NCBI GenBank assembly: GCA_017481875.1
Contig: JAFUOP010000007.1
Location: forward strand, 1 to 34,586
DNA: 34,586 nucleotides
Direction: 5' to 3'
From: Bacteroidaceae bacterium
GTDB lineage: Bacteria > Bacteroidota > Bacteroidia > Bacteroidales > Bacteroidaceae
Shown one piece after another: positions 1-34,586 of this stretch; within the stretch, counting starts at the first letter, position 1, and each line of letters opens with the position of its first letter. The position numbers and the translations under genes were made by a program. The notes under the pieces were generated by a model. That model was not told the DNA's origin, did not search any database, and saw nothing but the letters and a program-made list of their open reading frames with translations.

Positions 1-154
1 AAGATAGTGCCAACGAGCAAATAGCAAAGTTTACTTTGGCTATTTACCGCGAGTGCAGCCTATTTTCGCAGTCGTTATTTTGCAAAGATAGTGCCAACGA
101 GCAAATAGCAAAGTTTACTTTGGCTATTTACCGCGAGTGCAACCTATATTCGCA
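1..154. repeat. 84-bp tandem direct repeat, two copies
   Basis: Bases 1-70 recur almost unchanged at 85-154. The two differences I see are in the last 15 bases (gcagcctatttt versus gcaacctatatt). The second copy opens with CAAAGATA (83-90), which on the minus strand is TATCTTTG, a good Bacteroidetes -7 element. The repeat unit may therefore be a reiterated promoter or leader segment reading leftward out of the window. The rest of 1-317 is AT-rich and shows no gene. Confidence 0.75.
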
Positions 155-317
155 AACTTTCATAATGCAAAATTACTGAAAATAGAAAAAGAAACCAAGC
201 TACTTGCGGCCCCAATTTCTTGTGGAAATATAGAAAATCAATATAAAAGACCGATATGATAATTGGCGATATGATATTTAAGCAATCCTGTCATGATATT
301 TATTTTGCCTAAAAAAA

Positions 318-635
318 ATGTGGCTTAATAAAATTGATAATAATTTAGATATATCATTGCGGAAAATAAATACTTGTCAAAACAATCAGGATTATTCCGG
401 AACAATATTATATTTGCATTATCCCAATTATAAAAATCACACTAAAAATACCTTTATTAGAGAACCCAATGATAAAAAGGTAATTTTTTAATAGGTGTAG
501 GCGAGTTGTTTAACAATCACGATGGTTATAATATTTTAAGTTATATATATGACAATAATCCCATATACAAGTCATAATTATAATGCAGAAATAAGAAATA
601 TGGGTGATGAAACTTTTTATTTTGATGAACCATGA
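318..635 (+). pseudogene. Frameshifted small gene coupled to the amidase
   Basis: I do not recognise the family. An ATG at 318 opens a 57-codon frame that ends at 489-491, just after a run of six T. One extra T there would continue into a second frame (GVGELFNNHDGYNILSYIY) that stops at 575-577. A further single-base shift near 571 leads into a third frame (NYNAEIRNMGDETFYFDEP) whose TGA at 633-635 overlaps the amidase ATG as ATGA. Joined together, these give a hydrophilic protein of about 105 residues. A position directly before a lytic enzyme would suit an immunity or accessory protein, but that is inference. Sequencing error in the homopolymer is an alternative to true decay. Confidence 0.4.
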
Positions 636-1075
636 AAATATTGAAAATTATATTTGCATTTCTTGCTTGTGTGGCATTAATACCTTTGGTTGCTCCATTG
701 ATAGGTAGTCATTGTGATTATGATGTGCAAACAGTGGTTAATTATATAACTCTAAATGCTGAATCACGTTCTAAAAATTGTTGCGCATGGTATGTAATGC
801 GTGCGATGCATAAAGGCGGTTGCCCCATCTATATACTGCCTGCTTATGGATATTCTTGGTTGTTACCCCAATTTGGTTTTGTTGAGGTTGATAACAACTT
901 GTATAAGCCTAAGGAAGGTGATGTGGCTGTTTTTCCGGCAGTGAAAGGGCACGTCTGGGGGCATATACAAATGTGGAATGGAAAACAATGGGTTTCCGAT
1001 TTCAAACAGAAGGGATTTTATGCGGCTGGTGGCTATGTTAATAGTAAATATAAAATATTCAGACGTACTGAATAG
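632..1075 (+). CDS. Small secreted NlpC/P60- or CHAP-like peptidoglycan amidase
   Basis: The 147-residue protein begins with a hydrophobic signal or anchor (residues 1-25). A cysteine-peptidase core follows: Cys51 in CCAWYVMRAM is the likely nucleophile and His111 in WGHIQMWNGKQW the likely base, after the usual KEGDVAVFP strand (95-102). The architecture resembles short CHAP or NlpC/P60 amidases that cut cell-wall peptides, including interbacterial type VI effectors and phage-derived lysins. The start is set by an ATGA overlap with the broken frame upstream. A second copy lies 361 bp downstream as a fragment. No secretion-system genes are visible, so an effector role is only inferred. The amidase fold is moderately certain from the Cys/His spacing, and the substrate is unknown. 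Confidence 0.6.
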   Translation: MKILKIIFAFLACVALIPLVAPLIGSHCDYDVQTVVNYITLNAESRSKNCCAWYVMRAMHKGGCPIYILPAYGYSWLLPQFGFVEVDNNLYKPKEGDVAVFPAVKGHVWGHIQMWNGKQWVSDFKQKGFYAAGGYVNSKYKIFRRTE

Positions 1076-1166
1076 TAGATGTTATTCCGGTAATAAATTG
1101 CTCTTTTCGGCAAAGTCAACTGCAGGGGTGGGTTTTGCAGGCTTGCGCAGCTTGGTTTTATGACAT

Positions 1167-1199
1167 TTCCCCCAAGAAGCCATCGGCTTCTTGGGGGAA
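1167..1199. terminator. Strong 15-bp hairpin after the amidase
   Basis: Perfect inverted repeat 1167-1181 / 1185-1199 with an ATC loop (arm ttcccccaagaagcc). It lies about 90 bp after the amidase stop. There is no T-tract on either side, so it may be a processing hairpin or an eroded terminator rather than a canonical intrinsic terminator. Confidence 0.5.
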
Positions 1200-1210
1200 T
1201 AGATGATGTG

Positions 1211-1326
1211 ATATTCTTGTTTGTTGCCCCAATTGGGTTTTGTTGAGGTTGGTAACAACTTGTATAAACCCAAGGAAAGTGATGTGGTTGTTTTTCCGGC
1301 GGTGAAAGGACACGCCTGGGGGCAGA
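1211..1326 (+). pseudogene. Truncated duplicate of the amidase gene
   Basis: Bases 1211-1324 match 850-963 of the intact amidase at roughly 90% by hand count (about 11 differences in 114, mostly transitions). They encode the same stretch from the LPQFGFVEV region to KGHVWG. The copy lacks the N-terminal half with the nucleophile Cys and stops before the His of GHIQMW, where it changes to GQTFQYS. It ends against the 3' end of the acetyltransferase gene on the other strand. It is a dead gene fragment, most simply what remains of a tandem paralogue after a deletion. Confidence 0.75.
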
Positions 1327-1337
1327 CTTTTCAATAT

Positions 1338-1907
1338 TCAAATCCTCCTTATTATTTTTGCTGGTACACCGGCAACCACGCAGTTGTCAGGAACATCTTT
1401 ACATACTACGGCGTTTGCTCCTATAGTAACATTATTGCCAATTGTAACACCTCCAATTATTTTTGCTCCGCAACATACAATAACATTATCGCCAATTATA
1501 GGTCTCTTGTCTCCATTATACCCAATTGTAACCTGCTGAAAGATGCGACAGTTGGCTCCTAATTTTTCCGCAGCTATAATTGTAGAAAAACCGTGTTGTA
1601 TCATTAGACCGTCTCCTATCTGAGGAGTGCTTATATAAAGAGATTTTAACGGCTGATACAACCATTTGACGAGGAATTTTATTATACCAATACGGTAATA
1701 AACTACACTTCTGAATTCGGGAAATTTTACAAATAAGTAAAAGAAAGGCATTGAGTTTACACTTTTCCATTTTTTCCAAACATTCACATCTGTATCAATT
1801 TTTCTTACCTCAGGTTTTATCAATCTTAGAATCTTATAAATAAACCAAACCGGCAGAATCCGAGGAAAATTCAAAATTATTTGTAATTTTGAGAAAGTTT
1901 TTTTCAT
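1338..1907 (-). CDS. Serine acetyltransferase-like hexapeptide acyltransferase
   Basis: The protein of about 189 residues transfers an acetyl group from acetyl-CoA to a small acceptor, most likely a sugar or serine. The C-terminal half is a left-handed beta helix of hexapeptide repeats (IGDGLMIQHG, IGDNVIVCCGAKIIGG, IGNNVTIGANAVV). It ends in the diagnostic DVPDNCVVAGVPAKII tail shared by CysE and the WcaB/EpsC-type capsule acetyltransferases. The N-terminal part (FPRILPVWFIYKILRLIKPE, then a Trp-rich segment) resembles polysaccharide-locus members more than housekeeping CysE. I start at Met 1907; Met 1931 is possible. A longer frame to 2039 would run through a palindromic leader and is unlikely. 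A -7 element lies at 2157-2164, giving a long leader. No other glycan genes are adjacent. Confidence 0.75.
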   Translation of the reverse strand: MKKTFSKLQIILNFPRILPVWFIYKILRLIKPEVRKIDTDVNVWKKWKSVNSMPFFYLFVKFPEFRSVVYYRIGIIKFLVKWLYQPLKSLYISTPQIGDGLMIQHGFSTIIAAEKLGANCRIFQQVTIGYNGDKRPIIGDNVIVCCGAKIIGGVTIGNNVTIGANAVVCKDVPDNCVVAGVPAKIIRRI

Positions 1908-1991
1908 AGTTGGAGATTTATAGTTAAACATTGTGGGTATATTTGATAGTTTTTGCTTAACTATAAAAAAGAAAGCGCAGACTATCGCCAA

Positions 1992-2106
1992 CGCTCTCAG
2001 GCTCACCACAAGCCGAATATACAATGGTTCAGTCTGCACCTATAGGTACAAACCCAATTGTATATTCTTTTGCTCGTTTCTATTTCGAGGTGGTGATTCG
2101 AGAGCG
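1992..2106. repeat. 115-bp imperfect palindrome in the acetyltransferase leader
   Basis: Nested inverted repeats: cgctctc 1992-1998 with gagagcg 2100-2106, caccac 2004-2009 with gtggtg 2090-2095, and an 11-bp perfect arm gaatatacaat 2015-2025 with attgtatattc 2057-2067. The centre contains acctataggt. It would fold into one long interrupted hairpin in the 5' leader of the acetyltransferase. It could be a small non-autonomous mobile element or a cis-acting RNA. I see no TAnnTTTG promoter between the arms, so an invertible promoter is not supported. Confidence 0.6.
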
Positions 2107-2156
2107 ATTGAGCTAATTGTTTCAAATGTCTTGTATTCGGTTGCCCGATTACTTCG

Positions 2157-2164
2157 CAAATGTA
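2157..2164 (-). promoter_or_regulatory. -7 element TACATTTG for the acetyltransferase
   Basis: CAAATGTA on the plus strand reads TACATTTG on the minus strand, matching TAnnTTTG. Transcription would begin near 2150, some 240 bases before the chosen start codon, and would include the palindrome at 1992-2106. Confidence 0.4.
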
Positions 2165-2261
2165 GTGCAAGCGAATGAAATAATGCAAATTTATTTGCAA
2201 TTATTTTACAATGAGTGCCGTCCACATTCAACGAAGTTAAATATAACCAATAATTTTATTT

Positions 2262-2396
2262 GTACACTCGCTTACCCGTGAACTTTACAGAACCTTTCTT
2301 GCGACCTAACTTGCCACCGCTTGCAACATAACTTTCTTGCCCCGAATTAAGTCTGTAAACGATGTGCCGACTGCTACTGGTGTCAAAAAGTGGTGT
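2262..2396 (-). pseudogene. C-terminal remnant of a possible site-specific recombinase
   Basis: On the minus strand an open frame of about 45 codons reads YVASGGKLGRKKGSVKFTGK and ends VYK-stop. The (G/A)xKLGRKxGS motif is typical of the linker before the DNA-binding domain of serine recombinases (resolvases and invertases). No catalytic domain is present, and the frame is closed by a TAA just upstream. Assignment rests on this one motif and is tentative. It is one of several signs of past DNA mobility in 1-3258. Confidence 0.3.
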
Positions 2397-2428
2397 CAAT
2401 TTACAATCTTAACCATTATGTTAAAATA

Positions 2429-2450
2429 CCCTCCAGAATGGTCTGGAGGG
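2429..2450. terminator. Hairpin ccctccaga/tctggaggg
   Basis: A perfect 9-bp stem (2429-2437 / 2442-2450) with a 4-base loop. There is no strong T-tract on either strand, so termination is uncertain. A second, weaker stem (aaccgcctca / tgaagcggtt) follows near 2465-2498. Confidence 0.4.
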
Positions 2451-2868
2451 TGTGAAAATAAAGCAACCGCCTCAACAAAATGAAATGCTGAAGCGGTTGT
2501 AAGTTGTTGATTTTTAATGTTTGCCCTGCGGGCAACTCCCATTGACCAACCTTTTGTAGCCTTTAACTTTGTTGAAACACTGCTGCACTCGTTGTAAAAA
2601 CTCAAACAAGTTTGGTTTTAACTCGTTGGCAGGTGTTTTCGGCAATCGCACCCCGCGTGGCACTATAACTGCTCCACTGCCAGAGGGGGCAGTGCGAAAC
2701 CGCAGCACTGCTTGCGACGACGGAACATTCATGTTCCCAAAGGAGTCCCGAAGGGCTATGCCACGTAGTGACTGAGGGGTGGGAGGTTGCTGCACGCGAC
2801 TATTTGTAGTCTTTGTATCTAAGGGTTCTTTATAGTAAAAGATTTGTCCCCTTTGGGGCCATCCCATT
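2451..2868. other. Gene-poor stretch with small palindromes
   Basis: No convincing gene. The sequence carries many short hairpins: tgccc-tgc-gggca near 2523, cactgcc/ggcagtg near 2674-2695, ggaacattcatgttcc near 2724. It leads into the block TTATAGTAAAA-TTGTCCCCTTTGGGGCCATCCCATTGA, which ends near 2874 and recurs ending near 3005. Long open frames here look like translated repeats rather than proteins. Confidence 0.5.
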
Positions 2869-2945
2869 GAATCAATTACAATCGCTTCGCGACCGCAACC
2901 CACGCGGTGTAACCTTTGGCTACACTGCGCGTGACTAACTGTTGC
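2869..2945 (+). repeat. Structured palindromic repeat, copy 1
   Basis: After CCCATTGA there is a small hairpin tcgc-ttc-gcga (2882-2892). Then comes a longer bulged hairpin: cacgcg (2901-2906) with cgcgtg (2928-2933), and gtgta (2907-2911) with tacac (2921-2925), leaving TG bulged on the 3' side. The same 6-bp, 2-nt bulge, 5-bp plan recurs in copies 2 and 3 with different bases. Confidence 0.55.
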
Positions 2946-3002
2946 TATTTATGTAGGCCGTTTTTATAGTAAAATAGTTGTCCCCTTTGGGGCCATCCCA
3001 TT

Positions 3003-3091
3003 GAGGGTTTCAATGTTGCCCGTGGCAACCGTATCCCGCACGGCACAACTTTCAGCTGTGCTACGTGCGACTATTACTCATTGAAACCCTC
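3003..3091 (+). repeat. Structured palindromic repeat, copy 2
   Basis: A perfect 13-bp outer stem (3003-3015 / 3079-3091, gagggtttcaatg) encloses two hairpins. The first is gttgcc-cgt-ggcaac (3015-3029). The second is bulged: cgcacg (3037-3042) with cgtgcg (3064-3069), and gcaca (3043-3047) with tgtgc (3057-3061), with TA bulged at 3062-3063. The fold resembles a three-way junction. Confidence 0.6.
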
Positions 3092-3105
3092 GGTAGTCGT
3101 AATAA

Positions 3106-3139
3106 AAAAATAAGTTCGGAAATTTCCGAACTTATTTTT
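3106..3139. terminator. Perfect 34-bp palindrome, likely bidirectional terminator
   Basis: Bases 3106-3122 pair perfectly with 3123-3139 (core taagttcggaaa), flanked by A-runs and T-runs on both sides. It sits between repeat copies 2 and 3 and could stop transcription from either direction. Confidence 0.6.
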
Positions 3140-3151
3140 CTTATTATCATT

Positions 3152-3229
3152 GACAAGGCTCGTTGTTCGCAACCCGCACGGCGTGAATTTTATCCACGCT
3201 TCGTGCGACCTTTTGCTACTCGCCTTGTC
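3152..3229 (+). repeat. Structured palindromic repeat, copy 3
   Basis: Outer stem gacaaggc (3152-3159) with gccttgtc (3222-3229). Inside are gttg-ttcg-caac (3162-3173, a TTCG tetraloop) and the bulged hairpin cgcacg (3175-3180) with cgtgcg (3202-3207), plus gcgtg (3181-3185) with cacgc (3195-3199), with TT bulged at 3200-3201. The layout is the same as copy 2. Confidence 0.6.
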
Positions 3230-3234
3230 GATAA

Positions 3235-3258
3235 TTTTTGCCTTTTTTGAGGCAAAAA
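3235..3258 (-). terminator. guaA terminator
   Basis: tttttgcc (3235-3242) pairs with ggcaaaaa (3251-3258) directly after the guaA stop codon. On the minus strand the stem runs into AATT-rich sequence. It is short, but well placed as the intrinsic terminator of guaA. Confidence 0.6.
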
Positions 3259-4566
3259 TCATTCCCACTCAATAGTGGCGTTGGGTTTGGGGGACATATC
3301 GTAGCAGACGCGGTTTACTGTGGGCACCTCGGCAAGTATGCGGTCGGTTATCTTCAGCAGTATGGGCCATTCTATCTGCTCTATGGTAGCTGTCATTGCA
3401 TCTACGGTGTTCACGGCGCGTATGATTACGGGCCAGTCGTATGAACGGGCGTTGTCGCGCACACCCACCGACTTAAAGTCGGGCACCACGGTGAAGTACT
3501 GCCATACCTTCTTGTCGAGGCCTGCTTTCTTGAACTCGTCGCGCAGAATGGCATCGGACTCACGCAGGGCCTCCAAGCGGTCGCGTGTGATTGCGCCCAG
3601 GCAACGTACACCCAAGCCGGGACCGGGGAATGGCTGGCGATATACCATATCGTAGGGGAGACCAAGCTCTAAACCGCAGGCGCGTACCTCGTCTTTGAAC
3701 AATTGGCGTATGGGTTCTACAAGTTCAAATTGCAGGTCCTCGGGCAGGCCGCCTACGTTGTGGTGCGATTTCACCATCTTGGCAGTTTTTGTGCCGCTCT
3801 CCACGATGTCGGGGTAGATGGTGCCTTGTCCCAGGAAGTCGATGCCGTCGAGCTTGCGTGCCTCCTCCTCGAATACTCTGATGAACTCACCACCGATGAT
3901 TTTGCGTTTCTGCTCGGGGTCGGCTACGCCGGCGAGCTTGTCGAGGAAACGGTCTGTTGCATCTACATATACAAGGTTGGCGCAAAGCTGTTTGCTGAAC
4001 ACATCAACTACAGCCTCCGACTCTCCCTTGCGCATAAGGCCGTGGTTTACGTGCACGCACACAAGGTTGTCGCCAATGGCTTTGAGCAACAGGGCTGCCA
4101 CCACTGAACTATCGACACCGCCCGAGAGTGCGAGCAACACCTTTTTGTCGCCCACCTGACGGCGTATGAGTTCTACCTGGTCGTTTACAAAGTTGGTCAT
4201 GTTCCAGTTTGTTTCGGCTTTGCAGGTGTCGAATACAAATGATTTCACACTCTCTTTAACAACATTTACATCGTTGCCAATTTGTGCTATCTTCACCTCG
4301 CACAATGCCTTGTCGTGGCCTGCTGCCATTACGGGGAAGCCTGCGTTGTAAATCTCGTGGTTCACATCGATGGCTACACCGTCTATCACATTGTTGGGGC
4401 CTCCGTTAATGATGATACCCTTAACGTTGGGCAGTGCCTTCAACTCTTGGGCGGTAATGTCGTGCGGGTATATCTCGCTATATACACCAAGTGCACGTAT
4501 TGCTCGGGCAAGCACGGTGTTTTCGTGGCTTCCCAAGTCGAGAATGACAATCATATCCTGTTTCAT
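3259..4566 (-). CDS. guaA: GMP synthase with vestigial glutaminase domain
   Basis: Converts XMP to GMP with ATP in purine synthesis. The synthetase half is intact: the ATP-pyrophosphatase P-loop LALSGGVDSS (146-154), the RKIIGGEFIRVFEEEARKL region, SHHNVGGLPEDL, the PFPGPGLGVRCLG motif and the C-terminal PNATIEWE. The N-terminal amidotransferase domain is only about 105 residues instead of about 190. Where the nucleophile elbow (usually GxCYGxQ) should be, it reads PVMAAGHDKAL, with no Cys, and the FHPE-type His-Glu is absent. The total is 435 residues against the usual 505-525. Glutamine hydrolysis is therefore expected to be lost and ammonia, or a partner glutaminase, would supply nitrogen. 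I believe similar shortened GuaA forms occur in some Firmicutes, so transfer is possible. The GMP synthase call is firm; the nitrogen source is inference. Confidence 0.93.
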   Translation of the reverse strand: MKQDMIVILDLGSHENTVLARAIRALGVYSEIYPHDITAQELKALPNVKGIIINGGPNNVIDGVAIDVNHEIYNAGFPVMAAGHDKALCEVKIAQIGNDVNVVKESVKSFVFDTCKAETNWNMTNFVNDQVELIRRQVGDKKVLLALSGGVDSSVVAALLLKAIGDNLVCVHVNHGLMRKGESEAVVDVFSKQLCANLVYVDATDRFLDKLAGVADPEQKRKIIGGEFIRVFEEEARKLDGIDFLGQGTIYPDIVESGTKTAKMVKSHHNVGGLPEDLQFELVEPIRQLFKDEVRACGLELGLPYDMVYRQPFPGPGLGVRCLGAITRDRLEALRESDAILRDEFKKAGLDKKVWQYFTVVPDFKSVGVRDNARSYDWPVIIRAVNTVDAMTATIEQIEWPILLKITDRILAEVPTVNRVCYDMSPKPNATIEWE

Positions 4567-4601
4567 ATAATAAATAATTTAGGTTCGTTTTTAATTTGCT
4601 G

Positions 4602-4609
4602 CGAAGATA
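4602..4609 (-). promoter_or_regulatory. -7 element TATCTTCG for guaA
   Basis: CGAAGATA on the plus strand reads TATCTTCG on the minus strand, close to TAnnTTTG. It lies 36 bases before the guaA start. The same octamer precedes the RidA-like gene and lpxD. Confidence 0.45.
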
Positions 4610-4659
4610 CTGTTTTTCTCTTTTTATTTATGCAAGTATCTCTTTTTTTATAACAAAAA

Positions 4660-4683
4660 AAACGAGCGCACGTGCGCTCGTTT
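4660..4683 (-). terminator. mscL intrinsic terminator
   Basis: Perfect 24-bp palindrome (arm aaacgagcgcac, 4660-4671 / 4672-4683) just after the mscL stop. It is followed on the minus strand by a run of T. Confidence 0.8.
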
Positions 4684-4691
4684 ATGCAGTA

Positions 4692-5141
4692 TTATTTCTT
4701 CTCTTTCAAGAGGTCGCGAATTTCGGTGAGCAGTTTCTCCTCTGCAGAAGGCTCGGGTGCAGGTGCGGGTGCAGGTGCAGGTGCGGGCTCTTCTTCTTTC
4801 TTTGTTGTCATTTTGGTAATGAGCCTGATAACAAGGAAAATAGAGAATGCAATAATTATGAAATCGAATGTCTGCTGCAAGAAATTGCCATAGTTAAGTG
4901 TTACGGCCTCTTTCTCCACTTCACCGGCTGCATTGAGAACCTCGGGAGAGAGGATAACCTTAAGGTCCTTAAAGTTGATACCGCCAATGAGCAAGCCCAC
5001 AGAAGGCATAATGATATCGTTTACCAATGCTGTAACGATTTTACCAAATGCACCACCGATGATGACACCGACAGCCATATCTACCACATTGCCTTTCATT
5101 GCAAAGGCTTTAAAATCCTGTAGAAAAGTACTTTTAGCCAT
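4692..5141 (-). CDS. mscL: Large-conductance mechanosensitive channel MscL
   Basis: The 149-residue inner-membrane protein forms a homopentameric pore that opens under membrane tension and relieves hypo-osmotic shock. The N-terminal amphipathic helix and TM1 read [20 protein letters not shown], with the conserved [16 protein letters not shown] gate region. A periplasmic loop of about 40 residues and TM2 ([17 protein letters not shown]) follow. The cytoplasmic end has a Pro-Ala repeat linker (about residues 118-130) before the C-terminal helix bundle [18 protein letters not shown]; the linker is longer and more repetitive than in E. coli. It is a single-gene unit with its own promoter (5184-5191) and terminator. 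Confidence 0.95.
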
Positions 5142-5183
5142 AATCTTATATCTTATTTTTTAATATTTGTTGCTAATTCCGTG

Positions 5184-5191
5184 CAAATATA
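5184..5191 (-). promoter_or_regulatory. -7 element TATATTTG for mscL
   Basis: CAAATATA on the plus strand reads TATATTTG on the minus strand, an exact TAnnTTTG match 43 bases before the mscL start. Confidence 0.6.
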
Positions 5192-5370
5192 GCAGTTTTT
5201 TGTGAATATTCTTCTAAAAACAGAGCTAATGTGTAAAAACTAATTAAAAATAATGCAAATGTCAGGTGTTACATAGTGTATGCAAGCATAGTTGTGCCAT
5301 AGCCTGAAAATATCTTCACTTTTTTATTAAAATAAAAAGGATTGTTGCTGTAAATATAAAAACATTTTCT

Positions 5371-5378
5371 TAAATTTG
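5371..5378 (+). promoter_or_regulatory. -7 element TAAATTTG for the small lipoprotein and gapA
   Basis: Exact TAnnTTTG match. A TTG-containing -33 region (near 5342-5350) lies at about the expected spacing. Transcription from about 5385 would cover the tiny lipoprotein frame and then gapA. Confidence 0.6.
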
Positions 5379-5401
5379 CATCGCAGTTAAAAAGGCGTGT
5401 T

Positions 5402-6537
<1,136 letters not shown>

Positions 6538-6560
6538 TCAATTAGCGTTTATAAAAAAAA

Positions 6561-6580
6561 GGGCTCCTACAAGGGAGCCC
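6561..6580 (+). terminator. gapA intrinsic terminator
   Basis: gggctcc (6561-6567) pairs with ggagccc (6574-6580), preceded by A-runs and followed by TTTTATT. Confidence 0.9.
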
Positions 6581-6614
6581 TTTTATTGTATATATGAATG
6601 TAAGTAAAGGAGTA

Positions 6615-7139
6615 TCACTCAATTGCAATCTTTCGGCACTCCTTCTGCTCTGTAGCCATAGCTTTTTTGGGAATGTTTATGTGCAGAACACCGTGGCGCA
6701 CCTTTGCCTTTATGTTTGCCGTGTCGGCATCATCGGGCAATATGAGCGTCTGCTGGAATTTAGTATATGAGAACTCGCGGCGCAGGTAGCGTCCCTTGCT
6801 CTCGTCGTGCTCGCAGCAGCATTTCTCCTTCTCACACTTGTCGTCTTTGCACTTTTCTTCCTCTTTCTTGTCGTCGCACTTGCAATCGGCACCATCTTTT
6901 TTGCAGCAACAATCCTTTTCCATTGTAATGCACAGGTTGTTGTCGCTGTTGAGGTCTATCATAAAATCCTCTTTCTTCATACCGGGTGCCGCAACCTCCA
7001 CAAAATATTCTTTTTCTGTTTCGAACACGTTTACCGATGGGGCAGTGGCATTGTTGCGCATCATCAGGTCTGTACCAAAGAAATCGTTGAAAATGCTCGG
7101 GAGCCAGTGTTGGCCACCTCTTTTCATAGGCATACTCAT
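6615..7139 (-). CDS. Hsp20 small heat-shock protein with cysteine-rich insert
   Basis: A 174-residue cytosolic holdase chaperone that binds unfolding proteins as oligomers. The N-terminal segment HWLPSIFNDFF and the alpha-crystallin domain are typical for Bacteroidales: APSVNVFETEKEYFVEVAAPGMKKEDF, then RYLRREFSYTKFQQTLILPDDAD, ending with GVLHINIPKK and a final IAIE (family I-x-I). Between the two halves, residues 77-109 form a highly charged insert with Cys at 77, 78, 79, 86, 88, 97, 102, 107, 108 and 109. Ordinary homologues have a short charged loop there, and their usual length is about 140-150. The insert looks able to bind metal or sense redox state; this is inference. An inverted-repeat cluster lies about 85-110 bases upstream. 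Confidence 0.9.
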   Translation of the reverse strand: MSMPMKRGGQHWLPSIFNDFFGTDLMMRNNATAPSVNVFETEKEYFVEVAAPGMKKEDFMIDLNSDNNLCITMEKDCCCKKDGADCKCDDKKEEEKCKDDKCEKEKCCCEHDESKGRYLRREFSYTKFQQTLILPDDADTANIKAKVRHGVLHINIPKKAMATEQKECRKIAIE

Positions 7140-7223
7140 TTTTGTAAAAATTTAAAGGTTATACAAAAACGGGCCGCTGCCGTGTGGGGCACATTTATAC
7201 CCTTATTATGATGCTTGCAGAGG

Positions 7224-7252
7224 GTAATAGACTATTACTCAAAAAGAGTAAT
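7224..7252. promoter_or_regulatory. Overlapping inverted repeats upstream of hsp20
   Basis: gtaatag-a-ctattac (7224-7238) is an almost perfect palindrome. Its right arm is reused in attactc-aaaaa-gagtaat (7234-7252). Three GTAAT/ATTAC half-sites are thus arrayed in 29 bases. It is not the CIRCE element. It could be an operator for the hsp20 gene or mutually exclusive RNA hairpins. Confidence 0.35.
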
Positions 7253-7359
7253 TTGTTCTGTGCTCAACGGCATGCGGTTACCGTCGTATATGTATAATGT
7301 GTTAAGCATTGCACTTGTTTGTTGTTTTCAGCTTATTTTGCTATTATTAGGGAAAATAA

Positions 7360-7389
7360 AAATGGTGTCGATTTAAATCGACACCATTT
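7360..7389 (-). terminator. Terminator of the RidA-like gene
   Basis: Perfect 30-bp palindrome (7360-7374 / 7375-7389, arm aaatggtgtcgattt) about 40 bases after the stop. On the minus strand it is followed by TTTTTATTTT. Confidence 0.8.
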
Positions 7390-7429
7390 ATGTGCTGTAA
7401 TTCTCCATCTCTGCGTAGCCTATCTATTT

Positions 7430-8521
7430 TTATATGTGTGCCACACCCTCAATTTCAATGAGCAGTTCGGGACGGCAGATGTCGCTTACAAGGTAGTGCT
7501 TGGGCACCGTTGCATAGTGCTTGTTCATATATTCCTTAACTGCGGGGATAGCATCTTCGTGCTTTACATATATGCGCAATAGGTCGTACTGTGCACCGTT
7601 GTTTGGTACAGGAATGTTTTCACGCGATATAAGGTTATTCATAATCTCCATTGTTAGGCCGGCCTGGTACACCGTGTTGTTTTGAGTTGCACTATCTTCT
7701 CCCTTAATGGCCGCAGTGCCCGAAATGTAAATGGTGTTGCCGAGCAGGCGGGCGCGTTCAAATTTTGGGGTGGTGCGCTCCTGTAGCTCCTCAACCACCG
7801 TGCCGTCGAGCACTTTTTGCGAGTAGCTGTGCGCTGCCACCTGCATAGGGTTGTCAATGGGTTTGTTTGTAGCTGTTTCGCCTTTTATTGCATATAGCTC
7901 AATCATTACACCACCACGAGCGGTGCCAATACCTGTTGCAGCGGGGTAGCCGCCGTTCCACTTGCATTTGCTGTAGAAAATGCTGCGTGCATCGTTGAAT
8001 TCCTGGTAGTTTTGGCTGCCATCGTTCTTCAAGGTTATATCCTCAATGTAGTTCCATTGGCGGTAAATGTCGCAAGGGTTGAACCCCTCGGTTGTGAGAA
8101 TGTTTTCAATGGCTGCAAAAATATCCTTTGCCTGTTCAAATGTACTCGTAGAAATATCTCCGGGGATAATGCCTTCGGTTATAAGTTCTTTTGTGGTGCC
8201 ACGTTCCAGCACTTTGTAACGGCTGTGGTGTGTTATGTGCGCATCGTTGTCGGTGAGGTATGTAACCTCGGCAATAAGTGTGTCGCTACTGCTTTTCTGT
8301 GCAATAAAACTTACCAATGGTGCGTGCTTGCCGAAAAACTCGTTTACCGTGCAGTGCAACTCTCTATTCATTGTGAGATATTCGTGGTTGCTACCAGGTA
8401 ATCCGAAGAAAGAAATTTTAAGAGCTCTTCTCCCGTCAATGCGGGCACAGATGTTTTGGCACATCTTCTTTAATGTGTCTTTTTCTGTCGCAGTAATTAC
8501 AATTTGCTCTTTGTGAAACAT
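7430..8521 (-). CDS. RidA/YjgF-superfamily protein with chorismatase-like layout
   Basis: A 363-residue protein with no signal peptide. The C-terminal third has RidA-superfamily features: ERARLLGNTIYISGTAAIKG, a QAGLTMEIMNNLI helix, DLLRIYVKHEDAIPAVKEYM and the final ELLIEIEGVA strand. The middle contains NGGYPAATGIGTARGGVMIE, a motif I associate with the two-domain chorismate-hydrolysing enzymes (FkbO/Hyg5/XanB2 type), which have RidA-like folds. It may therefore act on chorismate or a related enol rather than as a simple imine deaminase. It lies 92 bases after alaX on the same strand but has its own -7 element (8543-8550) and terminator. Superfamily membership is fairly sure; substrate is unknown. 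Confidence 0.65.
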   Translation of the reverse strand: MFHKEQIVITATEKDTLKKMCQNICARIDGRRALKISFFGLPGSNHEYLTMNRELHCTVNEFFGKHAPLVSFIAQKSSSDTLIAEVTYLTDNDAHITHHSRYKVLERGTTKELITEGIIPGDISTSTFEQAKDIFAAIENILTTEGFNPCDIYRQWNYIEDITLKNDGSQNYQEFNDARSIFYSKCKWNGGYPAATGIGTARGGVMIELYAIKGETATNKPIDNPMQVAAHSYSQKVLDGTVVEELQERTTPKFERARLLGNTIYISGTAAIKGEDSATQNNTVYQAGLTMEIMNNLISRENIPVPNNGAQYDLLRIYVKHEDAIPAVKEYMNKHYATVPKHYLVSDICRPELLIEIEGVAHI

Positions 8522-8542
8522 CGCTCTTGCTTATAAACCACG

Positions 8543-8550
8543 CGAAGATA
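8543..8550 (-). promoter_or_regulatory. -7 element TATCTTCG for the RidA-like gene
   Basis: CGAAGATA on the plus strand, 22 bases before the start codon, identical to the elements before guaA and lpxD. Just upstream, ctaaatttaat occurs twice (8563-8573, 8583-8593) with a 20-base period. Confidence 0.45.
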
Positions 8551-8613
8551 CAAAAAATAGTCCTAAATTTAATCTTTTGACACTAAATTTAATTTAAGCA
8601 GCGGTGCTAATAA

Positions 8614-9078
8614 CTATTTTATTAATTTAAACCGCAGGCGCAGTGTACCATTTTCCCAGGTGTGGCTGATGATTCTGAATGTGCCAATTTCATTGGTATT
8701 TTCTACGTGCGCACCAATGCAGGCGCAAACATCATAATCGCCCACGCGCACCAAGCGCAATGTGTCGCTTGCATCGGCAGGTAGCTTTCCTAAATCTACC
8801 TCGGCCGGTACCTCGCTGCGCTTGCAAAATTCTATAGTTACGGGCAACTCACGGGCAATAACATCATTTACTCTTGTTTCAATTTCTGCTATTTGCTCTT
8901 GTGTGGGCTCTGTGGGTAGTTGGTAATCGCATTTGCTCTTTTTGCGTTCTATGTGTGCATTGCGGCTTCTCTCGCACTCGAACATTCTCACCATTGTTTG
9001 GTTTAGAATGTGCTCGGCTGTGTGCATAGGCGCGATTGACATATCTTGAAACTTTGCTGTAGGTTGGTTTATTTCCAT
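8614..9078 (-). CDS. AlaX-type alanyl-tRNA editing protein
   Basis: The 154-residue free-standing editing domain is related to the second additional domain of alanyl-tRNA and threonyl-tRNA synthetases. It would hydrolyse mischarged tRNA (Ser- or Gly-tRNA-Ala) in trans. The zinc ligands are visible: His19 and His23 in MHTAEHIL, and Cys120 with His124 in CACIGAHV. The length matches short AlaX (type I or S). It starts 8 bases after the stop of the nuclease gene at 9087 on the same strand, so the two are probably cotranscribed. That is an odd pairing of a tRNA proofreading enzyme with a putative defence nuclease. The family call is secure; exact tRNA specificity is not. Confidence 0.85.
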   Translation of the reverse strand: MEINQPTAKFQDMSIAPMHTAEHILNQTMVRMFECERSRNAHIERKKSKCDYQLPTEPTQEQIAEIETRVNDVIARELPVTIEFCKRSEVPAEVDLGKLPADASDTLRLVRVGDYDVCACIGAHVENTNEIGTFRIISHTWENGTLRLRFKLIK

Positions 9079-9086
9079 AATGTTCG

Positions 9087-10142
9087 TTATAGTTCTACAA
9101 TGTATCTCTTTTTAAGGTATTCCAGCCATTTTCTCTGCTCATCCTGTTTAAAAAAAGAATCTATGAGCTTAAACAATGATTCGTATGTTAGGTCTATAAA
9201 ACTATTACAACCTTTCTCGGTAAGCAATTGTTTATATTCGGGTATGGCATATTGATGGAAGTGCTTGTTGCCTTCGGGGTAAAGGTGTATGTAATGAAAT
9301 CTTTTGATCTCGCCTTTTCGCAACATTGAATATCCTAATATATGGTTACGCCATATTTGTCTTAGGTGGTTAGCTTTAATGAATGAAGTTATATTTAAAC
9401 TTGGAATAAAATAATTTGATTCTTCGCTCACTTGTCGATATTTTCCGTTGGGATCCTCAATATCCTTTTTCTCCTTAACTCCAATGCGATAGCCATTTTC
9501 TGTGTATTTCACTTCAATGCCAATGCCACCTTTGGCATTTTCTGTCGTTGTGTATTCAATGAAAGTGTCGAAAGATGTACCATCTTTCAAATATTCGCTT
9601 CTGTCTGGTGATTTGCCTGCAAATTCAATATGTATTTTATCTATGCGTGAAATACCTCCTCCGATAACCTCGTTGAACAGTGCTGTTGCAGCACTTAAGT
9701 CTTCCTCCATAGGGGTAAAGATGTTGTATGGAATATGTTCGCTCCTTAGCATATTTGAAAAAAGAGCCGACGTTCCAAATGATTTAAACTTATTTTGAAT
9801 AAAGCCCCTGTATGTGTCGCAAAATATCAATCCTTTTTTTGCCGCATCGGGAGTAAGCATCACTTGCGGGTTCTTCTCGTCGTAGTAATTGTTCAACTCT
9901 CTTTCCCTAAATGCGAACTGATGAGCACGTGCTTTTGCTTTGAATTCATCATCGTAGCGATATGTTTTGCCTTTTGTCATTTTTAATTCGTGATTTTGCT
10001 CTCCGTTATGCATAGGCGGGTACTCCTGTTTGCCTGCAGCGAACTTGCTATCGCTCGGCATAATACAAGCACGCTTGTCTTCTGCACTCGCTGAACCGCA
10101 ACTTTGATTATGTTCGTTAAGTATTGGTGTTTCGGTGCTCAT
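9087..10142 (-). CDS. PGN_0703-like PD-(D/E)XK nuclease, first of two
   Basis: A 351-residue putative endonuclease. Candidate catalytic residues are Asp192 in SFDTFIEY and Glu210-Val-Lys212 in GIGIEVKYTENGY, the D...(E)xK pattern of PD-(D/E)XK enzymes. The downstream HLRQIWRNHILGYSML (259-274) and the upstream FGTSALFSNMLRSEHIPYNIF are landmarks I associate with PGN_0703-type restriction-endonuclease domains. The first 55 residues (MSTETPILNE...YPPMHNGEQ) look like a disordered tail. I chose Met 10142 because the -7 element at 10208-10215 lies downstream of an upstream in-frame Met at 10247. The gene is divergent from the WYL gene, and alaX follows after 8 bases. Target, and whether a methylase is needed, are unknown; none is nearby. 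Confidence 0.6.
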   Translation of the reverse strand: MSTETPILNEHNQSCGSASAEDKRACIMPSDSKFAAGKQEYPPMHNGEQNHELKMTKGKTYRYDDEFKAKARAHQFAFRERELNNYYDEKNPQVMLTPDAAKKGLIFCDTYRGFIQNKFKSFGTSALFSNMLRSEHIPYNIFTPMEEDLSAATALFNEVIGGGISRIDKIHIEFAGKSPDRSEYLKDGTSFDTFIEYTTTENAKGGIGIEVKYTENGYRIGVKEKKDIEDPNGKYRQVSEESNYFIPSLNITSFIKANHLRQIWRNHILGYSMLRKGEIKRFHYIHLYPEGNKHFHQYAIPEYKQLLTEKGCNSFIDLTYESLFKLIDSFFKQDEQRKWLEYLKKRYIVEL

Positions 10143-10175
10143 TGTCTTATTAGTTTTGTTGGTTAATGGAGTTAT

Positions 10176-10190
10176 ATGCAAAATATGCAT
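10176..10190. promoter_or_regulatory. Candidate WYL operator, site 1
   Basis: ATGCAAAATATGCAT is an inverted repeat (ATGCA / TGCAT) lying between the minus-strand -7 element and the first nuclease start. It matches site 2 (reverse complement) at 12 of 15 positions. A protein bound here could block transcription of the nuclease. Confidence 0.4.
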
Positions 10191-10207
10191 ATAAGTCGTT
10201 CTGATGG

Positions 10208-10215
10208 CAAATATA
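10208..10215 (-). promoter_or_regulatory. -7 element TATATTTG for the first nuclease
   Basis: CAAATATA on the plus strand. It places the transcript start near 10201 and supports translation from Met 10142. Confidence 0.55.
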
Positions 10216-10231
10216 AATTCATTTTTGAACC

Positions 10232-10246
10232 TGTGCAATTTTTGCA
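10232..10246. promoter_or_regulatory. Candidate WYL operator, site 2
   Basis: GTGCAATTTTTGCAT, whose reverse complement ATGCAAAAATTGCAC resembles site 1. It overlaps the -33 region of the WYL promoter (TTTG at 10240-10243), a position suited to autoregulation. Confidence 0.4.
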
Positions 10247-10257
10247 TAGGCGTACAT

Positions 10258-10265
10258 TATATTTG
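10258..10265 (+). promoter_or_regulatory. -7 element TATATTTG for WYL and the second nuclease
   Basis: Exact TAnnTTTG match with a TTTG -33 box at 10240-10243, 23 bases before the WYL start codon. Confidence 0.6.
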
Positions 10266-10287
10266 CAGTGCACAACGAGTATAAGTT

Positions 10288-11193
10288 ATGATAAGCAAGA
10301 CATTTAACCGTTACATTTGGCTATTGAATACGCTCCTTCAACATAAGCAACTTTCCTATGAAGAAATTAATGCTTTGTGGAGGGAATGTTATTTGGGCGA
10401 TGGTGCTTCGTTGCCGTTGCGCACATTCCATCAGCATAAAAGTGCTGTTGAGGAGTTATTCGGTATTGAAATAAAATGCAATCCTTCAAATGGGTACAGA
10501 TACTACATATCTTCTCCCGATACATTGAAGAACGACAGTATCCGCAAATGGCTTTTGAACTCATTTACACTGTCCAATATGATAATAGTAGGGCACAATA
10601 TGAAAGGGCGGATTTTGTTTGAGGAGATACCTTGCGGAACAGAATATCTGCAAACGATTATTGAGGCAATGCAGAAATCGAAAGAACTTCAAGTCGATTA
10701 TCAACCGTTCTATGGGCATAGAGAAACATATAACATTCAGCCTTACGCTATGAAGGTTTATCATCAACGGTGGTATGTGGTCGGTTACATTAAAGAACTT
10801 GGGAGTATAAGGAATATTGCACTCGACCGCACACTTGGAATGAACCTATCTGCTGCCTCATTTATATTGCCGAAGGATTTTGATGCAGAAAAGTATTATG
10901 CCAATACGATTGGAATATTTGTGAATGAGGAACTGAAACCTACTAAAGTGAAGATAAGAGCCTACGGCAGGCAGATAGAATATTTGCGTTCGTTACCGCT
11001 TCACTGTTCCCAGAAAGAGAGGGCTTCCAAATATGGCGAGTTCTGCGATTTTGAGTACAAATTATGCCTGACTCCCGAACTCTCAACCCATATACTCGCA
11101 ATGGGTGAAAATGTTGAGGTGCTGGAGCCTATAGAACTGAGAGAGGAGATAAAAAGAAGGATTTGTTTAATTTATAACAAATACAACGTATGA
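10288..11193 (+). CDS. WYL-domain transcriptional regulator
   Basis: A 301-residue regulator of the kind often found in phage-defence islands, where WYL proteins usually repress and sense a nucleic-acid or nucleotide ligand. The N-terminal part (about 1-75) is a winged helix with LLNTLLQHKQLSYEEINALW and a recognition-helix segment LPLRTFHQHKSAVEELFG. The WYL domain (about 115-200) shows VDYQPFYG, YNIQPYAMKVYHQRWYVVGY and RNIALDRT. A C-terminal WCX-type domain (about 210-301) contains VKIRAYGRQIEYLRSLPL. Its stop overlaps the next start as ATGA, so it is translationally coupled to the second nuclease. Two 15-bp near-palindromes in its promoter region are candidate binding sites. Confidence 0.85.
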   Translation: MISKTFNRYIWLLNTLLQHKQLSYEEINALWRECYLGDGASLPLRTFHQHKSAVEELFGIEIKCNPSNGYRYYISSPDTLKNDSIRKWLLNSFTLSNMIIVGHNMKGRILFEEIPCGTEYLQTIIEAMQKSKELQVDYQPFYGHRETYNIQPYAMKVYHQRWYVVGYIKELGSIRNIALDRTLGMNLSAASFILPKDFDAEKYYANTIGIFVNEELKPTKVKIRAYGRQIEYLRSLPLHCSQKERASKYGEFCDFEYKLCLTPELSTHILAMGENVEVLEPIELREEIKRRICLIYNKYNV

Positions 11194-11996
11194 AGAAAAG
11201 TTATGCAGAGAAACGAAAAGAACAGCTTACGACATATGCTGTTAAGTTGCAGTTGCCTTTTGGCGGACATTGGCAAGGCAAAGGGTGTTATCCTCATATT
11301 CTGAAATTTAAAGAGAGTGCTAATGATACCCAAAACAGGAAGAATAAGTATAAGGTCATTTGTGAGAAGAATATTATCCAAGGTGTCTCGACTGATAAGT
11401 TTACTATGAAAGAAATGCACAAATATGCACATCATCTTAACTCCTCACAAGTGCTGTGTTATAACTTTTTTAGGCCGTTGATTACAGTAAATAATAGTCC
11501 TACTGATGAACTTATTCAGTTACTCGAAAAGCGAGGTGTAAAAATCTCTCGTTCTGCGATATGCTCATTCGAATATTGTCCTGATAAAGAAGAGAAAACA
11601 CAGTTTGATTTCCATATTCAAGATGGAGATATAGAGGTGTTTTTTGAGATTAAATATACAGAGTACGGATTTGGAAAGGCAAAAAAAGATGACAAACATA
11701 AAGAGAAATTTGTAACGATATATGAGAAGTATCTCAACAAACAGTGTTGTTTGAAATGCAAACCCAATTTTGATGAATTCGCAAATCATTATCAACTCTA
11801 TCGTAATACCATACGCATAACCAACAAGAATAAATATGTAGTATTATTGTATCCGAAGGCTAATAAAAAAACGAATAGTGAAGCATATGAATTTTGTGGA
11901 AAGGTAAAGGAGGATTATAAGGATAATATATTGTGTTTGTGTTGGGAAAATATTGTTGAGAAAGACTCAGAACTCTACCGCAAATACTTTGCGTAA
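11190..11996 (+). CDS. PGN_0703-like PD-(D/E)XK nuclease, second of two
   Basis: A 268-residue putative endonuclease. Candidate catalytic residues are Asp140 in QFDFHI and Glu153-Ile-Lys155 in FFEIKYTEYGFGKA; the IKYTE core matches VKYTE of the first nuclease. Other shared landmarks are SSQVLCYNFFRPL (85-97), NHYQLYRNTIRI (199-210, compare NHLRQIWRNHIL) and a later strand VVLLYPKAN (217-225, compare IHLYPEGN). The N-terminus (GGHWQGKGCYPHIL) differs from the first nuclease, which suggests paralogues with different targeting. Cysteines at 185-190 (CCLKC) are unusual. It overlaps the WYL gene by ATGA and ends 1 base before a rhuM-like remnant on the other strand. No terminator is evident. Confidence 0.6.
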   Translation: MKKSYAEKRKEQLTTYAVKLQLPFGGHWQGKGCYPHILKFKESANDTQNRKNKYKVICEKNIIQGVSTDKFTMKEMHKYAHHLNSSQVLCYNFFRPLITVNNSPTDELIQLLEKRGVKISRSAICSFEYCPDKEEKTQFDFHIQDGDIEVFFEIKYTEYGFGKAKKDDKHKEKFVTIYEKYLNKQCCLKCKPNFDEFANHYQLYRNTIRITNKNKYVVLLYPKANKKTNSEAYEFCGKVKEDYKDNILCLCWENIVEKDSELYRKYFA

Positions 11997-12113
11997 CTAA
12001 TGTGAACGGCTAAGCCACACTGTTTCGTTCTCCAGTTTTACATCAAGCGATATAGCATTATCCTCACTCGTGTATATTGCAATTGGTGATGCCCCAAACT
12101 CTCCGTTATTCAT
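11997..12113 (-). pseudogene. N-terminal remnant of a RhuM-family protein
   Basis: ATG 12113 to stop 11997 on the minus strand encodes 38 residues. They include IAIYTSEDNA and LDVKLENETVWLSRS, which match the start of RhuM-type proteins (I-x-Y-x-T-x-D-G... followed by (E/D)TVWLTQ-x-QMA). The helix-turn-helix and everything after it are missing. The start overlaps the acyltransferase gene by 8 bases, and the frame is cut off exactly where the second nuclease ends. This suggests the defence cassette replaced or was inserted into a resident rhuM gene. Confidence 0.55.
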
Positions 12114-13053
12114 TGGTGGGGTGTATTTTTTCTGTTAATAATTTAGCAATGCCTTTGTATGCAAATACAAAAATTGTTGTAGCAATAATATTTGCGGCAA
12201 AATATAGTGTAAAATGCATTATGTTGCTTGGAATCAACCACATTGCAGGAATGCTTAGCAGGTAATATAGCAAGCTGTTTTTTCCAATATATAGTAGCCA
12301 CTGTGGCCGGTACGTTGTTTTTTCCAGAGCACACAATGCAATAACACAAAATGCAAGTCCTCCAACTATTTGTATTGGTGCCGACACTATTCCGTTTATT
12401 ATGCACAAATAGTATATTGCAAAAAGTGTTATTGACATTGCAATGTGTTTTTTCTTAAAAACAGGGTATGTGGTGTGTATAGCTCCTAAAACAAAGCACA
12501 AATTTGATATATACCAGTACCCACCGGCTTTGCAAAGGAAAAGAGTTGCAACAAGGGCTGTTTGTACTATAGCAAGGTATATAAATCTTTTTTTTGTTTC
12601 TGCTATTAACTTGAAAAGCAAGAATGTAGTTATGTAATCGAACAATATAATTTTTATAAACCATATATCTGTTCCTTCCGGTAGGCTCAGTGTGAAAATG
12701 TTATAGTGGTCTATTTCTATATTGTTATATGCCATAGTGTGGGGTAGTAGAATTGAATTTATTATATAAACCACAATTACCGGAATTATTATTTTCTTTA
12801 TGTGGGTTATCAGGTATTTTGCAGTCGGCCTGTTTTTGTATAGAGAATTCACCATTCCATACCCCGACATAAAGAAAAAAAGGCAGCAGCCCAGTATCCC
12901 AAACATTGGTATAAGTAATAGATGAGAAATGTTGGAGCTGTAGCATTCATATTCATTAATGGAATGAACAAATATAATCATAAGCATTGCTATTGCTCGT
13001 ATTGCGTATCCACAATCGTATGATATTATATGTTTCTCTTTTGTGCTTTCCAT
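12106..13053 (-). CDS. Acyltransferase 3 family membrane protein
   Basis: A 315-residue integral membrane protein with about ten hydrophobic segments. It resembles OafA/WecH-type O-acyltransferases that move acyl groups from CoA to cell-surface sugars. The N-terminal helix ends with the family-typical IIFVHSINEYE (catalytic-type His after a hydrophobic stretch) and is followed by a second helix ending LFFFMSGYGMVNSLYKNR, the (F/Y)-F-x-SG-(Y/F) motif of the family. The C-terminal helices include YIGKNSLLYYLLSIPAMWL. It stands alone on the minus strand, behind a -7 element at 13076-13083. The acceptor cannot be told from sequence. Its 3' end overlaps the rhuM-like remnant. Confidence 0.8.
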   Translation of the reverse strand: MESTKEKHIISYDCGYAIRAIAMLMIIFVHSINEYECYSSNISHLLLIPMFGILGCCLFFFMSGYGMVNSLYKNRPTAKYLITHIKKIIIPVIVVYIINSILLPHTMAYNNIEIDHYNIFTLSLPEGTDIWFIKIILFDYITTFLLFKLIAETKKRFIYLAIVQTALVATLFLCKAGGYWYISNLCFVLGAIHTTYPVFKKKHIAMSITLFAIYYLCIINGIVSAPIQIVGGLAFCVIALCALEKTTYRPQWLLYIGKNSLLYYLLSIPAMWLIPSNIMHFTLYFAANIIATTIFVFAYKGIAKLLTEKIHPTNE

Positions 13054-13075
13054 TTGTTTGCCAGAATGATTATTG

Positions 13076-13083
13076 CAAATGTA
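13076..13083 (-). promoter_or_regulatory. -7 element TACATTTG for the acyltransferase
   Basis: CAAATGTA on the plus strand, 23 bases before the start codon. Confidence 0.55.
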
Positions 13084-13552
13084 ATTCCTATTATCGGTCT
13101 GTGCAAATTTTACACTTTTCTGTTTGTTTATTTACAATGTATGAATAGTTTATATGTATATATAAGTGCCGTATGAGTCTTGTTCAAAATGTATTTAAGA
13201 AATATTAACGTCGAAGGCAAAAACAAACAATAAAAATGCGTTGTTCTATATATGCAACTCACCTGAAGCGAGTGTGCGGATATGTGAATACCTGCTCCTT
13301 GCGTTTATGTGCAAACATAACAGGCTGATTGAATTGCATAGTAGTTTTGTCGTGTTTTATTTTGTGTTTGTGTTATTGTAGCCCCCCGATGTGAATCGCG
13401 GGGCTACTGTTTTTGCTATAAGCAGATAAAAAGAAAAACTCACGTGTACCGAGGAGTTAAAAGGAAGTAATCATATCTTAGTACATCAAATTATAATTGG
13501 AATATCCCCCAACTTTGCTTGTGTGCCCGTGGAGCAGTATAAAATAAAAAAT
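13084..13552 (+). other. Gene-poor interval with a possible short transcription unit
   Basis: No standard gene. A plus-strand frame 13236-13328 codes for 30 residues with four cysteines (THLKRVCGYVNTC). It contains a stem with a GCAA loop (13305-13320) and is followed 50 bases later by a strong terminator at 13378. Either a small RNA or a very short peptide gene could lie here. I found no exact TAnnTTTG promoter. Confidence 0.3.
13378..13412 (+). terminator. Plus-strand intrinsic terminator without an annotated gene upstream
   Basis: gtagcccc-c-cgat (13378-13390) pairs with atcg-c-ggggctac (13395-13407), then TGTTTTT. The T-tract is only on the plus strand, which implies a plus-strand transcript ending here, although both flanking genes are on the minus strand. 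Confidence 0.7.
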
Positions 13553-13583
13553 CGGGCGTGCCACTAAAAAAATGGCACGCCCG
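13553..13583 (-). terminator. Terminator of the padR-pspC operon
   Basis: cgggcgtgcca (13553-13563) pairs perfectly with tggcacgcccg (13573-13583), followed on the minus strand by ATTTTTTATTTT. Confidence 0.9.
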
Positions 13584-13607
13584 AAACGTCGTTATGGAAA
13601 TTATCTA

Positions 13608-15428
13608 TTATTTTGCGTTGATAATATCTACAATGCCTTGGGCATCGTTTATTATGCTGTCTGCTCTCTGGCCAAGTTTCATTACATCGTCAATAGCTTT
13701 GTTCAGTTTATCCTCGTCTATGTTTATATTGCTTTTGGCAGTGGGGTAGTCTGTTTCCTCTTCATCGCTGCTGTTGAGCTTAACATCTTTCAGGTGCTTG
13801 TATGTAGATGAAGGTGCAATCTCCAGGCCTTGGTTTCCGTCGCCGCCCACAAGCAGGCTTGGAATTCTTTGGTTGCCATAGAAGAAGAAGGAGAAGGGTG
13901 TGAGCCCCTTTTCGGCAGCGTTGCCAAAGTTGAATGCGCCGTCGTGGCTTATGGCGTCTATCTTTACGGCATCGGTGCGTTTTTCAAAGGTGGTGCTCCT
14001 TGAATCGGTGGGCGTTTCATATACCTCGTCGCTGTAGAGGGTGTTGTTGGCATTGTCCCAAATGAAATAGATGTAGCCGCCCAGTTCCTTGGTATTCACA
14101 GTGTAGCAGGCATCATATTCCTTGTTTGCAACCCTGTGCTTTATCTCCATTACACTGCCTTGGTGGCGATAGAAATATATGTTATACTCGCCGCGGTCGT
14201 TGTGTGTTGTTTCCACTACAAAGGGTATACCGCAGTTTTGCAGTTCCTTGTCCCAAATGGCACCAAATACCTTTTTCCCGCTTTCGTCAATTGGAAATTC
14301 GTTGTAAAATTCGCCACTCTTCATAGTAACTTTTCCAAGGGTTAGATGCTTGAGAAAGCCACCGTCAATGAACTCCGAAAACTCATTTTCTATCTTTTGC
14401 CACAGGTTTTCATAGCTGTCGCACTTCTTTGAAACGCGGTATGCGCCTATGCCTGCAAACAGCAGCGAAACAATTAACAGGGTGGCAAGTATTATCTTTG
14501 GCCATTTGTTCATTGGCTTGCACACGTTCACTCTGCTCAATATCCAATATATGAGTGCAAATGCCATTACTGCTATGGCTGTTACAAGCGATATTGCCAT
14601 AACTGCAAGAGGCACGGTAAAGAGGGTTGCAGTGCCACCTATTGCAAAGATGTATATAAAACCAATGGGCAGAACAATTATGAATATTGCTAATATGCAT
14701 AGTGCCACTGCAAGCGGAACAAGGGGAAGAAAGAAGAGTATCTTCACCAGCATAGGAAGGCAACCGCTTGCGGGCGGCTGGGCAAGTTCTGCCATAGTGC
14801 GCTCGTAGTTGCTCTTCCACGCTGCCTCCACGCTCTCCTTATCGCTTTTGGCACCAACGCGGCGCATACGGGTGTAGTCCATAATGCTTTTGGCTTTGGG
14901 GAATATTATCCACAGTGCAATATATACAAAGTAAAGGATTCCTGTGGGCTCCACAATGAAAAGAATGACCGTGATGATGCGTAGCAGGGCTGCACTGAAG
15001 CCAAAGTATGCTGCAAGGCCTGCAAGCACGCCGCCAATATAACTGTCGTGCGGGTTGCGGAATATCTTGCTGCCTAAGAGCATTGCGCGGTACCACGGCT
15101 CGTTGCTGTGGTCGCGTGGCTCCTCGGCTTCGGCCTCGTCGGTGGGCTGCTCGGTTGTTTCGGCAGCTTGCGCGGTGGGTGTCTCTATCTCTATGCCTAT
15201 GCTTTTTATAGCCTCGTCTATGAGTGCTGCATTTACAATGCCGTTTTCTCCCACGCGTGCTGTGCAAAACTCGGCAATGCGGTGCTCCACGTCGGCTACT
15301 TTAAGGTCCTCGCCATTGTCGCGGTAAAGTTCCTTTATGCGAGCAAGGTACTGCTCCATTATGTTGCTTGCATCTTCCTCGAAGAAAAAGGCACGGCCGC
15401 CAATGTGTATGTTGTTTATCTTTTTCAT
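13608..15428 (-). CDS. Large PspC-domain membrane protein
   Basis: A 606-residue inner-membrane protein. An N-terminal segment (1-85; IHIGGRAFFFEEDASNIMEQYL, then DVEHRIAEFC) matches the start of the neighbouring protein 15425-16375. After an acidic linker comes a PspC domain (about 118-175: SKIFRNPHDSYIGGVLAGLAAYFG, then LYFVYIALWIIFPKAK). Several TM helices follow (about 228-330), then a periplasmic or cytosolic beta-rich domain of about 250 residues that I cannot classify. PspC proteins belong to phage-shock-type envelope stress systems. Its start overlaps the previous stop as ATGA. Likely an output or sensor of the PadR-controlled operon; the exact role is unknown. Confidence 0.8.
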   Translation of the reverse strand: MKKINNIHIGGRAFFFEEDASNIMEQYLARIKELYRDNGEDLKVADVEHRIAEFCTARVGENGIVNAALIDEAIKSIGIEIETPTAQAAETTEQPTDEAEAEEPRDHSNEPWYRAMLLGSKIFRNPHDSYIGGVLAGLAAYFGFSAALLRIITVILFIVEPTGILYFVYIALWIIFPKAKSIMDYTRMRRVGAKSDKESVEAAWKSNYERTMAELAQPPASGCLPMLVKILFFLPLVPLAVALCILAIFIIVLPIGFIYIFAIGGTATLFTVPLAVMAISLVTAIAVMAFALIYWILSRVNVCKPMNKWPKIILATLLIVSLLFAGIGAYRVSKKCDSYENLWQKIENEFSEFIDGGFLKHLTLGKVTMKSGEFYNEFPIDESGKKVFGAIWDKELQNCGIPFVVETTHNDRGEYNIYFYRHQGSVMEIKHRVANKEYDACYTVNTKELGGYIYFIWDNANNTLYSDEVYETPTDSRSTTFEKRTDAVKIDAISHDGAFNFGNAAEKGLTPFSFFFYGNQRIPSLLVGGDGNQGLEIAPSSTYKHLKDVKLNSSDEEETDYPTAKSNINIDEDKLNKAIDDVMKLGQRADSIINDAQGIVDIINAK

Positions 15429-16375
15429 ATATTTATGTTGGTTGAAAGGTAACTTAAAACAATAAATACTATTGTAACAACAAGTGCTGTTATAAATGAT
15501 ATAAAAACAATCTTTTTATATTTTTCACTCAGCAGGTTTGTGAGCCCGAATGCTGCAAATACTACAAAAAGGGCAAATGTGAGGGTGGCGCAGAACCCCG
15601 TAATGTATAAAATGGGGTTATTGCCTGTGATTGTTATCGTGGGGCGGAATAAGAGTGCTGCCACCACAATGGCTACTGCAAGTAGAATGGTTTTCAATCG
15701 CTCCTTTTTTGCAACCTCTGTATTGCTGTCGCCACTGTTTGTCTTAGGCTCCTCGCCGGTGAGTTTGTCCGCAATGTTTTCGGGGGTTGGTTCTATGCCC
15801 TGCATACGCAGTTTGTCGGTGGTGGTTTCGGCAGTGGGAGCAATGGCCCACACTATGAGGTAGGCAAGCAGGGCGATGAACCCAATAGCTGCTATAAGGA
15901 ACACCATAATTATGCGCAATATGGTTACATCTACGTTAAGGTATGCAGCAATGCCGGCTACCACGCCGCCAATCATGCGCTCCTCTTTATTGAGGTAGAA
16001 TTTCTTCTCCAATTTTATGTTCTTGAAGAACTCCTTGTATTCCTTCTCTTTTTTCTCATTTTGTTTTTTTGCCTCCTCGTTGGTATCGGCAGTTTGGGGT
16101 TGTTCTTCCTCTTCCATCATAGCTTCGGGGTTGCCCATGCGGTTTATCATCTCGTTCACCAGTTCTACGTCGATGAACCCGGCACGGCTCTGTTGCAGAC
16201 GTTCGTCGCATAGCTCGCCTATGCGTGCTTCAATATCGGCAACAATCTCCTCGCCATACTCATTGTGCTTGAGGCAGGCTGCAATACTCTTCAGGTAATC
16301 GTCGAGGCGCGTGTAAGCATCTTCCGTTATTTGAAAGGGACGGCCTCCGAGGTTTACGTTAATGGTTCTTTTCAT
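15425..16375 (-). CDS. PspC-domain membrane protein
   Basis: A 316-residue protein. The N-terminal segment (1-70) has INVNLGGRPFQITEDAYTRLDDYL and DIEARIGELC, also found in the downstream PspC protein. A coiled, charged linker (about 90-125, rich in Glu and Lys) precedes the PspC domain (about 125-185: FYLNKEERMIGGVVAGIAAYLNVD, then LIVWAIAPTAET). Three or four further TM helices end the protein. It lies 15 bases after the PadR gene and overlaps the next gene by ATGA. The shared N-terminal module suggests the two PspC proteins interact or arose by duplication. Confidence 0.82.
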   Translation of the reverse strand: MKRTINVNLGGRPFQITEDAYTRLDDYLKSIAACLKHNEYGEEIVADIEARIGELCDERLQQSRAGFIDVELVNEMINRMGNPEAMMEEEEQPQTADTNEEAKKQNEKKEKEYKEFFKNIKLEKKFYLNKEERMIGGVVAGIAAYLNVDVTILRIIMVFLIAAIGFIALLAYLIVWAIAPTAETTTDKLRMQGIEPTPENIADKLTGEEPKTNSGDSNTEVAKKERLKTILLAVAIVVAALLFRPTITITGNNPILYITGFCATLTFALFVVFAAFGLTNLLSEKYKKIVFISFITALVVTIVFIVLSYLSTNINI

Positions 16376-16390
16376 ATAGTTATGTTGTTT

Positions 16391-16723
16391 TTATTCTTCA
16401 ATGTTCTTTATTTGTGTAATGGTTTCGGCAAGGTTGTTCCAATTCTCGTCGAGTATGGCCAGTGCCTTGCAACCGGCTTCGGTAAGTTTGTAGTACTTGC
16501 GTGGCGGCCCCTGCGGGCTCTCTTGCCACTCGTAGTCGAGTATTCCCTCTTTTCGCAACCTCGACAACAGGGGATAGAGCGTGCCCTCAACCACTATGAG
16601 GTTGGCCCTCTCCAATGCATTTATGATGTCGGAGGTGTAAAAGGGCTTGTCGCGCAGTAGTAGCATTATGCTGTATTCGAGCATTCCTTTGCGCATTTGC
16701 GATTTTACATTTTCTATGTACAT
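16391..16723 (-). CDS. PadR-family transcriptional regulator
   Basis: A 110-residue dimeric winged-helix repressor. The family core is clear: QMRKGMLEYSIMLLLRDKPFYTSDII, then VVEGTLYPLLSRLRKEGILDYEW, then GPPRKYYKLTEAG, and a C-terminal dimerisation helix. A longer frame from 16762 exists, but the -7 element TATATTTG at 16749-16756 lies inside it, so Met 16723 is preferred and gives the usual PadR length. It heads the operon with two PspC membrane proteins and probably represses it. Palindromic sites directly upstream are candidate operators. The pairing padR-pspC is a known theme in Bacteroidetes and Firmicutes. Confidence 0.92.
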   Translation of the reverse strand: MYIENVKSQMRKGMLEYSIMLLLRDKPFYTSDIINALERANLIVVEGTLYPLLSRLRKEGILDYEWQESPQGPPRKYYKLTEAGCKALAILDENWNNLAETITQIKNIEE

Positions 16724-16748
16724 TCTCTGTTTTATTTTAATTTCTGTG

Positions 16749-16756
16749 CAAATATA
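16749..16756 (-). promoter_or_regulatory. -7 element TATATTTG for padR-pspC
   Basis: CAAATATA on the plus strand, placing the transcript start near 16742, 19 bases before the chosen padR start. Confidence 0.6.
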
Positions 16757-16765
16757 TAACATTGT

Positions 16766-16793
16766 ATAGTACCTTGCAATGCATAGTACTATG
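16766..16793. promoter_or_regulatory. Candidate PadR operator
   Basis: ATAGTAC occurs twice (16766-16772, 16783-16789) with a 17-base period. The second copy is part of the perfect palindrome CATAGTACTATG (16782-16793). The sites cover the spacer and -33 region of the padR promoter, as expected for autorepression. Confidence 0.45.
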
Positions 16794-16823
16794 TTTTTAT
16801 AATATTTAACAAATGAATAAAAA

Positions 16824-16849
16824 TGGGTATAAGTAATAACCTATACCCA
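16824..16849 (-). terminator. Terminator of the outer-membrane protein gene
   Basis: tgggtata (16824-16831) pairs with tataccca (16842-16849), about 20 bases after the stop, with TTTTTATTC following on the minus strand. Confidence 0.65.
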
Positions 16850-16870
16850 AATGATATTAAATAGTATTTC

Positions 16871-17866
16871 CTACCTGAAGTGGTAGCTAAGCCCCACTGA
16901 GAATGTGCAACTGTTGGAGTATTTCATACGATTACCGCTGCTGAAAAGTTCCTTCCAAAAAGCCTTGAAGCTACGCTCTTGCACACGAACAGTGTGGCGG
17001 TAGATATATGCTGCTTTGCCTTCGAGCGACCAATGCTTTGCAAAACGGTACGACACTCCAAGGCTCGATTTAAAAATATTCTGCAAAAAAACCTTATGAT
17101 TGCCATCTACATTTACCATAGCAGAGAACCGTTGCATGTCAAAAGGTGTAAACGTGAGTTTTGTATCTTTGTTCAGCAGTGTGGAAATAGTGAGTTCCGG
17201 TTTTCCGTGCATATTAAGTTCTATGGTATAACGCCCATCGCGTTTCCAGTTTACCATGGGTGCAGGAATAATAACAGGTTCTCCATAAGCAGTGGTGCAT
17301 ACAGCACCTGCACCCACATGCAGGTTCTTGTTAATCCTGTATTGAAAAATTATTCCTGCGGTAATATTGATACTTTGTCGGCGTATATATGATTCGTCAG
17401 CGTTGAGAGTAATGCCTGTTGTTGCTATAAAATTCCAGCCATAGGTAAGAGGGCGAATGTGAGTTATCATAAAGCCCGCATCTATTATGGCATCGGGGTA
17501 GAAGGGTGCTGCATCTCCCGTGTTGTCAAGTTCTGAATACTTGCCGGCCAATGTAAGCTGCCACATTTTTATACTTTTTATAGTGTCGTTAGCCACTTCT
17601 CTTTTTGTGTCTTCGCTGTTGTTCACAGTGCCGGTGTCTCTGTATTTTATTTGCTCAACTCTCTTGATAGAAAGAGGCAGAGAGAAACTTCCCGAAATAT
17701 ATTGCACGCCTCCTTCGCCCAGTTTGTTACCGTTGCAATCTTCAAAGTCGCTTGGGGTAATATATCCACTCTCTATTTTTTGTGCTTTTGCCGGCAATAT
17801 AGATATAATAACCAGCAATAGCAAGAATAGATGTTTTTTTCTATGTTTGAGGTAAATGTTGAACAT
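16871..17866 (-). CDS. Outer-membrane beta-barrel protein, DUF6268-like
   Basis: About 331 residues. The N-terminus is a signal peptide: basic HRKKH, a hydrophobic core LFLLLLVIISIL and AKA-Q cleavage. The remainder is beta-rich with alternating strands (WQLTLAGKYSEL, YGWNFIATTGITL, LHVGAGAVCTTAYGEP, YTIELNMHGKPELTIST). It ends in SVGLSYHFR, close to the aromatic C-terminal signature of outer-membrane barrels. The pattern fits the DUF6268 family of Bacteroidetes, whose function is not known. I start at Met 17866 rather than 17893, since the shorter form gives the better signal peptide. It follows miaA by about 95 bases on the same strand. Confidence 0.65.
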   Translation of the reverse strand: MFNIYLKHRKKHLFLLLLVIISILPAKAQKIESGYITPSDFEDCNGNKLGEGGVQYISGSFSLPLSIKRVEQIKYRDTGTVNNSEDTKREVANDTIKSIKMWQLTLAGKYSELDNTGDAAPFYPDAIIDAGFMITHIRPLTYGWNFIATTGITLNADESYIRRQSINITAGIIFQYRINKNLHVGAGAVCTTAYGEPVIIPAPMVNWKRDGRYTIELNMHGKPELTISTLLNKDTKLTFTPFDMQRFSAMVNVDGNHKVFLQNIFKSSLGVSYRFAKHWSLEGKAAYIYRHTVRVQERSFKAFWKELFSSGNRMKYSNSCTFSVGLSYHFR

Positions 17867-17961
17867 ACGCTGTCCGGTGTGGCTTTTTTGCATTGCTGCA
17901 GTGAAAACTATTTAAACAGGCTCACTCGTTTATAAATTTTTGTAGAATAAATGCTCGTTGC

Positions 17962-18867
17962 TTAAATCTGCTTTATCATATTCTCTATGTGCATAATGAT
18001 ACTGCTTGTATCACCGGGGTGAAACCAGGTAATTTCCTCGTCTTTGCGATACCAGGTTACTTGCTTGCGCGAGTATATGCGGGTGTTCTGCTTTATCTTT
18101 TCTATTGCGAAATCGAGAGGCCATTCACCGTCGAAGTACTTGAATAGTTCTTTATAGCCTACAGTATTTAGCGAGTTATGTTCTTTTAGGTGATAGAAAC
18201 GTTTTGCCTCTTCCAAGAGCCCTTGCTCCATCATAATATCCACACGGTGGTTTATGCGTTCATATAACTCCTCTCGGTCGCGGCGCAATCCTATTTTTAT
18301 TATATTAAACGGGCGTTTCTTGCTCTCTTGTTTGCGGAATGAGCTGTAGGGCTTGCCTGTCATGTAGCATACCTCAAGCGCGTGCATCACACGTTTTGGG
18401 TTTTTTATATCTGCTTGGTTGTAATATTCCGGGTCAAGGAGGCGCAATTCATTGCTTAGCTGCTCCAGCCCTTCGTGCTCATATTTTTCAAGAATCATCT
18501 GCCGTGTGTCGGCATCTACAGTGGGTATGTCGTCTATGCCCTTGCACACAGCATCTATGTACATCATAGAACCACCGGACATTAACATTGTAGGGTGGTG
18601 GTGGAACTCTTTTTCGAGTAGTGCAAGCACCTCTTCCTCGTAGCGTGCCGCACTGTAATAGTCGCCCGGAGTGAGCTGCCCGACAAAGTAGTGTTTATGC
18701 CGGGTAAGCTCCTCTTGTGTGGGCATTGCCGTGCCTATCTGCAGCCCTTTGTACATCTGTCTGGAATCTGCCGAAATTATAGGACAACCAAAATGCTTTG
18801 CAATAGCAAAGCTTGTTTCTGTTTTCCCAACAGCCGTGGGGCCTATGAGCACGACTAAATTATTCAT
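17962..18867 (-). CDS. miaA: tRNA dimethylallyltransferase MiaA
   Basis: The 301-residue cytosolic enzyme adds a dimethylallyl group to N6 of A37 in tRNAs that read codons starting with U, aiding reading-frame maintenance. Visible motifs are the P-loop GPTAVGKT (9-16), [20 protein letters not shown], and ending segments with [20 protein letters not shown] that contact tRNA. The length matches the family. It is the last gene of the lpxD-lpxC/fabZ-lpxA-PRiA4 transcription unit, 28 bases after the PRiA4_ORF3 gene, an arrangement I know from Bacteroides genomes. Confidence 0.97.
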
Positions 18868-18895
18868 CTCTCCTTCTTGCGGTGGGTGAGGTGTG

Positions 18896-19465
18896 TTAAT
18901 AAAGGTCGTCTATTGAGCTTATATCCTCAATGCCACCGATACCGAAGCTTTCATCGTCAATGTCGTCCTCATTGAATCCATCGCTACCATAGAAGTCTTC
19001 GTCAAATTCATTGCCGGCTGATGCTCCGGGAACCTCTTTGCTCATAAGTTCGTCGAAGTTAAGTGTTTGCCTGGGTGCTTCACCGGTAGATTTTACGCAG
19101 GTGGCAGTGTCGCAACCTTTGCCGAACTCAATTTTGCTCAGCTCCATATAGAAAACGCGGTCGGCAAGAGGGTCAAATACATACATAAGTTTTTGTTTTT
19201 CCTCCTCTACAAGGTCGCCAAGCACGCACTCTTCCATTACGTAGCTCTCCTCCTCGGACATACTACCCATATCTTCGCGTGTAATTTCAATCTCTTTTAT
19301 CCACTTGTCGTTGCAGATAAAAAACGATGTCATTTGGTCATCGGGGTAGTTTACCGATTCCAATATTGCTTTATGAAGGTCGAGGAAAGTGGCATCGGAG
19401 TCTATTTCAATATCTCTTCTGAAATCCTCAACTTCGTCTGATAAAAGCCTGAATTTATAAACCAT
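18896..19465 (-). CDS. PRiA4_ORF3-like protein
   Basis: A 189-residue acidic protein. The N-terminal two thirds follow the plasmid pRiA4b ORF-3-like (IS1096-passenger) fold: [58 protein letters not shown], and later [22 protein letters not shown]. Chromosomal Bacteroidales copies have the same fold but are not mobile. The last 50 residues are highly acidic and probably disordered ([20 protein letters not shown]). It lies between lpxA (16 bases upstream) and miaA, conserved neighbours in this order. The function is not known; its fixed place among lipid A genes hints at a housekeeping role. Confidence 0.85.
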
Positions 19466-19481
19466 AATGCTTTATTCGTTA

Positions 19482-20252
19482 TTATCCGATGATTCCACGT
19501 GAAGCCTCTTTCTCAATAAAGTTGAGTATGTGCTCAATTTCCGGAGTCATAGGTATTGTCTCTTTAATTTTTGCTACACCCATAGAAACATTGTTACCAG
19601 CCTCATATATCAGGCGATATGCATTGTGTATGGTGCTTATAGTCTCGTTTGAGAAACCGCGGCGGCGCAATCCCACAATGTTTAGCCCGCAGTATCGTGC
19701 AGGTTCGCGGCCTACGATTATGTAGGGGGGCACATCTTTGCTGAAACGGCTACCACCTTGAATCATTACATAACCTCCAATGTGGCAGAACTGGTGCACA
19801 AGCACACACGCACTTATGATAGCGCAGTCATCGACAACCACTTCACCTGCAAGCTTGGTAGAGTTGCCTATGATGCAACCACTGCCAACCTCGCAGTCGT
19901 GTGCTATATGAACATTCTCCATAAGCAGGTTGTTGCTACCAACAACTGTTTTCCCTTTTGAGGCTGTTCCACGGTGTATTGTGGCGTTTTCACGAATCAT
20001 ATTATTGTCGCCAATCTCCACGGTAGTCTCCTCTCCCTTGAATTTGAGGTCCTGTGGGTCGCCGCCAATAATGGCACCGTGATATATCTTATTGTTATTA
20101 CCCATACGTGTACCGCCTATGATGCAGGCGTGTGGCATAATAACACAGTTATCACCAATTACTACATTTTTGTCAATGAATGCAAATGCACCAACCTCGC
20201 AGTTGGCTCCTAATTTTGCTTCTGGATCGACATAAGCTAAAGGGCTAATCAT
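19482..20252 (-). CDS. lpxA: UDP-N-acetylglucosamine acyltransferase LpxA
   Basis: The 256-residue cytosolic trimer carries out the first step of lipid A synthesis, moving a 3-hydroxyacyl chain from ACP to UDP-GlcNAc. Hexapeptide repeats run from about residue 2 to 190 (VDPEAKLGANCEVGAFAFID onward). The catalytic His lies in the MENVHIAHDCEVG segment (about 118-122), and the C-terminal helical domain begins after GLNIVGLRRRGFS. The family length is about 255-262. It is 32 bases downstream of lpxC/fabZ, so both early enzymes are made from one transcript. Confidence 0.97.
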   Translation of the reverse strand: MISPLAYVDPEAKLGANCEVGAFAFIDKNVVIGDNCVIMPHACIIGGTRMGNNNKIYHGAIIGGDPQDLKFKGEETTVEIGDNNMIRENATIHRGTASKGKTVVGSNNLLMENVHIAHDCEVGSGCIIGNSTKLAGEVVVDDCAIISACVLVHQFCHIGGYVMIQGGSRFSKDVPPYIIVGREPARYCGLNIVGLRRRGFSNETISTIHNAYRLIYEAGNNVSMGVAKIKETIPMTPEIEHILNFIEKEASRGIIG

Positions 20253-20284
20253 AGTAGTTTTCTGTTTTATATATTTCTAAATGT

Positions 20285-21667
20285 TTATTTCTTGCTGATT
20301 TGTCCTGTAAACTGTGCCTCGGCAACCAACTTCTCGCCCACGAATGCATAGCCGTGCATCATAGCCAGGCCGTGTCGCAACGGAGTCGATTGTTCAACCT
20401 TGAATACAAGAGTATCGCCCGGAACTACAAGTTTGTGGAATGATATTTTCTCTATCTTAACGAAATAAGTAGAATAGAGTTCGGGGTTATCGAGCATATT
20501 AAGTATAAATGTTGCACCGCACTGCGACATAGCTTCCACAATAAGCACACCGGGCATAACAGGCTCATCGGGGAAATGACCGGTGAAGAACGCCTCGTTG
20601 CAGGTTACATTTTTCACACCGACTACATAGTTTGAACCCAATTCAATAATTTTATCAACTAAAAGCATGGGGCTACGGTGGGGTAGCAATTCGCGTATGC
20701 GCATTGTGTCCATAATAGGCTCGCGGTTAGGGTCGTAAATTGGAGCCTGAATCTGGTGCTCACGAATAACCTTGCGCATCGCGCGCGCGAACTTATTATT
20801 TATAGTGTGGCCGGGGCAGGTGGCAATAATGCGTCCCTGCAAGGGCTTGCCTATGAGGGCAAGGTCGCCAATAATGTCGAGCAACTTGTGACGTGCAGGC
20901 TCGTTGTTCCACACAAGAGGCTTGTGGTTCAAGTAACCAAGTTTCTTTGCGTCCATGTGAGGAACGCCCAGTACATCGGCAAGCTGGTCGTACTTGTCCT
21001 GCGGCATCTCTCTCTCATAGATAACAATAGCATTGTCAAGGTCGCCACCCTTTATAAGGCCCAGGTTGAGCAGGGGCTCAAGCTCACGCACAAACACAAA
21101 TGTGCGGCTCGATGCAATCTCCTCTTTGAAATCCTCCATATTCTCCAATGTGGCATATTGGTTGTAGAGAACGCCCGAGTCGTAGTGTACAAGCACATTA
21201 AGGCTGAAATTCTCGTCGGGGAGAATAATTATGGAGTTACCTGTTTTTTCGTCTTTTATCTCAATCTTCGATTTTATTACAAAGACATCTTTTTCGGCGT
21301 TCTGTTCCTTAACACCTACACGCTCAATGTTTTCTACATACAATTTTGCACTACCATCGAGAATGGGAAACTCAGGGCCGTTTACCTGCATCAAGCAGTT
21401 GTCTATACCCAATGCAAAAAGTGCTGCCATAGCGTGCTCCACTGTGCTCACACGTGCTTCTCCTCTTGTTAGTACAGTACCACGTGTGGTTTCTGTTACG
21501 TTCTCGGCTACTGCATCTATTATGGGCTCGCCCGGTAGGTCGATACGCTGTATCTTGTATCCGTAGTTTTCAGGGGCAGGGTTGAATGTTACCGTAAGGC
21601 TCAATCCTGTGTGAAGTCCTTTACCGAATAGCGAGAAACTTCCGTTCAATGTTTTTTGCTTGTTCAT
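20285..21667 (-). CDS. lpxC/fabZ: Bifunctional LpxC deacetylase / FabZ dehydratase
   Basis: A 460-residue fusion typical of Bacteroidetes. Residues 1 to about 305 are LpxC, the zinc UDP-3-O-acyl-GlcNAc deacetylase that commits carbon to lipid A: GKGLHTGLSLTVTFNPAP, VEHAMAAL (first zinc His), ILDGSAKLYVE, NEPARHKLLDIIGDLALIG (HKxxDxxGD zinc motif). Residues about 310-460 are FabZ, 3-hydroxyacyl-ACP dehydratase: LPHRSPMLLVDKIIE, then GHFPDEPVMPGVLIVEAMSQ with the catalytic His and Glu. Linking them may balance hydroxyacyl-ACP use between lipid A and fatty-acid elongation. It starts 13 bases after lpxD. Confidence 0.98.
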   Translation of the reverse strand: MNKQKTLNGSFSLFGKGLHTGLSLTVTFNPAPENYGYKIQRIDLPGEPIIDAVAENVTETTRGTVLTRGEARVSTVEHAMAALFALGIDNCLMQVNGPEFPILDGSAKLYVENIERVGVKEQNAEKDVFVIKSKIEIKDEKTGNSIIILPDENFSLNVLVHYDSGVLYNQYATLENMEDFKEEIASSRTFVFVRELEPLLNLGLIKGGDLDNAIVIYEREMPQDKYDQLADVLGVPHMDAKKLGYLNHKPLVWNNEPARHKLLDIIGDLALIGKPLQGRIIATCPGHTINNKFARAMRKVIREHQIQAPIYDPNREPIMDTMRIRELLPHRSPMLLVDKIIELGSNYVVGVKNVTCNEAFFTGHFPDEPVMPGVLIVEAMSQCGATFILNMLDNPELYSTYFVKIEKISFHKLVVPGDTLVFKVEQSTPLRHGLAMMHGYAFVGEKLVAEAQFTGQISKK

Positions 21668-21680
21668 GGCAAATATCTTT

Positions 21681-22712
21681 TTATTGTTTCTTCAATGCTT
21701 CAATCTCTTTCATAAGCTCTTTCACCTTCTTGTCGAGCTCGGGGAGTTTTTTCAGGTATGCCGATGCGCGTATATACTCCTTGGCGTCCATTGCAGGTGA
21801 GCCCAGGAGTGTTTCGCCGCCCTTGCGGCTGCCTATGATGCCACACTGTGCACCCACAATTGTGCGGTCGCCCATTTTACAATGGCCCGAAACGCCGGCT
21901 TGGCCACCAATCATACACCACTCACCAATCTTGGCCGAGCCTGCAATGCCGGCTTGCGATGCCATTACCGTGTGCGAGCCAATCTCGTCGTTGTGGGCTA
22001 TCTGTATAAGGTTATCGAGCTTCACACCGCTGTGAACAACTGTAGAACCCATTGTGGCACGGTCTATACAGGTGTTTGCGCCAATCTCCACATTATCCTC
22101 TATAACCACAATTCCGGTTTGTGGAATTTTGTCATATCCGCTTGGGGTGGGGGCAAAGCCGAAACCGTCGGCACCTATAACGCAACCGCTGTGCAGAATA
22201 CAGTTGTTGCCTATGCGGCAGTCGTGATATACTGTAACGTGTGCATAGAGAATGCAGTTATTACCAATCTTGGCACCATCGCCCACCGACACTCCGTCGT
22301 GTATGTAGCAACCATCACCAATTTCACAACCATCGCCAATAACAGCGAAAGGTGCAATGTAGCAATTCTCGCCCACTTTAGCTGTGGAGGAGATAGATGC
22401 AAGTGAACTGATGCCTTGTTTCTTTGGCTTGCTTGCCTCGTACATTGTCATAAGCTTTGCCAGGCTCTCATATGCATTATCTACTTTAATAAGTGTAGCT
22501 TTAATATCGCCCTTTGCCTCAAAATCTTTGTTCACAAGCACCACCGAAGAGTTTGTAGTATATATATATTCGGTATATTTAGGGTTTGCAAGGAACGAAA
22601 GTGCGCCCGGTGTGCCTTCCTCTATTTTTGCAAATGTATATACCTCGGCATCTTTGTTACCTATAACCTCACCGTTGATGAACGATGCTATTTGTTGAGC
22701 TGTGAATTTCAT
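21681..22712 (-). CDS. lpxD: UDP-3-O-acyl-glucosamine N-acyltransferase LpxD
   Basis: The 343-residue cytosolic trimer performs the third lipid A step, N-acylation with a 3-hydroxyacyl-ACP. It has a uridine-binding N-terminal domain (1-100: [35 protein letters not shown]) and a left-handed beta helix (about 105-300). The catalytic His is expected in the [14 protein letters not shown] segment (about 240-250), and the C-terminal helix ends [14 protein letters not shown]. It leads the unit lpxD-lpxC/fabZ-lpxA-PRiA4-miaA, with a -7 element TATCTTCG at 22737-22744. Confidence 0.97.
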
Positions 22713-22736
22713 AATCTCTTAATGTTTTTCAAAATA

Positions 22737-22744
22737 CGAAGATA
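22737..22744 (-). promoter_or_regulatory. -7 element TATCTTCG for the lpxD operon
   Basis: CGAAGATA on the plus strand, 25 bases before the lpxD start, in the 90-base gap that separates lpxD from pyrF. It makes lpxD the head of its own transcript. Confidence 0.5.
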
Positions 22745-22802
22745 ACTCTTTTGTTCTAATTCTCCGTAGCTTTGTGTATAAAATAACGCAAAAAAAGCAA
22801 AT

Positions 22803-23633
22803 TTAGATGATATTGTGGGCTTTTAATTCACGCTCCATCTGCTGTTGATAGTCGTGTGCCTTCTCGGCTGCCACAGCTGCAAAGTTCTCGCTGCCATCGG
22901 CAAAAATGATGGCACGGCTGGCGTTTACAAGCAGGCCGCAATCCTTGTTCATACCATACTTGCACACCTCCTCGAGCGAGCCGCCCTGTGCTCCCACACC
23001 GGGAACGAGCAGGAAGTGGTTGGGTACTATGCGGCGCACGTTCTCGAACGATTTGCCCTGTGTGGCACCCACCACATACATCATATTTTGGTCGCTTCCC
23101 CATTTTTGCGATGTGGCAAGCACCTTTTCAAAGAGCATTGTTCCCTCTTCGTCTTTTGTGAGCTGGAAGTCGTGCGAACCGGGGTTCGATGTGAGCGCAA
23201 GCAGAATAACCCAAGTGTCTTCGTAGGCAAGGAAGGGCTTCACGCTGTCCTCGCCCATATAAGGAGCCACGGTGATTGAATCCACCTTCATCTCCTCGAA
23301 GAACGAGCGTGCGTACAGTGCCGATGTGTTGCCAATGTCGCCACGCTTTGCATCGGCGATGATGAATATTTCGGGGTAGTTCTCCTTTATATATTTAACG
23401 GTTTTCTCGAAACTTATCCAGCCTTTCACACCAAACGCCTCGTAGAAGGCAAGGTTGGGCTTGTAGGCTACTGTGTAGGGGGCTGTTGCATCTATTATTG
23501 CTTTGTTGAAGTCGAAAATTGCATCTTCATTCTCTTTTATGCAGGCAGGCATTTTTTTTATGTCGCTGTCGAGGCCCACGCAGAGAAACGAGCGTTTCTC
23601 TTTAATCTGTTTTACAAGTTGCTCTTTATTCAT
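22803..23633 (-). CDS. pyrF: Orotidine 5'-phosphate decarboxylase, type 2
   Basis: The 276-residue cytosolic TIM-barrel enzyme makes UMP from OMP, the last step of UMP synthesis. It belongs to the longer subfamily 2: [14 protein letters not shown] near the start, [18 protein letters not shown] carrying the catalytic Asp-Lys-x-x-Asp, [18 protein letters not shown], and [17 protein letters not shown] in the phosphate-binding region. It starts 14 bases after prfA and is the third gene of purM-prfA-pyrF. The pairing of purine, translation and pyrimidine genes is conserved in Bacteroidales as I recall it. Confidence 0.97.
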
Positions 23634-23647
23634 AGCTTATGGTTTTG

Positions 23648-24760
23648 TTATAATTCGTTTTCTTTCATTCTTTCTGTGTTTTCGGCCACAATAAGGTGGT
23701 CTATGCAATCTTGAATATCACCGTTTACAAAGGCTGCAAGGTTGTATATAGTATAGTTTATGCGGTGGTCGGTGATGCGCCCTTGCGGGTAGTTGTAGGT
23801 GCGTATCTTGGCCGAACGGTCGCCTGTAGATACCATAGTCTTGCGCTTGCTGGCAATGTCGTCGGCATAACGCTGGTGCTCGCGGTCGTAAATAAGTGTG
23901 CGCAGACGTGCAAGGGCACGCTCTTTGTTCTTGGGTTGGTCGCGAGTCTCTGTACATTCAATAAGAATCTCTTCCGTCTGCCCTGTTTCGGGGTTAAGCC
24001 AAGGGTAGCGCAGACGCACACCCGATTCCACTTTGTTTACGTTCTGGCCACCTGCACCGCTTGAACGGAATGTGTCCCATTTAATGGCACTCTCTGTAAT
24101 CTCCACGTCGAAGGCCTCGGCCTCGGGGAGCACGGCTACCGACGCTGCCGATGTGTGTACACGCCCTTGTGTCTCTGTGGCAGGTACACGTTGCACGCGG
24201 TGCACACCCGATTCGTATTTCAACGTTCCATAGACCTTTTCTCCGGTAACGGTGCATATAATCTCCTTGTAGCCGCCCGATGTACCCTCGCTGCAGCTCG
24301 ACACCTCAAGTCTCCAGCCTTTGGTTTCGCAATATTTGCTGTACATACGGAACAGGTCGCCTGCGAAGATGGCAGCCTCGTCGCCGCCCGTGCCACCGCG
24401 AATCTCAAGAATTGCATTTTTGTCGTCCTGCGGGTCGGCAGGTATTAGCAGTAGTTTTATCTCCTCCTCTGTAGCGGGTATCTCCTTCTCGCACATATCG
24501 AGCTCCTCGCGTGCCATCTCTCGCAGCTCGGGGTCGCTCTCGTTGGCAAGCAGGTCCTTGGCCTCGCGCTGCGATGTGAGCAGCTGTATGTATCGCTTGC
24601 GTGCGGCAAGAATCTCCTCCAGCTCGCGATACTCTTTGTTGAGCCTTACATAACGCTTCATGTCGGCCACCACGGCGGGGTCGGTTATGAGTGTCGATAC
24701 CTCCTGGAAGCGGGCCTCCAAGTCGTTGAGCTTGCTCAAAAGTGAATTTTCGTTCTCCAT
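23648..24760 (-). CDS. prfA: Peptide chain release factor 1
   Basis: The 370-residue factor recognises UAG and UAA in the ribosomal A site and triggers peptide release. The GGQ loop is in RSSGAGGQNVNKVESGVRLR, and the decoding domain has the RF1-type stop-codon loop in EGTSGGYKEIICTVTGEKVYG with VHRVQRVPATETQGRVHTSA. Near the C-terminus are SGVHRVQ-linked and RITDHRINYT segments typical of RF1. Here the N-terminal coiled region (residues 1-110) follows the family. It lies 8 bases downstream of purM. The gene uses TAA itself. Confidence 0.97.
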   Translation of the reverse strand: MENENSLLSKLNDLEARFQEVSTLITDPAVVADMKRYVRLNKEYRELEEILAARKRYIQLLTSQREAKDLLANESDPELREMAREELDMCEKEIPATEEEIKLLLIPADPQDDKNAILEIRGGTGGDEAAIFAGDLFRMYSKYCETKGWRLEVSSCSEGTSGGYKEIICTVTGEKVYGTLKYESGVHRVQRVPATETQGRVHTSAASVAVLPEAEAFDVEITESAIKWDTFRSSGAGGQNVNKVESGVRLRYPWLNPETGQTEEILIECTETRDQPKNKERALARLRTLIYDREHQRYADDIASKRKTMVSTGDRSAKIRTYNYPQGRITDHRINYTIYNLAAFVNGDIQDCIDHLIVAENTERMKENEL

Positions 24761-24768
24761 ACTCTCTC

Positions 24769-25935
24769 TTAATACTTGAATGTGCCGTAGGGGCTTTCAA
24801 TTATAAGTTCGTTCTTTTCGGCTGCTTCTACGCGACCTACAATCTGTGCCTCCACACCGAAGCTCTTGCTTATGGCAATAATCTCGTCGGCGTGTTCGGG
24901 TTTTACATAAACCTCCAGGCGGTGCCCCATATTGAACACCTTGTACATCTCGGCCCAGTCGGTACCGCTCTGCTCCTTTATTGTCTTGAACAACGGGGGA
25001 ATGGGGAAGAGGTTGTCTTTTATCACACGCTTGTTCTCTACAAAGTGCATAACCTTTGTCTGTGCGCCACCCGAGCAGTGTACCATGCCGTGAATTTGCG
25101 GGCGCAGTGCATCGAGGATTTTCTTTACAATGGGCGCGTATGTGCGGGTGGGGGAGAGTACCAGCTTCCCGGCGTCTATGGGCGAGCCCTCTACCTCGTC
25201 GGTGAGTTTAAGCCCGCCCGAGTATATAAGCTCTGCGGGCACTCCCTTGTCGTAGCTTTCGGGGTATTTCTCGGCAAGGTACTTGCTGAACACGTCGTGG
25301 CGTGCCGATGTAAGGCCGTTGCTGCCCATGCCGCCATTGTACTCCTTCTCGTATGTGGCTTGCCCGTAAGAGGCCAAGCCCACTATCACGTCGCCTGCAG
25401 CAATATTGGCATTGTCTATTACGTCGCTGCGTTTCATACGGCAGGTAACTGTGCTGTCCACAATTATAGTGCGCATAAGGTCGCCCACGTCGGCTGTCTC
25501 GCCACCTGTGGCATAAACACCCACGCCCATCTCGCGCAACTCGGCAAGCAACTCGTCGGTGCCGTTTATTATGGCCGAGATAACCTCGCCGGGCACAAGC
25601 AACTTATTGCGACCTATGGTGGACGATACCAATATGTTATCGGTGGCTCCCACGCAAAGTAGGTCGTCTATGTTCATTATCAGCGCATCTTGTGCAATGC
25701 CTTTCCACACCGAAATGTCGCCTGTCTCTTTCCAATAGAGGTAGGCAAGCGACGATTTTGTGCCGGCACCGTCAGCGTGCATTATATTGCAATATTCAGG
25801 GTCGCCGCCAAGAATATCAGGTATTATTTTACAGAAAGCTTTGGGGTAAAGCCCCTTGTCGATGTTCTTTATTGCATTGTGAACATCTTCTTTCGATGCC
25901 GAAACTCCGCGCATCATATAACGTTGGTCGCTCAT
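24769..25935 (-). CDS. purM: Phosphoribosylformylglycinamidine cyclo-ligase (AIR synthase)
   Basis: The 388-residue cytosolic enzyme closes the imidazole ring of AIR using ATP, the fifth step of purine synthesis. The ATP-grasp-like PurM fold is seen in NIMHADGAGTKSSLAYLYW (Gly-rich substrate loop), ALIMNIDDLLCVGATDNIL, GVYATGGETADVGDLMRTI and VIVGLASYGQATYEKEYNGG. It is about 40 residues longer than the E. coli enzyme and has D-G-A-G-T-K in place of the usual D-G-V-G-T-K, as in the Bacteroidales form I know. It heads purM-prfA-pyrF with a -7 element at 26039-26046. Confidence 0.9.
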   Translation of the reverse strand: MSDQRYMMRGVSASKEDVHNAIKNIDKGLYPKAFCKIIPDILGGDPEYCNIMHADGAGTKSSLAYLYWKETGDISVWKGIAQDALIMNIDDLLCVGATDNILVSSTIGRNKLLVPGEVISAIINGTDELLAELREMGVGVYATGGETADVGDLMRTIIVDSTVTCRMKRSDVIDNANIAAGDVIVGLASYGQATYEKEYNGGMGSNGLTSARHDVFSKYLAEKYPESYDKGVPAELIYSGGLKLTDEVEGSPIDAGKLVLSPTRTYAPIVKKILDALRPQIHGMVHCSGGAQTKVMHFVENKRVIKDNLFPIPPLFKTIKEQSGTDWAEMYKVFNMGHRLEVYVKPEHADEIIAISKSFGVEAQIVGRVEAAEKNELIIESPYGTFKY

Positions 25936-26038
25936 TTATTTAAAATTTTTATGTTGTTTTTCTTTCGGTTATCGCGCTCTTTTGCAAAACCGCCTCTCTT
26001 GCAGGCGCGTGTATTGCGTGTGTGCGTGTATAATACTG

Positions 26039-26046
26039 CAAATATA
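26039..26046 (-). promoter_or_regulatory. -7 element TATATTTG for purM-prfA-pyrF
   Basis: CAAATATA on the plus strand, an exact match, about 100 bases before the purM start. The leader contains a small hairpin (cctctcttgcagg region near 25990). Confidence 0.55.
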
Positions 26047-26141
26047 GGCAATTTTTGTTAATTCCGAAACTGAAATGCTATAAAAGAGCATAAAGCACTG
26101 AACTAAAGGTGAAATTGGGTTGTTTTTGCCATAAAAACGGT

Positions 26142-26753
26142 ATGAAAACTCTGATAGTCTTTAACCACCCCTACGATGGCAGCTTTTGTAATGCAATTCT
26201 TATGGCTGCCAAGCGCGGTGCCGAGCAACAAGGTGAATGCAAGGTAATAAATCTCGACAAAGATAACTTCAACCCCGTGATGAGCAGCCACGACCTCCAT
26301 GCCTTTGTTCTTGCACGTCGTGAACCTGAAAAAGTAATAGAAATGCTCGACAAGCAGGTGCTTGCCTATAAAGCGATGCTCGAGGAGGCCGAGCACCTTG
26401 CTTTTATCTTCCCTGTGTGGTGGATACTTATGCCGGCACTCACAAAAGGGTTTATCGACAGGGTGATATTTCCGCTTGTGGCCTATGATTATACTCCCGA
26501 TGGCACAATGCTGTCGTGTCTTGATAATTTAAAACGTGTTACTGTCGTTACCACAATGAATACCCCGGCCGATGTGTATGAAACACGCTTTGGCAATGCA
26601 CTTTCGAAAGCACTTTTTCAAGGGACATTCGAAACAATAGGAATTAAAAACAGCCATTGGATAAGTTTTAACATGGTGGCACAGGTCGAGCAAAAACAGC
26701 GTGAACGTTGGCTCGAAAGGGTAGAAGAGTATTTCTCCTCGGAAACCTTTTAG
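26142..26753 (+). CDS. Flavodoxin-fold NAD(P)H oxidoreductase
   Basis: A 203-residue cytosolic flavoprotein of the NQO1/MdaB/KefF-type family, two-electron reductases of quinones and related compounds. The start MKTLIVFNHPYDGSFCNAIL has the typical beta strand and phosphate-binding loop N-H-P-x-x-x-S-F. The middle has HLAFIFPVWWILMPALTKGFIDRV, the F-P-x-W-W-x-x-x-P-A-x-(L/M)-K-G motif of the family, followed by the VAYDYTPDGT active-site loop. I use Met 26142 because it removes an unlikely 11-residue extension. No partner potassium channel is adjacent. The substrate is not predictable. Confidence 0.85.
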   Translation: MKTLIVFNHPYDGSFCNAILMAAKRGAEQQGECKVINLDKDNFNPVMSSHDLHAFVLARREPEKVIEMLDKQVLAYKAMLEEAEHLAFIFPVWWILMPALTKGFIDRVIFPLVAYDYTPDGTMLSCLDNLKRVTVVTTMNTPADVYETRFGNALSKALFQGTFETIGIKNSHWISFNMVAQVEQKQRERWLERVEEYFSSETF

Positions 26754-26862
26754 CAGTAACCGAGGAGAATGATATTTCTCACTTTCATTTATTAACAACC
26801 TTTGCGGGTAATTTCTTTCTTCTATGCAATAACTGTTTGTTTTGTAAAGCAAAGAATTGTTA

Positions 26863-27123
26863 TTATTCAAGTGTTGCTTCAAGTATTTTTCGCACATCTT
26901 CTTTGCTTACAACACCCTCGTGTACCTTGCTGTCATCTATGTAAAAAGTGGGCACGAGGAAATAGTCGAACATAGCTGCATAATCAACCTCCAATGTCTC
27001 CTCCACAAGCTGTGGCTCTATTGTGCGGTAGAGGTCGTTCTCCTCCTTTAGGGCTTCAATGAATTTAAATGCTTTTTGGCAATGCGGACAATCCTCGCGG
27101 TAAAAAATCTGTAACTTTTTCAT
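26863..27123 (-). CDS. Small glutaredoxin/thioredoxin-like protein
   Basis: 86 residues with a thioredoxin fold: strand KLQIFYRED, the redox pair CPHC at residues 14-17, a helix QKAFKFIEALKEEN, then VPTFYIDDSKVHEGVV with the conserved cis-Pro before TFYI. The size and CPHC motif fit small thiol-disulfide reductases. It lies alone on the minus strand, convergent with the oxidoreductase gene. An inverted repeat AATAAC...GTTATT (about 26828-26864) at its 3' end may act as a terminator. The electron donor is unknown. Confidence 0.8.
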   Translation of the reverse strand: MKKLQIFYREDCPHCQKAFKFIEALKEENDLYRTIEPQLVEETLEVDYAAMFDYFLVPTFYIDDSKVHEGVVSKEDVRKILEATLE

Positions 27124-27451
27124 GGTTTAGTGTATTACGTTTTCTTCCTTTCTGTATGTTATAACAAAATGTTGCATATTTTTTTCTTGCAGCAGCCGGT
27201 TTTTAAAATATAAATAGCTTGAAAATAGTTAAAAAAACAAATATAATTATTTTGTTCGCATTGTGAGTTTTTATTTTAAAGGCTTTTTTGTATATTCGCA
27301 AAGTTTTAACGTTGGCGTGCTGTTGCCAATGATTTTTTTTGCTCTTTTTATAGGGGCATAGGCAAGGCTTTTTAGCCCTGCCGGTAGTATTTTGCGGTTG
27401 CTACACCGCATAATTTTGGGAAATATTTATTAACTTTTTAATCTTAAATCT
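27124..27451. other. Intergenic leader of the POT transporter
   Basis: No gene seen. TATATTCG at 27291-27298 is a near-match to the -7 consensus reading toward the transporter, leaving a leader of about 145 bases. That leader has two hairpins: ggcaaggc/gccctgcc (27361-27382, one mismatch) and tgcggt/accgca (27393-27410). They may control translation. No known riboswitch class is recognised. Confidence 0.4.
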
Positions 27452-28987
27452 ATGTTTGAAGGACAACCAAAAGGCTTGTATGCCTTGGCTTTGGCCAACA
27501 CCGGTGAGCGTTTCGGCTACTACACTATGTTGGCTGTGTTTGTGATGTTCCTGCAGGCGAACTTTGGATTCTCCAGTGCTCTTGCAGGTTCTATTTATTC
27601 AGCCTTCCTGGGCTTTGTGTATTTTATGCCCTTGTTTGGTGGTATGGCTGCCGATAAGTTCGGTTATGGAAAGATGGTTACCATTGGTATCACCATTATG
27701 TTCTTGGGTTATGTAGTGCTTGCATTGCCTCTGGGTGCTAATAATGTTGCTGTTGGTGCAATGGTTATGGCATTGGTACTCATATCACTTGGTACCGGTT
27801 TGTTCAAGGGTAACTTGCAGGTGATGGTAGGTAACCTCTACGACGAGCCTAAATATGCTGCAAAGCGCGATGCCGGTTTCAGTGTGTTCTATATGGCTAT
27901 CAACGTAGGTGCAATGTTTGCTCCCACTGCTGCCATTGAAATTATGAAATGGGCGCAGAACTCTTTGGGTGTGAGCGAGGCCGACTCTTATCACTTTGCA
28001 TTCGGCGTAGCCTGCCTTTCTCTTATCGTTTCAATCGCCATTTACTATGCATTCCGTTCTACATTCAGCCACACCGATAGAGGCAAGGTTGCAGCTGCCG
28101 GTGGCGATGCTGCCAATGTAAAGGAACTCACTCCCGCCGAGACAAAAGAGCGCATCGTGGCTCTCTGCCTTGTGTTTGCTGTGGTTATCTTCTTCTGGAT
28201 GGCTTTCCACCAGAACGGCTCAACTCTCACATTCTTTGCCCGCGACTATACTGCTACAAGCTCAACAGGTATTGAGAGTATGGCATTCGATGTTGTAAAC
28301 CTTGTGCTTGCCATCTTCTTGGTTTATGGTTTGTTTGGCCTGTTCCAGAGCACAACAGGCAAGGGTAAGGCTATTTCGGGTGCTGTTATATTGGCTGCTG
28401 TTGCCGGCTTGGCATATAAATATACAACACTTCCCGCTACAACAGAGGTGAATGCTCCCATTTTCCAGCAGTTCAACGCTTGCTTTGTGGTTGCTCTTAC
28501 TCCCGTCTCAATTGCAATCTTTGGTGCTCTTGCCAAGAAGGGTAAAGAGCCTTCGGCTCCTATGAAGATAGGTTTGGGTATGTTGGTTGCCGCTGTGGCT
28601 TACTTGTTGCTTACTATTGGTTCACTTGGCTTGCCCGCTCCTGAGTTTGTTATGAACGCTGAAAGCGGTGTTATGGAGCCTGTGCATATGGCTAACGTGT
28701 CGCCCAACTGGTTGATTTCTACATACCTCATTCTTACATTTGCCGAGCTTCTCCTTTCTCCCATCGGTATTTCGTTTGTTACAAAGGTGGCTCCTCCCAA
28801 GTATGCCGGTATGATGATGGGTGGTTGGTTTGTTGCCACAGCTGTAGGTAACTTCCTTGTTGCTATTCCTGCTCTTATGTGGGGTGCTTCTTTAACTGTT
28901 GTTTGGGGTGTGCTCATAGGTATCTGCTTGCTTGCAGCACTCTTCATCTTTGTTATTCTAAAACGTCTCGAGAAAGTTTCTAAGTAA
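27452..28987 (+). CDS. Proton-dependent oligopeptide transporter (POT/PTR2 family)
   Basis: A 511-residue inner-membrane symporter with about 12-14 TM helices, importing di- or tripeptides with protons. The family signature is at the N-terminus (NTGERFGYYTMLAVFVMFLQ, the ExxERFxYY motif). Helix 2-3 has YSAFLGFVYFMPLFGGMAAD, and helix 5 has FSVFYMAINVGAMFAP, the FYxxINxG motif. The end is cytosolic (ILKRLEKVSK). The codon bias (GGT, GCT, CTT) is stronger than in most neighbours, suggesting high expression. It has its own leader and terminator and so is a single-gene unit. Substrate range cannot be told. Confidence 0.95.
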   Translation: MFEGQPKGLYALALANTGERFGYYTMLAVFVMFLQANFGFSSALAGSIYSAFLGFVYFMPLFGGMAADKFGYGKMVTIGITIMFLGYVVLALPLGANNVAVGAMVMALVLISLGTGLFKGNLQVMVGNLYDEPKYAAKRDAGFSVFYMAINVGAMFAPTAAIEIMKWAQNSLGVSEADSYHFAFGVACLSLIVSIAIYYAFRSTFSHTDRGKVAAAGGDAANVKELTPAETKERIVALCLVFAVVIFFWMAFHQNGSTLTFFARDYTATSSTGIESMAFDVVNLVLAIFLVYGLFGLFQSTTGKGKAISGAVILAAVAGLAYKYTTLPATTEVNAPIFQQFNACFVVALTPVSIAIFGALAKKGKEPSAPMKIGLGMLVAAVAYLLLTIGSLGLPAPEFVMNAESGVMEPVHMANVSPNWLISTYLILTFAELLLSPIGISFVTKVAPPKYAGMMMGGWFVATAVGNFLVAIPALMWGASLTVVWGVLIGICLLAALFIFVILKRLEKVSK

Positions 28988-29015
28988 TTGCTACTTATAA
29001 ATTCTTTTTATATAC

Positions 29016-29050
29016 GGAGCAACCTCTTTTCGGGGTTGCTCCTTTTATTT
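29016..29050 (+). terminator. POT transporter terminator
   Basis: ggagcaacc (29016-29024) pairs with ggttgctcc (29034-29042), followed by TTTTATTT. Confidence 0.9.
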
Positions 29051-29097
29051 AATTATGTTTTTTCTTTTTATTATAAGTATAATATGTAAATTTTATG

Positions 29098-29105
29098 TAA
29101 TTTTG
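29098..29105 (+). promoter_or_regulatory. -7 element TAATTTTG, upstream promoter of the S37 peptidase
   Basis: Exact TAnnTTTG match. It is followed at once by hairpin gcagaatc-aaa-gattctgc (29105-29123), which would form the 5' end of the transcript. Confidence 0.5.
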
Positions 29106-29114
29106 CAGAATCAA

Positions 29115-29226
29115 AGATTCTGCGAAGATGGGCTGCGCTCATTTTGTAACATCAAATAAATTTGTGTTACATTCGCTTGCACCATCATTGCCGGAGATTC
29201 TGCGAAGATGGGCTGCGCTCATTTTG
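29115..29226 (+). repeat. Duplicated 32-bp leader segment
   Basis: The 32-base sequence starting AGATTCTGCGAAGATGGG occurs at 29115-29146 and, unchanged, at 29195-29226, 80 bases apart. Between the copies lie an inverted repeat (tgtaacat / gttacat) and a second promoter-like TAAATTTG at 29157-29164. The leader thus contains two promoter-plus-repeat units in tandem. Confidence 0.7.
29157..29164 (+). promoter_or_regulatory. -7 element TAAATTTG, downstream promoter of the S37 peptidase
   Basis: Exact TAnnTTTG match between the two leader repeats, about 90 bases before the start codon. Confidence 0.5.
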
Positions 29227-29251
29227 AAATAATTATAAAAAATAAAATATT

Positions 29252-30553
29252 ATGTGTAAAAGAATTATGATGTTTGCATCGTTTGTGATAGCAGCGTTCG
29301 TGCTCAATGCACAGAATGCCGATGTCGAGGCGATGCTGAAGAAAATTGAGGAGGTAACCTCTTTTAAGAAAATAGAAAAGAACGATACCACCCGCAGTTA
29401 CTACCTTTTGAAATTCCATCAGTTGCTCGATGCCGATAAGCCCGAAGCGGGTTCTTTTGAGCAGCGCGTGATGCTGGGCCACCGTGGTTGGGACCGTCCC
29501 GTGGTTGTGGTAACCGAGGGTTATGCAGGCGACTATGCCTTCAACAACCCCAAATATATGGAGGAACTTACAAAAATAATGGACGCCAATATTCTTTTTG
29601 TGGAGTATCGCTACTTTTCGGAATCAACTCCCACACCCTGCAATTGGGAGCATCTTACAATAGAGAACTCTATGGTCGATTATCACAACATAATCACCGC
29701 ATTCAAGAAATACTATACAGCAAAGTGGGCTACCACAGGTATAAGCAAAGGTGGTTCCACATCAATGTTCTTCCGTGCATACTACCCCGACGACGTAGAT
29801 GTATCTGTTCCCTATGTGGGCCCGTTGAGCTGCTCTATCGAGGACGGCCGCCACGAGTCTTTCCTGGAGCGTGTATCCACCAAGGCAAAGCGCGATGCTG
29901 TGAGGGAGTTCCAGTATCTTATGTTTGAGCGCAAGGAGCAGTATATGCCTATGTTCGATGCTTTCTGCGCAAAAGAGAACCTCTCGTTCCGTGTGCCCAC
30001 ATCGGATATTTACGACTTCTGCGTTCTTGAATACCAATTCTCTTTCTGGCAGTGGGGTGCCCCCGTTGAGGAGATTCCCGCGGCTACTGCAAGCGACGAG
30101 GATATAATGAAATATTTCATTAAGATGTGCAGCCCCGACTACTTCTCGGCAACCACAGAAATAGGCTCGTTCTTTGTGCAGGCTGTTAAGGATTTCGGCT
30201 ACTACGGCTACAACACCGATCCCTTTGTGAAATATCTGAACCCTGCCGACATTGAGGGATATTTGAAGAAGGTGATGCTCCCTGCCGAGTTTGCCGATGT
30301 TGTTTTCGACGACACCAACCACCGCAAAGTTACCGACTTCTACACCGAGAACGACCCCAAGGCTATCTTCGTTTATGGCGAGTGGGACCCTTGGACTGCA
30401 AGCGGCGTTACCTGGCTCAGCGAGCGTAACAAAAAGAATATAAAAGTGTATATAATACCCGACGGCAGCCACCGCGACCGCATTGCAACCCTGCCTGCCG
30501 ACAAGCGCGAAGAGCTCTTGAACCAGCTTAACGAGTGGATGCAGTATAAATAA
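29252..30553 (+). CDS. Secreted serine peptidase of the S37/S28 type
   Basis: A 433-residue protein with a short signal peptide (MMFASFVIAAFVLNAQ). The alpha/beta-hydrolase fold is clear: RPVVVVTEGYAGDYAF, ILFVEYRYFSESTP, the nucleophile elbow TTGISKGGSTSMF (G-x-S-x-G), FVYGEWDPWTAS with the likely acid Asp, and IPDGSHRDRI with the catalytic His near the end. This layout matches the S37/PS-10 tripeptidyl aminopeptidase family of secreted exopeptidases. It would act in the periplasm or outside, releasing small peptides that the upstream POT transporter could take up, although each has its own promoter. It ends one base before the ABC ATPase gene. Confidence 0.88.
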   Translation: MCKRIMMFASFVIAAFVLNAQNADVEAMLKKIEEVTSFKKIEKNDTTRSYYLLKFHQLLDADKPEAGSFEQRVMLGHRGWDRPVVVVTEGYAGDYAFNNPKYMEELTKIMDANILFVEYRYFSESTPTPCNWEHLTIENSMVDYHNIITAFKKYYTAKWATTGISKGGSTSMFFRAYYPDDVDVSVPYVGPLSCSIEDGRHESFLERVSTKAKRDAVREFQYLMFERKEQYMPMFDAFCAKENLSFRVPTSDIYDFCVLEYQFSFWQWGAPVEEIPAATASDEDIMKYFIKMCSPDYFSATTEIGSFFVQAVKDFGYYGYNTDPFVKYLNPADIEGYLKKVMLPAEFADVVFDDTNHRKVTDFYTENDPKAIFVYGEWDPWTASGVTWLSERNKKNIKVYIIPDGSHRDRIATLPADKREELLNQLNEWMQYK

Positions 30554-30554
30554 T

Positions 30555-31340
30555 ATGCACGTCGCAGAGCGCATAGTAGAGATAAAAAATGTGTCGATAG
30601 GGTACAAAAGCCGTGGGGCCGAGCATCTTGTCGCACGCTCTATTAATGTTGCATTGCACGCGGGTGAGGTTGTTGCTCTCATAGGGCGCAACGGTGCCGG
30701 TAAATCCACTCTGTTGCGTGCCATCGGGGGGTATGAAAAACTATTGGAAGGCACCATTCTATACAACGGAACGGCTGCCTGCGATGTTACACCCGCACAG
30801 CTTGCCCGTTTAATTGCAGTGGTGCTCACCGACAATGCGGTGGCCGGCGCGCTCACCGTGCGCGAATTGGTGTCGCTCGGCCGCACACCATACACCAATT
30901 TCACAGGCCATCTGCGCCAGGGCGACAGGGCTGTTGTCGATTGGGCTATAAATGCAGTGGGAGTGGGGCCGCTTGCCCATAGGGCAGTGGGCACTTTGAG
31001 CGATGGCGAGCGACAGAAATGTATGATAGCAAAGGCACTTGCACAGGAGACACCCGTTGTGATGCTTGACGAGCCCACGGCGTTCCTCGATTTCGGGAGC
31101 AAAGTGTCGCTTTTCCGCCTGCTGCAAAGGCTTGCCTGCGAAATGAACAAGGCGGTGATTGTCTCCACGCACGACATAGAATTGGCCTTGCGCCTTGCCC
31201 ATAGGCTGTGGCTCATAGATGGCGGCACGCTGCACTGTGGCACAGCCGACGAACTCTCGGCCACAGGCGTGCTTGGGGCATTTATAGCAGGCGACGGCAT
31301 AACATACAACAGTGAAGAAAAAAAGATAGAAATAATATAA
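30555..31340 (+). CDS. Orphan ABC transporter ATP-binding protein, FecE/BtuD-like
   Basis: A 261-residue ATPase resembling those that energise iron-siderophore, heme or cobalamin importers. Walker A is GRNGAGKST (about 42-50), the Q-loop region follows, the signature is LSDGERQK (about 150-157), Walker B is VVMLDEP (about 170-176), and the H-loop is VSTHD. The segment LTVRELVSLGRTPYTN is characteristic of the FecE/BtuD/HmuV branch. No permease or binding protein lies nearby in the window. It starts one base after the peptidase stop and ends 4 bases before the aminotransferase start, so it appears to be carried in the same transcript. Its partner membrane protein must be encoded elsewhere. Confidence 0.9.
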   Translation: MHVAERIVEIKNVSIGYKSRGAEHLVARSINVALHAGEVVALIGRNGAGKSTLLRAIGGYEKLLEGTILYNGTAACDVTPAQLARLIAVVLTDNAVAGALTVRELVSLGRTPYTNFTGHLRQGDRAVVDWAINAVGVGPLAHRAVGTLSDGERQKCMIAKALAQETPVVMLDEPTAFLDFGSKVSLFRLLQRLACEMNKAVIVSTHDIELALRLAHRLWLIDGGTLHCGTADELSATGVLGAFIAGDGITYNSEEKKIEII

Positions 31341-31344
31341 AGCT

Positions 31345-32514
31345 ATGAAATACAATTTTGACGAGATAATACCTCGCAAAAACAGCGACTGTCTGAAATA
31401 TGACAAGTTGCAGGAGATGTTTGGCACCGATGATGCCCTGTCTATGTGGATTGCCGATATGGATTTCCGTACCCCACCTTTTGTAATAGAGGCCCTGCGC
31501 CGTCGCCTGGACCACGAGGTGCTGGGCTACACATTCTGCTCTCCAAAGTGGAAGCCCTCCATTCAAAACTGGGTATCCCGCCACTATGGCTGGGAAGTGA
31601 AAGAGGAGGAGATTGGCTTTGTGGGCGGCATAGTACCCGCAATATCATTTGCCGTTCAGTGCTTCACTGCACCCGGGGATAAAATACTTATTCAACCCCC
31701 TGTGTATCACCCCTATCATCACGTGGTGAAGGACCTTGGCCGCACATTGGTGTATAACCCCTTGCGCCTTGTCGATGGGCAGTACGAAATTGACTTCGAG
31801 GATTTCGAGAACAAAATTGTGGGTTGCAAATTGTTCCTCCTGTGCAACCCCCACAACCCCGGAGGTCGCGTGTGGAATGCCGATGAACTTGTGCGCATAG
31901 CCGATATTTGTGCAAAGAACGGCGTTATCGTCATTTCCGACGAGATACATTGCGACATGGCACTCACAGGCTACAAACACACCGTTTTTGCCACGGTGAG
32001 CGAGGCCGCTGCGCAGAACTCCGTAACCCTTATGGCTGCAAGCAAAACATTTAACATTGCCGGCCTCAAAAGTTCGTACCACATAATACAGAACGAGGCT
32101 TTGCGCAAGCAATACAGCGAGTATCTCACACGCAGCGAGCTCGACACAGCCCACCTCTTTGCAACCACAGCCGTTGCCGTGGCATACAACGAGGGCGACG
32201 AGTGGCTTGCGCAAATGCTGCAATATGTAGAAGAGAATATAGCCTTCTTGGATAAATACCTCAAGGAGAATATGCCCAAGATATCATTCATACGCCCGCA
32301 AGCATCGTACCTTGTGTTCCTCGATGCCCGCGAGCTTGGTATGCCCCAAGAGAGGCTTGTGGAGTTCTTCCTCAAAGAGGCCAAGGTTGCTATGAACGAT
32401 GGCACAATGTTCGGTCAAGAGGGAGCCGGCTTTATGCGTATGAACTTGGGTTGCCCCCGTGCAACGCTCCAGCAAGCCCTTGAGCAGATAAAAGCAGCAT
32501 ACGACAGGTTGTAG
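31345..32514 (+). CDS. PatB/MalY-type class I/II aminotransferase (probable C-S lyase)
   Basis: A 389-residue PLP enzyme of the cystathionine beta-lyase PatB/MalY branch, which cleaves C-S bonds in cystathionine or cysteine conjugates. Branch markers are ALSMWIADMDFRTPPFVIEALRRR near the start, IQPPVYHPYHHVV, LLCNPHNPGGRVW, ISDEIHCDMAL, and the PLP lysine in TLMAASKTFNIAGLKSS. It ends a compact trio with the peptidase and ABC ATPase, possibly linked to sulfur or peptide use; that is speculative. A terminator follows at 32561. Confidence 0.93.
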   Translation: MKYNFDEIIPRKNSDCLKYDKLQEMFGTDDALSMWIADMDFRTPPFVIEALRRRLDHEVLGYTFCSPKWKPSIQNWVSRHYGWEVKEEEIGFVGGIVPAISFAVQCFTAPGDKILIQPPVYHPYHHVVKDLGRTLVYNPLRLVDGQYEIDFEDFENKIVGCKLFLLCNPHNPGGRVWNADELVRIADICAKNGVIVISDEIHCDMALTGYKHTVFATVSEAAAQNSVTLMAASKTFNIAGLKSSYHIIQNEALRKQYSEYLTRSELDTAHLFATTAVAVAYNEGDEWLAQMLQYVEENIAFLDKYLKENMPKISFIRPQASYLVFLDARELGMPQERLVEFFLKEAKVAMNDGTMFGQEGAGFMRMNLGCPRATLQQALEQIKAAYDRL

Positions 32515-32560
32515 AAGGATAAACCTATTTGGTTTTTGACACCTTGCACACTATCTTAAT

Positions 32561-32594
32561 ACCCCGAAACGGCACTCCGTTTCGGGGTATCTTT
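32561..32594 (+). terminator. Terminator of the peptidase-ABC-PatB unit
   Basis: accccgaaacgg (32561-32572) pairs perfectly with ccgtttcggggt (32577-32588), then ATCTTTC. Confidence 0.85.
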
Positions 32595-32743
32595 CAAATT
32601 TTAGTTAAAAAATAAAAAATTTAATCATTTTGCCGAAGTTTCCCATTTTAACATTTGCAAAAAAAGAATCATTATAACATTTTTGCATCGTCCACTAGAT
32701 GGAAGAGTACAGATGAAAGATAACAGATAACCAAAAAACACAA

Positions 32744-32881
32744 ATGCAAACAGGTAATACAATATACTGCAACAGTCCCGGTAGGGTAACAGGCAAGCTT
32801 TCTTGTCTTTGTTGTGATGCGTTGAATTACAATACTTTGCAACTACCTCCCCCGAATGTAAATATAAGATATAAAATATAA
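32744..32881 (+). CDS. Possible 45-residue small protein
   Basis: ATG 32744 to TAA 32881 encodes 45 residues with a cysteine cluster (GKLSCLCCDALNYN) followed by TLQLPPPNV. The stop codon lies immediately before a strong terminator (32883), as if the transcript ends with the gene. There is no signal peptide and I do not recognise the family. A hairpin aacaggcaag...cttgtctttgtt (about 32790-32815) within the frame leaves open that this is a small RNA instead. I saw no exact TAnnTTTG promoter upstream. Confidence 0.35.
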   Translation: MQTGNTIYCNSPGRVTGKLSCLCCDALNYNTLQLPPPNVNIRYKI

Positions 32882-32882
32882 T

Positions 32883-32933
32883 GCGCTATCGTGCGGCACA
32901 GCAACGTGCCCTGCGGTAGCGCGCTTTTTTTTT
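32883..32933 (+). terminator. Strong terminator before the fimbrillin region
   Basis: gcgctatcg (32883-32891) pairs with cggtagcgc (32914-32922, one wobble), and inner ggcac (32895-32899) pairs with gtgcc (32906-32910). Nine T follow. Downstream, gataacagagta is repeated twice (near 32935-32960). Confidence 0.9.
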
Positions 32934-33026
32934 AGATAACAGAGTACAGATAACAGAGTAAAAGCCGTCAGGCTGGGGCGTTAGCCCACTTTAGTAGCCT
33001 TTAATGCTCCTTAATAGCTTTTATAA

Positions 33027-33224
33027 ATGAAAAACAATAAACAACCAATGAAACAGGAAAAATCGAAAAAAGAATTTTACACACCGCCCATTGCTATGGT
33101 GGTGAATATTGAGACTTCCCGGATATTGGCAGGTTCCTTTACAGGTAATGCACCGGATAGCGACGATAGCGAGTTCGGTGCACCGGCGCAGCGTCGCGGG
33201 CAATGGGGCGATTTGTGGAAATAA
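33027..33224 (+). CDS. Small Bacteroidales protein with acidic C-terminus
   Basis: 65 residues (58 if translation starts at Met 33048, equally plausible). The core FYTPPIAMVVNIETSRILAGS followed by a Gly/Asp/Ser-rich tail and a Trp-containing end (QWGDLWK) fits a type of short protein I know from Bacteroidales genomes next to fimbrillin-like lipoproteins. These proteins have no assigned function; exported, short or leader-like roles have all been suggested by context only. There is no signal peptide. It is separated from the fimbrillin-like gene by 230 bases of repeats. Confidence 0.5.
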   Translation: MKNNKQPMKQEKSKKEFYTPPIAMVVNIETSRILAGSFTGNAPDSDDSEFGAPAQRRGQWGDLWK

Positions 33225-33227
33225 TAA

Positions 33228-33439
33228 ATGAGAAATGAAAAATGAGAAATGAGAAATGAAAAATGAGAAATATCGTGCCAATGAGTGAAAACAAAACTTG
33301 CTTATGTTTTTACAACGGCAACGCGTAAGAGCTTTGCTTGCGACGACTGAACCTTTAGGTTTACAAAGGAGTGCGACAAAGTCGCCTAAGCCGATATTCG
33401 ATGTAGTCAAATGAGAAATATCGTGCCAACGAGTGAAAA
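33228..33439 (+). repeat. Heptamer-like repeats and a 30-bp direct repeat
   Basis: From about 33228 to 33270 the sequence is built of AAATGAG / AAATGAA units. Its end, AATGAGAAATATCGTGCCAA..., 33262-33291, recurs at 33410-33439 with one change in 30 bases. Between the two copies are several small hairpins (aacc-ttt-aggtt type near 33350, gcgac-aaa-gtcgc near 33381). The GTGCCAACGAG core also occurs in the tandem repeat at the start of this window (near 7 and 91). Confidence 0.65.
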
Positions 33440-33454
33440 AAACAATAATTAAAA

Positions 33455-34586
33455 TATGAATAACATAGCATTTAAAATAAGTAGTAAAATGGCTGGAAGG
33501 ACATTTAATTTCTCCTTTATTCTTTTTGCTTTCTCCTTTTTATTCACCGCTTGCCAGCAGGACGACATCGTGCCCGACACACCCGCTGAGGGTAAGCTTG
33601 TACGACTCACTTTCGGCACTGCCGATGCCCCGGGCACGCGTGCCGTTTGGAAAGATGAGACCGGCAAAGGAAATCTTATTTTCAATTGGGACTCCCACCC
33701 TGCCAGTCCGCCAATGAAGGCTGTAATATCAGATGGGAGTTATTTTCTCCCTAACCATCCGACTTCTAATAATTGGAGCGAGTCACAATACCATACCGGG
33801 CTGATTGTTACTCCGCAGGAAGATCCTCACTATGCCACATTCGAGACGGAGCGTTATTATTTCGAAAATGAAATAAATACTCAAGCAAAGAAAATATTTG
33901 TCACGACTGGTTTCAATAATAATACCACCAGCAGTCCGTTTCTCTTCAATACCTCAATGCAGATGCCAAGCCTGTTTACCCAGCAAGCCTCACAGCAACC
34001 AGATTTCTTGAGAGATTGTATGATACTGTACGGCGAGGCAGAGATGAAGAATGGTAGCGCACTGATTCCATTCAAACATATTCCGGCTACTTTCCGCTTC
34101 ATCATCACCAACGAAAGACCTGCAGCGACGACAACCATCAAGAGTGTTCAGGTGTCTCTTGTTGATGCCGCTGGTAATGTCCAGCCGGTAGCAGCCAAGA
34201 CTTTAGCTCTACAAATCGAAATAGAGAACAACACCTTCGTAATATACTACGGTGGTAATACCTGGAATACTCATACCTCAATTACCACTTGGTTGGGACA
34301 AAACGGCACTGCTGTAGCGAAGGGAGAACAGTACATAGCATATGCTTTGGCACTGCCAGTAGGAAATGCTGATACTGGAATGCCCGACGAAAACGCCTTC
34401 AAGGACAAGAAAATCCAATTCACCATCGAGGCATCGGGCCCGGACAACGAACACCTCTCTTTCGAACTGGATGCAGACAAATTGGCCGCTGCCAATCCGG
34501 GCAATGTGTACAACTGGGTAGGCGGCAAGTCCTACACCATCCGTATGAGCTTGGATGATGGACTCTTGGTACAGGATATCACCGTG
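33455..34586 (+). CDS. Fimbrillin-like (Mfa/FimA-type) lipoprotein, 3' end missing
   Basis: Open from ATG 33455 to the window end (377 codons, no stop). The signal peptide is of lipoprotein type: basic start, hydrophobic FSFILFAFSFLF, lipobox FTAC then QQDD. The mature part is beta-rich with the pattern of Bacteroidales fimbrillins: KLVRLTFGTADAPGTRAVW near the start, a middle GSALIPFKHIPATFRFIIT (the conserved 'F-x-H-x-x-A-x-(F/L)-x-F' segment), and VYNWVGGKSYTIRMSLDDG at the end (N-K-x-Y-x-Y-like). Such proteins are surface-exported and may polymerise into pili or act as surface adhesins. It follows a small protein that commonly accompanies this family. Confidence 0.75.

Follow-up and report, generated by a model that had tools for sequence, protein, structure and literature searches.

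A WYL-domain regulator gene that lies between two divergently oriented nuclease genes in a Bacteroidaceae contig raises the question of which of these genes belong together. An earlier note on the 34,586-nucleotide stretch analysed here (the window) had proposed that all three form a candidate defence system. Our analysis shows that the three genes are real and that the three-gene system is not; the true unit is the WYL gene and the nuclease gene directly behind it.

Three genes and their families

The open reading frames (ORFs) at 9087-10247 (minus strand), 10288-11193 and 11190-11996 (both plus strand) were all verified. The features of the region are:

9087..10142, minus strand: nuclease A, a PDDEXK_13 nuclease and independent gene outside the WYL unit; probable start M36 at 10142
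10032..10106, minus strand: 75-bp in-frame insertion (25 codons, length counted by hand) in nuclease A relative to L076
10231..10246, no strand: 16-bp junction of the A upstream stretch and the WYL promoter, from comparison with G031
10231..10287, plus strand: conserved WYL upstream region, with TATATTTG retained in 11 of 11 aligned loci
10288..11193, plus strand: WYL-domain regulator (N-terminal part about 1-115, WYL 119-181, WCX 218-292)
11190..11193, plus strand: ATGA stop/start overlap of the WYL and C genes, left border of exchange
11190..11996, plus strand: nuclease C, REase-ARP in Pfam, PD-(D/E)XK family, now filling the slot behind WYL; motif residues D140, E153, K155

The TATATTTG element resembles the Bacteroidetes -7 box. 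The middle gene encodes a protein with both a WYL domain (PF13280, 45.1 bits) and a WCX domain (PF25583, 35 bits), each above the Pfam cut-off. Nuclease A matches PDDEXK_13 (PF20796) with 202.4 bits at a cut-off of 27 and REase-ARP with 92 bits, and nuclease C matches REase-ARP (PF22558) with 116.9 bits, also at a cut-off of 27, and PDDEXK_13 with 41.5 bits. The motif of nuclease A, D227/E245/K247 in the 386-aa frame (D192/E210/K212 when counted from M36), is retained in 12 of 12 homologues examined, and D140/E153/K155 are invariant in seven of seven aligned REase-ARP sequences, C among them. Thus, the three ORFs, the ATGA overlap and, by Pfam scores together with the D...ExK motifs, the placement of A and C in PD-(D/E)XK families all stand as first read, while the NHxRQxxRN-type segment ascribed to both nucleases is a likeness (NHLRQIWRN in A, NHYQLYRN in C) but not an exact match; such a likeness fits their common Pfam families. 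The absence of a cognate methyltransferase was likewise upheld, none being found in a scan of ten proteins that the window encodes around these genes, so that the adjoining methyltransferase of a restriction-modification system is missing from this set.

Nuclease A is a separate gene

Relatives of nuclease A begin with MTTETP or MTSETP, which matches M36 and makes this residue (10142) the probable start; the gap between A and the WYL gene would then be about 145 bp rather than 40 bp. The middle part of the insertion in A is dispersed across the genus. It is very improbable that A, the WYL protein and C constitute a single defence system driven from one divergent promoter region, although the two nucleases are related as PD-(D/E)XK proteins and A lies less than 150 bp from the regulator in the window. 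Twelve loci matching A over a long stretch were retrieved (L068, L069, L075-L079 and L081-L085; flanks of about 5 kb or less, part of the contigs being short); of these, L075 alone contains a WYL gene, and there it is not adjacent but 2.4 kb away, with an acyltransferase gene and an ORF of about 166 aa in between. Moreover, G043 carries WYL and C with at most the N-terminal segment of A, which is its sole A match. In G031, the sequence upstream of A, which reaches to 10246, and the WYL promoter, which starts at 10231, have their counterparts about 2.2 kb apart with an acyltransferase-like and a DnaE-like ORF in between, and A has the same upstream stretch there with no WYL gene adjoining. In the window the two stretches meet at a 16-bp repeat, and the junction probably reflects a local deletion between the two 16-bp repeats seen in G031. 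The promoter region proposed to be shared by A and WYL is therefore not conserved, its halves being separated in G031, and A had to be dropped as a member of the system. In the co-occurrence check suggested for this locus, the three-gene version fails for lack of A/WYL co-occurrence, whereas the pair of WYL and nuclease passes, so that the genetic coupling of the WYL gene to a nuclease holds.

A variable nuclease slot behind WYL

The 79 named loci compared here were drawn from the 80 best of 422 WYL relatives and hence represent the near part of the clade. Nearly all are from Bacteroidales (one is labelled as a Treponema MAG), and Bacteroides xylanisolvens XB1A is among the named strains carrying the WYL-nuclease locus, its locus L221 having a c3 nuclease. 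Of the named loci, 76 have 400 bp or more of sequence behind WYL (L196, L244 and L256 fall short and were excluded), and in 62 of these a nuclease-like ORF lies directly 3' of WYL, 60 being assigned by cluster profile and two, L197 and L198, by eye. When the set was thinned to 90% WYL identity, the count was 48 of 57. In contrast, a nuclease lies directly behind WYL in only one (L173) of 20 control loci that come next in similarity (36-43%), all judged by eye (Fisher, 2e-10 for the difference between clade and controls). Since the cluster profiles were built from the clade loci themselves, they test recurrence and do not amount to independent discovery. No nuclease directly follows WYL in the remaining 14 of 76 loci (L199, L200, L201, L202, L207, L213, L215, L216, L217, L224, L225, L227, L228 and L231); nucleases occur further downstream in L202, and matches to nuclease profiles lie upstream of WYL in L213, L215, L216, L224, L225 and L227.

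The effectors in this slot fall into at least six profile-level groups and two singletons. Of the 64 labelled effectors, all but L197, L198 and the truncated L256 were aligned; the resulting alignment of 61 sequences has a mean column identity of 10%, and its only invariant columns are M1, D140, E153 and K155. Cluster c1 corresponds to DUF6946 (PF22187), which, like REase-ARP for C and PDDEXK_13 for A, is a curated family only, and single representatives of c2, c3, c6, c7 and c8 gave no Pfam hit at E values of 0.05 or below. The pair might be a regulated solitary restriction enzyme of the type IV kind, in which the nuclease itself recognises modified or foreign DNA and the regulator merely holds its level low. 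The lack of a methyltransferase among the ten proteins scanned, the presence of MspJI and McrC on the VIA list for C and the many specificities that many nuclease types per slot could yield would agree with such an enzyme, but Pfam names no modified-base-reading domain in the 61 effectors, and we regard this alternative as unlikely. Its main difference from the explanation preferred below concerns what the nuclease recognises.

Apparent exchange of the effector

On a WYL tree of 78 rows ('quick' method; L181 and L189 were dropped because of stops inside WYL), the effector label changes at least 35 times over 62 labelled rows, and 29 times once profile-related clusters are merged. Similar evidence came from the DNA itself. 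In 10 of 17 pairs of loci, including L184/L185, L180/L182, L191/L193 and L249/L252, homology stops at the WYL stop codon and restarts no more than about 65 bp from the stop codons of the two nucleases. At the left border homology ends between 62 bp before and 14 bp after the WYL stop in the compared pairs (34 bp before it for the window and L180), and in L226/L229 and L220/L210 the right border is present only as a stretch of 70-84 bp. L180 and L183, which have a common effector family, align throughout, and the two-border pattern was absent in L180/window, L233/L238, L253/L256 and L207/L214 of the 17 pairs. From these alignments it looks as if the segment from WYL stop to nuclease stop had been exchanged as a cassette. 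In addition, L239 and L212 retain remnants of a WYL 3' end ahead of a second nuclease-like ORF, which suggests that new genes may enter next to the regulator, and a terminator-like repeat was found 3' of the nucleases. In integron-like gene cassettes genes are also exchanged behind a fixed promoter; the borders here are the 3' end of the WYL gene and a stretch that resembles a terminator and promoter, which fits homologous recombination.

Sigma-like and DnaE-like companions

In 56 well-covered loci, a sigma-70-like ORF was found in 35, a DnaE-like ORF in 39, either in 49 and both in 25; at a threshold of at least 40 bits, below which six of these matches score, the numbers are 32 for sigma-like, 36 for DnaE-like and 49 for either. 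Neither ORF was found in any of the 20 control WYL loci, nor near WYL and C in the window. The earlier reading, correct in pairing WYL with a nuclease, had overlooked both the exchangeability of the nuclease and these companions.

It is possible, although doubtful, that the two companion genes are no part of the system and simply lie at a recombination hotspot, as passengers, as duplicates in decay or, where the sigma-like ORF is among the longest, as housekeeping genes. The sigma-like ORFs, which often have region 2 without region 4, vary in length (96-305 aa among called ORFs, one of 446 aa), and several are near full length, so that a nearby housekeeping rpoD is possible for some; furthermore, the short DnaE-like protein spans only part of the polymerase family, two of its 35 matches contain internal stops, and the window does without both companions. 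However, 33 of the 35 DnaE-like matches have no internal stop, and 21 columns are invariant in 21 members. The DnaE-like gene is also rare (35 matches in 34 of 399 family genomes, the WYL and DnaE-like searches being taken as covering the same set) and yet mostly adjoins the clade WYL gene: at least 23 of the 35 matches lie within 4.5 kb of it (matched by hand). The other 12 were unplaced beside a clade WYL among the matches listed; of these, G019 and G269 are at contig ends and G100 has a frame of true polymerase length.

Relatives of the WYL protein and a proposed mechanism

Among solved structures the WYL profile A1 has its best match in PafBC (6sj9, 1e-14); it also matched eight further sequences of WYL proteins or regulators. 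The match to 7qfz, which we take to be BrxR, is weak (E 0.009) and extends over 71 positions only. Entries 7u02, 7tzv and 8tp8 are presumably DriD, reportedly an ssDNA-activated WYL activator. PafBC is activated by ssDNA (PMC11804915). The likeness to PafBC and DriD would offer a ready mechanism, ssDNA sensing and working through sigma, but those proteins control the DNA damage response, and the portion of PMC11804915 available mentions no adjacent exchangeable nuclease.

BrxR is likewise a WYL-domain regulator beside diverse defence genes, and its neighbours are known systems (BREX, R-M, CRISPR and others; PMC9122601), whereas in the one Bacteroidales clade considered here WYL is directly followed by a single nuclease ORF that differs between loci, and sigma-like and DnaE-like genes lie nearby. 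CapK/CapS similarly represents modular regulation, by a pair of control proteins that senses ssDNA and is encoded ahead of various immune operons, but consists of a kinase and a STAS-like repressor (PMC13373217) in place of a WYL protein. BrxR acts as a repressor (PMC9122601), which, with the tight operon of overlapping or nearly overlapping start and stop, could point to a toxin-antitoxin-like or abortive module whose nuclease attacks host DNA and is silenced by WYL. Such a module is improbable, given that WYL is kept at loci without a nuclease behind it, that no dedicated neutraliser was found adjoining the nuclease and that the best solved relative of the profile is PafBC, with 7qfz reaching only its marginal score.

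We favor a two-gene operon of WYL and C, in which the conserved WYL protein controls whichever PD-(D/E)XK-family nuclease fills the slot and would induce it upon sensing infection or damage, with a rough probability of 0.6. In this operon, WYL, like PafBC, may sense ssDNA or a similar product that arises in phage replication or from DNA damage, and would then switch on the operon to which it belongs. Where a sigma-like protein is encoded, it may act as the dedicated sigma part of WYL; the DnaE-like fragment may bind the replication machinery or report on it. The nuclease would cut invading DNA, or the host's own in a suicidal response, and swapping it would provide another weapon or target while leaving the trigger unchanged. 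On this view the window holds a reduced copy with the two companions absent nearby, and nuclease A is a separate gene moved beside WYL probably by local deletion. Induction after infection, as opposed to methylation-based self-recognition, is a sensible candidate reading.

Significance

WYL regulators beside defence genes are already known, but no description of a single-slot WYL clade with a PD-(D/E)XK-family nuclease varying over at least six groups was found in the open-licence PMC papers searched, and REase-ARP as a search term gave no paper there. The clade WYL gene provides a handle for unannotated nucleases, which can be searched for behind it, and the loci offer a natural experiment for asking what is exchanged in a putative defence locus. 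In gut Bacteroidales, the combination of varied nucleases with, often, cut-down replication and transcription proteins suggests a putative defence locus with a replaceable weapon. More speculatively, it might represent a new class of inducible immunity in which a WYL sensor and a plug-in nuclease are wired to the host's replication and transcription machinery. The wiring would run via a dedicated sigma-region-2 protein and a mimic of polymerase III alpha, which would serve as guards or decoys when phages take over the replicase and RNA polymerase, or as a readout of stalled replication; new nucleases would be brought in through recombination at the regulator gene's 3' end and would displace older ones downstream. 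The sigma-like and DnaE-like proteins are thus testable partners, which might link immunity to transcription and replication.

Gene content of the window

The window holds the three-ORF layout described in an earlier note, in which a WYL regulator lies between two nuclease genes and shares an ATGA overlap with the second:

9087-10247, minus strand, A (P0001, long frame), Pfam PDDEXK_13 (202 bits) and REase-ARP (92 bits)
10288-11193, plus strand, WYL (P0002), Pfam WYL and WCX
11190-11996, plus strand, C (P0003), Pfam REase-ARP (117 bits) and PDDEXK_13 (41.5 bits)

The Pfam assignments bear out the note's reading of two nucleases and a WYL protein. The catalytic triad of A is D227/E245/K247 in the long frame, and its D and E, when counted from M36, are the D192 and E210 that the note had named; likewise, the D140 and E153 that it named in C fall within the triad D140/E153/K155. 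Since the relatives of A have their first residue at the position of M36, A probably starts at about 10142, leaving a gap of about 145 bp to WYL. As the note had stated, no methyltransferase or other defence core was found among the ten window proteins scanned with Pfam (A, WYL, C, an AlaX-like protein, an acyltransferase, a chorismatase-like protein, Hsp20, GAPDH and two PspC-domain proteins).

Association of WYL with a replaceable nuclease

C was detected in four of 200 relatives, the window's own genome counted, and its closest relative occurs in a genome (G043) where the WYL protein is 86% identical to that of the window. Of the 399 family genomes, 245 had a WYL match, and matches of about 44% identity and above were treated as clade WYL. 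In 44 loci (the window, three fetched regions and 40 further WYL loci), a variety of ORFs stood behind the gene that BLASTP did not connect with one another, most of them carrying a D..ExK pattern. A search with a 30-sequence WYL profile, of which the best 80 of 422 relatives were kept, gave 79 named loci, by record title mostly from MAGs of ruminants or other animals and including Bacteroides xylanisolvens XB1A, B. acidifaciens DSM 15896, Prevotella oulorum, Segatella maculosa and P. pectinovora; one (L245) is titled as Treponema, which may reflect misbinning of the MAG. Among the named loci with at least 400 bp behind WYL, a nuclease-like ORF came immediately after this gene in 62/76 (cluster profiles identified 60, inspection by eye two), its start as called lying -14 to +99 bp from the WYL stop, and in 48/57 after thinning at 90% WYL identity. 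In contrast, a PD-(D/E)XK-like ORF followed WYL in only one of 20 control homologues at 36-43% identity (Fisher's test, 2e-10); three controls had a DnaQ-like exonuclease in this place and the remainder other genes or none. By these surveys, WYL and C travel together and C is replaceable. In three distant WYL loci (L164, L176, L177) the DnaQ-like ORF, recognized by eye, overlaps WYL by 4 bp, perhaps representing another WYL-effector pair.

Exchange of the effector

A quick maximum-likelihood tree was computed from 78 WYL proteins. The effector labels (profile clusters such as c1 or c2), available for 62 of them, required at least 35 changes on this tree, or 29 after merging c0/c4 and c2/c3. 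Shuffled labels required on average 40.3 (minimum 35) and 33.8 (minimum 29), respectively, and thus some clustering remains. REase-ARP effectors required seven changes for seven rows.

A trace of exchange was seen at both borders in 10 of 17 compared DNA pairs (L180/L182, L184/L185, L184/L188, L181/L180, L186/L190, L187/L190, L189/L188, L191/L193, L192/L194, L249/L252). In these, homology spans the upstream region and WYL and stops near the WYL stop (over every pair whose effectors differ, between 62 bp before and 14 bp after it). The nuclease ORFs themselves have no similarity at the DNA level, and homology returns no more than about 65 bp from either nuclease stop and continues into a sigma-like gene. 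In L226/L229 and L220/L210 the right border was seen only as a 70-84 bp stretch, four pairs (L180/window, L233/L238, L253/L256, L207/L214) did not show this border, and L180/L183, both c1, align throughout. The window itself displays the left border only.

More than one nuclease-profile hit, two or three per locus, occurs in L202, L204, L206, L208, L239, L242 and L245. In L239 and L212, a second nuclease-like ORF is shortly preceded by a duplicate of the WYL 3' end (64-65 bp; 97% in L239, 86% in L212); this ORF of L212 matches c2 weakly, at 40 bits. Behind the first nuclease of L229, L249, L252, L212 and L233 lies a segment of 68-99 bp that is repeated further down and, in all but L212, holds a terminator-like hairpin with a T-run. 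New nucleases thus look as if they enter between WYL and the older nuclease by recombination in short homologous arms. In L242 and L245, nuclease types c4 and c3 (in L242 also c7) are arrayed behind a single WYL and separated by repeated segments, and a 668-aa ORF behind WYL in L214 (5962-7965) looks like a c2 nuclease fused to a second nuclease-like part. The slot lacks a nuclease in L213, L215, L216 and L217, where the sigma-like gene directly follows WYL; in three of these four a nuclease-profile hit lies upstream instead. L199 and L201 resemble them and match the sigma-like profile weakly.

Companion genes

Profiles were scanned from 4 kb before to 4.5 kb behind WYL. In the 56 loci where the sequence extends 3 kb or more behind WYL and 1 kb or more before it, a sigma-70-like ORF was seen in 35 and a DnaE-like ORF in 39; 49 loci had at least one of the two and 25 had both (at 40 bits or more, the first three counts were 32, 36 and 49). 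Neither was found in the 20 control loci. In 26 of the 43 listed sigma-like proteins that were scanned, Sigma70 region 2 was present in all, region 4 in nine and region 3 in four; near-full-length forms might be housekeeping rpoD. The search for a sigma-like ORF gave no hit in the window.

The DnaE-like protein has about 166 aa, and PF07733 (polymerase III alpha) was reached at E 0.01 by 5/21 members; one further short protein (L152) lies above the cut-off of this family. A divergent 487-aa ORF beside a clade WYL (L144, 1514-2974) combines PF07733 with a finger domain and is shorter than the polymerase. The short form has, by eye, lost the acidic PDxD-like pair of the polymerase. The ORF is divergent from WYL at 8-248 bp in 27 named loci, and at least 23 of its 35 profile hits in 399 family genomes lie no more than 4.5 kb from a clade WYL (matched by hand); the profile had no hit in the window's own genome.

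Gene A outside the WYL unit

The note had counted A as a member of the system. A matched in 34/200 related genomes, many matches covering the N-terminal segment only, and 12 of 20 fetched regions matched the nuclease part over a long stretch, all with D, E and K kept. WYL occurred in just one of these 12 loci, some of them shortened by contig ends, and there (L075, genome G031) it lies 2.4 kb away behind an acyltransferase-like and a 166-aa ORF. A is therefore regarded as a bystander gene. Compared with G031, the A upstream stretch of the window matches up to 10246 and the WYL promoter from 10231, and the 16-bp sequence at this junction is found at both places in G031, for which a deletion in the window's lineage would be the simplest account. 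The opposite order, an insertion in G031, is less probable, since the 166-aa ORF adjoins WYL in many other genomes, which favours the deletion.

The N-terminus of A has a 75-bp (25-codon) in-frame insertion relative to L076 (10032-10106), which looks like a mobile coding repeat; an RNA structure was not supported. Of 44 genus genomes, 34 match the surrounding 151-bp segment wholly or in part, and some of them have multiple copies of its middle. The N-terminal segment (10029-10142), which closes with YPPMH or a like sequence, forms the leading part of unrelated proteins of the genus: A, ORFs that by eye resemble RhuM/Fic proteins, and an AlaX-like protein that has it in shortened form. ORFs sharing it are:

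L067, 4580-5722 and 5726-6187
L068, 4646-5797
L069, 4855-5976

At the acyltransferase gene's 3' end, a stretch (12083-12115) resembles the segment's end by eye. Beside A, chorismatase-like and AlaX-like genes (7430-9078) keep their order in G021, G023, G031 and G032, and in G043 without A, marking a conserved chromosomal spot that collects variable genes.

Proposed function

The clade WYL profile found PafBC among solved structures at 1e-14 and 7qfz (BrxR) only at 0.009, and we therefore favour an activator answering to ssDNA. In published work, WYL domains are regarded as ligand sensors (PMC4012209), ssDNA activates PafBC, which acts by sigma adaptation (PMC11804915), and BrxR represses a defence island (PMC9122601). 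Locus anatomy, effector change and catalytic motif are direct observations; trigger, direction of regulation, substrate and benefit we infer. ssDNA from phage replication or damage would trigger the WYL activator, possibly partnered by the sigma-like protein, and the resident nuclease would be induced; this nuclease may spare the host through substrate choice or may kill it. Regulators beside diverse defence genes are already known. A WYL gene with an exchangeable nuclease slot and sigma-like and DnaE-like companions was not found in the open-licence PMC literature, covered mostly through listings, and the slot exchange and the two companions may go beyond the known theme.
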